This document shows, in pieces, positions 1-64,000 of a DNA stretch of 64,000 bases. Source of the stretch: Oscillospiraceae bacterium. Its GTDB lineage: Bacteria; Bacillota; Clostridia; Oscillospirales; CAG-272. Position 1 is the stretch's first letter. Each line of letters begins with the position of its first letter. The notes beneath the pieces are model-generated. The model made no database searches. It worked only from the letters and a program-made list of their open reading frames with translations, and was not told the origin of the DNA. The DNA lies in the NCBI GenBank assembly GCA_015064555.1, contig SVRZ01000003.1:1-64000 (forward strand), given 5' to 3'. The position numbers and the translations under genes were made by a program.

Positions 1-2
1 AT

Positions 3-155
3 TGGAATGCGTTATTCGATACGTATCCGAAATCTAATGGAATGTTGCTTTATTTCGGTATGATTTTTGTTATTGCAATCGTTATATGGGTTGTAGCGGA
101 TAGGAAGGAAAAAACATCAAAGATCGAAAAATCACAATCGCATTGTAGATCTTAG
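3..155 (+). CDS. C-terminal fragment of a membrane protein (gene begins before the window)
   Basis: Frame 3 open from the window edge: WNALFDTYPKSNGMLLYFGMIFVIAIVIWVVADRKEKTSKIEKSQSHCRS*, one TM helix with a basic tail; stop TAG at 153-155. Confidence 0.5.
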   Translation, partial: WNALFDTYPKSNGMLLYFGMIFVIAIVIWVVADRKEKTSKIEKSQSHCRS

Positions 156-223
156 ATACATTCAATAAATATATGCCCTCGTGCCAAAAAGAGCCGTAAA
201 AGAGCGAGGCATTTCTATCAGAA

Positions 224-249
224 AGCCACGGCTCAAACGAACCGTGGCT
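224..249. terminator. Intrinsic terminator-like hairpin
   Basis: AGCCACGG ...CTCAAACGAA... CCGTGGCT perfect 8-bp stem. Confidence 0.55.
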
Positions 250-255
250 TTGCTG

Positions 256-420
256 TTATTTCATATAATCCGCGCACGCTTTCTCAAGCATAAGAAAATC
301 GTTGCAGCGTTTGGCGAGAGATGAAGGATCGCCATCCTTGATTTTAATAAAATCAAGCCCTTCTTTAGCCGAGAGCTATGTAATGCTCCCGTTAATTTCG
401 TAAAGCTTAAGGTTGTCCAT
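256..420 (-). pseudogene. Short ORF interrupted by an in-frame TAG
   Basis: Minus strand: GGAGGACTCA-ATG; MDNLKLYEINGSIT[TAG]LSAKEGLDFIKIKDGDPSSLAKRCNDFLMLEKACADYMK*; same frame before and after the TAG (376-378). Confidence 0.5.
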
Positions 421-630
421 TGAGTCCTCCAAAATAGCAAATGGGGCTGTGTAATTTAGGCGTAACCGAAAAACTACAGAGGCATTCTGCAAGCAGTGCC
501 TCTGTAGTGCTTTATGTGTGACCTGAAGGGAGCAAGAAATTCTACATTCCTGCCGTTGTTTATTATTATGTCTAGTGTCACTGTCTGACATAATAAAACT
601 CCAAAAAAGCATTTTTAGTTTAGAGTTATG

Positions 631-810
631 AATTTGGCTTTGCCAAATGTTATGAGCTTGCTATGCAAGCGTTATGATATGATTGCCTTGTAACTTCAAA
701 CTGTGCCGAAGGCACATCATAACTACGCGAAGCGTATCATAACTGATAACTTGCCGCAGGCAATCATAGTTGATCGAATGGGAATGAGCTATGCTCATTC
801 CCATTCGATC
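631..810. repeat. Array of mini-hairpins separated by GTTATGA/TCATAAC linkers
   Basis: ATTTGGCTTTGCCAAAT, GCTTGCTATGCAAGC, TGTGCCGAAGGCACA, TACGCGAAGCGTA, TTGCCGCAGGCAA, then the 18-bp stem GATCGAATGGGAATGAGC/GCTCATTCCCATTCGATC. Confidence 0.75.
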
Positions 811-1796
811 GTCCCGGTAGGCTTCGGTGTGAGATCGTAGAGAACTCTGTTTATACCCTCGACCTCGGCGGTGATGCGGGCTGTTATTTTATGCAGAATG
901 GCATATGGGATCTCTTCTATGCTTGCGGTCATGGCATCGGTGGTATTGACGGCGCGGATTATCGCGGGCCAGCCCTCGTAGCGGCTGTCATCCTTAACGC
1001 CGACACTCTTCATATCGGGAACGATAACGAAATACTGCCATACCTTCTCGGCAAGTCCGCATTTGTCAAATTCATCGCGGAGAATGGCATCAGCCTCGCG
1101 CAGAGCATTGAGCCTGTCGCGCGTGATGGCGCCAAGACAGCGAACACCGAGACCGGGGCCGGGGAAGGGCTGACGGTATACCATAGAATGGGGAAGACCA
1201 AGTGCCTCACCCACAACGCGCACCTCGTCCTTGAAGAGAAGTGCAAGAGGCTCAACAAGCTCAAACTGCAGATCCTCGGGCAGACCGCCGACGTTGTGGT
1301 GCGATTTAACCGCCTTCTTGCCCTCAGCTTGCTTCTGGCTTTCCAAAATGTCGGGATATATGGTTCCCTGCGCGAGGAAGGATATGCCCTCAAGACGTCT
1401 TGCCTCGTCGGCAAAAACGTTTATAAATTCCGCGCCGATTATCTTTCTCTTCGTTTCAGGATCCGAAACGTCACGGAGAAGATCAAGGAAACGGTCTGTA
1501 GCATCAACGTATATGAGGTTGACGTCCATTTGCTTTTCGAAAATGTCTACAACAGCCTCGGATTCGTTTTTTCTCATAAGACCGTGATTTACGTGGACAC
1601 AATAAAGCTGCTTTCCGATAGCCTTTGCGAGCAATGCGGCAACGACAGAGGAGTCAACGCCGCCCGAAAGAGCGAGGAGTACCTTCTTATCTCCAACCTG
1701 CTCCTTTATGAGGGCGATCTGCTTTTTAATAAATTCATTTGCAAGAGCCTCGTTCGTAATGCGGAGGAAGCTCTCAGGACGTACGATCGTTTGCAT
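795..1796 (-). CDS. guaA: GMP synthase (glutamine-hydrolysing) ATP-PPase/dimerisation subunit, lacking the glutaminase domain
   Basis: LLALSGGVDSSVVAALLAKAIG PP-loop, QPFPGPGLGVRCLG, C-terminal LTPKPTGTIEWE; ORF starts only ~40 aa before the PP-loop. Confidence 0.93.
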   Translation of the reverse strand: MQTIVRPESFLRITNEALANEFIKKQIALIKEQVGDKKVLLALSGGVDSSVVAALLAKAIGKQLYCVHVNHGLMRKNESEAVVDIFEKQMDVNLIYVDATDRFLDLLRDVSDPETKRKIIGAEFINVFADEARRLEGISFLAQGTIYPDILESQKQAEGKKAVKSHHNVGGLPEDLQFELVEPLALLFKDEVRVVGEALGLPHSMVYRQPFPGPGLGVRCLGAITRDRLNALREADAILRDEFDKCGLAEKVWQYFVIVPDMKSVGVKDDSRYEGWPAIIRAVNTTDAMTASIEEIPYAILHKITARITAEVEGINRVLYDLTPKPTGTIEWE

Positions 1797-1970
1797 AATA
1801 TCTCCTTTGTTCGGTTAAAAAATATTTATAGATATATTTTACTACATTCATTCCGAGAAATCAACAGTTTTTTATCATAAAAATTTTCCCTTATGTTCCT
1901 ATCAAATTTGTACAAAATATAAAAAGCTTTTCGTCATATTGACGGATTAAAGAAAAATGACGGATTTAGA

Positions 1971-1999
1971 TTGAAAAAAACAATATTTTATGTTATAAT
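1971..1999 (+). promoter_or_regulatory. Sigma-A type promoter
   Basis: TTGAAA (1971-1976), 17 bp, TATAAT (1994-1999). Confidence 0.6.
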
Positions 2000-2133
2000 T
2001 CGGGTGTGGGCGGATGAAACCTACATTCCATATATTTATATGTGAAGAATATCACATCTTATCTGTGGGTAAAATCATTATCGGAACTTTCGGAAAATAT
2101 ATTTTTCAAAAAACGAATTTTTTTGAAAAGCTA

Positions 2134-2162
2134 TTGACAAACGCTGTTGTTGTTGATATAAT
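2134..2162 (+). promoter_or_regulatory. Sigma-A promoter of the Fur-family regulator/rubrerythrin operon
   Basis: TTGACA (2134-2139), 17 bp, TATAAT (2157-2162). Confidence 0.8.
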
Positions 2163-2215
2163 GCTTTTGGACTAGGTCTAAAAAAACTGTACAAAGTCTA
2201 AAACGGAGGAAAAGT

Positions 2216-2584
2216 ATGACAAAGCAAAGAGCATTATTGCTATCTATTTTCCGTTCCGAATTATGCAAAGGACAGCACAGAACGGCGGACGAGCTGCTTT
2301 TTTTTGCCAAAGAGCGTATGCCGGGCATCTCGAGGGCAACCGTTTATAATAATCTTAAATCTATGGAATCAGAGGGCCTTATCAGAAGGATAACAACAGA
2401 TGGCGGAGCAGACGTTTACGATTCGTCATTTGAGCTTCACGGGCATATGATATGCACATCCTGCGGCTCTATAAAGGATATAATGGTTCCGACCTTGCTT
2501 TCGGATATGTGCGAGGTATCGGGCGAGCCGGTAGATTCCTATGAGCTGAAGCTCAGGTACGTATGCAGAGAATGCAGGAAATAG
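2216..2584 (+). CDS. Fur/PerR-family transcriptional repressor
   Basis: GISRATVYNNLKSMESEGLI winged helix, HGHMICTSCGSIKDI and YVCRECRK Cys motifs. Confidence 0.9.
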   Translation: MTKQRALLLSIFRSELCKGQHRTADELLFFAKERMPGISRATVYNNLKSMESEGLIRRITTDGGADVYDSSFELHGHMICTSCGSIKDIMVPTLLSDMCEVSGEPVDSYELKLRYVCRECRK

Positions 2585-2654
2585 ACTGCGGTACGGAATT
2601 TGAATTTAAAAACAAAAAATAAAAAATAAACCTATTTAAAAGGAGAAAAACACA

Positions 2655-3188
2655 ATGGAACTCAAGGGAACCAAAACAGAACAGAATCTTATGACTGCTT
2701 TTGCAGGCGAATCTCAGGCAAGAAACAAGTACACCTACTTTGCATCTGTTGCAAAGAAGGAGGGCTATGAGCAGATCGCGGCTATCTTCCAGCAGACCGC
2801 AGATAACGAGAAGGAGCATGCAAAGCTTTGGTTCAAGGCTCTTGGCGGACTCGGCACTACTGCGGCGAACCTTCTTGCAGCTGCAGAGGGCGAGAACTAC
2901 GAGTGGACCGATATGTACGATACCTTCGCAAAGGAAGCTGAGGAGGAGGGCTTCAAGGCTCTTGCGGCTCAGTTCAGAATGGTAGCGGCTATCGAGAAGT
3001 CACACGAGGAAAGATATCGCAAGCTCCTCTCCAACGTTGAGATGCAGCAGGTATTTGCAAAGAGCGAGATGACTATGTGGGAGTGCCGCAACTGCGGTCA
3101 CCTTGTAATGGGACTCAAGGCTCCTCTTGCTTGCCCTGTTTGCGCTCATCCTCAGAGCTTCTTCGAGGTAAGAAAAGAGAATTATTGA
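2655..3188 (+). CDS. rbr: Rubrerythrin
   Basis: [19 protein letters not shown] diiron motif and C-terminal rubredoxin-like [25 protein letters not shown]. Confidence 0.95.
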
Positions 3189-3228
3189 TCATATAAATTC
3201 TGATTTATAAAAAACGCCGGTATGCAAA

Positions 3229-3264
3229 CAGAAAGAGCAGACACTTGTATGTCTGCTCTTTCTG
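3229..3264. terminator. Intrinsic terminator downstream of rubrerythrin
   Basis: CAGAAAGAGCAGACA cttgta TGTCTGCTCTTTCTG, 15-bp perfect stem. Confidence 0.7.
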
Positions 3265-3266
3265 TT

Positions 3267-3580
3267 AGTGATGTTTTTGCTAACGCAAAAGTGATGTATT
3301 TGCTGTCGCAAAAGTGATGTATTTGCTAACGCAAAAGTGATGCTATTCGCTACGCTCATAATGATGTTACGAGCCATTTGCTACGCAAATATATGCTCGC
3401 AGTGATGTGATGTTGCCCACTACGCCGTCAGGCGTAACATCATTCACGCAGTGAACATCACTGCCGCAGGCAACATCATTCACGTAGTGAACATCACTGC
3501 CGAAGGCAACATCACTTGCCCTGGGGGGCAAACATCGTTTAGCGTGAATGCTCTGTTAAGAGCATCACGCTAATAGCATC
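3267..3580. repeat. Array of about 10 or more mini-hairpins with GTGATG/CATCAC linkers
   Basis: TTTTGCtaacGCAAAA, TTTGCtgtcGCAAA, TTTGCtaacGCAAA, TTCACGCAGTGAA, TGCCGCAGGCA, TTCACGTAGTGAA, TGCCGAAGGCA, TTGCCCtggGGGGCAA etc., separated by (A)GTGATG or (A)ACATCA(C/T). Confidence 0.75.
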
Positions 3581-3718
3581 ACGCTAATATTTTGCATATG
3601 ATAAGCATATAAGACTAATTTCTTGAAAGAAATCACTTATATATTAGTCATTTTTGCACAGTATAAATGTGCGTGTAGTCGAAATTTGAATTTTTTTGCA
3701 AAAAATCTTGCAAAACTA

Positions 3719-3747
3719 TTGATTTTAGCACTGTTTTGTGTTACAAT
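3719..3747 (+). promoter_or_regulatory. Sigma-A promoter upstream of gdhA
   Basis: TTGATT (3719-3724), 17 bp, TACAAT (3742-3747). Confidence 0.65.
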
Positions 3748-3787
3748 ATAGCATACTTTAAAATGAGAAATCCCGGAGGATATACCA

Positions 3788-5137
3788 ATGTTCAGATCTG
3801 CATACTTAAACGACCTAATGGAGCGCGTTGAGCGCCGCAATCCCGGAGAGCCTGAATTTCATCAGACGGTGCGAGAGGTTCTCGAATCAATAGAGCCCGT
3901 GCTGCTTCAGCGCCCCGAATACATAAAGGCGGGAGTTATAGAAAGGCTCGTCGAGCCCGAGAGAATAATAAAGTTCAGAGTTCCGTGGGTGGATGATAAC
4001 GGAAACGTTGTTGTGAACCGCGGCTTCAGAATTCAGTTCAACAGTGCGATCGGTCCGTATAAGGGCGGTCTTCGCTTCCACCCGAGCGTAAACGAGAGCA
4101 TTATCAAGTTCCTTGGCTTCGAGCAGACCTTCAAGAATTCGCTTACAGGTCTTCCTATGGGCGGCGGTAAAGGCGGCTCTGACTTTGATCCGAAGGGAAA
4201 GTCGGATATGGAGGTTATGCGCTTCTGTCAAAGCTTTATGACAGAGCTTGCCAAGTATATAGGTGCCGATACCGATGTTCCTGCGGGCGATATCGGCGTA
4301 GGCGCACGTGAGATAGGCTATCTCTTCGGTCAGTATAAGAGGCTCCGCGATGAATTCACGGGTGTGCTTACAGGAAAGGGACTTCCGTACGGAGGATCGC
4401 TTATCCGCCCTGAGGCAACAGGCTTTGGTGCGGTGTATTATGCATCATATATGCTCAAGGATCGCGGCGAGGACATAAAGGGAAAGACCTTTGCTATTTC
4501 CGGCTTCGGAAACGTTGCCTGGGGAACCGCGCTCAAGATAACCGAGCTTGGCGGTAAGGTAGTTACTATTTCCGGTCCCGATGGATACGTGTATGATATA
4601 GACGGTATAAATACCAAGGAAAAGATAGACTTTATGGTAAAGATGCGTGCCTCCTGCCGTAACAGGGTAGAGGATTACGCAGATGAATTCGGCGTTCCGT
4701 TCTTCAAGGGTGAGAAGCCATGGGGCGTCAAGGTTGACGTTATTATGCCTTGTGCCACTCAGAATGAGGTCGGAATCGAGGAGGCTCGCCGTATAGTTGA
4801 AAACGGAGTCAAGTATTACGTCGAGGTATCGAACATGCCCACCACCAACGAGGCTCTTGCATACCTTATGGCAAACGGAGTTCTGGTAGCTCCCTCAAAG
4901 GCGGTTAACGCGGGCGGTGTGTCTGTTTCCGGACTTGAGATGTCGCAGAATTCCATGAGATACAGCTGGTCTGCTGAGGAGGTCGATGAAAAGCTCAAGG
5001 TTATAATGAAGAGCATTTACGATTCATCAGTTAAGGCAGCACGCGAGTTCGGTATGGAGGGCAACCTTGTTGCCGGTGCCAATATTGCCGGATTCATAAA
5101 AGTTGCAGATGCTATGCTTGCTCAGGGCGTTGTCTGA
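3788..5137 (+). CDS. gdhA: Glutamate dehydrogenase (NADP-type)
   Basis: PYKGGLRFHPSVNESIIKFLGFEQTFKNSLTGLPMGGGKGGSDFDPKGKSD; full length 449 aa. Confidence 0.97.
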   Translation: MFRSAYLNDLMERVERRNPGEPEFHQTVREVLESIEPVLLQRPEYIKAGVIERLVEPERIIKFRVPWVDDNGNVVVNRGFRIQFNSAIGPYKGGLRFHPSVNESIIKFLGFEQTFKNSLTGLPMGGGKGGSDFDPKGKSDMEVMRFCQSFMTELAKYIGADTDVPAGDIGVGAREIGYLFGQYKRLRDEFTGVLTGKGLPYGGSLIRPEATGFGAVYYASYMLKDRGEDIKGKTFAISGFGNVAWGTALKITELGGKVVTISGPDGYVYDIDGINTKEKIDFMVKMRASCRNRVEDYADEFGVPFFKGEKPWGVKVDVIMPCATQNEVGIEEARRIVENGVKYYVEVSNMPTTNEALAYLMANGVLVAPSKAVNAGGVSVSGLEMSQNSMRYSWSAEEVDEKLKVIMKSIYDSSVKAAREFGMEGNLVAGANIAGFIKVADAMLAQGVV

Positions 5138-5161
5138 TGCATAATATATCATAAATCGGAT

Positions 5162-5201
5162 AATGGCAGAAGAGTGCTTATTTTTGCATTTTTCTGCCAT
5201 T
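5162..5201. terminator. Terminator downstream of gdhA
   Basis: AATGGCAGAA ... TTCTGCCATT followed by a T-rich tract. Confidence 0.65.
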
Positions 5202-5237
5202 ATTATTTTTACTTAATAATACGTAATAATTAGCCAC

Positions 5238-5266
5238 TTGAAAAAAATCTTAATATATGCTAAAAT
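5238..5266 (+). promoter_or_regulatory. Candidate promoter of the two-component operon
   Basis: TTGAAA, 17 bp, TAAAAT. Confidence 0.5.
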
Positions 5267-5308
5267 ATCTATATTAAACTTATCAAATACTCCGAAAGGG
5301 TTGCTTTT

Positions 5309-6001
5309 ATGAAGATTTTAGTTACAGATGATGAAAAGGAAATAAGAAAGATACTTAAGCTTCTTCTCACAGACTACGGTCATACCGTCGTCGAGGCGGC
5401 AAACGGCGAGGCTGCAGTAAACGCGCTTACAAATGATGCCGGAATAGATCTTTGTATTATGGATATAATGATGCCGAAGCTTTCGGGAATTGATGCTGTA
5501 AAGAAGATAAGAAACTTTTCTACCGTACCCGTGTTGTTTTTAACCGCGAAATCGCTCGATTCCGATAAGGAGAGCGCGTACTCGGTCGGAGGTGACGATT
5601 ATCTTGTAAAGCCCTTCTCGGCGGCAGAGCTGATAATGAAGGTAGATGCTCTTACAAGGCGATACAACAGATATAAGGCTAAGGGCGAATCGACAGAGGG
5701 AATAATAAAGCTCGGCTTTGGAGTTATGATAAATACCGATAGCCGCGAGGTCTTTAAGTTTGGTGAGCCTATAGATATAAGGGATAAGGAAATGGAGCTG
5801 CTGCTCTATCTTGCCACGAACCGAGGCAGAGCAATAAGCGCAGAGGAGCTTTATCGCTCGGTGTGGGATGAGATGGTGCTCCCGTCCTCCAACAACACCG
5901 TAACCGTCCATATGCTCAATCTCAGGCGCAAGCTCGAGGACATACCTTCCTCGCCTAAGCTTATAAGAACCGTTTGGGGAAAGGGATATCAGATTGATTA
6001 A
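5309..6001 (+). CDS. OmpR/PhoB-family response regulator
   Basis: ILVTDDEKEIRKILKLLL receiver, CIMDIMMPKLSG, C-terminal winged helix RTVWGKGYQID. Confidence 0.95.
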   Translation: MKILVTDDEKEIRKILKLLLTDYGHTVVEAANGEAAVNALTNDAGIDLCIMDIMMPKLSGIDAVKKIRNFSTVPVLFLTAKSLDSDKESAYSVGGDDYLVKPFSAAELIMKVDALTRRYNRYKAKGESTEGIIKLGFGVMINTDSREVFKFGEPIDIRDKEMELLLYLATNRGRAISAEELYRSVWDEMVLPSSNNTVTVHMLNLRRKLEDIPSSPKLIRTVWGKGYQID

Positions 6002-7658
6002 AGCTATAAGAAGATTTTGGAACGACTGCTTCCATTCTCTGCGCTCAGGGATGCTTGCGGTAATAATAATGTCTATGATACTATCGGTGCTCGCCTTCGT
6101 CGGCATGGAGATTGCTGCCAATAGATTGATAGAGAACCATTACAATTCCGCAGAAGAAAAGAAGCAAAGATATGATGAATATATGCATGATTTGCAAACT
6201 TATGTTAGCAATAATGCAGTTTCTTCGGACGACACCAAAAGCATTACACATTGGATGGAATTAAATCCGAACGTGTATCTTTTCATATATAAGGATGGCC
6301 AGCTTTTCTTCGACGGAAGCAGTAACAATTCAGGCAGCACCTCTCCATCGGACAAAGAGGAGGACACCGACTCGGGAAAGGATGATCAGGGCGCGGATAC
6401 CGGCGGGGATGAGGATGATCGGGACGGCACAGGTGACGGCGGTGAAGAGAATTCGGGTGGATCCGCCGAGGATACATCGGGTGAGGCTCCATTGAGTGGA
6501 ATCTCATCCGAGAGCACTTCGACTTCAGACCGTAATCCCAAGCCCAATGCATCGAAGCCTAATCCTTCGGGTAACTCCGAATCGGCGGAAAAAAATACCG
6601 AGAGCTCAAGCTCTGCGCTTACGCCTGCCGAGAGGCAGGAGATAATCGCGCAGGCGGAGAAAAACGGACTCACCCTTCTCGAATTTGCCGACGGAGAGCT
6701 CTTCGTTACGCTTTATGATTTTTCCGATACTGTCTATTATGATCTGGCTGTGATAGTCAGCATCATAGGCGCGGTAGTCATATTCGTGCTTATCCTGATG
6801 CTTTATTTCCGTATAATCACCACAAAGATTTCAAGGCTGGCAACCGACGTCAGCGCGGTATACGAGGTAGATGATTCGCAGTCTATAACGACTTATATAG
6901 GAAATGACGAGCTCTCAGAGCTCACGCGAAACGTTGAGCAGATGCGCATGTCGATGCTGGACAGCCTTAAGAAGGAAAAGGAGGCTATTGAGGCGAACAC
7001 CGAGCTTATAACCTCGATGTCGCATGATATACGCACGCCTCTTACCGTCCTGCTCGGTTACCTTGATATTATGAAGACGCACACAGATGATGAAACAATG
7101 TGCGACTATATCAAGGCAGCAGAGCTGACGGCAATGAGAATGAAGGAGCTTTCTGATGATATGTTCAGATATTTCCTTGTCTTTGCGGGCAAGGGGGGCG
7201 ACGTTGATATGGTTGAATATAATGCTGCAACCATCTTCGATCAGCTCTTTTCCGAGCATCTGATACTACTCCACGAAAAGGGGTATGAGGTCGTATTGAA
7301 TTCGGGAAGCGAGCTTGAGGATGATATGATGATATCCACCGATGCACCCAAGCTTATGCGTATCGTAGACAACCTTATTTCCAATATGTATAAGTATGCC
7401 GATAAGGAGCATCCTATAGAGTTGACCGCTACCCGTGTTATGGATAAGCTGGAAATAAGACTCAGAAACAAGGTGGTTAAGGATAAATCCCGCGCAGAGA
7501 GCAACGGCATCGGTCTTAAGACCTGCCGGAAGCTTTGCGAGGCTCTTGATATCGACTTCAACTGCGGCATCGAGCCTTGCGGCGAGGACGAATTCTATTT
7601 CACGAATCTTAAATTCAAAATCGTCGCTGACAGTGCGGATGCGGAGGATAAGAAATGA
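5994..7658 (+). CDS. Sensor histidine kinase with acidic low-complexity extracellular insert (TTG start overlapping the regulator stop)
   Basis: Two TM segments, HAMP-like region, H-box ELITSMSHDIRTPLTVLLGYLDIM, G-box NGIGLKTCRKLCEAL. Confidence 0.9.
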   Translation: MIKAIRRFWNDCFHSLRSGMLAVIIMSMILSVLAFVGMEIAANRLIENHYNSAEEKKQRYDEYMHDLQTYVSNNAVSSDDTKSITHWMELNPNVYLFIYKDGQLFFDGSSNNSGSTSPSDKEEDTDSGKDDQGADTGGDEDDRDGTGDGGEENSGGSAEDTSGEAPLSGISSESTSTSDRNPKPNASKPNPSGNSESAEKNTESSSSALTPAERQEIIAQAEKNGLTLLEFADGELFVTLYDFSDTVYYDLAVIVSIIGAVVIFVLILMLYFRIITTKISRLATDVSAVYEVDDSQSITTYIGNDELSELTRNVEQMRMSMLDSLKKEKEAIEANTELITSMSHDIRTPLTVLLGYLDIMKTHTDDETMCDYIKAAELTAMRMKELSDDMFRYFLVFAGKGGDVDMVEYNAATIFDQLFSEHLILLHEKGYEVVLNSGSELEDDMMISTDAPKLMRIVDNLISNMYKYADKEHPIELTATRVMDKLEIRLRNKVVKDKSRAESNGIGLKTCRKLCEALDIDFNCGIEPCGEDEFYFTNLKFKIVADSADAEDKK

Positions 7659-8575
7659 TATTCAAACCGGATATAAGCTTCTGTAAAAGTGAAGAATTGT
7701 TTACAAAAACGCCATATTTAACACCTGAAGAGGTGGATGTAGCGAAGGAATATTTGTATTCCGATTTCTCTGCAGAGGAGTGCGAGGTGCGCTATGCCAT
7801 CGCGCACTTCTGCTTTATATTCAGGTATTATTCCGAGGATACAGGCTACTACTTCAGTGCCCCGTATTCTATATCGGAGCGCTCGGATACCGCTGCCGCA
7901 TATGCCGCCGTTGCCGAGTATTGCAGGCTCGAGGAGATCCCTCGTGTTATAATTGACGTTCTCCCCGAGGAGCTTGATGTTTGCATAGGAGGGGCTAAGG
8001 ACTATGATGCCTCCGAGCTTGATGACGGTACTTATATCGTGAGCTTCTACACCGAGTGCATGCGGCTTGAGGATCTGCCTGAGGCGATGGAGGGCGACAT
8101 TTATCTTGCAGAACCCGTATCGGCATATTCGGATGCCTATTGCCGCCTCATCTCGGACAAGGAGCATAATAAATATTACGGATACGATGCCGCGGGGGAT
8201 ATTTCAGATCTCGACGGCGAAGAATACGTCGAGCTCGTCCGCTCCGAGTTCGACAGGCGGGTGTCTATGACGTATGCCGCTACCGTGCTCGATGGGGACG
8301 GAAAAAACCTCCTTGTCGGTGAGGCTGCTCTTTACGGTTTTGACGGCGAGGGACACGCCCGCGCAGCATTTCGAGTGCTCAGGGAGCATACGCGCCGCGG
8401 ATACGGAAGGAGCATCCTGCGCGCGCTCGTAAATATCGCACGAGGTATCGGACTTCATTCGCTCATTTGCGAGGTGATGCAGGATAATGCCCCCTCGCTC
8501 GCGCTTTTGAGCTCGATGGGATATTCCTGTGCTATAAGAGACGGTATCGCCGTTTTTGAGATTCCGCTCGCGTGA
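7655..8575 (+). CDS. GNAT-family N-acetyltransferase
   Basis: C-terminal ARAAFRVLREHTRRGYGRSILRALVNIARGIGLHSLICEVMQDNAPSLALLSSMGY; overlaps the kinase stop (ATGA). Confidence 0.8.
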   Translation: MIFKPDISFCKSEELFTKTPYLTPEEVDVAKEYLYSDFSAEECEVRYAIAHFCFIFRYYSEDTGYYFSAPYSISERSDTAAAYAAVAEYCRLEEIPRVIIDVLPEELDVCIGGAKDYDASELDDGTYIVSFYTECMRLEDLPEAMEGDIYLAEPVSAYSDAYCRLISDKEHNKYYGYDAAGDISDLDGEEYVELVRSEFDRRVSMTYAATVLDGDGKNLLVGEAALYGFDGEGHARAAFRVLREHTRRGYGRSILRALVNIARGIGLHSLICEVMQDNAPSLALLSSMGYSCAIRDGIAVFEIPLA

Positions 8576-8675
8576 ATATTTTATAAAGATGCAGTCATAA
8601 TATATACAATTTGTACAATTTATTCTAATTTGTACAGAAAAAATTAATGCGTAAGATATTTTTTTCAAAAAAGGC

Positions 8676-8704
8676 TTGACAATTGCCGAACGAAGTGTTA
8701 CAAT
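8676..8704 (+). promoter_or_regulatory. Sigma-A promoter of the str operon
   Basis: TTGACA (8676-8681), 17 bp, TACAAT (8699-8704). Confidence 0.75.
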
Positions 8705-8829
8705 ATATCGGTATCATCGGGAAATAGGGTGTTTTATGCCATTTTCTCGATTTTTACTGTGAGATACCCGGGTAGAGGCATTTATCCGCGGGATTTCGAT
8801 ATACTATATTTTAAAGAAGGAGGAAAATC

Positions 8830-9243
8830 ATGCCAACCTTTAACCAGCTCGTAAAGAAAGGTCGTAGCGATAAGGCGTACAAGTCCAAGACTCCTGTACT
8901 CCAGAGAGGCTTCAACACTCTCCGTAATGAAGCTACAGATAAGACCTCACCTCAGAAGAGAGGCGTTTGCACTAAGGTAACCACCGTAACCCCCAAGAAG
9001 CCCAACTCGGCTCTTCGTAAGATCGCCAGAGTAAGACTTACCAACGGAATGGAAGCTACTTCTTACATTCCCGGTATCGGTCACAACCTTCAGGAGCACT
9101 CGGTTGTTCTCATCCGTGGTGGCCGTGTTCGTGACCTTCCCGGTGTACGTTATCACATAATCCGTGGTGCGCTTGATACCCAGGGTGTTGCTAACCGTAA
9201 GCAGAGCCGCTCCAAGTACGGAGCAAAGCGTCCGAAGAAATAA
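8830..9243 (+). CDS. rpsL: 30S ribosomal protein S12
   Basis: [12 protein letters not shown]...[62 protein letters not shown]. Confidence 0.99.
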
Positions 9244-9363
9244 TTAAAAGGTACACCTTCGGACAAATAAATGTGCTCACGTGCTGTGATGGTATAGATT
9301 TTTCTACACATATAAATCGCAAGACGAGCACTAACGAATTGAAAAACATTCGAGTACCTATGA

Positions 9364-9864
<501 letters not shown>

Positions 9865-9889
9865 TCGATATAATTAAGGAGAAGTTTCA

Positions 9890-12010
9890 ATGCCTAGAGA
9901 ATATTCGCTTGAGCATACCAGAAATATCGGTATTATGGCGCACATAGACGCCGGTAAAACAACCACCACCGAAAGAATCCTTTTTTATACCGGTAAGACT
10001 CACCGTATAGGTGAAACACACGACGGTTCTGCTACTATGGACTGGATGGCGCAGGAGCAGGAAAGAGGAATTACCATTACCTCTGCTGCTACCACCTGCT
10101 ACTGGGTTCCTACTCAGTTCCAGAATGATCCTGAGGCTGCTAAGAACAACAAGTACAGAATCAATATTATAGACACCCCCGGCCACGTTGACTTTACCGT
10201 TGAGGTTCAGAGATCGCTGAGAGTTCTTGACGGATCGGTTACCGTTCTTTGCGCTAAGGGCGGTGTTGAGCCCCAGACCGAGACGGTTTGGAACCAGGCT
10301 AACGAGTACAAGGTTCCCAGAATGTGCTACATCAACAAGATGGACATTATGGGTGCAGATTTCTTCCGCGTCGTTAAGATGATAAAGGAAAGACTTCGTG
10401 CAAATGCAGTTCCTGTTCAGCTTCCTATCGGAGCAGAGAGCTCGTTCCGTGGAATCATCGACCTCATGGAGATGAAGGCAGACGTTTATTACGATGACCT
10501 TGGTAAGGACATGAGAGTTGAAGAGATCCCCGAGAATATGAAGGAGCTTGCAGAGGAATATCGCAGAAACATGGTAGAGTCCATATGCGAGACCGATGAG
10601 GAGCTTATGGAGCGCTACATCATGGAGGATGAGATAACCACCGAGGAGCTCAAGGTTGCTCTTCGTAAGGCTACTCTTACCAATGCGATAATTCCCGTAT
10701 GCTGCGGAACATCTTACAAGAACAAGGGCGTTCAGAAGCTCCTTGATAACATCATCGAGTATATGCCCGCTCCTACCGACATCGAGGCTATCAAGGGTGT
10801 TAATCCCGAGACCGGCGCAGATGACGTTCGTCACGCGAGTGACGAGGAGCCCTTCTCGGCTCTTGCATTCAAGATCATGACCGACCCCTTCGTCGGTAAG
10901 CTCTGCTTCTTCAGAGTTTACTCCGGATCTGTTCAGAAGGGAACGGCGGTTTACAACTCCACTAAGGATTCCGATGAAAGATTCGGACGTATCCTTCAGA
11001 TGCACGCAAACGAGAGAGCTGATATCGATGTTTGCTACGCAGGTGATATCGCGGCAGTTGTCGGTGTAAAGAACACCACTACCGGTGATACCTTCTGTGA
11101 TGAGAAGCATCCTATCATTCTTGAGTCCATGGTATTCCCCGAGCCCGTTATCCGTCAGGCTATCGAGCCCAAGACCAAGGCAGGTCAGGAAAAGATGGGT
11201 ATCGCTCTTGCAAAGCTTGCTGAAGAGGATCCCACGTTCAGAACCTACACCGATGACGAGACCGGACAAACTATCATTGCCGGAATGGGTGAGCTCCACC
11301 TCGAGATCATCGTTGACAGACTTCTTCGTGAGTTCAAGGTAGAGGCAAATATCGGCGCACCTCAGGTTGCGTACAAGGAGACCATTCGCAAGAAGGTCGA
11401 TCAGGACACCAAGTATGCTCGTCAGTCGGGTGGTAAGGGTCAGTACGGTCACGTTAAGATCACCATCGAGCCCAACGAGACAGGCAAGGGATACGAGTTC
11501 ATCAATGCTGTTACCGGTGGTGCTATTCCCAAGGAGTACATTCCCGCAGTTGATGCAGGTATCCAGGGCGCAATGCAGGCAGGTGTTCTTGCAGGCTACA
11601 ACGTTGTTGACGTTAAGGTAACTCTTTATGACGGTTCTTACCACGAGGTCGACTCCTCGGAAATGGCGTTCAAGATCGCAGGCTCCATGGCATTCAAGGA
11701 AGCTATGAGACGTGCTGATCCTGTTCTTACCGAGCCTATCATGAAGGTTTCCGTAACCACTCCCGATGACTACATGGGAGATATTATCGGTGACGTTAAC
11801 TCCCGTCGCGGTCAGATGGATTCTATGGAGCAGATCGCAACCGGCGTGTCCAGAATTTATGCACACGTTCCGCTTGCTCAGATGTTCGGTTATGCAACCT
11901 CTCTGAGATCCCGTTCTCAGGGTCGTGCGGTTTACGTAATGGAGCCCGATGGATTCCAGGACGTTCCGAAGAATATCCAGGAAGAGATCATCAAGAGCAG
12001 AGCAAAGTAA
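9890..12010 (+). CDS. fusA: Elongation factor G
   Basis: [40 protein letters not shown]. Confidence 0.99.
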
Positions 12011-12128
12011 TCTCAGGATTATTTTCAAGTTTAAATTTCGCGGCATGATAATGCCAAGTCCTGTCGCGAACAAAAATAAAAAAATAAAATTAAAATAAAA
12101 AAATAAAAATCCAAGGAGGATATTTAAA

Positions 12129-13328
12129 ATGGCAAAGGCAAAATTCGAAAGAACCAAACCCCATGTTAATATCGGTACCATCGGTCACGTTGACCACGGT
12201 AAGACCACTCTTACTGCTGCAATCACCAAGACTCTTTCTCTTCTTAACGGATCTGAGTTCCTTGATTACAGCCAGATCGACAACTGCCCCGAGGAGAGAG
12301 CTCGTGGTATCACAATCAACTCCAGACACGTTGAGTACGAGACCGATAACCGTCACTACGCTCACGTTGACTGCCCCGGTCACGCTGACTACGTTAAGAA
12401 CATGATCACCGGTGCTGCTCAGATGGACGGTGCTATCCTTGTTGTTGCAGGTACTGATGGCCCTCTTGCACAGACCAGAGAGCACGTTCTTCTTGCTCGT
12501 CAGGTTGGCGTTCCCGCAATCGTTGTTTTCATGAACAAGTGCGATATCGTTGATGACGAGGAGCTTCTTGACCTCGTTGAGATGGAGATCAGAGATCTTC
12601 TTAACGAGTACGAGTTCCCCGGTGACGACATTCCGATCGTTCGTGGTTCCGCTCGTGAGGCTCTTACCTCCAATAACGGTATTGATGCTCCCGAGTTCGA
12701 TTGCATCAAGGAGCTTATGGCTCAGGTTGACGCTTACATTCCTACTCCCGACAGAAAGGCAGATCTCCCCTTCCTTATGCCTGTTGAGGACGTATTCTCT
12801 ATCTCCGGTCGTGGTACTGTTGCTACCGGTAGAGTTGAGCGTGGTACTATCAAGATGGCTGACACTGTTGAGATCGTTGGTCTTAAGGACGAGAACAGCA
12901 CTACTGTTGTAACCGGTATCGAGATGTTCCACAAGCTCATGGATTCCGCAGAGGCTGGAGACAACGTTGGTCTTCTTCTCCGTGGTGTTCAGAAGAACGA
13001 GATCGAGAGAGGTCAGGTTCTTTGCAAGCCCGGCTCTGTTAACCCCCACACCAAGTTCGTAGGTCAGGTTTACGTTCTTACCGAGAAGGAAGGCGGCCGT
13101 TCCAAGCCCTTCTTCTCCGGCTACAGACCTCAGTTCTACTTCAGAACTACCGACGTTACCGGTATCATCACCCTTCCTGAGGATGTTGAGATGTGCCGTC
13201 CCGGCGATAACGTTAACATGAACGTTGAGCTTATCACTCCTATCGCTTGCGAGAAGGGTCTTCGTTTCGCTATCCGTGAGGGTGGTAGAACCGTTGGTTC
13301 GGGCGTTGTTGGCGAGATCCTCGCTTAA
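12129..13328 (+). CDS. tuf: Elongation factor Tu
   Basis: [53 protein letters not shown]. Confidence 0.99.
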
Positions 13329-13376
13329 TTAAAGCCTTAGACTTTAATTCTTTGTATCCCTCGGGATACACGTGTT

Positions 13377-13408
13377 GTGGCTGCCGTGGGTTTTCCCGGT
13401 AGCCACCT
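13377..13408 (+). terminator. Putative terminator of the str operon
   Basis: GTGGCTGCCGTGGG tttt CCCGGTAGCCAC followed by a short T tract. Confidence 0.5.
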
Positions 13409-13528
13409 TATTTAATATAGCTTGTTAATAAGCTTGCGGTGCAAAGCTGCGTCACACGACTGTTACTGTTCGTGTGACTATGAAAAGAATACTTTTATAG
13501 GTCATAATCTTTACTTAATTCAATATAA

Positions 13529-13643
13529 TTTCTTTGGGGAATGGTGAAAATCCATACCGGCAGTATAGTCTGCGAAGAAGGGGAAACCCTTCCCGAAAAG
13601 GTGAAATTCCTTTACCGACGGTATAGTCCGGATGAAAAAAGAA
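13529..13643 (+). ncRNA. FMN riboswitch (RFN element)
   Basis: GGGGAATGGTGAAAATCCATACCGGCAGTATAGTCTGCGAAG...GGTGAAATTCCTTTACCGACGGTATAGTCCGGATGAAAAAAGAA matches the RFN consensus. Confidence 0.93.
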
Positions 13644-13705
13644 AAAGGCGTTGAATGCTCAATTATTCAATTTATGTAAATAATTGTATGCATTTTGCCA
13701 TAATT

Positions 13706-13740
13706 CCTTGGAAAAGATTCGTTCCAAGGTTTTTTCTTTT
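13706..13740 (+). terminator. Riboswitch-associated intrinsic terminator
   Basis: CCTTGGAA aagattcg TTCCAAGG TTTTTTCTTTT. Confidence 0.85.
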
Positions 13741-13762
13741 CCTGAAAGGAGAGGAGAATTTT

Positions 13763-14503
13763 ATGTCTAATTTTGATAAAAGCTCTCTCGCCGATGCTAC
13801 CGAATCGGTAGATAAAAATGAGCTGAAAGGCGAGAAAAATAAAAATAAATGGAGCAGCAAGCCCTTCATTTACGATACACGCAGGATAGTCGGAATTTCG
13901 ATGTTCGTTGCCCTCGCTTATGCCGTAACCTTCGTTTTCAGGATTCCGGTAATGTTCCTGACTTTTGATGCCAAGGATGCCGTTATTATAATTGCATCGC
14001 TTATATATGGACCGGTGGCGGGTGTGATCATATCCTTCCTCGTTGCGTTTATAGAATTTATAACCGTCAGCGGAACCGGCGTATATGGATTGATAATGAA
14101 CTTTGCGTCGTCGGCGGTATTTTCATCTGCGGCGGCTCTGATATATAAGTACAAAAGAAATGCCACGGGCGCGATCATAGCATTTTATTCTGCCAGTATT
14201 GCCATGATATCGGTGATGCTCGTTCTGAATATGCTTGTAACACCGTATTATATGGGCGTGTCAAGAGCCGAGGTCGTCGCGCTTTTGCCTAAGCTTATCC
14301 TGCCGTTCAACACGGCAAAGGCACTTATGAACAGTGCATTTGCGATGATCCTTTATAAACCGATAACCGTGGCCATGCGCCGCGCAAGATTACTCAGCGG
14401 TGAGGGAAAAATGAAGCTGAACCGCTCATCCGCGGCGATATATATAGCGGCGCTTATAACGCTTGCCGCATCTATCGCGCTCTTTGTCATACTCAAAAAA
14501 TAA
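13763..14503 (+). CDS. ribU: Riboflavin ECF transporter S component (RibU-like)
   Basis: Multi-TM IVGISMFVALAYAVTFVFRIPVMFLTFDAKDAVIIIASLIYGPVAGVIISFLVAFIEF behind an FMN riboswitch; SD AAAGGAGAGG before ATG 13763; tracked start 13655 would read through the terminator. Confidence 0.88.
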   Translation: MSNFDKSSLADATESVDKNELKGEKNKNKWSSKPFIYDTRRIVGISMFVALAYAVTFVFRIPVMFLTFDAKDAVIIIASLIYGPVAGVIISFLVAFIEFITVSGTGVYGLIMNFASSAVFSSAAALIYKYKRNATGAIIAFYSASIAMISVMLVLNMLVTPYYMGVSRAEVVALLPKLILPFNTAKALMNSAFAMILYKPITVAMRRARLLSGEGKMKLNRSSAAIYIAALITLAASIALFVILKK

Positions 14504-14584
14504 GCACGGTATCAGGTTTTGATTTTTCAGAAAGAGAAAACACAAGATATTTTAATGAACCAAAAACCAAAGCAACTCAAAAAA

Positions 14585-14632
14585 TAGATGCATCCCTCCA
14601 CCTTCTGATAGTGGAGGGATGCATCTGTTTTT
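14585..14632. terminator. Bidirectional terminator between convergent genes
   Basis: AGATGCATCCCTCCAC cttctgata GTGGAGGGATGCATCT TTTTT. Confidence 0.85.
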
Positions 14633-14671
14633 ATATTTGTCGGTTATGAGTTTAGTATTCGTTATATACCC

Positions 14672-15385
14672 TTATTGCTCCGAAAAATACTTCTTGCAGA
14701 GCTCTATAGTTATAAGAGCGCTTTTTTTTGCGGCGATGGGAAGGAACTTCTGATAATCCATCGAGCTATCCTCATCCGCCGAGTCGGAAACCGCGCGTAT
14801 GACGGTGCAGGGGGTATTGTTTACGTAGCAGACGTGTGCGATAGCCGCACCCTCCATCTCACAGACGGAGGCGGAGAATTCCTCGCGTATGCGCTCCTTT
14901 GTTGCGGCATCCGAAACGAACAGGTCGCCCGAAGCGACAGTACCCACGTGATATTGGAATAGCCGCTCGTCTGCGATCTCCTTGATAAGTGCTATAGCCT
15001 TCTTATCGGCATCGAAATATATCTTATTGATTCCCGAAACAAGCCCCTTGGGATCGCCTATAGCAGAGGTATCCATATCGTGCTGAACGAGCTTATCCGC
15101 GATAAGAACGTCACCCACCTTGATGCCCTTTGCAATTCCGCCGCCTACACCCGTGTTTATTATAAGCTTGGGTGCATATTTTATGATCATAGCCTCGGCA
15201 CAGAGCGCGGCAAATACCTTTCCTATGCCGCATTTTGCAATAACGACACGCACCTTGCCGAGCCTTCCGCGGTGAAAGGTGATTCCTCCGACGCTTGACG
15301 TTTTATGCGAGGTGAGGTTGGCGATGAGTGTTTCGATCTCGGGCTCCATAGCACCGATTATTCCGATATCTGTGCGGTTGAACAT
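14672..15385 (-). CDS. mtnN: 5'-methylthioadenosine/S-adenosylhomocysteine nucleosidase
   Basis: IGIIGAMEPEIETLIANL, NTGVGGGIAKGIKVGDV, EMEGAAIAHVCYVNNTPCTVIRAVSD; start corrected to ATG 15385 with AGGAGG upstream. Confidence 0.93.
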   Translation of the reverse strand: MFNRTDIGIIGAMEPEIETLIANLTSHKTSSVGGITFHRGRLGKVRVVIAKCGIGKVFAALCAEAMIIKYAPKLIINTGVGGGIAKGIKVGDVLIADKLVQHDMDTSAIGDPKGLVSGINKIYFDADKKAIALIKEIADERLFQYHVGTVASGDLFVSDAATKERIREEFSASVCEMEGAAIAHVCYVNNTPCTVIRAVSDSADEDSSMDYQKFLPIAAKKSALITIELCKKYFSEQ

Positions 15386-15404
15386 CTGTATTATCCTCCT
15401 GTTT

Positions 15405-15872
15405 TCAGGCTGTGGGATATTCGAATCTGTGCGTTGCCGATGAGAGTGCCGAAAGATATCTTCGGCATTCATTCTTCGCGGCATCGAGATCGAGATTGCG
15501 ATAGTTTCCACATTCCTCGCGTGCCGCACCGAACATTTCTCCATCGTGCGAGATTATCTTCTCCAGCGTTTCCGTGATACAGCGGTATACGGTATCGCGG
15601 TCCTTGCCGCGGGTGAGAAGATAAAATCCGGTCTGACATCCCATCGGCCCAAAATAAATTATACTGTCGCCGATGGCGGAATTGCGGACGTAGGTTGCGA
15701 ACATATGCTCCACCGAGTGCATGGTGAGATTATCCATATAGTCGCCCATATTCGGGCACCGCGTTCGAAGATCGAAGGTGGTTATATCACCGTCGATCCT
15801 TGACACGTATACGCCCGGGGTTATATAATCGTGATTTACCGAGAAGGAAGCGATCCTTTTAACGTTTTCCAT
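15405..15872 (-). CDS. luxS: S-ribosylhomocysteine lyase LuxS
   Basis: TFDLRTRCPN, HSVEHMFATYVRN, IIYFGPMGCQTGFYL. Confidence 0.95.
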   Translation of the reverse strand: MENVKRIASFSVNHDYITPGVYVSRIDGDITTFDLRTRCPNMGDYMDNLTMHSVEHMFATYVRNSAIGDSIIYFGPMGCQTGFYLLTRGKDRDTVYRCITETLEKIISHDGEMFGAAREECGNYRNLDLDAAKNECRRYLSALSSATHRFEYPTA

Positions 15873-15879
15873 AGTTCTG

Positions 15880-17271
15880 TCAGAATTCAAGCTTTGACTC
15901 GATGTAAGCCTTGACCTCTCCTACGGGGATCCTTATCTGCTCCATGGTATCTCTGTCACGAACGGTTACGCAGCCGTCGTTTTCGGTTTCAAAGTCGACA
16001 GTAATGCAGAAGGGAGTACCGATCTCGTCCTCGCGGCGATATCTCTTTCCGATAGATCCTGTTTCGTCAAAATCAACAGCGAAATATTTAGCGAGCGAAT
16101 CGTATATCTCAAGAGCCTTGTCTGACAGCTTCTTCGAAAGAGGAAGAATAGCTGCCTTGTAGGGTGCAAGCGCGGGATGAAGATGGAGCAAAACTCTCAT
16201 ATCGTTCTCGCCAAGCTGTTCCTCATCGTATGCATCGACGAGGAATGCGAGAGCAACCCTGTCCGCACCGAGCGAGGGCTCAACTACGTATGGTGTGTAT
16301 TTCTCGTTGGTCTCGGGATCGAAATACTTCATATCCTTACCGGAGAATTTCTCGTGCTGACCGAGATCATAATCTGTTCTGTCAGCAATTCCCCAGAGCT
16401 CGCCCCAACCGAACGGGAAGAGGAATTCAAAGTCTGTGGTTGCCTTGGAGTAGAAGCAAAGCTCCTCCGGGTCATGGTCTCGGAGGCGGAGATTTTCATC
16501 CTTCATACCTAAATTGAGAAGGAACTTATGGCAGTAATCCTTCCAGTATGCGAACCATTCAAGGTCGGTGCCGGGCTTGCAGAAGAACTCAAGCTCCATC
16601 TGCTCGAACTCACGTGTTCTGAAGGTGAAGTTACCGGGGGTGATCTCGTTACGGAAGGACTTTCCGATCTGAGCTATACCGAAGGGGAGCTTCTTTCTTG
16701 TGGATCTCTGAGCTGCAGGGAAATTAACGAATATACCCTGTGCAGTCTCGGGACGAAGGTAAACGGTGTTAGTGGAATCCTCGGTAACACCGATGAAGGT
16801 CTTGAACATAAGGTTGAACTTCTTTATGTCGGCGAAGTCCTTGCCTCCGCATATCGGGCAGGCGATATCTTTTTCCTTGATATAGGTTGCCATTTCCTCG
16901 AAGCTCCAGGAAGCGGGGTTATCCGCAAGGCCGTGCTCAAATGCATAATCCTCGATGAGCTTATCCGCTCTGTGACGAGCCTTGCAGCCCTTGCAGTCCA
17001 TAAGAGGATCGGAGAATCCGCCTACGTGTCCTGATGCTACCCATGCCTGAGGGTTCATGATAATAGCACTGTCAAGTCCTACGTTGTAGCGCGATTCCTG
17101 AACGAATTTCTTCCACCAAGCACGCTTTACGTTGTTCTTGAACTCAACGCCAAGAGGGCCGTAGTCCCAGGAATTTGCCAGGCCTCCGTAGATCTCAGAA
17201 CCGGGGAATATAAATCCTCTGGTTTTGCAGAGAGCAACGATTTTGTCCATTGTCTTTTTGCTGTTTTCCAT
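15880..17271 (-). CDS. glyQS: Glycyl-tRNA synthetase (alpha2 type)
   Basis: [59 protein letters not shown]. Confidence 0.97.
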
Positions 17272-17305
17272 ATTATATCTCCATTTTGTAAAATATTATT
17301 TGCAT

Positions 17306-18601
17306 TTATACTATTTTTCCTATGATTACATCGCCGTGTCTTTTGATAGGCATTACCGAGATTCTCTTTCCGTGAAGATCATTTTCCGATTCTGCCATAA
17401 CCTCTGCGAAGCACTCCGAATGACCGTACCACATCCCCTCGCGCATCTCTTCGAAGATGCAGTCGAGCGGCTGCTTTCTTTCTACTATACCGTCCAGCAC
17501 TCTGTGGCCGATCTCGGTGATCCTTTCGATGAGCCTTTGGCTTCTGTCGTGCTTTACCGATTCCGGGATCTGACCGGGCAGCTCTGCCGCCACGGTATTC
17601 TTCCTTCTTGAATAGCAGAAAACGTGAGCAGAAAGGAATCCGACCTCCTCCGCAAAGCTTACCGTTTCAAGGAAATCCTCCTCTGTCTCACCGGGGAATC
17701 CGACCATAAGATCGGTGGTGAAGGTGGCAGAGGGAATATATTCCCTGATACGTCTTATGTTCTCGAGAGCGCGCTCTCGAGTGTATCTTCGGCGCATAGC
17801 CGAGAGAGTGCGATCCGATCCGCTCTGTATCGAAACGTGAAAGTGAGGTGCAAGTATTCCGAGCCCCTTTATCTTGTCGGCAAAGTCACGTCCTATAAGC
17901 TCGGGAGCAAGCGAACCGAGTCTTATTCTGACGGCGCTTTTTCTGCGGTCAAGCTCGGTGAGAAGATCGCCAAGACCGTACCCCGTGCCGAAATCTTTAC
18001 CGTATGAGCCTGTCTCTATTCCGGTGAGCACTATTTCGTTGACTCCGCTTTTTGCAAGAGCCTCTACCTCTTCTATGACCTCATCTGCCGGCTTTGAGCG
18101 CACGTTTCCTCTTGCGGAGGGAATAGCACAGTATGAGCATCTTGACTCACAGCCGTCTTCGATCTTAACGTATACTCTTGTCCTCGGACCGCGAGTTATG
18201 CGCATAGGCTCAAAGGGCTCTCCATATATGTCGGTAACCTCGCTGACCTTAGGACCGCCCGAAAGCAGCTCATCTGCTATTTTGACGAGCCTGAGCTTGC
18301 CTCCCGAGCCGATGACCGCATCGACCTCGGGCATTTTTTCTATCTCGTCCGGTGTGCGCTGACTGTAGCATCCGCATACAAGTATCTTCGCATCAGGATT
18401 CTGCCTTTTCGCACGCCTTATGATCTGCCTCGATTTTTTATCCGCCTCGGCGGTGACGGTGCAGGTATTTATAACGTAAACGTCATTTTTTTGATTGAAA
18501 TCGGATATGACATAGCCTGCGGCTTCAAAGCACTCGGCAATAGCCTCGGTCTCATATTGCGAAACCTTACAGCCAAGAGTGTATAGACCTACCCTTTTCA
18601 C
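17306..18601 (-). CDS. mtaB: tRNA (t6A37) methylthiotransferase MtaB
   Basis: VGLYTLGCKVSQYETEAI, EDGCESRCSYCAIPSARGNVRSKP radical SAM motif, MVGFPGETEEDF. Confidence 0.92.
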   Translation of the reverse strand: MKRVGLYTLGCKVSQYETEAIAECFEAAGYVISDFNQKNDVYVINTCTVTAEADKKSRQIIRRAKRQNPDAKILVCGCYSQRTPDEIEKMPEVDAVIGSGGKLRLVKIADELLSGGPKVSEVTDIYGEPFEPMRITRGPRTRVYVKIEDGCESRCSYCAIPSARGNVRSKPADEVIEEVEALAKSGVNEIVLTGIETGSYGKDFGTGYGLGDLLTELDRRKSAVRIRLGSLAPELIGRDFADKIKGLGILAPHFHVSIQSGSDRTLSAMRRRYTRERALENIRRIREYIPSATFTTDLMVGFPGETEEDFLETVSFAEEVGFLSAHVFCYSRRKNTVAAELPGQIPESVKHDRSQRLIERITEIGHRVLDGIVERKQPLDCIFEEMREGMWYGHSECFAEVMAESENDLHGKRISVMPIKRHGDVIIGKIV

Positions 18602-19155
18602 TTAGTGTAGACCTCGGGCTTAAGAACGCCGACAAAGGGAAGCGCGCGGTACATCTCCGCATAGTCAAGACCGTAGCCGATAACGAATTCATCGGGTATC
18701 TCCGTGCCGCAGTAATCGGGTGTGAATTCCACGCGTCTTCTCGAGGGCTTGTCCAGAAGAGTGCAGGTCCGAACGCTCTTTGCTCCCTTGAGCTTGAGAT
18801 ATTTCGTGAGATGGGAAAGGGTGATACCGCTATCGATTATATCCTCTATTATAAGAAGGTCGCAGCTTGCGATATCGGGGCGCAGAAGGTCGAGCGCTAT
18901 ATGTATCTGACCGGTCGTTTCGGTTCCGACGCCGTAGGATGAGACCTTCATGCAGTCTATCTCGACAGGCACGGTAATCTTTTTCATAAGGTCACCCATG
19001 AAGACGAGCGAGCCCTTGAGGATGCAGACCAGAACGAGCTTTTTGTCATTTGCGGCATAGTCCTCATCTATCTGCTTTGCGATCCTTGTGACTATTGCAT
19101 CGATTTCTTCTTCGCTTACCAAAACTCTCTCTATATCGTTTTTAATGTTTTTCAT
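18598..19155 (-). CDS. hpt: Hypoxanthine phosphoribosyltransferase
   Basis: VLVCILKGSLVFMGDLMKKI, LLIIEDIIDSGITLSHL. Confidence 0.95.
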   Translation of the reverse strand: MKNIKNDIERVLVSEEEIDAIVTRIAKQIDEDYAANDKKLVLVCILKGSLVFMGDLMKKITVPVEIDCMKVSSYGVGTETTGQIHIALDLLRPDIASCDLLIIEDIIDSGITLSHLTKYLKLKGAKSVRTCTLLDKPSRRRVEFTPDYCGTEIPDEFVIGYGLDYAEMYRALPFVGVLKPEVYTK

Positions 19156-19330
19156 CCCGATTAACCGTCCTTATTTTGATTAATATATTTTATCACAAAG
19201 AGTCGGTAAAGTCAATATAGATTTTAATATATTTATAGATTGGAGTCGAAGATTCTGCTCTGCCGACAGCCGCACCCCGGGAGCTCTCGTGAGGCGGAGA
19301 TAACTAATTTTGAAAAATACAAAAAAAGAC

Positions 19331-19359
19331 TTGACAAACGATAAAAAATAATATATAAT
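19331..19359 (+). promoter_or_regulatory. Sigma-A promoter of rpmH
   Basis: TTGACA (19331-19336), 17 bp, TATAAT (19354-19359). Confidence 0.85.
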
Positions 19360-19431
19360 GTATACTGCTTTCGTATGGTCGTCTTTGATGTACGAAAAAG
19401 ACGTTAGTAAATTCACAAGGAGGTGCAGATC

Positions 19432-19566
19432 GTGAAGAGAACGTATCAGCCTAAGAAGAGACAGAGAAGCAAGGAACACGGTTTCAGAAAAAGAATGGCT
19501 ACAGCAAACGGTAGAAAAGTTCTTAAAAGAAGACGCGCCAAGGGTAGAGCTCGTCTTACCTACTAA
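19432..19566 (+). CDS. rpmH: 50S ribosomal protein L34 (GTG start; absent from the ORF track)
   Basis: [62 protein letters not shown] (44 aa), canonical L34. Confidence 0.98.
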
Positions 19567-19597
19567 TCGGTCACATAGTTAGAAGTGACATACAAAT

Positions 19598-19639
19598 CCT
19601 CCGATAAGTAGCACTTCGGGTGCATTTATCGGGGTTTTT
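19598..19639 (+). terminator. Intrinsic terminator/attenuator between rpmH and rnpA
   Basis: CCGATAA gta GCAC ttcg GGTGC at TTATCGG GGTTTTTG. Confidence 0.75.
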
Positions 19640-19674
19640 GTTTAGATGACGTTTTCGCGTCACGGGAGTGTTTT

Positions 19675-20061
19675 ATGAAATTCAGAGCTATCAAAGAAAA
19701 TCATCTCTTTGGTAAAGCGTATTCGAAGGGCAAAAGAGCAGTGACGTCGGCTCTTGCGGTTTACGTGTTGCCCGATTACGCAGCAAGGAGAATCGCTAAA
19801 AGCGATACCAGAAAGCAGATAAAGAACAGATACGGCATCACCGTATCGACCAAGATCGGAGGCGCGGTGGTAAGAAGCCGCTGTCGCAGAATAATAAGAG
19901 AAGGCCTCGCCTCGGTGGAATCCGGCGGCAGACTCAAGCAGGGCTTCCTTGTGGTTATTGCGGCGAGAAGCGCAGCTCCGAAAATGAAGAGCGGGGAGAT
20001 AAGCAGGCATCTCTCGGAGGCATTTGCCAAGCTCGATATGTATAATTCTCAAAACGTATAA
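19675..20061 (+). CDS. rnpA: Ribonuclease P protein component
   Basis: [23 protein letters not shown]...[26 protein letters not shown]. Confidence 0.93.
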
Positions 20062-20084
20062 CGGCCTGCGAAAAAGGTACAATA

Positions 20085-20408
20085 ATGAAATACCTTATGA
20101 TCGGTCTGATAAAACTTTATCAAAAAATCATATCTCCTATCAAACCGCCCTGCTGCAGGTTTACACCTACCTGCTCGGCCTATGCTCTCGAAGCATTCAA
20201 GAAACGAGGCTTCTTCGTGGGGCTCATACTCACGGTATGGAGACTGCTCCGCTGCAATCCCTTTTGCAAGGGAGGCTACGATCCGGTACCCGAGCGCGGC
20301 TTCAGACGAGTTAAATGCGGGGATCACGGGAATATGGACGAGTGTACTCAGACCAACAACAAAGAAAAGGAAAATACAGATGGCAATTTTGAAAAACAGG
20401 AGTCTTAA
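20085..20408 (+). CDS. yidD: Membrane protein insertion efficiency factor YidD
   Basis: [59 protein letters not shown]. Confidence 0.96.
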
Positions 20409-21930
20409 GAGAATAATTACGCTTCTTATGACGGCAGTGACTATGCTTGCTCTCGTTATTTCACTCACCGCCTGCGGCGGAGGTCCCGGCAAGATCGGTG
20501 CAAAGAGTGAAAAGGAAAGCGACGTTGAGTTTATTGCGCGTGCGGTAGCAAATACCGAAGCCCTTAAGATAAGATTTGTTGCAGCATCTCGCGGATACGA
20601 TATAACCGCGGAGGGGTTTGATGACAGCACGGTGGATAACACCATTGTCAACGATCCCGATATGGAGGCCATTAAGGCAACTCTGCTCGAGGTGGCAGAG
20701 AAAAACAGGTTCAAGGACAGCGATGATCATAACTTCGTGGAAAGATTTGCCGATTCGGTTACCGCCGAGCAGGTAAATGAAATCGTCAAGGAAATGAGCA
20801 TTGAGTACGATTTCGATACCGATCACGGATTCCCCTCCATACTTCTTGTATGGATAGGAAAGGCACTCGGATGGATGACCGGCATTTTCGGAAATCAGTA
20901 CGTTATCGCGATCATGGTATTCGCCGTTTTTGTTGAGATACTGATGCTTCCCATGGCGGTAAAGCAGCAGAAGAACTCTGTCGGAATGGCAAAGCTTCGT
21001 CCTAAGATCGCAAGAATAGAAAAGAAATACGCAGGAAGAAACGACCAGGTAACGCTCAGGAAGAAGCAGGAGGAGATAGCAAAGCTCCAGCAGGATGAGG
21101 GCTACAGTCCCTTCTCCGGATGCCTTCCCATGCTTATTCAGCTTATCATCGTCGGATTTGTTCTTTATCCTATTATTCAGAATCCCCTTCGCTATGTTCT
21201 CGATACCTCCGAGGGCTTCTCACAGGCACTCGTGTCGTATGCGACCTCTATGAGGGCTGTCGGCGGACTTGGCATTGAGCTTGGCTCGAAGGGTAACGTC
21301 ATAGAGCTTCTTTCGATGCTCGACGGTACGAATATAGAAGCAATAAAGGATTTCCCGCTTATTGTGAACGGTGCCAAGTGCTACGATATATTCGTAGGTC
21401 TTGATATCCCTAAGTTCGAGTTATTCGGACTCAATATAGGAAGGATCCCCAAGGTATTTGATATACTTGTTATAGTTCCTATACTGAACGTTGTGCTGCA
21501 GTGGGGCTCGATGGTTCTTACAAGAAAATGGATGGGCAACTCCAATCCCGCTATGGACGGTCAAGCAAAATCGTCTATGATGATGATGGATATAACCCTT
21601 CCTCTCATGACACTGTTTATTATGTTCCAGGTACCCGCGCTTATCGGTATATACTGGCTCTTCAGATCTCTTCTTTCTCTCCTTAAATCCTATATAATGA
21701 AAAGAATTATTCCCATTCCGGTGTATACCGAGGAGGAGCTTAAGGAAATTGAGAAGGCAGAGAAGGAGCGCAAAAAGGCAGAGCAGGCGATAATGAAGAC
21801 TCAGCCTAAGGTAAAATCGCTTCACTATATCGACGCGGATGATTATGACGAGCTGCCCGAGGTCAAGGGCGGTACAGGCGACAAGAAGCCCAAGTCCTTC
21901 TCATCGGATAAGCCCGAGATAAAGGATTGA
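20380..21930 (+). CDS. yidC: Membrane protein insertase YidC (lipoprotein-type N terminus)
   Basis: Lipobox [61 protein letters not shown]; start corrected to ATG 20380. Confidence 0.94.
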
Positions 21931-21964
21931 CAAAATTTTAAACTTGATAAGGAAAGGCATTGAT

Positions 21965-23065
21965 ATGTTAAAGGAAACCATAGCAATAGGTAAGGATATA
22001 AACGAGGCGCAGGAAAATGCAAGAGCCGCCCTCGGTGCAGGTCCTCTCGATGACGTAAAGTATGAGATAATAGATATGGGAAGCCGCGGATTCCTCGGCT
22101 TCATGGCAAGGCCCGCCAAGGTAAAGGCAACGCTTGAGGTTGCTGATATTCAGGAGGCTCGCCGCCCTAAGCACGACCGTCTCAGAAAGGAAAGAGAAGA
22201 GCAGCCCAAGGCTGCTGAGGTTGAGGATGTAAAGACTGCCGCTAAGTCGGATGCTCCCGCTTCATCCAAGCCCCGTAAAAAGAAGAATCACAAGAATAAC
22301 GATAACAAGAAGCCTCGTAACGATAGCTCTGCTACCGTAGCATCTGCGGCTATTCCCGAGACCGAGCTTAAGATGGAGCGCCGCGAGGTTGCTACCGGAG
22401 AGGATATGTCATTTGATTTCGTAAGCACCGTTCTTACCGATATCGGACTCAAGGCGACCGCAGAGCTTTACTCCTGCGAGGACGGAACCAGAAGGATCAC
22501 CATTGTCGGTGAGGATGCATCCGCGCTTATCGGACATCACGGTGATACTCTCGATGCGCTTCAGTATCTTGCAAACCTTGCATCTGCAAGAAAAAATATA
22601 AACGGTGAGCGCGACAAGAGCCGTGTTACTCTCGATATAGAGGGCTACCGCGCAAAGAGAGAAGAAACTCTCCGCGCACTTGCACGCCGTATGGCAGCCA
22701 AGGCGCTGAAGAACAGAAGAAGCGTTATGCTTGAGCCTATGACTCCCTATGAGAGAAGGATCATTCATTCCGAGATCCAGGGCATCGAGGGCGTTTCCAC
22801 CAACTCCGTAGGCTCTGACGGAAACAGAAAGATAGTTATATTCCTTACCGATAAGAAGCCTAAGGGCATCTTTGAGGAGGAGAAGCCTGCTACAAGTCTT
22901 AAGACCGAGTTCGCACAGGACAGCGAGGATTTCACCGCTACGGTAGCGGCTATAGAGCCCACCGTCACCTCTGACGACGAGTTGGAGAGCGAGACCGTTA
23001 CACTTGAGCAGACTCACCCCGCAGGCGACTACACCTCCGATGCGGAAGAGGAAGATATCAAGTAA
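21965..23065 (+). CDS. jag: RNA-binding protein Jag/KhpB (Jag-N, KH, R3H)
   Basis: MLKETIAIGKDINEAQENARAALGAGPLDDVKYEIIDMGSRGFLGFMARPAKV; KH ALIGHHGDTLDALQYLANL; R3H MTPYERRIIHSEIQ. Confidence 0.95.
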   Translation: MLKETIAIGKDINEAQENARAALGAGPLDDVKYEIIDMGSRGFLGFMARPAKVKATLEVADIQEARRPKHDRLRKEREEQPKAAEVEDVKTAAKSDAPASSKPRKKKNHKNNDNKKPRNDSSATVASAAIPETELKMERREVATGEDMSFDFVSTVLTDIGLKATAELYSCEDGTRRITIVGEDASALIGHHGDTLDALQYLANLASARKNINGERDKSRVTLDIEGYRAKREETLRALARRMAAKALKNRRSVMLEPMTPYERRIIHSEIQGIEGVSTNSVGSDGNRKIVIFLTDKKPKGIFEEEKPATSLKTEFAQDSEDFTATVAAIEPTVTSDDELESETVTLEQTHPAGDYTSDAEEEDIK

Positions 23066-23066
23066 T

Positions 23067-24494
23067 ATGACTATTGCTACAACTATTGCGGCAATTTCGA
23101 CCCCACCCGGAAAGGGTGGGGTTGCGATTATAAGAATAAGTGGTGCATCCGCGCTCGATATAGCAAGGAAAATGTTCATCCCGATGTCCGGTAAGGATAT
23201 ATCCGAGTATCCCGCAAGACGGCAGATATACGGAAAAATACTTAAGGGCGGCAGTGCGATCGACGACGGTATGCTGACTTATTTCAATTCGCCTCATTCA
23301 TACACGGGTGAGGATACGGTTGAGATAACCTGTCACGGAGGAATGCTTATAACCGCGTCGGTGCTGGAATCGGCATTTATTGCGGGTGCTGTGCCCGCCG
23401 AGCGCGGTGAATTCACAAAGCGTGCCTTTGTAAACGGCCGCCTGAGTCTTTCGGAGGCGGAGGGTATCTCTATGCTGCTCGATGCAAGCAGCGAGGCTCA
23501 GCTCAGACTTTCGCGTCCGGACTCGCGCTCGCGCCTTTCGTCTGCCATCGAGTCAGTAAGGGAGGGCTTGCTGAAGCTTCTTTCCTCGGTCTATGCCAGG
23601 ATAGATTATCCGGAGGAGGATCTCGGAGAGCTATCGGATGATGAGATGCTCTTAGGAATGAGTGCTACCCGTGATGAAATAGAGAGACTTCTTTCCACCT
23701 ATTCTACAGGTAAAGCGGTGGCAGAGGGCATAAGGACGGTCATCTGCGGAAAGCCTAACGTAGGCAAGAGCACGCTATACAATCTGCTTGTCGGCGAGGA
23801 AGCGGCGATAGTGACCGATATCCCCGGAACGACGAGGGATGTGCTTGAAAAGAGTATATCTTTAGGCGACGTTATGCTAAGACTCTTTGATACTGCGGGT
23901 ATAAGAAACAGCTCGGAGGACCCTGTCGAAAATATAGGAATAATGCGCTCGAGAGAGCGGATAGACGAAGCGGAGCTTATACTTGTGCTCTTTGATTCCT
24001 CACGCCCGTTTGAGGCAGAGGATTCCGATATCCTCGGATATATTTCGGATTCGTCTGCAAGAAAGATAGCCGTTATCACAAAATGTGACCTTTCGGATAG
24101 CCTTGAAAATTCACACGTATCAGCCCATAATGCCTCGGATATAAGGGAGAAGCTCAAAAAATATAAGCTTGACTGTTGCCTTGAAATATCAGCGGCGACA
24201 TCCGCCGATGATGCTCTTGACAAGCTGAAGGCTGCCGTCGGTGATCTTTTCTGTGACGGCTCGATAAAAATAGGCGACGATGCGATAATCTCCACCGCGC
24301 GTCAGCACGCATCACTCTTAAGGGCGGCAGAGCTTATGAAAACGGCAATATCCGCACACGTATCGGGGCTTGCCCAGGATGCCGTGTGCTCAGACCTCGA
24401 GCTTGCTCTCGGTGCGGTATCGGAGCTTGACGGACGTGCGGTTTCCGAGCAGATAGTTGGGGAGATATTTGCTAACTTCTGCGTCGGTAAATGA
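23067..24494 (+). CDS. mnmE: tRNA uridine-5-carboxymethylaminomethyl GTPase MnmE
   Basis: TIAAISTPPGKGGVAIIRISG, GKPNVGKSTLYNLLVGEEAAIVTDIPGTTRD, C-terminal FCVGK; start ATG 23067. Confidence 0.97.
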   Translation: MTIATTIAAISTPPGKGGVAIIRISGASALDIARKMFIPMSGKDISEYPARRQIYGKILKGGSAIDDGMLTYFNSPHSYTGEDTVEITCHGGMLITASVLESAFIAGAVPAERGEFTKRAFVNGRLSLSEAEGISMLLDASSEAQLRLSRPDSRSRLSSAIESVREGLLKLLSSVYARIDYPEEDLGELSDDEMLLGMSATRDEIERLLSTYSTGKAVAEGIRTVICGKPNVGKSTLYNLLVGEEAAIVTDIPGTTRDVLEKSISLGDVMLRLFDTAGIRNSSEDPVENIGIMRSRERIDEAELILVLFDSSRPFEAEDSDILGYISDSSARKIAVITKCDLSDSLENSHVSAHNASDIREKLKKYKLDCCLEISAATSADDALDKLKAAVGDLFCDGSIKIGDDAIISTARQHASLLRAAELMKTAISAHVSGLAQDAVCSDLELALGAVSELDGRAVSEQIVGEIFANFCVGK

Positions 24495-24533
24495 TATTCG
24501 GTACGGCTATGTATAGATAACGATTTTGAAAAT

Positions 24534-24600
24534 GCATAAAGCAAAACACGGAAGAAATGAAGGGGATGACCTTCTTATTCTTCCGTGTTTTGCTTTATAT
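24534..24600. terminator. Strong bidirectional terminator between convergent mnmE and the HAD gene
   Basis: ATAAAGCAAAACACGGAAGAA ... TTCTTCCGTGTTTTGCTTTAT, ~21-bp stem. Confidence 0.85.
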
Positions 24601-24625
24601 GTATGCCCGTGTGAAGTGCCGTGTC

Positions 24626-25381
24626 TTATAAAAGCTGTTTAAGGAACCTTGCAACTCCGTCCTCGTCATTCGTGTATTCGCTTATATGCTCGCATAATGA
24701 GTGAAGCGTGGGATCGGCATTCTTCATAAGAACTCCGAGCGCCGCCTCCTTCAGCATAGCTATGTCACCGTGGTCGTCGCCAAATGCAATTACGTCCTCC
24801 GCGCTCCCGCCTGTAATACGAAGAAGTGCGCGCACACCCTCCTCCTTGGTGGCGAGTGGATGGCCTATCCTTCTCCAATATCCGTTATGATATATCGTCT
24901 CTCGGAGCCCGTGGCTTTTCACAAGAAGCGAGATGCTTTCATTATCGGTCGATGCGGCAAGTATTTTCTGAACGTTACCCCGCGGCACTCCGAGCGAAAA
25001 ATCATGATAAACGTCATTCGGACGGTAAGGAGAAAGAGAGGTGCAATAACACACGTCCCCTATCTCGGCACACACATTGTCGGATATGGGATAAAGCTCA
25101 CGTATAAATTCCGAGGCGGTGGCTTCATCTATTGCCATCTCATATATCATATTACCGCTCCCATCGAGGATTGCGGCACCGCCGCAAACTATTGAATAAT
25201 CAGGCCTTATGATGTCGAATATTTGCTTCTGAAACGGTGCGGAGCGCGCTGTGTTTATGACGAGCTTGTGCCCTCGATGTCCAAGCTCTTTCAGGACGGA
25301 TAGGGTAAAGTCGCTTACCTGCCTTTGATTGTTAAGCAGTGTTTCATCAAGGTCAAAAACTATGAATTTCGTATCACTCAT
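24626..25381 (-). CDS. HAD-superfamily (Cof-type) hydrolase
   Basis: FIVFDLDETLLNNQRQVSD, VIAFGDDHGDIAMLKEAALGVLMKNA. Confidence 0.92.
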   Translation of the reverse strand: MSDTKFIVFDLDETLLNNQRQVSDFTLSVLKELGHRGHKLVINTARSAPFQKQIFDIIRPDYSIVCGGAAILDGSGNMIYEMAIDEATASEFIRELYPISDNVCAEIGDVCYCTSLSPYRPNDVYHDFSLGVPRGNVQKILAASTDNESISLLVKSHGLRETIYHNGYWRRIGHPLATKEEGVRALLRITGGSAEDVIAFGDDHGDIAMLKEAALGVLMKNADPTLHSLCEHISEYTNDEDGVARFLKQLL

Positions 25382-25474
25382 TATAAAATCTCAATCTTGT
25401 GTTTGTTGTTGTAGAACATAATTATATGCTCTTTGCCTGATGTTTTGAAAATAAATGTTTGCAAAATGCGGCGG

Positions 25475-26221
25475 TCATGCCTCTTTTAGCCATTTTAAAA
25501 GAGTTCCTGCGGTTTCTTTTAATGTCTTAATATTGTTGTCGTGCATAAACTCGAGCATAAACGGAATATCCTTGCCGCGAAGAAGCTCTATGTACCTTTT
25601 CCAGTCGCTCTCGCCGTCTTTAAGCGGGAATCTTTCCTTCCGCTTCCAGAAGAAAACGTGCACGCCCACAATGTAAGGATAAAGCGCGCGGATGGCATCA
25701 AGGTTATATTCCAAAGGTCTGTGCTGATTTGGCTGCCACATCATTTTAAGATTATCTCTGCCAACGTCTGCAATAAATGCGAGCGCCGTATGATATTCAT
25801 CGGTAAGACCGCCGGGATGACATTCGAGCGCCACCGTCATATCAGCTGCCTCGTCGCATATTCTCTGTGCATCCTTAACGCATCTGTCATAATCCTCGGC
25901 ACTGAGCGTATCGCTCGGCATATTCATACACGGCCACACCCTTATGACATGCGTTCCAAGTGCTTTCGCCGATTTTACGACCTCGGAAAAGAGCGAATGC
26001 TCGCTTTTGCCGATTATGTAGTAGGAGCCGTATTCGGGCATAGTCAAGCCTGCCGCACGTGTTGCCGCTGCTATTTCCTTGGCACGTGCTACATCTCCGT
26101 GCGGAGAATGAACGTCGCCGCCCCATTCGATAGCAGCGAGCCCCGCCTCGCGTGCTGCCGCGATAAGCTCCTCCGGGCATATTGATCTGAATGATATTGA
26201 AACAAGTCCTGCAGTTGCCAT
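25475..26221 (-). CDS. Sugar phosphate isomerase/epimerase (xylose isomerase-like TIM barrel)
   Basis: LVSISFRSICPEELIAAAREAGLAAIEWGGDVHSPHGD, VALECHPGGLTDEYHTALAF; start ATG 26221. Confidence 0.85.
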   Translation of the reverse strand: MATAGLVSISFRSICPEELIAAAREAGLAAIEWGGDVHSPHGDVARAKEIAAATRAAGLTMPEYGSYYIIGKSEHSLFSEVVKSAKALGTHVIRVWPCMNMPSDTLSAEDYDRCVKDAQRICDEAADMTVALECHPGGLTDEYHTALAFIADVGRDNLKMMWQPNQHRPLEYNLDAIRALYPYIVGVHVFFWKRKERFPLKDGESDWKRYIELLRGKDIPFMLEFMHDNNIKTLKETAGTLLKWLKEA

Positions 26222-26334
26222 AATAATTACCTCACAGTACAATAACATTTATATCTATATATTACCACAAACCTATCCGGATTTCAAGCGTCATTATATA
26301 ATTATTAAACAATATTAAACAACTTTCACCGCAA

Positions 26335-26363
26335 TTGACTTTTATTTCGACATTTGTTATAAT
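26335..26363 (+). promoter_or_regulatory. Sigma-A promoter of the YwaF-ABC/Ig operon
   Basis: TTGACT (26335-26340), 17 bp, TATAAT (26358-26363). Confidence 0.75.
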
Positions 26364-26405
26364 CCACGTGTAAAGTAATTCTACCAAAATGCCTGGAGTT
26401 TATAT

Positions 26406-28676
26406 ATGAACCATTCTGGAAGTGTTTTATTGATTTTTGGCTTGATAGCGATTTTTGCAGGTCTTGCCTTCGGCTTCAAATACAAAAAAATCAATTCCTC
26501 TATTGTAAGAAAGATCCTCGGTGTTATTCTTGCGGCAGTTACGTTAGTAAGATATATGTATGAAACAGAGGCTAACCGAGGAACCATTGCTACTGACGGA
26601 AATTATCATTTCCTTCAGGGATTAAATATGTTTTCACCGTTTGGAGACGATGTATTAAGTACCGTAATTTCATTGCTTTTGACTTGGTTTAGCTTCACAG
26701 CTATCCTTGCCATTGTACTTGATCAGTTCTTTGAGTATAAGACTTTAAGACATCTGACAAACTTCTTTGCGCTACCCGTTCTGATTCTGGATATTATCTT
26801 CTTTGGCAGATATGCAACAGGTATTATCGGTACGGACGTCTTTACCGACTTTGAATTAAGACTCCCGCTTCTTTGCTTGGAAATCGGCATTGGCATAGGC
26901 CTTGTGGCGTCAAGATTTATAGAGGAGGGAAAATTCCCAATTCCCACCAAGAGTGAGACGAAGAGCCTGCTGTTTGCTCTTCCTTTCGCGATCCTGACAA
27001 TAATTCCCACCTATATCCCCTTGGCATTTTTTGGTGAAATCCCCGGACTGACGGTGATCGATGATTTTAACTACTTGCATAGAATCGTTCTTTACTTCTC
27101 GATAATTGTCCCCTTTGTTATATTCCACGCTCTGAAGGATAAGCCTCAGGACGTAAAGCGCTTTGTAATGATCTTTATGTCCCTAGGTCTTATGTGGACC
27201 TATATGAGAGAATATACCTTTGCAGACGTGCCTACTCCCTGGAACTGGCCGCTCCATCTTTGTAATACAGCGCAGTTTATAATTCCCATCTGCCTTGTGT
27301 TCAAGGTGGACAAGCTTTTCAATTTCACGTTGTTCATCAATGTGCTGGGCGCATTCCTGGCGATGATTATGCCAAACTTCACAAACACTCCGCTGTCTAA
27401 TGAGGCTGTGCATTTCTGGATAAACCATTATCCTGCATTCTTTATGCCGCTTCTTCTCGTGGCGCTCAAGATATTTGAAAGACCGAAGTTTAAGAGTTGG
27501 CTTTACTCACAGATCGCCTTTTACATCTACTTCTTCGGTATGATTTTCGCTAACAGCTATTTTACGGCGATCGGTCATCACACAGACTTCTTCTTCCTTA
27601 ACAGTGATTTCATCGTTGATAAGCTTGGTAAATGGGCAGAAAAAACACGTGATCTGGTTTTACCCATTACAGTCGGAGACGTCACGTTAGAATTCTATCC
27701 TGTATACCAGTCTCTGTTCTTCCTCGTATACATAGTAGCATCCTTGGGAATGTGGTTCTTGTACGCCATACTATTCAAGTCGTGGGATAGCGCAGAGGAC
27801 AGAAGATTAAAAGAAAGAGATTATAAGAGAATGAAAAAAGAGCTTACAGAATTCCTCGGCGGAAGAAATATTAATGAACCTATTACAGGAGATAACTCTC
27901 CCAGCCTCGTGCTTAAGCACTTTAAGAAAAAGTACGGAAAAAATACGCATTACTCTGTAAATGATGTATCTTTTGAGGTCAAGGGCGGAGAGGTGTTCGG
28001 ATTCCTCGGTCCCAACGGTGCGGGTAAGTCCACTATCATCAAGAGCGTTGTGGGAATCCAGACCATCACAGAGGGTAATATTGAGGTATGCGGATACGAC
28101 GTTGACAGACAGTCAATACAGGCTAAACACAATCTCGGATTTGTTCCCGACCATTACGCTCTCTACGAGAATCTTACGGGCAGAGAGTATATCAATTATA
28201 TAGCCGACCTTTACTCCGTAAGTCAGGAGGAGCGTGATGAGCGCATAGAGGGTTACGTTGATGCATTCCAGCTTACAGGCTCATTTGATAATCAGATGAA
28301 AACCTATTCTCACGGTATGAAGCAGAAGATTGCTATTATGGCAGCTCTCGTGCACGATCCGAAGGTCTGGATTCTCGACGAGCCGCTCACCGGTCTTGAT
28401 CCCAATTCCATCTTTGAGGTCAAGGAGTGTATGAAGGCTCACGCAGCCAAAGGAAATATCGTCTTCTTCTCCTCACACATTATAGACGTTGTGGAAAAGA
28501 TTTGCGACAGAATAGCGATCATTAAAAAGGGCAAGCTTCGCGCCTGCGTCACTCTTAAGGAGCTTGAGGAGAGAGGCATTGACCTTGAGAGCTTCTATCT
28601 CAGTATTATTGAAAACGAGGATCCCGATTATGTGGATATCAGTCTTAAAGGCGAGGTAGAAGAAGTAAATGAATAA
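26406..28676 (+). CDS. Fusion: N-terminal polytopic YwaF/TMEM164-like membrane region + C-terminal ABC transporter ATPase
   Basis: ~450 aa of TM helices with WPLHLCNTAQFIIPICLVFK and HFWINHYPAFFMPLLLVALK, then FGFLGPNGAGKSTIIKSVVGIQ, YSHGMKQKIAIMAALVHDPKVWILDEPLTGLDP. Confidence 0.8.
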   Translation: MNHSGSVLLIFGLIAIFAGLAFGFKYKKINSSIVRKILGVILAAVTLVRYMYETEANRGTIATDGNYHFLQGLNMFSPFGDDVLSTVISLLLTWFSFTAILAIVLDQFFEYKTLRHLTNFFALPVLILDIIFFGRYATGIIGTDVFTDFELRLPLLCLEIGIGIGLVASRFIEEGKFPIPTKSETKSLLFALPFAILTIIPTYIPLAFFGEIPGLTVIDDFNYLHRIVLYFSIIVPFVIFHALKDKPQDVKRFVMIFMSLGLMWTYMREYTFADVPTPWNWPLHLCNTAQFIIPICLVFKVDKLFNFTLFINVLGAFLAMIMPNFTNTPLSNEAVHFWINHYPAFFMPLLLVALKIFERPKFKSWLYSQIAFYIYFFGMIFANSYFTAIGHHTDFFFLNSDFIVDKLGKWAEKTRDLVLPITVGDVTLEFYPVYQSLFFLVYIVASLGMWFLYAILFKSWDSAEDRRLKERDYKRMKKELTEFLGGRNINEPITGDNSPSLVLKHFKKKYGKNTHYSVNDVSFEVKGGEVFGFLGPNGAGKSTIIKSVVGIQTITEGNIEVCGYDVDRQSIQAKHNLGFVPDHYALYENLTGREYINYIADLYSVSQEERDERIEGYVDAFQLTGSFDNQMKTYSHGMKQKIAIMAALVHDPKVWILDEPLTGLDPNSIFEVKECMKAHAAKGNIVFFSSHIIDVVEKICDRIAIIKKGKLRACVTLKELEERGIDLESFYLSIIENEDPDYVDISLKGEVEEVNE

Positions 28677-30339
28677 CCTGATGACACTTGTAAAGATGCA
28701 GCTTAAAGAAAAGCTCGCCTCCAAGCGTACGGAAAAACACGGCAGTAAGCTATTTAACCTTCTGTTTTCCGTCTTTATGGCTGTTCTTAAGTTTGCGATG
28801 GTTACTGTACTTTGCGGTGCATTTATTACGATAGCGAAAATGTTCAGTCTGTTCAACTATCCAGGATATGTACCTCAATCGGCAATATCTATTGCATTAT
28901 TGGTTATGTTGGGCTTTTCGCTTTTATCATGTACTGTCGGTCTCACAAAATCTCTTTATTACTCAAAGGACAATGCAGTTCTATTAACATTACCTTGTAC
29001 CCCTAACCAGATCTTTTTATCTAAAATCATTATTTTCTTTATATTTGAATTAATTCGTAACTTTTCATTTATAGTTCCGGTATTGGTAGCCTACTTCATT
29101 ACGCACGGCTATGCAATACATTACTATCTTTGGATGATACTGTGCTTTGTTTTTGTATCAATGCTTACGGTTGTAATTGCGGCACTGCTCTCAATTCCGG
29201 GAATGTGGATCGCCAACATATTCAACCAGCATGCACTTTTACAGAAAATCGTGCTGGTTATCCTGGTTGGATCGGCAATTTTCGGTGTGTTATATGCGAT
29301 AAACCTCATTCCCGAGAACATTGATCTTCAGCAGCAGGCACCGTTTATCAAGAAACAGATCAGAAACTTCGTTGACGGTTATGCTTATTCAAATACAGAA
29401 ACCAAAGCGCTGAATCCCGTATTCAGTATGACGATCCTTCTTTTAGGAAGTGCGGACTTTATATCCTTCTCCTTAGGATCAAATCTTTTGCGACTGCTGA
29501 TTCTCGTTGGCGGCATAGCGGTATTTGCAGCTCTGACTATGCTTATTGCTCGTCCGCTCTTCTACTCTATGGCATCAAAGCCGTTTGAGTTTCTCAAGAA
29601 GACCGTTAAGCCACGCAAAAACAGGGTGCACAACAAGAAAATTGCGGCATTTGTCAACGAAATTAACGTGGCAATAAAGTCGTCCGACCGAATTTATTCC
29701 AACGTAGCTATTCTGTTTGCTACACCCATTCTTATATTCCTTTTAAACAAAATCTTTGCAGCGATGAGCATCCGCGAAATCGGTCAGTTTATGGTATCTA
29801 CCGCAAACGTTCTTATCATAATGCTTATCGTTCTTAACTCCAACACATACGCTGCCAGCATCTTCTCAAAGGAGGGACGCTCCAGCTACCTTATCAAGAC
29901 ACAGCCCACCAATCCCTTCGGACTTTTGGTAGCTAAGCTTGTGCCAAACACACTCTTTGTTACGCTGTCTCTTGTTTTCGTATACGTCGTTATGTATAGC
30001 ACCTGCGGCCTTACCGGAGTAGATCTATTCTATCTGCTGGCGGGTATATGGTTCATTTACCTGACTCACCTTATTCTTTGTGCGGAGTTTGATATTATGA
30101 ATCCTCAGAATGAAGCGTATGCCACCATGGGCTCGTCAGACTCTAATCCTAACGAGGCAAAAGCAACCGCTGTAGCCTTTATTCTCTCGTTTGCAACGGC
30201 AGCGATGGTATTTCTCATACTTCAGATGCACGAGCCGTATAACCTCTATCTCAAGCTGATGCTCGTGGGAATTGCTGCTTTTGTAATCAAGGCTTTTGTG
30301 TTCTATCAGAACGTCAAGCTCTACTATAAGGAGAAATAA
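28669..30339 (+). CDS. ABC exporter permease (556 aa, polytopic)
   Basis: Overlaps the end of the ABC ATPase ORF by 8 nt; multiple hydrophobic spans; LLTLPCTPNQIFLSKIIIFFIFELIRN typical of ABC-2-like exporters. Confidence 0.75.
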   Translation: MNNLMTLVKMQLKEKLASKRTEKHGSKLFNLLFSVFMAVLKFAMVTVLCGAFITIAKMFSLFNYPGYVPQSAISIALLVMLGFSLLSCTVGLTKSLYYSKDNAVLLTLPCTPNQIFLSKIIIFFIFELIRNFSFIVPVLVAYFITHGYAIHYYLWMILCFVFVSMLTVVIAALLSIPGMWIANIFNQHALLQKIVLVILVGSAIFGVLYAINLIPENIDLQQQAPFIKKQIRNFVDGYAYSNTETKALNPVFSMTILLLGSADFISFSLGSNLLRLLILVGGIAVFAALTMLIARPLFYSMASKPFEFLKKTVKPRKNRVHNKKIAAFVNEINVAIKSSDRIYSNVAILFATPILIFLLNKIFAAMSIREIGQFMVSTANVLIIMLIVLNSNTYAASIFSKEGRSSYLIKTQPTNPFGLLVAKLVPNTLFVTLSLVFVYVVMYSTCGLTGVDLFYLLAGIWFIYLTHLILCAEFDIMNPQNEAYATMGSSDSNPNEAKATAVAFILSFATAAMVFLILQMHEPYNLYLKLMLVGIAAFVIKAFVFYQNVKLYYKEK

Positions 30340-30341
30340 AG

Positions 30342-30770
30342 ATGAAAAAATCAGTAATAATAGTTATTGCTCTTATATATGTAGCGGCAATTGCCTTAGT
30401 ATCCTTTATAGGACTTAATCCCAAGATATACAATCAAAACGTATACGTTGAAGGAATTACGATCAGTTCCGACCGCATCATTGAGAAATATCAGGGTGAG
30501 GATGCGATCTATTTCATCAACGAGTTTAATGCGGACGGCACGAGAACTGTGAAGCTTGACTGTGAGGTAACCCCGGACAATGCTACCAATAAAAAGATAA
30601 ACTACGTTTTGGAAAAGAATAATACCTTTGCAACGGTAGACGAAAACGGATGCATCACTATCACAGGTCCCGGTACCCGCGTCTTTCCGATATTTATAGC
30701 TTCGGCAGAAAACCCGACAATTTCCCGAAAAATAATGATTTGGGCAATTGACACGTCGGACTTTGAGTAA
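30342..30770 (+). CDS. Small membrane-anchored protein with a Big-like Ig fold
   Basis: N-terminal TM VIIVIALIYVAAIALVSFIGL; VKLDCEVTPDNATNKKINYVLEKNNTFATVDENGCITITGPG resembles bacterial Ig-like (Big_2). Confidence 0.6.
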   Translation: MKKSVIIVIALIYVAAIALVSFIGLNPKIYNQNVYVEGITISSDRIIEKYQGEDAIYFINEFNADGTRTVKLDCEVTPDNATNKKINYVLEKNNTFATVDENGCITITGPGTRVFPIFIASAENPTISRKIMIWAIDTSDFE

Positions 30771-30857
30771 TCTGCTCTCGCAGATTTGCTCTCCCATTAA
30801 TATGTTTGCAATTTAATTAAAATATATTTTGCAAAAAAACGAAAAGAGGAAAAGAAA

Positions 30858-33800
30858 ATGAAAAAAAGATTGTTAGTCCCTATTATTCTGATTCTTGCTC
30901 TTGTTTTGTCGCTGACAGCTTGCCTTGGTAAACAAATTCAGAGCATAGAGATCAAGAGTGGCGCTCCCACCGAGGTTCTCGTTGGCGAAACTCCTGATTT
31001 TTCAGAAATCAAAATTCTCGTTAGCTATAACGACTTATCGACCAAAGAAGTCGGCTTCGACGACATTGTTATTTCATCTGTGGACACATCCAAGCCCGGT
31101 AAGGTGGGGTATACAATTACCTATGAGGGTATGACCGTCTCCGCTTCTCTTGAGGTTAAGGCTCCCAACACGCCTCCCCCATCTGCGCCCACTCTTCAGT
31201 CACTCACCTACCGTAACGGACTTAAAATGTCCATATATAAGGGTGACGTCTTTGATACCTCCGCTCTTACAATGACGGCTACCTACTCGGATAATTCAAC
31301 CAAGATCGTTTCGGCTAAAGATCTTCAGCTTTCCGAAATTGATCCCAGTGCAGTAGGCGAGCAGGTCCTTAAGGTTACTTACGGATCATTGACTGCAGAC
31401 ATCACGATTACGGTTGTTGACGTAGTTCCCGTAGGCATTGAGATCGATGCCGATTCGGTTGATACAACGGTTGCCGAAGGTCAGAATCCCGATATCTCTA
31501 ACCTTAAAGTTTATCTTGTTTACAACAGCGGATTCAAGCACAAGATCGATAATAACGATCCCAAGCTTGATGCTGATAATTTCCCCACTTATCCCGATGT
31601 GGACTGGGTAATTACTTACGATAGCTTCAGCGTAACCGTTAAGCTTTCCAACACTCCTCCGGTAGTTACCTCTATTAAGGTTAATAGCGGTTATCCGACA
31701 TGGGTATTGCTTAACGATACTTACAGCACAGTGGGTATTACAGCATCTGCTACTCTCTCCAACAACATGTCGAAAACCGTTACAGATCTTACCTTCTCCG
31801 AAATTGACACGACCACTGCAGGCAAAAAGACCGTTACCGCTACCTACACAACAGATGAAGGCTCATTTACGAACAGCTTCGAGATAGAGGTTCTTACTGT
31901 TGTATCGGTTGCTATTGATACCGGATCCTTTAATGCAACAGCTTCCGTAGGTCAGTTCGATATAAGCGGACTTCGCGTAGACATAGCCCTCTCCAACGGT
32001 GAGTTCATTGAGCGTTCCGAGGGTGTTACGGTTAACTACTCCGAGGGCTTTGACAAGGACGAGATCGGCGAGGGTACAATCACGGCTACCTTCCATGGAG
32101 TTACCTCTGCACCTGTCAGAATCGTTATCGTTGACGAAGACTTCAAGTATCTTGTTGCGGGCGTTTCTGATCCCGATCAGCTTGCTAACTGGAAGAATCA
32201 CTCCTACCAGAACAACTTCCTTGATAGCGGTTACGGATATGCAGTTGGTTATAACAACCCCTTCAAGTACACTCTTACACTGAGTTTGCTTGATCCTACT
32301 ACTTATAGACCGGTTGAAAAATACGTAGGCTACACAAGTGTATCCGAGGTTCTTCTTGACGGTGCTTCCGTTGGTGCGGAATACGTTACCATTGATGAAG
32401 TAAATCACACCTTCCAGTTCACAGCAGCTGCTAAAGGCAAGACCTTCACCATTAAGACACGCCCCGATAACATTCCCGACAGCAAGATCGAGGAATACAC
32501 CAAGTCTCTTGAGGTAACCGTTGTCGACGGTTACAACGTTTACGACGCAAAGGAGCTTAATGTTATTACAAACGTATCTGTTAACCTTGGTAATTCGGGT
32601 TATAATCAGCTTACAGTTGTAAATACCTTCCTTGCAAACCACGGTATTACCCGTCCCGAAACTCTTAACGGTATCGTACTTCATAACAATTTCAAAATTA
32701 CAAAAGCATACCTTCCCGCTGAATACTTCTTCAACGGCGAAGACGGTAATACTTACATCTGGGATCACCAGTCTATCTATTACCACGAGATGAAGTCTGC
32801 CGGAACCTTCAACTTCTACGGCAACTACTTCACTATTGATACACGCAGCATTCCTATCGTTGCTCCCGAAGGAACAAAGACAACCAACGGCAAAGTCTCT
32901 AATGATGATGACAACTACTCCTCCTCCGAGGTGTTCAGATTCCACGTTGCCGACGAGCTGTGGCTGTCAGATCCCAACTTCAATCATACCAATTTTGTAT
33001 ACAACATCTATGCACTTGGCATGAATGACAATGATGAGTCGGTTACTCAGGAAGAATTAGTTGAATCTAAGCGTCATATGCTTGGTGTATATGCATTCAA
33101 GATCGCTAAGGCTACCTATAATCTTAATGCTGTTAACGCAACTCGCTATTACATTACCGTAATGCAGGAATATGACTGCGTTACTATGAATCTTAATTAC
33201 ACCAAATTCTACGATGCTTGGCAGTCTCACATCAATACTTGGACTTCTAACCTTATTGATAACAAGGACGCTACAACTCTTCATGCAAACCACGCGCCCA
33301 CTACGATTAACATTAATAACTCATTCGTAGGCAAGGCAGGCGGTCCTGCTATCTTCTGTATGAGTGAGAATCCGTCCTTCGCAGCTAACAGCCAGTCCAA
33401 GTCGGTTGTTAACATAGACGACAAATCCGAGGTATTCTCATACGTAGTAGGTAATGAAGCTTGGTTTACCTCTCACGGTATCAGCGACCAGGTAACTACT
33501 ATCTCTTCACTGAACGGCTTCTTCCAGTTGAATGGAGCTTCCTTTACTGCACAGCTTGGTGAAAGCACCAATAATTATATGAACATGATTATGATCGTTA
33601 TGGAATCCGATTACATTCCCGGTCTGAGCACAGGCACTCCCTCTGACGTTGACGGTAGCCTTACTATCAACGGCACATCCGCTTTGAATATGGATGACGG
33701 CATGCGCGAGATTTACAGTCCTGAAGCAGGCGGTATGGTTAAAATACCTTCAGAATACGGAAACGGATATGTAGACGTTATCAAAGGCCAGGCTGCTGCT

Positions 33801-34031
33801 ACCGGTGCACCTATTCCTCCCCCTATCTTCGTTTCCAGCGAAGGCGGTGTAGGCTATTCTGACCTTCAGAACTTTATGAACGTTACGGGTGATAATAGCA
33901 TTTACAAGGGTGATTACGTTGCGCTTTATTGGTATAATCTCGGTGTTGCGCTCGCCTTCAATGAGGGCAAGCTTCCCGCAGAGCCCACTCCTCCCACAGC
34001 GCCCTGGAGCACCGAGGCTCGCACATATTAA
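30858..34031 (+). CDS. Large multi-Ig-like surface lipoprotein (1057 aa)
   Basis: Lipobox ALVLSLTAC; about five repeats of the type VTYSDGSTKxVxxxDLxxSxIDxSxxGxKxVTVTYG (Big_3-like), followed by ~600 aa unrecognised. Confidence 0.75.
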   Translation: MKKRLLVPIILILALVLSLTACLGKQIQSIEIKSGAPTEVLVGETPDFSEIKILVSYNDLSTKEVGFDDIVISSVDTSKPGKVGYTITYEGMTVSASLEVKAPNTPPPSAPTLQSLTYRNGLKMSIYKGDVFDTSALTMTATYSDNSTKIVSAKDLQLSEIDPSAVGEQVLKVTYGSLTADITITVVDVVPVGIEIDADSVDTTVAEGQNPDISNLKVYLVYNSGFKHKIDNNDPKLDADNFPTYPDVDWVITYDSFSVTVKLSNTPPVVTSIKVNSGYPTWVLLNDTYSTVGITASATLSNNMSKTVTDLTFSEIDTTTAGKKTVTATYTTDEGSFTNSFEIEVLTVVSVAIDTGSFNATASVGQFDISGLRVDIALSNGEFIERSEGVTVNYSEGFDKDEIGEGTITATFHGVTSAPVRIVIVDEDFKYLVAGVSDPDQLANWKNHSYQNNFLDSGYGYAVGYNNPFKYTLTLSLLDPTTYRPVEKYVGYTSVSEVLLDGASVGAEYVTIDEVNHTFQFTAAAKGKTFTIKTRPDNIPDSKIEEYTKSLEVTVVDGYNVYDAKELNVITNVSVNLGNSGYNQLTVVNTFLANHGITRPETLNGIVLHNNFKITKAYLPAEYFFNGEDGNTYIWDHQSIYYHEMKSAGTFNFYGNYFTIDTRSIPIVAPEGTKTTNGKVSNDDDNYSSSEVFRFHVADELWLSDPNFNHTNFVYNIYALGMNDNDESVTQEELVESKRHMLGVYAFKIAKATYNLNAVNATRYYITVMQEYDCVTMNLNYTKFYDAWQSHINTWTSNLIDNKDATTLHANHAPTTININNSFVGKAGGPAIFCMSENPSFAANSQSKSVVNIDDKSEVFSYVVGNEAWFTSHGISDQVTTISSLNGFFQLNGASFTAQLGESTNNYMNMIMIVMESDYIPGLSTGTPSDVDGSLTINGTSALNMDDGMREIYSPEAGGMVKIPSEYGNGYVDVIKGQAAATGAPIPPPIFVSSEGGVGYSDLQNFMNVTGDNSIYKGDYVALYWYNLGVALAFNEGKLPAEPTPPTAPWSTEARTY

Positions 34032-34108
34032 TCCGATAAATTCAGTTTGTGAAGCTGTAAATTTAACAAAGCTTTATAAGCAATAAGCAAAAATATCACT
34101 GTGTCAAA

Positions 34109-34146
34109 AAAAGCGGGGCACTCCTTTTCGGAGTGCTCTGCTTTTT
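34109..34146 (+). terminator. Terminator of the Ig operon
   Basis: AAGCGGGGCACTCC ttttc GGAGTGCTCTGCTTTTT. Confidence 0.85.
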
Positions 34147-34195
34147 AGTATACACAATATTTACAATTGCCACAAAATAATATTGATAAAAAATA

Positions 34196-34224
34196 TTGAC
34201 TTACGCTTGCTGTTATGATATAAT
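34196..34224 (+). promoter_or_regulatory. Sigma-A promoter of pckA
   Basis: TTGACT (34196-34201), 17 bp, TATAAT (34219-34224). Confidence 0.75.
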
Positions 34225-34290
34225 TAATTGGTTTTAAAATGCCGATAAATTTGAAAAAATAAAAAATATATAAAGTGAGGTTCTGATTTT

Positions 34291-35895
34291 ATGAAAAAGT
34301 TAGACTTAACAAAGTATGGTATTCTCAATACCACCGAGATCCTTCATAACCCCTCCTACGAGGAGCTCTTCGCGGCTGAGACCGATCCTACCCTTGAGGG
34401 CTTTGAGAAGGGCCAGCTTACCGAGCTTGGCGCAGTAAACGTTATGACAGGTATCTACACCGGACGTTCGCCTAAGGATAAGTTCATCGTTATGGACGAT
34501 ACCTCCAAGGACACCGTTTGGTGGACCTCCGACGAGTTCAAGAATGACAACAAGCCCGCTTCCCCCGAGGCATGGGATGCATGCAAGAAGCTTGCTATGG
34601 ATCAGCTCTCCGGCAAGAAGCTTTACGTTATGGACCTCTTCTGCGGTACCAACAAGGATACCCGTATGGCTATCCGCTTCGTTATGGAGGTTGCATGGCA
34701 GGCACACTTCGTAAAGAACATGTTCATCAATCCTACCGCTGAGGAGCTTGAGAACTTCGAGCCCGATTTCGTTGTTTACAACGCATCCAAGGCAAAGGTT
34801 GAGAACTACAAGGAGCTTGGACTTAACTCCGAGACCGCAGTTCTCTTCAACCTTACCTCCCGTGAGCAGGTTATTCTTAACACCTGGTACGGCGGTGAGA
34901 TGAAGAAGGGTATGTTCTCTATGATGAACTACTATCTTCCTCTCGCAGGAATGGCTTCGATGCACTGCTCGGCTAACACCGATATGAACGGTGAGAATAC
35001 CGCGCTCTTCTTCGGACTTTCCGGAACCGGTAAGACCACTCTTTCCACCGATCCCAAGCGTCTTCTTATAGGCGACGATGAGCACGGCTGGGACGACGAG
35101 GGCGTCTTCAACTTTGAGGGCGGCTGCTATGCAAAGGTTATCAACCTTGATAAGGATTCCGAGCCCGATATCTATCGCGCTATCAAGAGAAATGCTCTCC
35201 TTGAGAACGTTACCGTTGATGATAACGGAGTTTGCAACTTCGCAGACGGTTCGGTAACCGAGAATACCCGTGTTTCCTATCCTATCGACCACATTGAGAA
35301 GATAGTTCGTCCCGTTTCCAAGGGCCCCGATGCAAAGAATGTTATATTCCTTTCCGCAGATGCATTCGGCGTTCTTCCTCCCGTTTCTATCCTTACTCCC
35401 GAGCAGGCTAAGTATTACTTCCTCTCCGGATTCACCTCCAAGCTTGCAGGAACCGAGCGCGGCATAACCGAGCCCACTCCTACCTTCTCCGCTTGCTTCG
35501 GTGCAGCATTCCTTGAGCTTCATCCCACCAAGTACGGTGAGGAGCTTGTTAAGAAGATGGAGAAGTCCGGTGCAAAGGCTTACCTTGTAAACACCGGCTG
35601 GAACGGTACCGGCAAGCGTATCTCCATCAAGGATACCCGCGGTATCATTGATGCTATCCTTGACGGCTCTATCCTCAAGGCAGATACCAAGGAGATCCCC
35701 TACTTCAACCTTTCTGTTCCCACCGCTCTTCCCGGCGTTGATACCGGTATTCTCGATCCCAGAGATACCTATGCAGATGCTGCTGAGTGGGAAAAGAAGG
35801 CTCAGGATCTTGCAGCTCGCTTCATAAAGAACTTTGATAAGTATACCGGAAATGAGGCGGGTAAGGCGCTGGTTGCGGCAGGTCCTAAGCTTTGA
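34291..35895 (+). CDS. pckA: Phosphoenolpyruvate carboxykinase (ATP)
   Basis: [44 protein letters not shown]. Confidence 0.98.
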
Positions 35896-35906
35896 TCCTT
35901 TCCGGG

Positions 35907-36591
35907 AGCGATCTTCCGGCATAACCGAATAAAAACAGGTTAGGTTTGTGGACATAGTTCCATAAACGACGCGTGAGCCGAGGGTATAAGCCCTCGGCTC
36001 ATGCTTGCTTTTGAGAGATTGTAAGGTATCAAGGTTGAAAACCTGCGGTTTTCCTCCGTTTTATTAAAGTTTTTATTCTATCCTCGTATCCTCCCTCGCT
36101 GTATACATATACAGCTCTCGGTCGTCAGCCGAGGATTTCTGCGCGGAACCTCATCTCCCGGCGCCTCGGTGCGAACAAAGTTCCTCGAAATTCAAAGAAG
36201 CGATCTTCCGGCATAAGCGAATAAAAACAGGTTAGGTTTGTGGACATAGTTCCATAAACAACGCATGAGCCGAGGGTATAAGCCCTCGGCTCATGCTTGC
36301 TTTTGAGAGATTTTAAGGTATTAAGGTTGAAAACCTGCGGTTTTCCTCCATTTCATTAAAGTTTTTATTCTATCCTCGTATCCTCCCTCGCTGTATACAT
36401 ATACAGCTCTCGGTCATCAGCCGAGGATTTCTGCGCGGAACCTCATCTCCCGGCGCCTCGGTGCGAACAAAGTTCCTCGAAATTCAAAGGAGCGATCTTC
36501 CGGCATAACCGAATAAAAACAGAATAAGGTTGTGGACATAGTTCCATAAACGACGCATGAGCCGAGGGTATAAGCCCTCGGCTCATGCTTA
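35907..36591. repeat. 292-bp direct tandem repeat, two full copies plus a 101-bp partial third copy, each with a terminator hairpin
   Basis: AGCGATCTTCCGGCATAA at 35907, 36199 and 36491 (exactly 292 bp apart); each contains ATGAGCCGAGGG tataag CCCTCGGCTCAT (GTGAGCC in copy 1). Confidence 0.93.
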
Positions 36592-36652
36592 TTACTCCGA
36601 TTTTCAATTACCTTAATTTTATAATAAAATTAAAGGTATATCCGTTTTGATA

Positions 36653-36681
36653 TTGACGGAGAAATTTTTTTGTGCTATAAT
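36653..36681 (+). promoter_or_regulatory. Sigma-A promoter
   Basis: TTGACG (36653-36658), 17 bp, TATAAT (36676-36681). Confidence 0.7.
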
Positions 36682-36720
36682 ATAGATTGGAAAAATTTTA
36701 AGCGGAGGGGCATTTCATTT

Positions 36721-37059
36721 ATGCATACCTACACTATTCCGATAATTATGCTGCTGATCATAATACTTGCTACGCACAGGCGTAATAACTCGATGGTCGC
36801 AGCGAAAATTATAAAGAAAAAAAGCAAGAAGGAGAATGGAAAAATGACAGAGCTTGCAAAAAGATTTATCGACAAGGACTGCATTCTCTATACCTTTAAC
36901 GGAACACAGATCGTGGGTATCATAAAAGAGGTTACAGACAGTGCTATCCTTATTGAAAACAAGGAGTCGATGGAGGCGATAAACGCCGAATTCGTTGTGA
37001 GAATAAGAGAATATCCCAGAGATAAAAAGGGAAAGAAGAAATCGGTCGTTCTTGACTAA
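36721..37059 (+). CDS. Small membrane protein with a cytoplasmic DUF6897-like/Sm-like tail, function unknown
   Basis: MHTYTIPIIMLLIIILATHRRNN... then FIDKDCILYTFNGTQIVGIIKEVTDSAILIENKESMEAINAEFVVRIREYP; start moved to ATG 36721 because the tracked start lies inside the promoter. Confidence 0.55.
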   Translation: MHTYTIPIIMLLIIILATHRRNNSMVAAKIIKKKSKKENGKMTELAKRFIDKDCILYTFNGTQIVGIIKEVTDSAILIENKESMEAINAEFVVRIREYPRDKKGKKKSVVLD

Positions 37060-37071
37060 CGGAGGCGAAAA

Positions 37072-37785
37072 ATGACTAAAATAAAGGCTGTTCTCTTTGA
37101 TCTGGACGGAACGCTTCTTCCAATGGATCAGGAGCCCTTTGCCAATGCTTACCTCGGAGGGCTTGTTTCGGTTGCGGCAAGGGCCGGCTACGATACCGGG
37201 AAAATGGCGGATGCCGTCCTTCGCGGAACTGCCGCAATGGTAAAAAACACCGGTGAATGCAGTAATGAGGCTGCTTTCTGGCAGGTGCTGGTGAAGGCAT
37301 TCGGGCAAAGAATAGTTGATGACTATCATATGTTCGATGATTTTTATAAGACCGATTTTCAGAAGATAAAGGGCATCTGCGGCTACGAGCCGCTTGCGGC
37401 GGAGGTCATCCGCACGGTTAAGGCACGAGGATTCAGGGTAGCTCTTGCGACCAATCCGCTTTTTCCTACCGTTGCTACTGAGAGCCGCATAAGATGGGCA
37501 GGGCTAAGTCCTGATGATTTTGAGCTTTTCACAACCTATGAGAACTCTCATTACTGTAAGCCCAATCCCGATTACTATAAAGAGGTTCTTTCTCGCCTTG
37601 GCCTTTGTGCCGAGGAGTGCATCATGGTTGGAAATGACGTTTCCGAGGATATGATAGCAGAGGTACTCGGTATGAAGGTCTTTCTGCTCACAGATTGCCT
37701 CATAAACCGAAAGGATGCAGATATATCGGTATATCCCCATGGAGGCTTCTCTGAGCTTATCGAATATCTTGGTAGCGTCGAATGA
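37072..37785 (+). CDS. HAD-family hydrolase
   Basis: AVLFDLDGTLLPMD, ALATNPLFPTVATESRIRWAGL, MVGNDVSEDMIA. Confidence 0.9.
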   Translation: MTKIKAVLFDLDGTLLPMDQEPFANAYLGGLVSVAARAGYDTGKMADAVLRGTAAMVKNTGECSNEAAFWQVLVKAFGQRIVDDYHMFDDFYKTDFQKIKGICGYEPLAAEVIRTVKARGFRVALATNPLFPTVATESRIRWAGLSPDDFELFTTYENSHYCKPNPDYYKEVLSRLGLCAEECIMVGNDVSEDMIAEVLGMKVFLLTDCLINRKDADISVYPHGGFSELIEYLGSVE

Positions 37786-39179
37786 ATGTCATGCGTGTGA
37801 AATCAGAGGACAAGCATAATAAAACCGAGCTGTTTGAAAACACTCCTGTGGGAAAAGCACTGCTCACCATGGCGATCCCCACAATTGTAAGTCAGCTCAT
37901 AACAATGATATATAATCTTGCCGATACCTTCTTTATCGGTATGAGCAACGATCCTTATAAGGTTGCGGCGGCAAGTGTGGTCGGCGTTCTGTTCTTTATG
38001 CTCAATTCGCTTGCCAACCTCTTTGGTGTGGGCGGCGGAAGTCTGCTCTCGCGCCTTCTTGGCGAGAAAAGAGAGGATGAGGCGCGCCGCGTCGGTGCAT
38101 TCAGTATCTATGGCTCGCTTCTGGTGGCGGCAGTCTATTCGCTCGTCTGCCTCGCATTTACAGAGCCGCTTGCAAGGCTTCTCGGCGCATCGGACAATAC
38201 TGTCGGATATGCCTCAAGCTATCTTTTCTGGGTGGTTATCATCGGAGGTATTCCGTCAACACTTGCTCTCACTATGTCGCATTTATTAAGAAGCGCGGGA
38301 TATTCGAGAGAGGCGGGAATAGGTCTTGCCATAGGTGGCGTGTCAAATATTATCCTCGATCCCCTATTTATGTTCGTGATTCTCGCTCCGGGAAATGAGG
38401 TCACAGGCGCGGCTATCGCAACCCTTGTTTCGAATGTAATAACGCTACTGTTCTATATAGCGGTGTATCTCACTATAGGAAAGAAGACGGTTCTTACGTT
38501 TTCACCGCGCAAGGCACATATCAGCCGTGAGCTGATATTGTCGATCTTCTCTATAGGTCTGCCATCGGCGATTACCGCACTTCTGGCAAATCTTACGAGC
38601 ATAATAAAGAATAATCTTACCGCCGATTACGGCGATATTGAGCTCGCTGCATACGGCATAGTTATGAAGGCCGATATGCTTCCCTTGAATATAGGTATGG
38701 GACTGTGTCAGGGTATGATGCCGCTCGTCGCTTATAATTATGCGGCAAAAAATTATAAGAGAATGAAGAGCTTTATACGTACGGCACAGCTCGCTGGTAT
38801 GCTTTCCGCGGCGTTCTTTATACTTGTATATCAGTTCTCGGCTCCCGCGATAATACGTCTGTTTATCAAGGATGAGCTTACGGTAGAATACGGTAAGAGC
38901 TTTTTGCGTATTGCTTGTCTTGCAACTCCGTTTATGATATCCAATTTCCAGAAGATATATTGTCTTCAGGCGATGGGGAAGGGAAAGGAATCGCTTCTGC
39001 TCGGACTTTTCAGGCAGGGTGTGTTTGCCATTCCGATACTAATCATAATGAACAGATTCGTAGGGCTTTACGGCGTTGTTGCGGCACAGCTCATATCTGA
39101 TTTTCTTACGTTTATTATTGCAACTGTTATATATAGAAGAGTTTGCAATATTATTGAAAAAAACGAAATATGTAACTAA
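37782..39179 (+). CDS. MATE-family efflux transporter
   Basis: LLTMAIPTIVSQLITMIYNLADTFFIG, VGGGSLLSRLLGE; 12-TM pattern. Confidence 0.93.
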   Translation: MNVMRVKSEDKHNKTELFENTPVGKALLTMAIPTIVSQLITMIYNLADTFFIGMSNDPYKVAAASVVGVLFFMLNSLANLFGVGGGSLLSRLLGEKREDEARRVGAFSIYGSLLVAAVYSLVCLAFTEPLARLLGASDNTVGYASSYLFWVVIIGGIPSTLALTMSHLLRSAGYSREAGIGLAIGGVSNIILDPLFMFVILAPGNEVTGAAIATLVSNVITLLFYIAVYLTIGKKTVLTFSPRKAHISRELILSIFSIGLPSAITALLANLTSIIKNNLTADYGDIELAAYGIVMKADMLPLNIGMGLCQGMMPLVAYNYAAKNYKRMKSFIRTAQLAGMLSAAFFILVYQFSAPAIIRLFIKDELTVEYGKSFLRIACLATPFMISNFQKIYCLQAMGKGKESLLLGLFRQGVFAIPILIIMNRFVGLYGVVAAQLISDFLTFIIATVIYRRVCNIIEKNEICN

Positions 39180-39225
39180 TAGCTTACAAATCGCAGGGAA
39201 TTTTAAAAATCATAAGGAGAATAAA

Positions 39226-40914
39226 ATGCTATCATCACAGAATATTCTTGAGCTGATAAGCAGTCTGGTTTGGTTGCTTGCAGGCGTTGGCGTCTTCATC
39301 GTCGGTATGAATTTTATGAGTGACGCACTTGAAAAAAGCGCGGGCTCGGGAATGAAAACGCTACTTGGCAAGATCAGTAACAACCGCTTCTCGGGCGTTG
39401 GTATAGGCGCGGGCGTTACCGCCATAATCCAGAGCTCGTCGGCAACCTCGGTCATGGTTATCGGTCTTGTAAACGCCGGTGTTATGACGCTTATGCAGGC
39501 GACACCTATCATAATGGGTGCTAATATAGGTACGACTATTACGGGCGTTCTGGTCGCACTTAAAAACGATATTTTTAACACGCTTATGTACTTACTTGCC
39601 TTTGCCGGTGTAATGATGGGCTTTGCGAAGCATGAGAAGGTAAAGATCGCGGGCAGTCTTTGCTCGGGACTCGGACTTATATTCGTAGGCCTTAATGTTA
39701 TGAGCAGTGAGCAGGCATTCGGAAGTCCGCTTGTTGAGTCGATGTTCACTTCGATATTCAGTGTGGTCAATTTCCCACTTCTTCTGATATTGATAGGCGC
39801 TATCTTCACCGCTCTGATGCAGAGCTCCTCCGCTGCAACAGGTATCGTTATCACAATGGTAGGTACGGGTGTTCTTCCGCTTGACTTAGCGCTCTTTATA
39901 ATTCTCGGCGCAAATATCGGAACATGTGTAACTGCGCTTCTGGCATCCGTTGGTGCGAATGCGAATTCAAAGCGCGTTGCTCTTGTTCATTTTACCTTCA
40001 ACGTAATAGGAACCGCCCTGTTTGCCGCGCTTATATGGATATTCAGAGCTCCTACCGTGGATCTTCTGACCTCCTTCTTCCCGGGTGACGATCCTATGTC
40101 GCTCCAGATGCGCGTTTCGCTATTCCACGTTATCTTCAACGTAACCACAACGCTTCTTCTTCTGCCCTTTGTAAAGCAGCTTGTTGACTATACCTGCTTT
40201 GTTATAAAGGATAAGGAGGAGCAGACCGAGGATCGCTCGCTGAAGTATGTCGATGAGCGTCTTCTTTCCACTCCTCACGTTGCCCTTATGCAGGTAAAGA
40301 AGGAGATGGACTATATGTTCTCGCTCGTTGAGAGAAATATAAAGCTCTCCTTCCTCTCGCTTGAGAACGGAAGTCTTGAGAACGGATCGGAGATAGCAGA
40401 GAACGAGTCGATAATCGACTATACCAACAGTGCTCTGACAAAATTCCTTATCAAGCTTTCGGTAACCGTTGAGCAGAGCGCGGAGCGCGTTATAGGATCT
40501 TATTTCCACGTGCTTAACGACCTTGAGCGTATAGGCGACCACGCCGAGAACTTCTATGAGATAGGCGAGGAAATGCTCGGAAAGAGCATAGTATTTTCTG
40601 ACAAGGCACGCGGTGATATAGTCAGAATGAGCGAAACTGTGCTTCGCATGTTCGAGATATCCAAGGATGCATTTGAGAACAATAACAAAGCCGGACTTGC
40701 CGAGCTTACCGTTCTTGAGGATGAGATAGACGGTATGAAGAAATCGCTTACCGCGAGCCATTTTGCGCGTCTTGCAGAGGGCAACTGCTCTATGGAGGTC
40801 AGCCCATATTATTCATCCACGGTCGCAGGTCTTGAGAGAGTTGCAGACCATCTTGTAAACGTAGGATACAGTATTATAAACCCAACCGGTTCTCAGAAGG
40901 AAGGCAATTTCTGA
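39226..40914 (+). CDS. Na/Pi cotransporter family protein with C-terminal PhoU-like domain
   Basis: GAGVTAIIQSSSATSVMVIGLVNAGVM and GAIFTALMQSSSAATGIVITMVGTG QSSSA repeats; ERIGDHAENFYEI; start ATG 39226. Confidence 0.93.
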   Translation: MLSSQNILELISSLVWLLAGVGVFIVGMNFMSDALEKSAGSGMKTLLGKISNNRFSGVGIGAGVTAIIQSSSATSVMVIGLVNAGVMTLMQATPIIMGANIGTTITGVLVALKNDIFNTLMYLLAFAGVMMGFAKHEKVKIAGSLCSGLGLIFVGLNVMSSEQAFGSPLVESMFTSIFSVVNFPLLLILIGAIFTALMQSSSAATGIVITMVGTGVLPLDLALFIILGANIGTCVTALLASVGANANSKRVALVHFTFNVIGTALFAALIWIFRAPTVDLLTSFFPGDDPMSLQMRVSLFHVIFNVTTTLLLLPFVKQLVDYTCFVIKDKEEQTEDRSLKYVDERLLSTPHVALMQVKKEMDYMFSLVERNIKLSFLSLENGSLENGSEIAENESIIDYTNSALTKFLIKLSVTVEQSAERVIGSYFHVLNDLERIGDHAENFYEIGEEMLGKSIVFSDKARGDIVRMSETVLRMFEISKDAFENNNKAGLAELTVLEDEIDGMKKSLTASHFARLAEGNCSMEVSPYYSSTVAGLERVADHLVNVGYSIINPTGSQKEGNF

Positions 40915-40980
40915 TCGGTGTAAAAAGCTTAATTAACAGTTCTGTATGTGTGGCATGATCAAGCCGAGGAGGATTTTGGT

Positions 40981-42336
40981 ATGAAGATAGTGATTATAGG
41001 TCTCGGTACGATAGGAAAGACTATTCTGAAGACGCTGTCGGACGGAGAGCATACCATCACCATTATAGACGAGGATAAAAACAAAATAGAGGATCTTATC
41101 GAGAGATATGACGTGCAGGGAATAGTCGGAAACGGTGCCTGTCTTGATATCCAGAGGGAGGCAGGTGCGAGCGAGGCAGACGTTATAATATCGCTCACCA
41201 AGAGCGATGAGCTTAACGTTTTTGCTTGCCTTGTCGCAAAGAAGCTCGGAGTAAAGAATACTATAGCTCGTGTAAGAAATCCCGACTATCGCAGTCAGAT
41301 ACTTGAGATGAAGGATGAGCTTGGTATTTCTATGATAGTTAACCCGGAGCAGGATACCGCTACAGAAATATCCAATCTCATAAATCTTCCCGAGATAGCT
41401 AAGGTGGAGCGATTTGCAGAGGGCAGAGTTCTGCTCGTTGAGATAGTTGCGGAGACGGGCTGTGCTCTGGTTGGAGAAACACTTGTTTCCATTGGTAAAA
41501 AGCTCAGCACAAAGGTTCTTATCTGCGCGGTGCAGAGGGGCGATGATGTCATCATTCCTTCGGGTAACTTTATGATAGAGGAGGGAGATCACATCCACTT
41601 CACATCGGATGCAAGAGCACTCCGCGATTTTCTGTCCGAAATCAATATGGTCAAATCACCGCTTAAAAACATTATGATAGTCGGCGGTAGTCCGATAGCT
41701 TACTACCTTGCGGACGAGCTGTCTGCCGGAAGGTACAAGATAAAGCTTATAGTAAGCGACAGGCAGAGAGCAGAGGAGCTTGCAGAGGAGCTTCCTCGTG
41801 TAACGGTAATCAATGGAAACGGAACTCAGCACGACCTTCTCATAGAGGAGGGGATCGAGGCAATGGATTCATTTGTTGCCCTCACCGATATAGATGAGGA
41901 GAACATGGTTGTTTCTATGTTCGCCAACAAAATGAAGGTTAAAAAGACGATAGCGGAGATAAAGAGTGATAACCTTTACGGTATGCTCGCCGAGCTTGGA
42001 ATAAATAATAACGTTTCCCCAAAGGAGATAGTTGCCAACAGGATCATAAGCTACATCCGCGCTCTTGAAAACAGTATAGGAAGTAACGTGCTCACTCTTT
42101 ACCGCTTGGTAGACAGGAGAGTCGAGGCGCTTGAGTTTATGGCGAAAAGACAGGAGAAGATATACGATAAACCCTTGCGTGAGCTGAAAATCAAAAGGAA
42201 CTGCCTTGTTGCCTGTATCATAAGAAACAACGAGGTAATGATCCCCGACGGTAATACATCGATAAAGCTCGGAGACAACGTAATAGTAGTTACCACCCAT
42301 AAGAATTTCGATGATCTTATGGATATATTCGAATAA
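40981..42336 (+). CDS. trkA: Trk system potassium transporter TrkA
   Basis: KIVIIGLGTIGKTILKTLSDGEHTITIIDEDKNKIEDLIERYDVQGIVGNGA; two RCK-N/C halves. Confidence 0.95.
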   Translation: MKIVIIGLGTIGKTILKTLSDGEHTITIIDEDKNKIEDLIERYDVQGIVGNGACLDIQREAGASEADVIISLTKSDELNVFACLVAKKLGVKNTIARVRNPDYRSQILEMKDELGISMIVNPEQDTATEISNLINLPEIAKVERFAEGRVLLVEIVAETGCALVGETLVSIGKKLSTKVLICAVQRGDDVIIPSGNFMIEEGDHIHFTSDARALRDFLSEINMVKSPLKNIMIVGGSPIAYYLADELSAGRYKIKLIVSDRQRAEELAEELPRVTVINGNGTQHDLLIEEGIEAMDSFVALTDIDEENMVVSMFANKMKVKKTIAEIKSDNLYGMLAELGINNNVSPKEIVANRIISYIRALENSIGSNVLTLYRLVDRRVEALEFMAKRQEKIYDKPLRELKIKRNCLVACIIRNNEVMIPDGNTSIKLGDNVIVVTTHKNFDDLMDIFE

Positions 42337-42351
42337 GGCGGGCTTTGAGTT

Positions 42352-43893
42352 ATGAATTATAAAAAGCTCGGAAAGATCCTTGGAAAAATAATGATACTTG
42401 AGAGCATTCTGATGATTGCTCCGTTGCTTGTGAGTATCATTTATCGCGAGGATTGGAAACATAAGTTGGCATTTATATTACCAATTATAGCTCTTGCGGC
42501 AATTGGTGCGCTTTTGCAGCTGCCAAAGCCGCGCTATGAAACCTTGTATCAAAAGGAGGGCTTTGCCCTTACTGCGATGGTGTGGATAGTGATGGCTCTT
42601 TTCGGTGCTTTGCCGTTTGTCATAAGCGGCGATATCCCGAACTATATAGATGCCTGCTTCGAGATAGTTTCAGGCTTCACCACAACCGGTGCAAGTATTA
42701 TAAACGATATAACCGTGATATCACATTCGGCACTCTTCTGGCGCAGCTTCTCGCACTGGATAGGCGGTATGGGAATCCTGGTATTCGTGCTTATATTCAT
42801 CCCGGAGAGTAATGACGGCTCGGCTATGCATCTTCTCCGCGCAGAGAGCCCGGGACCTCAGGTAGGTAAGCTCGTTTCCAAAATGAAGGTTACGACCAGA
42901 ATACTCTATCTCATTTATCTAGGTCTTACAGTAATCGAAATAATCATATTGATGCTCGATAAGCCTATCCCTGGATACGAGGGTGAAAAATTCTTCTTCA
43001 GCCTTCTGACTGCATTCGGATGCGCCGGCACGGGAGGCTTTGGATTCATCCCCGGTAGTATGGAATTATTAAGTCCCTTCTCGCAGTACGTTATATCGAT
43101 ATTCCTTATTATATTCGGCTGCAATTTCGCGCTGTATTACCTTATCCTCATAGGTAAGGTAAGAGATGTGATGAAGAGTGAGGAGCTGAAGTCTTATGCG
43201 GCTGTCTTAGTCTCTGCCGTGGTGCTCGTTTTTGTCAGCCTTATGTGGCGCTTTGAGGAATTCCCCCAGGAATACACGGTTGAGGAGATGTTCCGCCATT
43301 CGCTCTTCCAGGTCGCATCACTCATGACCACGACCGGATTTTCATCTACCGATTATAACTTGTGGCCTATGATGGCAAGAACGGTTATTATACTGATAAT
43401 GTTCATCGGTGCTATGGCCGGCTCGACCGCCGGCGGTATGAAGATATCGAGGATCGTCATAGCTGTTAAGGGCGCCTATGTGAACGTAAGAAAGCTCATT
43501 AACCCCCGATACGTGCCGAAAATGAAGTTCGAGGGTAAGAGTCTGGACGAAAAGACTGTAAATGACGTTTTCTCCTTCATTACTCTCTATTTCTTCATTT
43601 TATTCGCAGCGGTATTTCTCCTGTCATTCGATCCGATTAACGGTGAGCTTGTCACCGTGGTATCAGATGCGGGAGAATACGTCACCGAGCACGGATTCTT
43701 ATCAAACTTTTCGTCTGCTCTGGCTTGTATATCGAATATCGGCCCCGCCATGGAGGCGGTCGGCCCCTATGCAAGCTATGCGGGCTTCAGCGCATTCTCG
43801 AAAATAGTGCTGATCTTCACCATGATCATAGGTAGACTCGAGATACTTCCGGTGCTCATACTTTTCAATCCAAAGACTTGGAAGCGTATATGA
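42352..43893 (+). CDS. trkH: Potassium transporter TrkH/KtrB
   Basis: IVSGFTTTGASIINDI, LLTAFGCAGTGGFG, ASLMTTTGFSSTDYN, SCISNIGPAMEAVGP-type pore loops. Confidence 0.95.
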   Translation: MNYKKLGKILGKIMILESILMIAPLLVSIIYREDWKHKLAFILPIIALAAIGALLQLPKPRYETLYQKEGFALTAMVWIVMALFGALPFVISGDIPNYIDACFEIVSGFTTTGASIINDITVISHSALFWRSFSHWIGGMGILVFVLIFIPESNDGSAMHLLRAESPGPQVGKLVSKMKVTTRILYLIYLGLTVIEIIILMLDKPIPGYEGEKFFFSLLTAFGCAGTGGFGFIPGSMELLSPFSQYVISIFLIIFGCNFALYYLILIGKVRDVMKSEELKSYAAVLVSAVVLVFVSLMWRFEEFPQEYTVEEMFRHSLFQVASLMTTTGFSSTDYNLWPMMARTVIILIMFIGAMAGSTAGGMKISRIVIAVKGAYVNVRKLINPRYVPKMKFEGKSLDEKTVNDVFSFITLYFFILFAAVFLLSFDPINGELVTVVSDAGEYVTEHGFLSNFSSALACISNIGPAMEAVGPYASYAGFSAFSKIVLIFTMIIGRLEILPVLILFNPKTWKRI

Positions 43894-43900
43894 TATAATA

Positions 43901-43940
43901 AGCGGTAGCTCTTGCTTTATGCCTGAGCTACCGCTTGTTT
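43901..43940. terminator. Bidirectional terminator between convergent trkH and the TIM-barrel gene
   Basis: AGCGGTAGCTC ttgctttatgcct GAGCTACCGCT. Confidence 0.8.
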
Positions 43941-43960
43941 GGTTATATGAATATGATTGT

Positions 43961-44809
43961 TTACATTATAAGGCTTTTAAGGAATTTTGCAGCCATTTCT
44001 ATATCTGCTGTTGGGTTGTCACCGGTCTCTCGCTCTATGGTTAAAAATCCGTCGAAGCCTATGTCCGAAAGTGCCGCGAGGTAAGCCCTCCAATCAACGT
44101 CGCCCTCGCCTAGCGGAAGCTCGCGAAAGCCTTTGCAGGCATTGAGAGCATCAACGCCACCTATAGCAAATGCGTGATAGACCTCGGTTGGATTTTGATT
44201 TTTGTCGAGCATTCTTCCATCCTTGGCGTGAGTGTGAACTATATAGTCCTTTAAGATATAGACCGCCTCGGTTGCATCCTGACCTGTGACCATAGTGAAG
44301 TTAGCGGGATCCAGATTGACTCCGACACCGCCCTTCGTATCTTTGAGAAATTCAAGGAGCGTTGCCGCCTTTTCGGGACCTGTCTCTATAGCCATGGTAA
44401 CTCCCTTTTCTTTTGCGTAAAGTCCGCATTCGGTGAGTGCATCGAGCATCACCTTATATTTTGGATCGCTTTTATCCGAGGGGATAACACCTATATGAGT
44501 GGTTACGATATGCGAGCCAAACTCGCAGGCAAGGTCTATTATAGTCTTGGTCTTTTCGACACGGGTGGGGTTATCCGCTTGTATTTCAAATCCGAAGCCG
44601 CCCATATCCGCGCAAAGAGCCGAAACGACCAGCCCATTTTCCGAAAGGAGCTTCCTGTAGTCTTCCTTCTCGCTCTCTGTGAGAGTATCGGGGCTGAAGC
44701 TTCCCCTTGTTGCATATATCTGAACACCGTCAAGCCCAAGCTCTGCGGCCTTTTTTATACCTTCGGTATGGCTCTTCTTGAAGCAGTCGGTAATAACACC
44801 TATTTTCAC
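43961..44809 (-). CDS. Sugar phosphate isomerase/epimerase
   Basis: MKIGVITDCFKKSHTEGIKKAAELGLDGVQIYATRG; MAIETGPEKAATLLEFL; VNLDPANFTMV. Confidence 0.88.
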   Translation of the reverse strand: MKIGVITDCFKKSHTEGIKKAAELGLDGVQIYATRGSFSPDTLTESEKEDYRKLLSENGLVVSALCADMGGFGFEIQADNPTRVEKTKTIIDLACEFGSHIVTTHIGVIPSDKSDPKYKVMLDALTECGLYAKEKGVTMAIETGPEKAATLLEFLKDTKGGVGVNLDPANFTMVTGQDATEAVYILKDYIVHTHAKDGRMLDKNQNPTEVYHAFAIGGVDALNACKGFRELPLGEGDVDWRAYLAALSDIGFDGFLTIERETGDNPTADIEMAAKFLKSLIM

Positions 44810-45816
44810 GGTCTCATTCCTCCTTTGTCATATATATCGCATATGAGCTTATGCATTTTGAGCGCCGTCTCGCCGCTTATCTCAAGCTCCTCGAGTCCCA
44901 GGCAGGCGCGGTAAAACTGATGGATCTGATTGACATGCTGATATCCCCAATAATCCTTGCCGCCCTGATAGCCTCTGGCACTTTTTCTTTGTGTTACCTC
45001 CTCGGTGGTACCGTCATTGTAGACGATGACCGCCTTATTGTAGCCGAAGGTGACCTTTCCGCCCTCGCAGAGGAGCTTTATTTCGATAGGCTCGTCGCAG
45101 CCGTAGTTATTCATACACCAGAAGCCGTAGCGTACCCCATTCTTATAGGTGATGAGCCCCTCTGCGCTGTCCTCAACGTCCACCAGGCTATGGCCGCGGT
45201 TTGCCATGGAAACAGAAATGTTCTCGACCTCCGAGTCTATCATCCAGTTGGTGAGATCCATTGAGTGGATCGCCTGGTCGATTATAACGCCGCCGCCCTC
45301 CTTGTCCCACGTGCCCTTCCAATCGCTTTCCATATAATAAGAGTCGGGGCGTGTCCAGGAAAGGGTTGAGCGCGCGGATATTATCTTACCGAGCTTGCCC
45401 GAAAGAAGCGTTCGCTTGACAAACTGCGCGGCATCACCGTATCGGCATTGAAAGATGACTCCATAAAGCCTTCCGCACTCCTTTGCGACACGTACCGCAT
45501 TCTCTGCGGATGCATAATCTATATCCATAGGCTTCTCGGTTATCGCGTGAATGCCGCGCCTGAAGGCATCAATAGCGACCTTGGTGTGCAGATAGTGAGG
45601 CAGGCAGACGTGAACGACGTCGAGCCCTTCCTTCTCCATCATTTCTATGTAATCGGTATATGCCGAGCAGCCGTATTTTGTAGCAAAAGCTTTCACTCTG
45701 TCCGGCTTGATGTCACATGCGGCGATAAGCTCGCTTTCATCAAGGTGTGCCGCAGGCACGAAGTGCATTTCGGCAATTCTTCCGCAGCCTATTATTCCTA
45801 CTCTTAGTTTTTTCAT
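44806..45816 (-). CDS. Gfo/Idh/MocA-family oxidoreductase
   Basis: LRVGIIGCGRIAEMHFVPA, VHVCLPHYLHTKVAIDAFRRGIHAITEKPM. Confidence 0.93.
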   Translation of the reverse strand: MKKLRVGIIGCGRIAEMHFVPAAHLDESELIAACDIKPDRVKAFATKYGCSAYTDYIEMMEKEGLDVVHVCLPHYLHTKVAIDAFRRGIHAITEKPMDIDYASAENAVRVAKECGRLYGVIFQCRYGDAAQFVKRTLLSGKLGKIISARSTLSWTRPDSYYMESDWKGTWDKEGGGVIIDQAIHSMDLTNWMIDSEVENISVSMANRGHSLVDVEDSAEGLITYKNGVRYGFWCMNNYGCDEPIEIKLLCEGGKVTFGYNKAVIVYNDGTTEEVTQRKSARGYQGGKDYWGYQHVNQIHQFYRACLGLEELEISGETALKMHKLICDIYDKGGMRP

Positions 45817-45832
45817 TATTAAGTCCTCTTTC

Positions 45833-46888
45833 TCAGAAGCCTACCTCGGAGTGCTTCTGTGCCGATTCGTATAGCGCGTCAAGCAGCTTTGCGCTCTCGA
45901 TAACGTAGTCGATATGGTTTTGGTCCTTGATACCGCTGTCTATAGAACGGAAGAACGCATCGTCCTCGCACAGATACATATCGGGTATCTCAAAATCGGC
46001 AGGCGTCTTCTCAAGCGTTTCGGCACTCCAGAAATCGAAAAGATCGCAGTATTTAAGACGGGCACCGCCCTTGTCACCGAGGAAGTCGATGAACATCTCG
46101 TTCTCACCGATATTCTGTGCCCAGGCTCCGTTGAAGGATATGCTCGCCTTGTCGGTCCTTATATAGCCGGTAACAAAATCATCAACGTCATTCGTTCCGT
46201 TTTCGGTATCCTTGGTATCCTCAGCCCACATAGATTTGTACTTATATTTCTTCATATCCTTCGCCATCTCGGAATACGTGTCACAGGTGACGTTCTTTAT
46301 TTTCGCACCGCCGAGTATATAGAGTATCAGGTCGAAGAAGTGAACGCCCCAGTCTATAAGAACACCGCCGCCCGATTGCGATTTTGTGGTGAAGGCACCG
46401 CCGAGTCCGGGGATAGAGCGGAAGGAGCGGAATGAACAGTAAACGTGATACATCTGCCCGAATTTTCCTTCTGCGACCATCTGCCTCAGCACCTTCACAG
46501 ATTTGTGGTGTCGGTTACAAACGCCTATATTGAGCATCCTTCCTTGCTTTTCTGCTTCGCTCTGCATCTTGAGCGAAAGCGGATAGCTTACCGTGATGGG
46601 CTTCTCGCAGAATACATGCTTGCCTGCACGGAGCGCATCCATCGTTATCGTATAGTGCGCGTAATTCGGCGTGAGAACGTATACTGCGTCGATCTCTGTG
46701 TCTGAAAGGGCTATTCTGTAGTCGGTTATTACATTTTCTATCTTTGGGTATTTTTCCTTTGCCATGAGTGCCTTGTCCTCTATAAGGTCACAGGCATATT
46801 TTATACGAACGTAATCAAGCTCGGAAAGAGCGGGGAGGTGTGCGTTATTTGCAATTCTTCCGCATCCGATTATTGCAACGGTCTTCAT
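45833..46888 (-). CDS. Gfo/Idh/MocA-family oxidoreductase
   Basis: KTVAIIGCGRIANNAHLPAL, VYVLTPNYAHYTITMDALRAGKHVFCEKPI. Confidence 0.93.
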   Translation of the reverse strand: MKTVAIIGCGRIANNAHLPALSELDYVRIKYACDLIEDKALMAKEKYPKIENVITDYRIALSDTEIDAVYVLTPNYAHYTITMDALRAGKHVFCEKPITVSYPLSLKMQSEAEKQGRMLNIGVCNRHHKSVKVLRQMVAEGKFGQMYHVYCSFRSFRSIPGLGGAFTTKSQSGGGVLIDWGVHFFDLILYILGGAKIKNVTCDTYSEMAKDMKKYKYKSMWAEDTKDTENGTNDVDDFVTGYIRTDKASISFNGAWAQNIGENEMFIDFLGDKGGARLKYCDLFDFWSAETLEKTPADFEIPDMYLCEDDAFFRSIDSGIKDQNHIDYVIESAKLLDALYESAQKHSEVGF

Positions 46889-46977
46889 AATCATATCTCC
46901 TTAAAAAGTCTTTGCTTTATTTTAGCACACACGCTCGCGAAATGCAATATGCTTTCGTTTTTTTATTATGTTTTTTG

Positions 46978-47006
46978 TTGACAAAAGGCATCGCGCGTGC
47001 TATAAT
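46978..47006 (+). promoter_or_regulatory. Sigma-A promoter of the ABC exporter
   Basis: TTGACA (46978-46983), 17 bp, TATAAT (47001-47006). Confidence 0.75.
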
Positions 47007-47038
47007 CTAGCTTGTAAAAAAACGAACAGGAGAACGAA

Positions 47039-47929
47039 ATGTTACTTGAAATAAAGGATATAAACAAGTCCTTTGGTGAAAAGAGAGTTCTTACGGGTGT
47101 GTCATTCTCGGTTGAGGGTGGGCGCGCATTCGGTCTTCTCGGCAGAAACGGAGCAGGTAAGACAACCACCATAAGGATACTGATGAACGTATTTCCATCC
47201 GATTCGGGACAGATACTTCTTGACGGTGAGCCTATAGACTACAAGAAAATAGGGATAGGCTATCTGCCCGAGGAGCGCGGACTTTATCCGAGGAAGGTTA
47301 TAATCGATCAGCTCGTTTATTTTGCCGAGCTGAAGGGAATGACGAGAAAGGATGCCGTGCGCGCGATCGATTATTGGCTTGAAAGACTCGGTATGACCGA
47401 GTATCGCTCGAAGCGCCTTGAAACTCTCTCCAAGGGTAATCAGCAGAAGATCCAGCTCGTTACGGCTTTGGCTCACGATCCGGAAATAGTAATTCTCGAC
47501 GAGCCCTTTTCGGGACTCGATCCTGTGAATGCCATGCTTCTGAAGGACGTTGTCCGTGAGCAGATAGAGAAGGGAAAGATAGTTCTTTTCTCTAGTCATC
47601 AGATGAGTTATATAGAAGAGTTCTGTGACGCGATTGCGATAATAAATGCGGGAAAGGTTGCGATAAGCGGCTCGCTCTTTGATATAAAGAGAAACTATGT
47701 GCGTGACAGGCTGGTGGTATCCTCGCGCGACACTGAGACAATAAGAGCCGATTTTGCCGATTCGGTAACCGAGCTCGAAAATGGCTCGCTTATCATAAAG
47801 CTCGCGTCCCCCGAGGAAAAGCCCGAGGTTATGAGGCGTCTTGTTGAAAATTACGATATAGACGAGGTAAAGGTCTTCGAGCCCTCGCTCAATGATATCT
47901 TCGTTGAGTATGCAGGAGCGCAGATCTAG
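47039..47929 (+). CDS. ABC transporter ATP-binding protein (NatA-like)
   Basis: FGLLGRNGAGKTTTIRILMNVF, LSKGNQQKIQLVTALAHDPEIVILDEPFSGLDP. Confidence 0.93.
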   Translation: MLLEIKDINKSFGEKRVLTGVSFSVEGGRAFGLLGRNGAGKTTTIRILMNVFPSDSGQILLDGEPIDYKKIGIGYLPEERGLYPRKVIIDQLVYFAELKGMTRKDAVRAIDYWLERLGMTEYRSKRLETLSKGNQQKIQLVTALAHDPEIVILDEPFSGLDPVNAMLLKDVVREQIEKGKIVLFSSHQMSYIEEFCDAIAIINAGKVAISGSLFDIKRNYVRDRLVVSSRDTETIRADFADSVTELENGSLIIKLASPEEKPEVMRRLVENYDIDEVKVFEPSLNDIFVEYAGAQI

Positions 47930-47938
47930 GAGGTAGCC

Positions 47939-49192
47939 ATGAAGCAATTCGGAAAAATACTTAAATTCGAGCTTATGGGTTATGCGAAAAACAAAATATT
48001 TGTCGGTATAACCGTATTTCTTATGGTGGCAATTGCCGTCGTTACGTTCGTCCCGAATATCATCTCGGCGTTCAGCTCGGATACGGGCGAGGATACAGTC
48101 CCGTCAGAGCCCACGTCCGCACCTGTGATGATTATCAGCTCCTCCGATCCTGCGCTCTCTGTTACTGTACAGACCTATTTTATACCCGTGTTCACCGGCT
48201 ATGCGGTGGTCATATCGGACGAGGAGCCTGAGGCGATCAAGGAGTCTATCGTTTCGGGTGAGGCGGAATGTGCCTTTATTATGGATAGCTTATCATCGTA
48301 CACCTACTACGTCAACAATCTTTCTATGTACGATTCAAACACCGTTATTGCGGATGAGGTGCTGAGAGAGCTCTATCGCATTACGGCTATGGTCGGTGGA
48401 GGACTTTCTCCCGAGACGGCATCAGACATACTTTCTGTTATGATCGAGAGCCGTACCGAGACGCTTGGTAAGGATCAGATGGAGAATTTCTTCTACACCT
48501 ACATAATGATCTTCGCTCTTTATATGGTCATACTTCTTTACGGTCAGATGGTTGCGACGAACGTGGCGACGGAGAAGAGCTCAAGAGCTATGGAGCTTCT
48601 GGTCACAAGTGCCGATCCTACCGCTATGATGTTCGGAAAGGTTATCGCCTCCTGCCTTGCGGGACTGACACAGCTCATCCTGATATTCGGCACGGCTATG
48701 CTTTTTTATAATCTGAACAAGAGCGCGCTTGAAAATCCGATTATAGCATCTATATTCGATATACCGTTTGATCTGTTCATATATATGATAGTCTTTTTTG
48801 TACTTGGATTCCTTATTTATGCATTTATGTTCGGAGCGATAGGCTCAACGGCATCGAAGCTGGAGGATATCAATACCTCGGTAATGCCTATAACCTTCCT
48901 CTTTGTTATCGCCTTTATGGTCGTGGTGTTCTCAATGGCAAGCGGCTCTGTGGATAATACCGCAATGTTAATCTGCTCCTATATTCCCTTTACGTCGCCT
49001 ATGGCTATGTTTACAAGGATATGCATGAGCACGGTAATGTGGTATGAGATATTTATTTCGATATTTGTGCTTGTGGCATCGGTTATCGGAATCGGATTCC
49101 TATCCGCAAAGATATATCGCGTAGGCGTTCTCCTTTACGGAATGCCGCCCAAGATCACAACGGTAGTAAAAACTGTATTCAAAAAGCAATAA
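47939..49192 (+). CDS. ABC transporter permease (NatB-like, ABC-2 family)
   Basis: Large extracytoplasmic loop between TM1 and TM2; QMVATNVATEKSSRAMELLVTSADPTAMMFGKVI. Confidence 0.9.
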   Translation: MKQFGKILKFELMGYAKNKIFVGITVFLMVAIAVVTFVPNIISAFSSDTGEDTVPSEPTSAPVMIISSSDPALSVTVQTYFIPVFTGYAVVISDEEPEAIKESIVSGEAECAFIMDSLSSYTYYVNNLSMYDSNTVIADEVLRELYRITAMVGGGLSPETASDILSVMIESRTETLGKDQMENFFYTYIMIFALYMVILLYGQMVATNVATEKSSRAMELLVTSADPTAMMFGKVIASCLAGLTQLILIFGTAMLFYNLNKSALENPIIASIFDIPFDLFIYMIVFFVLGFLIYAFMFGAIGSTASKLEDINTSVMPITFLFVIAFMVVVFSMASGSVDNTAMLICSYIPFTSPMAMFTRICMSTVMWYEIFISIFVLVASVIGIGFLSAKIYRVGVLLYGMPPKITTVVKTVFKKQ

Positions 49193-49310
49193 AAGCTGCC
49201 CCGCAAAACCGAAGGTGTTGTCCATCCACGGATACCTCCTTCGGTTGCGTCGGGGTATATTATTGCTTTTTTGTGTCGATTTTTGTAGAACAAAAGGGGA
49301 AAATCACAAA

Positions 49311-50204
49311 ATGAAAAAGTTAAAAGAAAATCGCGGCGCAAGCTTTATAATAATAACAATTATTTACATATTAGCGGCATTTGCAGGTATACTTATATAC
49401 AATGCCTTGAATTTTGAATGGTGGCTTTCGATTCTTATAGCCGATGTGCTCGCAACCGTGCTCGTCTTTATATTCAGTGTTGCTTTAGGCAATGCATCGG
49501 TCTATGATCCATATTGGAGCGTTCAGCCGGCGGTGATACTTTCGGCGCTGTCGCTCGAGTGGGGTCTTTCGGCATACGGTATAATTCTTATCGCCGTGGT
49601 CCTCTTCTGGGCTATTCGCCTTACCGCAAATTGGGCATACACGTTCGGCTCACTTATGCATCAGGATTGGCGCTATACTATGTTGCGGGAAAAGACGGGC
49701 GTATTTTATCCCTTCGTGAACTTCACGGGCATACATATGGTACCGACTCTCGTTGTATATCTTGCGACACTCCCCGGCGCGTATGCGATAATAAATCAGT
49801 TGAAGGGCAATGCTTTATCGGTCATATTTCTTCTTATATCTCTTGCGGCTGCCGTAATGCAGGGAGTTGCCGATATAGAGATGCACAGCTTCAGGAAAAA
49901 TCCCGACGGAAGGTTCATAAGACGGGGGCTGTGGCGTAATTCGCGGCATCCCAATTATCTTGGTGAGATACTTATGTGGTGGGGCGTGGGACTTTCCGTC
50001 CTCTTTGCAGCCCCCTCGGAGCTGTGGCTTGTATCGGGCGCTGTTTCGAATACCGTGCTCTTCCTTACAGTAAGCATTCCTTTGGCAGACGGCAGACAGT
50101 CGAGAAAAGAAGGCTTTATAGAATACAAAAATGAAACGAGAATGCTACTTCCCATAAAAAAATTGCGAAAAAATAGTGATTTTTTAAAAAATCCCCCTGC
50201 GTGA
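49311..50204 (+). CDS. DUF1295/steroid 5-alpha-reductase-like membrane protein
   Basis: YDPYWSVQPAVI, RNSRHPNYLGEILMWWGVGL; start ATG 49311. Confidence 0.88.
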   Translation: MKKLKENRGASFIIITIIYILAAFAGILIYNALNFEWWLSILIADVLATVLVFIFSVALGNASVYDPYWSVQPAVILSALSLEWGLSAYGIILIAVVLFWAIRLTANWAYTFGSLMHQDWRYTMLREKTGVFYPFVNFTGIHMVPTLVVYLATLPGAYAIINQLKGNALSVIFLLISLAAAVMQGVADIEMHSFRKNPDGRFIRRGLWRNSRHPNYLGEILMWWGVGLSVLFAAPSELWLVSGAVSNTVLFLTVSIPLADGRQSRKEGFIEYKNETRMLLPIKKLRKNSDFLKNPPA

Positions 50205-50208
50205 TGTA

Positions 50209-50239
50209 TTGCTTATAACCCTGCGTAACATTATATAAT
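50209..50239 (+). promoter_or_regulatory. Candidate MerR-type promoter with 19-bp spacer
   Basis: TTGCTT (50209-50214), 19 bp, TATAAT (50234-50239), inside palindrome ACATTATATAATGT. Confidence 0.5.
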
Positions 50240-50260
50240 GTCCTTAAGGAGGTGAATGCT

Positions 50261-51028
50261 ATGTCACAATCTGAGAAAAAAGCAAGGCTTTATACGACCG
50301 GTGAGATTGCGAAGCTTTCGGGCGTATCGGTCAGGACCGTTCAGTATTATGACGGTCGCGGAATACTCATCCCCAGCGAGCTGAGCGAGGGCGGGAGAAG
50401 ACTCTATACCGAGAACGATCTCAAGCGGATGCGCGTGATATGCTTCTTGAGGGGTATCGGATTTCCGATCAACAGTATCGCTCTTTTATTCCGCGAGAAG
50501 GATCCCGAGAATATTATTTCCGTTCTTCTTGACGAGCAGGAGACTGTACTGCGCGAGGAGCTGTCCGACTGTCGCAAGAAGCTTGATATGATCGATGGAA
50601 TGAAGCGCGAGATCAAGGAAATGGAAAGCCTTTCTGTTGAATCTATCGGTGATATAGCGCATGTTATGAAGGAAAAAAACAAGCTTACAAAAATGAGAAC
50701 GATCATGATTTTGACGGGGATCCCCGTGACCTTGCTTCAGTGTACGTCGATAGTCCTCTGGATCACAAATGGTCTTTGGTGGCTCTTCGCCGTATGGGCA
50801 TGCGTGGCTTTGCCGTGGGGAATAACGATATCGCGTTACTACTTTAATCACGTAGCCTATATCTGTCCCGAGTGTCACGATGTGTTCAAGCCCACTTCGC
50901 GAGAAGCACTCTGGGCATATCATACTCCGAGAATGCGCCGCCTGACCTGTCACAAATGCGGACGGCGTGGGCTCTGTGTCGAGATTTTTGACGATGGAAC
51001 CGAGAAGGGGGTAAAAGAAAATGCCTGA
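50261..51028 (+). CDS. MerR-family regulator with C-terminal TM helices and zinc-ribbon
   Basis: YTTGEIAKLSGVSVRTVQYYDGRGILIPSELSEGGRRLYTENDLKRM; TMs ILTGIPVTLLQCTSIVLWITNGLWWLFAVWACVAL; CPEC...CHKCGRRGLC; AAGGAGG before ATG 50261. Confidence 0.9.
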   Translation: MSQSEKKARLYTTGEIAKLSGVSVRTVQYYDGRGILIPSELSEGGRRLYTENDLKRMRVICFLRGIGFPINSIALLFREKDPENIISVLLDEQETVLREELSDCRKKLDMIDGMKREIKEMESLSVESIGDIAHVMKEKNKLTKMRTIMILTGIPVTLLQCTSIVLWITNGLWWLFAVWACVALPWGITISRYYFNHVAYICPECHDVFKPTSREALWAYHTPRMRRLTCHKCGRRGLCVEIFDDGTEKGVKENA

Positions 51029-51239
51029 ATTCGATTCGATCGCAAGCATTGGCGAGTTTCTGCCGTTTTTGATACCTGTCATAGTTTTGCAATTTGCTTT
51101 GCTCGGCTACACGATTTTTCACATCTTAAGCCACACGACCTATAAGAGGGGCAACCGTCTTCTCTGGGTTATTGTAACCGTTTGTCTTATGAACTTTGTA
51201 GGTCCTATACTTTATTTCCTCTTCGGAAAGGATGACTGA
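51021..51239 (+). CDS. PLDc_N (phospholipase D N-terminal-like) small membrane protein
   Basis: LPFLIPVIVLQFALLGYTIFHIL...RLLWVIVTVCLMNFVGPILYFLFGKDD. Confidence 0.8.
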   Translation: MPEFDSIASIGEFLPFLIPVIVLQFALLGYTIFHILSHTTYKRGNRLLWVIVTVCLMNFVGPILYFLFGKDD

Positions 51240-52146
51240 GCCTATGAGTATCTTATCGATAAAGGGGCTTGAAAAGAGCTTCGGAGATAAAAGGGTGCTC
51301 CGAGGGCTTGATATGGAGGTCCCCGAGCACAGTGTATTCGGCTTCGTCGGAAGAAACGGCGCAGGAAAGACCACCGCTATGAAGGCGGTGCTCGGACTTC
51401 TCGGGTGTGATAAGGGCGAGATATTCGTCATGGGGGAGCGCGTGAGATACGGTGCTGCCAAGACCAATCGCCTGATAGGTTACCTGCCTGACGTGCCGGA
51501 ATTTTATCCTTTCATGACCGCAGCGGAGTATATGTATCTCTCGGGTGAGTGCCTCGGTATGACAAAGAGAGAAATCAGCCTTCGCACGGGTGAGCTCCTT
51601 TCCATGGTCGGACTTTCCGAAGAGAATCACCGCATAGGGGGTTATTCACGCGGTATGAAGCAGAGGCTCGGCATAGCACAGGCATTGCTTCCTGAGCCGA
51701 AGCTCCTGATATGCGATGAGCCGACCTCGGCACTCGATCCGATAGGGCGGAGGGAGATACTTGAGATCCTGCAAGCCGTAAGAGCAGAATCCACCGTCAT
51801 TTTCTCGACACATATCCTCTCGGATGTTGAGCGTATATGTACAGACGTAGCCTTCCTTGAAGGAGGCGTTATAGCCTCGTCGGGCACTGTTGTCGAGCTT
51901 AAAGCAAGGCACGCCTCCGCGGATGCAACGGTGCTTGAGGTCGAGAATTCGGCAGACGTTGCCCTTTTTCTTAAGGCATATCCGATGGCTACCGTCAAGG
52001 ACGGCAATATTCTTCGCCTTTGCGGTGGAGATGTAAAAACAAAGGACGTTATTGCTTTCGTAGCAGAAAAGGGCATACCCGTGCTGAGAATAGAGAAGGA
52101 AGAGCCTACTCTTGAATCTGTTTTCTTAGAGGAGGTATCCCTATGA
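51232..52146 (+). CDS. ABC transporter ATP-binding protein
   Basis: FGFVGRNGAGKTTAMKAVLGLL, YSRGMKQRLGIAQALLPEPKLLICDEPTSALDPIGR. Confidence 0.93.
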   Translation: MTEPMSILSIKGLEKSFGDKRVLRGLDMEVPEHSVFGFVGRNGAGKTTAMKAVLGLLGCDKGEIFVMGERVRYGAAKTNRLIGYLPDVPEFYPFMTAAEYMYLSGECLGMTKREISLRTGELLSMVGLSEENHRIGGYSRGMKQRLGIAQALLPEPKLLICDEPTSALDPIGRREILEILQAVRAESTVIFSTHILSDVERICTDVAFLEGGVIASSGTVVELKARHASADATVLEVENSADVALFLKAYPMATVKDGNILRLCGGDVKTKDVIAFVAEKGIPVLRIEKEEPTLESVFLEEVSL

Positions 52147-52913
52147 GATCGTTTCTTGCATTTTTAAAAAAGGAGGCCGTTGAGCTATACAGAAGCGGAA
52201 GGGCGATATTGCTGCTTATCCTCTTCGTGGCATTGGGCATTATGAATCCGGCTGTGGCAAAGCTTACTCCCTGGATGCTACAGATGTTTGCCGACTCTAT
52301 GGCAGAGAGCGGTATGACGGTCACCGCGGTAGAGGTAAATGCGCTCACATCCTGGACTCAATTTTTCAAGAATATACCCATAGCTCTTATAGTGGTAATT
52401 TTTATGTACGCAGGCACTCTTGCCCAGGAAGCCTCATCCGGAAGACTCATTCCGCTATTGACCAAGGGGCTCTCGCGCCGTAAGGTCGTTCTTGCAAAGC
52501 TCACTGTGGTCCTCTTTATATGGACTGTGGGTTATTTCATGACCTATTTTATCACCTACTTATATAATGCATACTTCTGGGACAACAGCATCGCCACAGG
52601 ACTTTTACCTGCGGTCATACATTGGTGGCTTTTCGGCTTATTTGCTATATGCGTAATGCTGCTCTTTTCCGCGTTGGCAAAGAGCTATGTCGGTGTTTTG
52701 CTCAGCACAGGTGCCACCGTTCTTGTTTCTTACCTTCTGGGTATGATCCCGAAGCTCAAGTGCGCCGTTCCTTCATCGCTTATGAACAGCGCCTCGCTTC
52801 TTACAGGAATTCAGGATAGCTTGGATTATGCCGCTGCTATATGGATCACGGTAGTCTTATCGCTTTTCTCGATCGCCTCGGCAGTGATAGTGTTCGATAA
52901 GAGGCAGCTTTGA
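52143..52913 (+). CDS. ABC transporter permease (ABC-2 type, 256 aa)
   Basis: MYAGTLAQEASSGRLIPLLTKGLSRRKVVLAKLTVV; 6-TM pattern; ATGA overlap with the ATPase. Confidence 0.88.
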   Translation: MRSFLAFLKKEAVELYRSGRAILLLILFVALGIMNPAVAKLTPWMLQMFADSMAESGMTVTAVEVNALTSWTQFFKNIPIALIVVIFMYAGTLAQEASSGRLIPLLTKGLSRRKVVLAKLTVVLFIWTVGYFMTYFITYLYNAYFWDNSIATGLLPAVIHWWLFGLFAICVMLLFSALAKSYVGVLLSTGATVLVSYLLGMIPKLKCAVPSSLMNSASLLTGIQDSLDYAAAIWITVVLSLFSIASAVIVFDKRQL

Positions 52914-53200
52914 GCTTTATGTGTAACGCTGAAAATAAGCCTATAAGAATGTGAAAAAACTGTAGTGTAACCTCGATAATGTAAACAAATATTTTCAAAA
53001 AATCCTATAGATCCCAAAAATAAGCAAATAATCGCGGCAATCTTTGTTAGAAGCATGCTGTCGATCTTTTGCTTATTTTTTGTTTTACCGTGCCGTCACG
53101 CAAATTATTTGAAGACTCAAATCTGTTTGGTGCAGAAAAACAGCATCTTATCTGTCATAGAGGGAAGTTGCGCGCATCGCGTAGATTTAGTAAAATAATA

Positions 53201-53229
53201 TTGACTTTAGCGCGAACGTGTGATAGAAT
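53201..53229 (+). promoter_or_regulatory. Candidate promoter of the giant LRR gene
   Basis: TTGACT (53201-53206), 17 bp, TAGAAT (53224-53229). Confidence 0.6.
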
Positions 53230-53281
53230 ATATAATATTATGTCTAAATATTTATTAAGTTATATTTTACGGAGCGCAAAA

Positions 53282-56200
53282 ATGAAAGAAAAGCTAAAGG
53301 CGAACAAGAAAAAGATAATAATCATATCATCTATAGCCCTTGCGGCGGCGGTGCTGCTGACCGTTCTGCTGATACTTATCCTTGGCGGCAGAGGCGGCTC
53401 GGGCGATAACGGGGGCGGCGGTGCTCTCGCTGAGAGTATAACCTTCTATTACAGCTGTGAGGGATCGGAGGCTGAGCTCCTTTTATCCTCGGACGGAAGC
53501 TTCATCCTGACTTATAACGGTAAGTCGGATGAGGGAAGCTACTCGCTTTCGGATTCTGCTCTTACTCTCGATTTTTCAGCGGATGGCAAGGAGAGCATCG
53601 AGGCGGTATACGACCGGGAAACGGTCACTCTGACCTACGGCTCTGTGTCTATGCGTATGCTTAAGAAGGTCTTTTACACCGTGAAATTCGATTCGGGCGA
53701 GGGCACTGCTGTTCCTGACGTATCGGTGCTTAACGGAAAGGGCGTGGCAAAGCCTGCCGATCCGGAGCGAACAGGCTACATATTTCTCGGTTGGTATAAG
53801 GATAGTGGATTTGAAGATCCCTTCACCTTCGCATCCGACGTTGTTTTTGCCGATCTGACGCTTTATGCGCGTTGGATCAGCGAGAGCGAGGACAAGCGCG
53901 AATATACCATATCATTCGATCTCGCCTATGATACTGCGGAAAGGCTTGCGGCTATGCCTACCGTCGGTGCGCGCCTTTTCGGTGCACCGATTCCCACAAG
54001 AGCAGGCTTTGATTTTGCAGGCTGGTGGGTGAGCACCGTCAACGATCCCGAAAAACCGTCCTACGTATGTACAGAGGATACCGTCTTCTCCGCAGATACG
54101 ACGCTTTTTGCGCTCTGGTATCCGCAAGGAGCGACACGGCTTTTGCCTCCGTCGCTCAAATTATCCGCGGACGGTATCGCTTGGTCCTCCGTAAAGGGAG
54201 CGCGCTCGTATGACGTCACCGTGACCGATTCCGAGGGGAAAACGGTATTCTCTCATTCGACAGGATCTTTTTCGCTTGACCTTGACTTTTCGGATTATCC
54301 CGCAGGGATATATGACATAAAAGTAGTTGCCAATGCCAATACCGGCTCTCTGGATAATTCGGCGGCATATTACACCTTTGCAAATAAGGCTCTGGAAAAG
54401 ATTCGTGACATATTAGTTTCCGGTGACTCGATGCTGGTATTCGAGGGCGTTGAGGGTGCCGAGAAATATCTCATAACGGTAAAGTGCGGCAATCCCGATC
54501 ACAGGCACACCGATTTTGATAACGGTCTTTCAAAGACCTTCAGCTTCGCAAATTGCCCGATGACGGCAGATGGTATCATATTTACCGTAAAGGCGGTCGC
54601 GGAGGGATATCTTTCCTCTGTATCCGATGAATTCATCCACAAAAAGCAGCTCTCCGCAGTAGGCGGACTCACGTATGATGCCGAGGGCGGCAGGGTTATC
54701 TGGAGCGCGGTGGAATCTGCCGAGTATTATACGATATCCGTGACGTGTGCGGCTCATGATCATACCTCTGTTAACGTCGGCTCCTCGCACTCCTTCAGCA
54801 TAAAGGAATGTGCGGGCGATATTACAGTCAGCGTATGTCCTGCGGCAGACGGATATGCAAGCCCGGAGGCGACTGTGCTGACCGTCAGCAAGACCTCGCT
54901 TGCAACACCCGGCGGATTAGCCCTCAGGGGCACGGTTATCACCTGGAGCGCCGTTTCCGGTACTTCCGGATATGAGGTATCGGTAAACGGCACGGTTTAT
55001 ACCTCGGACGCCTGCAGCTTCGATCTTTCGACAGTTTCCGCATCCAGCGATAAATACACCGTATCGGTGCGTGCCAAGGGTGCACAGAGCTCTCTTTGGT
55101 CCGAGCCTATGACGGTCAGCGTCGGCGGTATCGGAGGGGTACGCTATGAACGGAACACTCTTTATTGGAATCACGTGCTCGGAGCCGACTATTATGAGAT
55201 AGAAATAAACGGCGGCGGGCTTTTAAAGATAGAAAACGGAATAGCGAATGCAAGGATATCCCTCTCCAAAGAAGGAGAAAACCTTATAAAAGTGCGTTCT
55301 GTAAGCGGTACTGATGCTTCCGCATGGGCATCAGTATCGGTAAATGCCTCCTCGGTATCATTTGATACGCTTGGCGGTGGCTCGCTCGCTGTTCTTTACT
55401 ACGCAGAGGGCGACGAGATATTCCTCCCCTCGGCACAGAGGACGGGATACGACTTTGTAGCATGGTATAACGTTCCGGGCGGTCCTTATGCTATCGGTAA
55501 GGAGATAAAGGGCGGCATATCGGACGGCAAGACGAATATAGTTCTCTATGCTCATTATAACCCCAAAAAATATGAGATAACCTACAATTACGGAACGGGC
55601 GGCAGCGCCGCAGAGTCCGTCTGCGAGGTGACCTTCGGCAAGGATTACCTGCTTACGGTACCCGTGGCCGATAATTCCGCTACCTCCTTCGGCGGCTGGT
55701 TCTCCGATCCTTACGGTAAAGGCATTCAGTATACGGATGCAACGGGCAGATCGCTATCGCCCTGGTCTGTACCGGAAAGCAAGGAGCTTTACGCCTTCTG
55801 GATAGACGAAACGCTTGAGTTTACCCTCGTTAAGGTGAACGGCAAAGAGGTATATTCCGTTTCGGGCGGTATGAGAATATCCCTGGTGAGCGCGGTCACT
55901 GTCCCCGCATACGTCGGTGATATACCCGTTGCGATGATAGACGGAAATGCATTCAAGGATTGCAAGAATCTTTTGGAGATAAACATTCCGGCTACGGTAC
56001 AGCTCATATCCAGCCTCGATCCCTTTGAAGGCTGTTACGGACTCCGGGATATCAACGTATACGCAGTTGACGGAGTCGGCTCTTCACGCTATGAGTCGGC
56101 TGATGGCACGCTGATAGAAAGAAAGCAGGATGGAACAGCTGCTATTGTTGCCGTTCCTCGCGGCAGAACAGGAGTATACCGTATTCCGGACGGAATATCA

Positions 56201-59200
56201 GAAATACCGTCGGGCGCGTTCAAAAATTCGCTTTTCGAAGAACTCATCATCCCCACGGACGTATCTGTGATAGGTAACGATGCTTTTGCATCATGTGAGA
56301 ATCTTACTCGCATAGAGTTTGTTGACTCTGCCGTAATAGATTCTGTACCCGAGCTCGTCATAGGCAAAAGAGCCTTCGGCGCATGCACGTCGCTTGAGAG
56401 AATCGAGCTTCCCGCGCGTCTTGCAAAGATCGAGCTTTCAAAATACTACGTGGATGCTTCGGGCACCCTTTCGCTTTCGGGAGATGATGCCTTTACGGGA
56501 TGCACCTCGCTCTCTGACGTTACAGTATCGGGCAGGTCGGCATACTACGGTATCAGAGACGGTATGATATATTCGGCAGACGGCAGACATCTTCTCTACT
56601 GTCCTACCTCCCGCTCAGGAGAGCTCGTCGTTCCCGTCGGCACTCAGTCTGTGGGCGCGGGCGCATTCATCGGATGCGGATTAACCACTCTGAGCCTGCC
56701 AAATACCGTTACTTACGTCGGGGAGTACGCATTTTATTCTCTGCCGCTTCGCTCTGTCACCTTCGGAGGCAGAGGACTGAACGACGTTACGGTAGGAGAT
56801 AATTCCTTCCGCGGATGCTCCGAGCTTAAATCGGTAGTGTTTGAGCAGGGCAGCCGTATCTCGGTTATCGGTGAGTATGCATTTGCCGACTGCGTTGCTA
56901 TGACCGAGCTTTCCGTACCCGCGACCGTAAGCGTTATAAGAACACGGGCATTTATGAACTGCATCGCTCTTTCGGGCGTCAGCTTCGCGGCAAACGGCAG
57001 AGCGCTTGAATTCGGCACCGACGTCTTTTATAATTGCACCTCTCTTACCACCGTAACCATTCCTGCCAACGTTTCAAGTATACCCGGAATATTCAGCGGA
57101 TGTACCTCTCTTACCGAGGTCAAGGTTGATGAAAACAGTACATATTTCAGCAGTATTGACGGCGTTATATTCAGCAAGGATATGACCGAGGTGATCTATT
57201 TTCCGGAGGGCAAGGGCGGAAGCTACAGCATCCCCGAGGGTGTGACCGTTATTGCAAACGGAGTGTTCAGGGGCAATAAGACTCTTACCGAGCTTCGCAT
57301 TCCGAACACCGTGTCGCGTATAGGTGATGAGGCATTCGGAGGAACCAAGATAGGTAAAATAAGCTTCTACGGTGACAGTCACGCAGACGGTCTTGTCATA
57401 GGAAAATCGGCATTCAGGGATGCATATTTCGAAAATTACGATTTCACACTTCCTTCTCACACAAAGGAGATAGGCGAATATGCCTTTTCCGGTGTGTATT
57501 ACAAAAATATAATCCTCAACGAGGGCGTTGAGCTTCTCGGTGATTACGCATTCTATTTCCCGAACGGTGCAGGCGGCGGCACGGTCAATATCCCTGCAAG
57601 CGTGCGCTCCATCGGTAAATACTGCTTCTCGGGCGATAGCTATCTTGTGGGATCTGCCGAGTACGGATGCTACGTCGGTGTGACCTTCACAAAGGAGAAT
57701 TCCCGTCTTACGGATATAGGCGACTTTGCCTTCTATAAAAATTCGCATCTTACCGCACTCGATCTTCCCGAATCTGTAAGAGTTATCGGAAATTACGCAT
57801 TCTATGAGTGCCGCGGTCTTGCTGCAATTGAGCTTTCCGATTCGCTGGAGCTCATCGGAGCGTATGCATTTGCGGCATCCTCCTATTCAACCAAGCTGCC
57901 TGTTTCGGTGCTTGTTATTCCAAAAGGCGTACGCGAAATAGGCGCGCACGCATTCGAGCATTGCCATGATCTTACGTCGGTTACCTTTGAGGGAACCGTC
58001 GATTCTCCCGATCTCTATCTCGGTACAACCTATCTGAGAAGCTACACACGTGACGGTATGGAAATGCACGCGATAGAGCGCGGAAACGTTTTTGCATCCT
58101 GCAATAAGCTCTCTGCGGTAATCCTCTCTCCCAATGTGACCGTGCTTGGTGACGGCTGCTTTATGAGCGCGGGAGATTCGGGCTTTACAGTGACCGTTCC
58201 CGAGGATAGCAGGCTGATGAGCATCGGTGCTTATTGCTTCTATAAATCAAGGCTGGCGTCGTTTATTATACCTGCAACCGTACGCAATCTCGCTCCCAAA
58301 GAGGAGTACGGTGTGACCTTTGACCGTATGGGTATAGGCGAGTATGCCTTTGCCGCATCCTCAGATCTTTCCGAAATAACCTTCCGCAAGGATGCGAATG
58401 CATATCCTCTTACTATCGGCTTCGGTGCCTTTTCGGGAGGAACTGCGCTCACGGAATTCGAGCTTCCCGCAAGGCTTTCGTCCTATACATCGGCAAGCGG
58501 AGAGGTCATACCCCCTCTTGCAGACGGTCCTTTGGTATTTTCGGGTGCGGACGGGCTTTCAGATCTCAAGGTAGAGAAGGGAAGTGCGCCTTACACCGTC
58601 TACGGCGGTATACTTTATACCGCGGATATGAAAGAGCTTGTCTTCTGTCCCGCATCCGTTACCGGTGAGGTATCGATACCCGGAACGGTAGAGCTCATAC
58701 ACAGCTATGCATTCTATGAATGCGGGGAGATAACCTCGCTTAAATTTGTCGGCGGCACAGCACCCCTGACGGTTGGCGGGTATGCCTTCGCGGGGATGAA
58801 GGCGATAACCGAGGCGTCGCTTCCATCTGCGACCGTAGCTCTGGGTGAGGGCGCGTTTATGGGATGCACCTCGCTTGAAGCGATAACTCTTTCGAAAAAT
58901 CTTCGCGACTTTGATATTTCGGCGCTCGACGGATGCACGGCACTTAAAAATATATTTGTCGAATCCGCAAGCGCGAATTACACATCCTTGGGCGGCGTTC
59001 TTTACAATGCCGCAAAAACCCATCTTGTGCTTTATCCCGTCGGACGTACCGACAGTGTCTATGCAGTTCCCGATGGCGTCGGAGCAATCGGAAGGTACGC
59101 ATTCAGCGGTAACACATCGCTTACGGCGGTTTCTCTTCCGCAGGGACTTCGTGAGATAAACGAGGGCGCATTTATGGGATGCACAGCACTTGCTGCTATC

Positions 59201-61564
59201 TCGGTTCCGACTACCGTATCTATCATAGGTGATATGGCATTTGCGGATGCGACACTAACAGAGCTTATATTCGAATTCGGCGGTACAGACAGGCTCATCA
59301 TAGGCAATAGTGCCTTTATGAATATAGGTGCCGAGTCGGTTATTCTGCCTGCCAGACTTTCTGTCATAGGAAGCGATGCATTCTCAGGCTCTGCGCTCTC
59401 CTCACTCGCCTTTGAGATCTCCGAGAGCTATCAGCTTACCGAGATAGGTGATAATGCCTTCTTCAAAACTGCTCTTTCGTCGGTAAGACTTCCGGACGGG
59501 GTAGTCAGGATAGGAAATAGCGCATTTGGAGAGATAAGCACTCTTAATGAGGTCATTCTCGGAGAGGGACTTACCGAGATAGGCGAGAAGGCATTCTCAA
59601 AATCCTCCCTGAAGTCAATAAATCTACCCGCAAGTCTTAAGATCATCGGAGCGCGTGCGTTCTATGCCTGCAAGTCGCTTACAGCGGTAGTCTTTGCCGA
59701 TAATTCGATGCTTGAGGTGATCTCGGCAGGCGCATTTGCTGACTGCACCTCGCTTTCCGCAATAAGGCTTCCTTCATATCTTACCGAGATAGGCGGTGGT
59801 ACTGATAACGGAGCCTTTATGGGCTGTACCTCGCTTGAAACGGTAGTCTTTGACAGCTCTCTTAACTGTAAGCTCATAGGTGACTATGCATTCTATAACT
59901 GCTGTGCACTTTCCACCCTCTCTCTCCCCGCATCGGTGGGTGAGCTTGGAGATTATGCATTTTCGATGTGCACCTCGCTCGTAAAGATAACCATTCCGCT
60001 TACGACCACTAAGCTCGGAAAGAGTCTTTTCGAGGGCTGCACCTCGCTTTGCGAGGCAGAGCTTGAGAGCGGTGCGGCTGTTATGCCCGAGAAGATGTTC
60101 AACGGATGCTCAAGCCTTACGTACATATGCATTCCGAGAAGTGTCAACGAGATAGGTAAGAGCTGCTTTGCAGGTACCGCTATTGAGTCCTTTGACGTAG
60201 CGGAGGGCAATATGAGCTTCGTTGCCATATCGGGAATCATATACAATATTTCCAGAACCGAAATACTTCATTTCCCTCCGAACAGTACGACCACCACTCT
60301 CTTCATTCCGAAGGAGATAGTTTCTATCCCTGCGGGTAACTTTGAGGGCTGCACGAATATCAGGGAGGTCATATTCGAGGAGGGAGGAACCACTCCCCTT
60401 ATGATAGGCGAGAAGGCATTCCTTGGCTGCTATCAGCTGAGAAAGGTCGTCCTTCCGGACAGACTTGTATCTATAGGCAAATATGCCTTCAAGGAGTGCT
60501 ATGCGCTCACCTCGATCAATATACCTAAGAGCGTTACCGAGATAGGCGATTACGCATTCACATGGTGCTATAAGCTTTACGAGGTATATAACGAGTCTGC
60601 TATCGCCAATATAGGCTCGAAGGGCTCTATAAAGACGGCTCAGCCAAACGTTAATATATACACGCCTACCTCCGGAGCATCGGTTCTCTTCCGCGAGGGA
60701 GAGTTCCTCTTTGCAACCGTAAAGGGAGTCAAGACACTGATAGGATATGAGGGCGAAAACAGCGATGTAACTCTGCCTCGCGGCGAATACACCGTCGATG
60801 AATATCTGTTCTATAATAATGCATCGGTAACCAGCGTAACCATTCCCGATACCGAGGGTATCACGATAGCATCGAGCCAGTCGTTCTCCGGATGTGTGCG
60901 ACTCGTAAAGATCTTCGTATGCGACTCCTCCGTCCCCGGATCGTGGCATACAAGATGGCATAGCGGAATGAGCGTTGTATACGGATATACGGGTGAGGAG
61001 CTGACCTACACCTTTGTAACCAATGGCGGAGAAGAGATCGCTCCTATAAAATCGAGCGATATCATAAGGCTTCCCGTGCCCGTACGTGCCGATCACATAT
61101 TCATCGGATGGTACGATAACGAATCTCTTTTTGGCGATCCGATATCGGGAAGTGATTATTACAGCTCCGATGCCACCGTCCTTTATGCGGGATGGATACA
61201 TAAACACGACCGCTTCGGCGGCAAGAGCACCGAGGATGCCTTTGCCGCAGCGGACTCTGCCGACCGCACGATATATATCGACGAGGGCGGAGAGAAAATA
61301 TACTTCCGCGTTGAGATAACCGAGGATACGAGCTACAGAATTTCGGCAACAGGTATCGACAACGTTGATCCTATAATTTACGTTATGAATGCAGACGGAG
61401 CCGAGATCGCTAAGTTCGACCGGGGCAAGGCGGAATCTATCACGTATGACTTCTCCGCCGCCGACGGGAATAGCGTATACTATATCGTTATCGGATATTA
61501 CAACGAAAAGTCTGTCGGCATGTCGAATGTGCAGATAATCCTGAATGAGCAGGAAAACGTTTAA
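53282..61564 (+). CDS. Giant BspA-like leucine-rich repeat surface protein (~2760 aa) with InlB-type repeats
   Basis: N-terminal TM anchor KKKIIIISSIALAAAVLLTVLLILIL; InlB/Flg_new repeats (GYIFLGWYKDSGFEDPFTF); dozens of IPxxVxxIGxxAFxxCxxLxxVxLP units; start moved to ATG 53282 by promoter position. Confidence 0.92.
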   Translation: MKEKLKANKKKIIIISSIALAAAVLLTVLLILILGGRGGSGDNGGGGALAESITFYYSCEGSEAELLLSSDGSFILTYNGKSDEGSYSLSDSALTLDFSADGKESIEAVYDRETVTLTYGSVSMRMLKKVFYTVKFDSGEGTAVPDVSVLNGKGVAKPADPERTGYIFLGWYKDSGFEDPFTFASDVVFADLTLYARWISESEDKREYTISFDLAYDTAERLAAMPTVGARLFGAPIPTRAGFDFAGWWVSTVNDPEKPSYVCTEDTVFSADTTLFALWYPQGATRLLPPSLKLSADGIAWSSVKGARSYDVTVTDSEGKTVFSHSTGSFSLDLDFSDYPAGIYDIKVVANANTGSLDNSAAYYTFANKALEKIRDILVSGDSMLVFEGVEGAEKYLITVKCGNPDHRHTDFDNGLSKTFSFANCPMTADGIIFTVKAVAEGYLSSVSDEFIHKKQLSAVGGLTYDAEGGRVIWSAVESAEYYTISVTCAAHDHTSVNVGSSHSFSIKECAGDITVSVCPAADGYASPEATVLTVSKTSLATPGGLALRGTVITWSAVSGTSGYEVSVNGTVYTSDACSFDLSTVSASSDKYTVSVRAKGAQSSLWSEPMTVSVGGIGGVRYERNTLYWNHVLGADYYEIEINGGGLLKIENGIANARISLSKEGENLIKVRSVSGTDASAWASVSVNASSVSFDTLGGGSLAVLYYAEGDEIFLPSAQRTGYDFVAWYNVPGGPYAIGKEIKGGISDGKTNIVLYAHYNPKKYEITYNYGTGGSAAESVCEVTFGKDYLLTVPVADNSATSFGGWFSDPYGKGIQYTDATGRSLSPWSVPESKELYAFWIDETLEFTLVKVNGKEVYSVSGGMRISLVSAVTVPAYVGDIPVAMIDGNAFKDCKNLLEINIPATVQLISSLDPFEGCYGLRDINVYAVDGVGSSRYESADGTLIERKQDGTAAIVAVPRGRTGVYRIPDGISEIPSGAFKNSLFEELIIPTDVSVIGNDAFASCENLTRIEFVDSAVIDSVPELVIGKRAFGACTSLERIELPARLAKIELSKYYVDASGTLSLSGDDAFTGCTSLSDVTVSGRSAYYGIRDGMIYSADGRHLLYCPTSRSGELVVPVGTQSVGAGAFIGCGLTTLSLPNTVTYVGEYAFYSLPLRSVTFGGRGLNDVTVGDNSFRGCSELKSVVFEQGSRISVIGEYAFADCVAMTELSVPATVSVIRTRAFMNCIALSGVSFAANGRALEFGTDVFYNCTSLTTVTIPANVSSIPGIFSGCTSLTEVKVDENSTYFSSIDGVIFSKDMTEVIYFPEGKGGSYSIPEGVTVIANGVFRGNKTLTELRIPNTVSRIGDEAFGGTKIGKISFYGDSHADGLVIGKSAFRDAYFENYDFTLPSHTKEIGEYAFSGVYYKNIILNEGVELLGDYAFYFPNGAGGGTVNIPASVRSIGKYCFSGDSYLVGSAEYGCYVGVTFTKENSRLTDIGDFAFYKNSHLTALDLPESVRVIGNYAFYECRGLAAIELSDSLELIGAYAFAASSYSTKLPVSVLVIPKGVREIGAHAFEHCHDLTSVTFEGTVDSPDLYLGTTYLRSYTRDGMEMHAIERGNVFASCNKLSAVILSPNVTVLGDGCFMSAGDSGFTVTVPEDSRLMSIGAYCFYKSRLASFIIPATVRNLAPKEEYGVTFDRMGIGEYAFAASSDLSEITFRKDANAYPLTIGFGAFSGGTALTEFELPARLSSYTSASGEVIPPLADGPLVFSGADGLSDLKVEKGSAPYTVYGGILYTADMKELVFCPASVTGEVSIPGTVELIHSYAFYECGEITSLKFVGGTAPLTVGGYAFAGMKAITEASLPSATVALGEGAFMGCTSLEAITLSKNLRDFDISALDGCTALKNIFVESASANYTSLGGVLYNAAKTHLVLYPVGRTDSVYAVPDGVGAIGRYAFSGNTSLTAVSLPQGLREINEGAFMGCTALAAISVPTTVSIIGDMAFADATLTELIFEFGGTDRLIIGNSAFMNIGAESVILPARLSVIGSDAFSGSALSSLAFEISESYQLTEIGDNAFFKTALSSVRLPDGVVRIGNSAFGEISTLNEVILGEGLTEIGEKAFSKSSLKSINLPASLKIIGARAFYACKSLTAVVFADNSMLEVISAGAFADCTSLSAIRLPSYLTEIGGGTDNGAFMGCTSLETVVFDSSLNCKLIGDYAFYNCCALSTLSLPASVGELGDYAFSMCTSLVKITIPLTTTKLGKSLFEGCTSLCEAELESGAAVMPEKMFNGCSSLTYICIPRSVNEIGKSCFAGTAIESFDVAEGNMSFVAISGIIYNISRTEILHFPPNSTTTTLFIPKEIVSIPAGNFEGCTNIREVIFEEGGTTPLMIGEKAFLGCYQLRKVVLPDRLVSIGKYAFKECYALTSINIPKSVTEIGDYAFTWCYKLYEVYNESAIANIGSKGSIKTAQPNVNIYTPTSGASVLFREGEFLFATVKGVKTLIGYEGENSDVTLPRGEYTVDEYLFYNNASVTSVTIPDTEGITIASSQSFSGCVRLVKIFVCDSSVPGSWHTRWHSGMSVVYGYTGEELTYTFVTNGGEEIAPIKSSDIIRLPVPVRADHIFIGWYDNESLFGDPISGSDYYSSDATVLYAGWIHKHDRFGGKSTEDAFAAADSADRTIYIDEGGEKIYFRVEITEDTSYRISATGIDNVDPIIYVMNADGAEIAKFDRGKAESITYDFSAADGNSVYYIVIGYYNEKSVGMSNVQIILNEQENV

Positions 61565-61767
61565 AGGATCAGCCCTTTAAGAATATCCGACTCCACAGAC
61601 ATAATGCATATATTTAAAACCCACGCCGAGCGCGTCGGGCGACACGCAAATACGTGTACCCGGCGCCGAGGCGCGGCAGATTTTGCCCAAACGGGAACGG
61701 AAATGAAAAAGATCAATTCCGCTCCTCTTTGTGTAAAATAACCTAAAGTGATCAAAGGAAACAATCA

Positions 61768-62799
61768 ATGAAGGAAAGAAGATTTTTCGATAAATATTAT
61801 GAGCGGCTCCGCAGCGAGGCGCTTATCAGATCGGTGATACTCGGTATGTCGGTCGGCTGCACCGTGATCTCTGTGCTGATGCTGACCTTCTGGATGCTTG
61901 CCGTGAGCGGCACTGTTATAGGTATTCTCGCAGGTGTTCTTGCAGGTGCTTTATCCGGAATACTTTCGTATTTCTTGAAATACAGACCGACAGACCGATC
62001 TGTAGCGCGCCGCATAGACCGCCACGGTCTTGAGGAGAGAATGATAACTATGCTTGAGCTGAAGGACGATACCTCGTATATCGCATCGCTTCAGCGCGCT
62101 GATGCCGAGCAAAGCCTTGAGGGGCTCGGAAAAGACAGAATAGGATATAAGTTCTCGCTCGGTATGCTTATATTTACCTCCTTTGCTTTTGCACTGAGCC
62201 TTGTATTTTCTCTTGTCTGTATTCTGGCAGAGAGCGGAATAATTCCGTACGGCAAGGACCTTCTGCTCGGAGGTGCTGTTCGCAGAGAGGCTACAGTTAC
62301 ATATATCGCAGGCGAGGGAGGCTCTGTCCGCGGCGAGGACAAGCAGACGGTGAAGACGGGAAATGACGGCACGCCTGTGCGTGCGATAGCCGACGAGGGC
62401 TGGATATTCATAGGCTGGGATGACGGAAATAATTCGCCCGAAAGATTTGAGAAGACCGTCTTGGAGGATATAACGGTCAAGGCTCTTTTTGAGAAGATAG
62501 ATGGCTCGGACAGCGGTGAGGACGAAAGCGACTCGGCAAACGATACTCCATCCGCATCTTCAAATCAGGAGAACGGAAGCGGCAGCTCGGACGAGGAGGG
62601 CGGCGATAATCCCGAAAACGGCGGCGAAGGTCAGGGCGGCGGAAAATGGCAGGATAAGAACCAGTTCATAGACGGCGCGACCTACTACAGGGACTATCTT
62701 GAGCTTTATTATCAGTATGCTATGGGTATCTTCGATTCCGAAACCGATATTCCCGATGATATAAAGGAATTTTTCGAAACCTATTTCAGCGGAATTTGA
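61768..62799 (+). CDS. DUF4175-like N-terminal membrane protein with InlB-like domain and acidic low-complexity tail
   Basis: Two TMs; PTDRSVARRIDRHGLEERMITMLEL; VTYIAGEGGSVRGEDKQTV...GWIFIGWDDGNNSPERF. Confidence 0.6.
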   Translation: MKERRFFDKYYERLRSEALIRSVILGMSVGCTVISVLMLTFWMLAVSGTVIGILAGVLAGALSGILSYFLKYRPTDRSVARRIDRHGLEERMITMLELKDDTSYIASLQRADAEQSLEGLGKDRIGYKFSLGMLIFTSFAFALSLVFSLVCILAESGIIPYGKDLLLGGAVRREATVTYIAGEGGSVRGEDKQTVKTGNDGTPVRAIADEGWIFIGWDDGNNSPERFEKTVLEDITVKALFEKIDGSDSGEDESDSANDTPSASSNQENGSGSSDEEGGDNPENGGEGQGGGKWQDKNQFIDGATYYRDYLELYYQYAMGIFDSETDIPDDIKEFFETYFSGI

Positions 62800-62828
62800 T
62801 AAAAAACGTTTAAGGCAGGTATTAAAAT

Positions 62829-64000
62829 ATGAGGTGGTTAACACCTTTGGGATTTTTGGGAGCACTTGGTATACTTGTGCTTGTGATAATATATCTTATC
62901 AAGCCCAATTACCAGAACAAGCGCATTTCATCGACCTACGTATGGCGGCTGAGCCTGAAATATAAAAAGCGGGCATTGCCTGTCAGCAAAATACAGAATA
63001 TAATAACCTTCATTTGCCAGATGCTTATGCTGACGATACTCACAGGACTTCTCGCAAGTCCCGTTGTTGCAGCCGATGCGATAGGGGATGAGGATGAGGT
63101 GGTCATAATTATAGACGCTTCCGCGGGCATGCGTATTTCGGACGAGGGAGAAACTCGCTTTGAACGCGCGGTGTCTGCCGCACGTGAGAGGGCGGAGTCT
63201 GCCTTCGCGGAGCGGTCGCCCGTATCGATCATTATCGCAGACGAAAGCCCCGAGCTTTTATTTGCAAGGGTATCGGCGGATGATGGCACGTCGCTTTTTG
63301 GTGAGCTTGAAAGACTTAAGGAGCTCGGTGCGGATGCCTGCTCCTTCGGCTCTGCCGATATGACTGCGGCAGCGGTTCTTGCCGAATCGATAACGTCGGT
63401 CAACCGAGAGGCACAGGTATATCTTTATACCGGCACCGATTACACATATCACAACGGAATAAACGTCGTAAGTGTTGCCACCGATAACGAATGGAATGCC
63501 ACGGTGATCGATTGCAAGGCAGAGATGAACAAGGATAACCATTATGAGATAACCGTGAATGCCGCCTGCCGCGGCAAGACCGATTATCTGACAGTCTACT
63601 GCGCGATACACGGAGCAAACTCCGATCCTACAAGTACGGTACTGCTTGAAAAGGGCGAGTTTTTCGATCCATCCGGTGAGGAAAAGACTCTGGTCTTCAA
63701 GACCGATGATATTTCAGGCGGAGCAATATATTCGTACGATTATATCGAGGTTTACGTAAGCGTCAGAGATTCGCTTGCCGACGATAATGCATTCTTCCTT
63801 TACGGAGGGCAAAGACCTGTGATAAAGGTTCAGTATGCAAGCTCCTCTCCGAATAACTTCTTTGAGAGTGCGGTTCGCTCTCTGCGTCAGAACAAAAGAG
63901 AAAGGTGGGATATACAGTTCACCTCGCTGACCGCCGATGAGATGCCTGCCACCGAGGGCTTTGACATCTATATCTTTGAGCACAGGATGCCCGACACCTT
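62829..64000 (+). CDS. BatA/VWA-domain-like membrane protein, truncated by the window end (absent from ORF track)
   Basis: MRWLTPLGFLGALGILVLVIIYLIKPNYQNKRISSTYVWRLSLKYKKRALP (BatA N-terminal pattern), EVVIIIDASAGMRISDEGETRFERAVSAARE (VWA MIDAS-like); no stop before 64000. Confidence 0.8.
   Translation, partial: MRWLTPLGFLGALGILVLVIIYLIKPNYQNKRISSTYVWRLSLKYKKRALPVSKIQNIITFICQMLMLTILTGLLASPVVAADAIGDEDEVVIIIDASAGMRISDEGETRFERAVSAARERAESAFAERSPVSIIIADESPELLFARVSADDGTSLFGELERLKELGADACSFGSADMTAAAVLAESITSVNREAQVYLYTGTDYTYHNGINVVSVATDNEWNATVIDCKAEMNKDNHYEITVNAACRGKTDYLTVYCAIHGANSDPTSTVLLEKGEFFDPSGEEKTLVFKTDDISGGAIYSYDYIEVYVSVRDSLADDNAFFLYGGQRPVIKVQYASSSPNNFFESAVRSLRQNKRERWDIQFTSLTADEMPATEGFDIYIFEHRMPDT

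Follow-up and report, generated by a model that had tools for sequence, protein, structure and literature searches.

A mini-hairpin array of a gut Clostridia genome as a probable copy of a non-autonomous mobile element placed in terminator loops

What is a row of mini-hairpins, joined by one repeated linker and its reverse complement, doing between a rubrerythrin and a glutamate dehydrogenase gene? In the window, the whole 64,000-nucleotide stretch of DNA analysed here, such an array lies in the intergenic region at 3267-3586. Comparison with related loci points to a probable answer, namely that gut Clostridia share a non-autonomous mobile DNA element, which has moved between genomes into the loops of terminators, and that the array is one of its copies, minus the left-hand module.

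The window array and the plan of complete copies

An earlier note on this DNA had described a mini-hairpin array with GTGATG/CATCAC linkers, and the linker positions (Table 1), the hairpin density and the folding scores all bear this out. Eleven hairpins (stem of at least 5, loop of 3-4) lie in 3267-3580 where the window average predicts 1.1, a density about tenfold higher, and the window holds one chain of at least five such hairpins (3421-3531), compared with none in 20 simulated 64-kb sequences. Folded as single-stranded DNA, the array region reaches -107.6 kcal/mol (z = -12.4); the RNA fold gives z = -10.2. Among its hairpins are TTTTGC-TAAC-GCAAAA, ATTTGC-TAC-GCAAAT, TACGCC-GTCA-GGCGTA, TTCAC-GCA-GTGAA, TGCC-GCA-GGCA, TTCAC-GTA-GTGAA and TGCC-GAA-GGCA; the loops of the left half-array are TNC or TNNC, which read GNA or GNNA on the opposite strand, and the array contains tandem units of 23 bp and 36 bp.

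The extent of 3267-3580 given in the earlier note captured the array itself, but the feature is larger and takes in both the terminator and the right terminal hairpin of Table 1. The terminator stands 38 nt 3' of the rubrerythrin stop codon and matches the internal terminator of complete copies, with the same position in L033, L175 and L195; the window copy, which has no left module, begins at this hairpin. The 3' arm of the long-range helix is an alternative to the mini-hairpin TTGCCC..GGGCAA at 3516-3531.

Table 1. Coordinates of the array, its sister array and the neighbouring genes in the window
Feature	Position	Strand	Remark
Sister array, linker (G)TTATGA / TCATAA(C)	625..771	.	second element family, also at C44 (L197)
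18-bp perfect inverted repeat	772..810	-	in place of the sister family's terminal hairpin
guaA	795-1796	minus	
Rubrerythrin gene	2655-3188		name read from translation
Bidirectional intrinsic-terminator hairpin	3227..3266	.	17-bp perfect stem, 6-nt loop
Left half-array	3268..3412	+	GTGATG linkers alternating with mini-hairpins
GTGATG linker starts, left half-array	3268, 3291, 3314, 3337, 3402, 3407		ATGATG variant at 3361
Long-range helix, 5' arm GATGTT(T)GCCC	3409..3418	+	pairs with 3526-3536; covaries across copies
Right half-array	3421..3531	-	inverted counterpart of left half; loops mostly GNA/GNNA
CATCAC/T linker starts (reverse complement), right half-array	3438, 3456, 3474, 3492, 3510		
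Gut-1 (RF01706) match	3468..3540	-	41.7 bits, below the gathering score of 50
Long-range helix, 3' arm GGGCAAACATC	3526..3536	+	covariation across copies
Right terminal hairpin TAGCGTGAATGCTCTGTTAAGAGCATCACGCTA	3540..3572	-	inverted counterpart of the left end of complete copies, GTGATGTYCTTAGCGGAGAATT
Extra 14-nt tandem copy, repeating the final stretch of the terminal hairpin	3573..3586	-	
Glutamate dehydrogenase gene	3788-5137		name read from translation

Complete copies measure about 365 bp (mostly about 350-430 bp) and follow a common plan: a left end (GGGTGATGTYCTTAGCGGAGAATTT), a left module carrying mini-hairpins of its own, then the bidirectional terminator, next the inverted array, and last a terminal hairpin on the right, which mirrors the left end as its inverted counterpart and has TAGCGTGAATGCTCCGTTAAGAGCATCACGCTA as its commonest form. 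They have several features of a miniature inverted-repeat element (MITE), being short, multi-copy (5-13 end matches per genome), bounded by hairpin-shaped terminal inverted repeats (GTGATGTYCTTAGCGGAGAATT and inverted GTGATRCTCTTAACGGAGYATT) and devoid of transposase coding capacity; the longest reading frame among 33 copies has 103 codons. Direct dinucleotides AT or AA stand at many insertion sites, where 'AT' can be assigned either to the end or to a duplication.

Several peculiarities were seen in individual copies and elsewhere in the window. The hairpin TATTCGC-TAC-GCTCATA (window 3343-3359; L004, L006, L044, L066, L071, L087) shows one and the same pair of internal mismatches in many arrays, in contrast to the otherwise perfect stems. 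At L006 (host contig C38, 44734-45116) the right half-array has grown to about 12 tandem AACATCACTGCCGYAGGC units and the terminal hairpin is absent, and at L072 (1939-2269) a GC-rich extra stretch (CCCCGTACCTCGGGGTCCTCG...) in the last mini-hairpin appears to be an insertion nested in the array. Unlike the other sites, L039/L092 and L079/L174 have terminator halves as direct repeats flanking the element (AATTGAGGGGGAGTTTT; TTAAGGCGGG), with repeats of 10 bp and 17 bp at L079 and L039/L092 instead of AT. The window also carries an FMN riboswitch (13526-13647, 103 bits) and, at 35907-36590, a direct tandem repeat (unit 292 bp, 2.3 copies, 96% matches) that includes a terminator-like hairpin, CATGAGCCGAGGG..CCCTCGGCTCATG.

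Dispersal and insertion into terminators

In the host MAG (2.07 Mb), a BLAST search with the array returned 17 matches, and this copy number is a lower bound because several matches lie at contig ends. When one 23-nt array motif was scanned over 84,980 genomes, 55 loci were found, nearly all in Clostridia MAGs from ruminant guts; 53 of them are array-like, including related arrays without the ends described above (L050, L060, L068 and others), and the two exceptions, L045 (Bacteroidia) and L046 (Prevotellaceae), apparently lie inside genes and look like chance matches. A search of 245 genomes of the order found the element ends in 19, spread over 18 of 126 sampled genera, against none for a reversed-pattern control. 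Typical complete copies from seven genomes share 93-99% pairwise identity, whereas guaA identity between those element-bearing genomes, where measurable, is 69-81%; the element family therefore appears to move horizontally. At the level of sequence, dispersal and high identity across distant hosts are established, as are the terminator-like flanks, the single linker per array and the covariation considered below. The earlier suggestion of a non-autonomous mobile element thus finds backing in dispersed copies, cross-genome identity and shared ends. A phage origin was set aside, as an exact search of 2.9 million viral contigs gave nothing for either end pattern, and literature searches among open-access papers brought up no description of the element.

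The sites into which complete copies have gone share a distinctive setting. Over 31 distinct sites, the mean flank complementarity score is 10.3, compared with 6.3 for re-paired flanks (z = 15.2), and an A-run is present in the left flank at 29 of these sites and a T-run in the right flank at 26. The flanks thus look like the halves of an intrinsic terminator, which places the element in terminator loops, and those of L204, AACAAACAAAAAAACCGACGGCGG / CCACCGTCGGTTTTTTGTTTG, are typical. Of 30 sites scored, not one separates divergent genes. A terminator 3' of clpX contains the element in the host (L195), while in two relatives (L245, L246) a terminator is present there without it; the terminator interrupted at L148 is similar to the internal terminator of the second element family. 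Flank pairing is weak at about one third of the sites, and the window copy, with outer flanks TATGCAAA / TTTGCATA that pair over only 8 bp, is itself a weak example. No empty site at nucleotide resolution was found among the loci compared: the relatives inspected for the window locus do not have the rubrerythrin-gdhA gene order, and for the C40, G001 and G004 copies the search gave only L245 and L246, which are orthologous terminators, and L237, a divergent site that lacks such resolution.

How could such insertions be tolerated? A putative enzyme would carry the element between genomes and set it in the loop of an intrinsic terminator, whose job would probably be taken over by the internal terminator of the element, and the insertion may be harmless because of this probable replacement. 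A mobile element that targets terminators would be significant as a case in which the insertion site limits the damage to the host. The IS30 family of transposases prefers palindromic targets. As a candidate partner it was rejected, since it is present in only 4 of 17 element-bearing genomes and has no matching ends; at the IS30 and Y1_Tnp loci examined, neither the element ends nor a transposase with matching ends was found.

Linkers, loops and the single-stranded DNA reading

Arrays differ in their linkers, which may be GTGATG, GTGAAG, GTGATAT (L180), TGAAATC (L179, L186), TCGATATG (L198, four forward and four reverse) or TTATGA (window 625-771, L197). The earlier note had supposed that linkers are specific to each array, and this is supported: 27 of the 37 GTGATG/GTGAAG arrays are pure, against 4.5 expected under random mixing, a null that treats arrays as unrelated. 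Counted over these arrays, 245 linkers belong to the majority type and 16 to the other, and in 34 of the 37 all forward linkers precede all reverse linkers. When homologous positions are aligned, GTGATG arrays depart from GTGAAG arrays at one linker position, which is the same in the left and the right half. Pairing in three linker helices reaches 98.2%, and the number of doubly changed cells is 24, compared with 8.2 in shuffles; the long-range helix GATGTTTGCCC / GGGCAAACATC switches to TAAGTTTGCCC / GGGCAAACTTA, and RNAalifold recovers the linker ladder unprompted. These linker and helix changes may stem from few events, because they are shared among related copies. Chimeras of two linker types exist (L053, L077, L087), and copy survival therefore does not require perfect linker pairing.

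The accompanying idea of freely interchangeable hairpin cassettes is supported only in part, for the hairpins are mostly position-homologous between arrays, although some tandem expansion does occur. Of the stems thought to recur in both window arrays, TGCCGAAGGCA does so, but an exact TTGCCGCAGGCAA is confined to 751-763 and the second array has CTGCCGCAGGCAA instead.

In single-stranded DNA, the left linkers would pair with the right linkers, and the resulting helices would form a ladder that bears mini-hairpins along either side. This fold would be a likely substrate for template switching at replication, which could keep the stems perfect and change all linkers of one array together. Template switching is able to create and repair hairpin stems (PMC8794818). 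One direct trace lies beside the sister array, where the inverted repeat at 772-810 takes its right arm from the 3' coding end of guaA and has an inverted duplicate of that end as its left arm, a footprint that template switching would be expected to leave; in seven other genomes the end of guaA lacks such a duplicate. We infer that linkers could be homogenised in this manner, and the concerted linker change within one array offers a natural case that makes template-switch homogenisation testable.

The loops add a further pointer to DNA. Loop polarity was scored with the left half taken from the minus strand and the right half from the plus strand. Of 80 distinct hairpins, 49 then show a GNA or GNNA loop (background 8 of 87), and none shows the opposite TNC/TNNC polarity. 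Ultra-stable DNA mini-hairpins are known to follow a rule in which a GNA or GNNA loop is closed by G-C pairs (PMC4686876). Judged by their sequences, the loops fit this DNA rule (C-GNA-G / C-GNNA-G) and not the RNA GNRA rule, the third base of the GNNA loops being a pyrimidine in 14 of 23. The DNA folding parameters used treat GNA and TNC triloops as equal, and the argument from DNA stability rests on the published rule because the computed energy shows no difference between them. The arrays may act, then, as single-stranded DNA.

Gut-1, rival explanations and known systems

The earlier note had named a catalogued repeat family as an outcome that would speak against its reading, and this outcome is half realised: the half-array matches Gut-1 (RF01706) of Rfam. 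The window match, though below the gathering score, aligns over the full length of the model (positions 1-77), with its three hairpins and repeated linker, and sibling copies with TGAAATC or GTGAAG linkers exceed the cut-off (L195 50.3, L186 57.6, L179 54.9, L144 54.3 and L157 54.2 bits, and others). Gut-1 matches occur in all 17 element-bearing genomes tested, 2-45 in each and 28 in the host; among the 150 matches listed, 12 adjacent pairs are arranged head to head, with one orientation common to all of them. Loci found by means of Gut-1 include other inverted arrays, mostly with one linker each and some beside tRNA genes and terminators; some adjoin terminators rather than occupy them (L292, L293, L319). 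At L293, L309, L295 and L300 such arrays are bordered by a tRNA T-arm-like stretch (TTCGAACTCTTACA / GAGTTCGAATCC). Given the many matches per genome, the head-to-head pairs and the inverted one-linker arrays, it seems that Gut-1 represents one half of a broader class of mobile arrays, with the window family as one member, and the Rfam entry would gain a different identity, as half of a mobile inverted array and not a single RNA gene.

It is nevertheless worth asking whether the published identity could suffice. Gut-1 was reported from human gut sequences only, as a probable or candidate non-coding RNA (Weinberg 2010, PMC2864571), and a structured RNA gene acting in trans, with hairpins and linkers conserved for RNA function, would account for the covarying pairs and for the over-threshold scores of sibling copies. 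We regard this explanation as unlikely, since Gut-1 matches number 2-45 per genome at scattered sites, the head-to-head pairs keep a constant orientation, copies lie in the terminators of unrelated genes and are common to distant hosts, and the loops are of the DNA GNNA and not the RNA GNRA kind. Still less probable is a purely local structure, grown at terminators by slippage and template switching without any mobility: the long AACATCACTGCCGYAGGC run at L006 in C38, the 23-bp and 36-bp tandem units of the window and the guaA inverted duplicate are all of the expected kind, but local growth cannot yield copies over 90% identical, with the same ends, at unrelated sites of distant genomes. These local processes remain valid as an account of how arrays are reshaped after insertion.

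A REP/BIME-like element that owes its movement to a RAYT (Y1 HUH) transposase would share the inverted hairpin-shaped ends, the intergenic sites and the multiple copies. It seems very improbable here, as the GTAG or CGTC tag is absent, the ends being GGGTGATG / AGCGTGATG, and the REP-associated transposase that the earlier note had in mind was not borne out: Y1_Tnp was not found in six of nine element-bearing genomes, namely the host (82% complete) and five of the eight others tested. The reading as a mobile element placed in terminator loops is thus preferred. Beyond it, a bolder and rather speculative proposal could be made, in which Gut-1-type arrays would form a new mobile class active as single-stranded DNA in the form of ultra-stable GNA/GNNA mini-hairpins, a putative enzyme would insert it on reading terminator hairpins by their shape, and the linker would serve as a family recognition word rewritten across the array by template switching.

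How, finally, does the element compare with known systems? It shares with Gut-1 the mini-hairpin row and the repeated GUGAAAU-type linker, the three-hairpin model corresponding to one half-array; Gut-1 was filed as a small RNA gene on one strand in human gut metagenomes, whereas the window element is inverted, multi-copy and mobile, has several linker types and comes mostly from ruminant-gut MAGs. BOX and other MITEs (PMC3049150) and BrickBuilt (PMC4596501) are likewise short, gene-less, modular, multi-copy and structured, with a variable internal repeat, and BrickBuilt has a 23-nt minisatellite and lies near terminators; the available parts of these two papers report no inverted linker ladder, concerted linker switching or terminator-loop insertion. 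IS1397, ISKpn1, IS621 and ISPpu9 also insert specifically inside extragenic palindromes, but these elements carry a transposase and have REP sequences as their target (PMC1525189), whereas the target of the present element would be set by terminator structure and not by sequence, and it carries no enzyme. REP/REPIN sequences with RAYT (PMC2817692, PMC3116915) are, like it, non-autonomous and intergenic with inverted hairpin ends, and differ in their tetranucleotide tag and in their partner RAYT, which was not found in most of the host genomes tested here.
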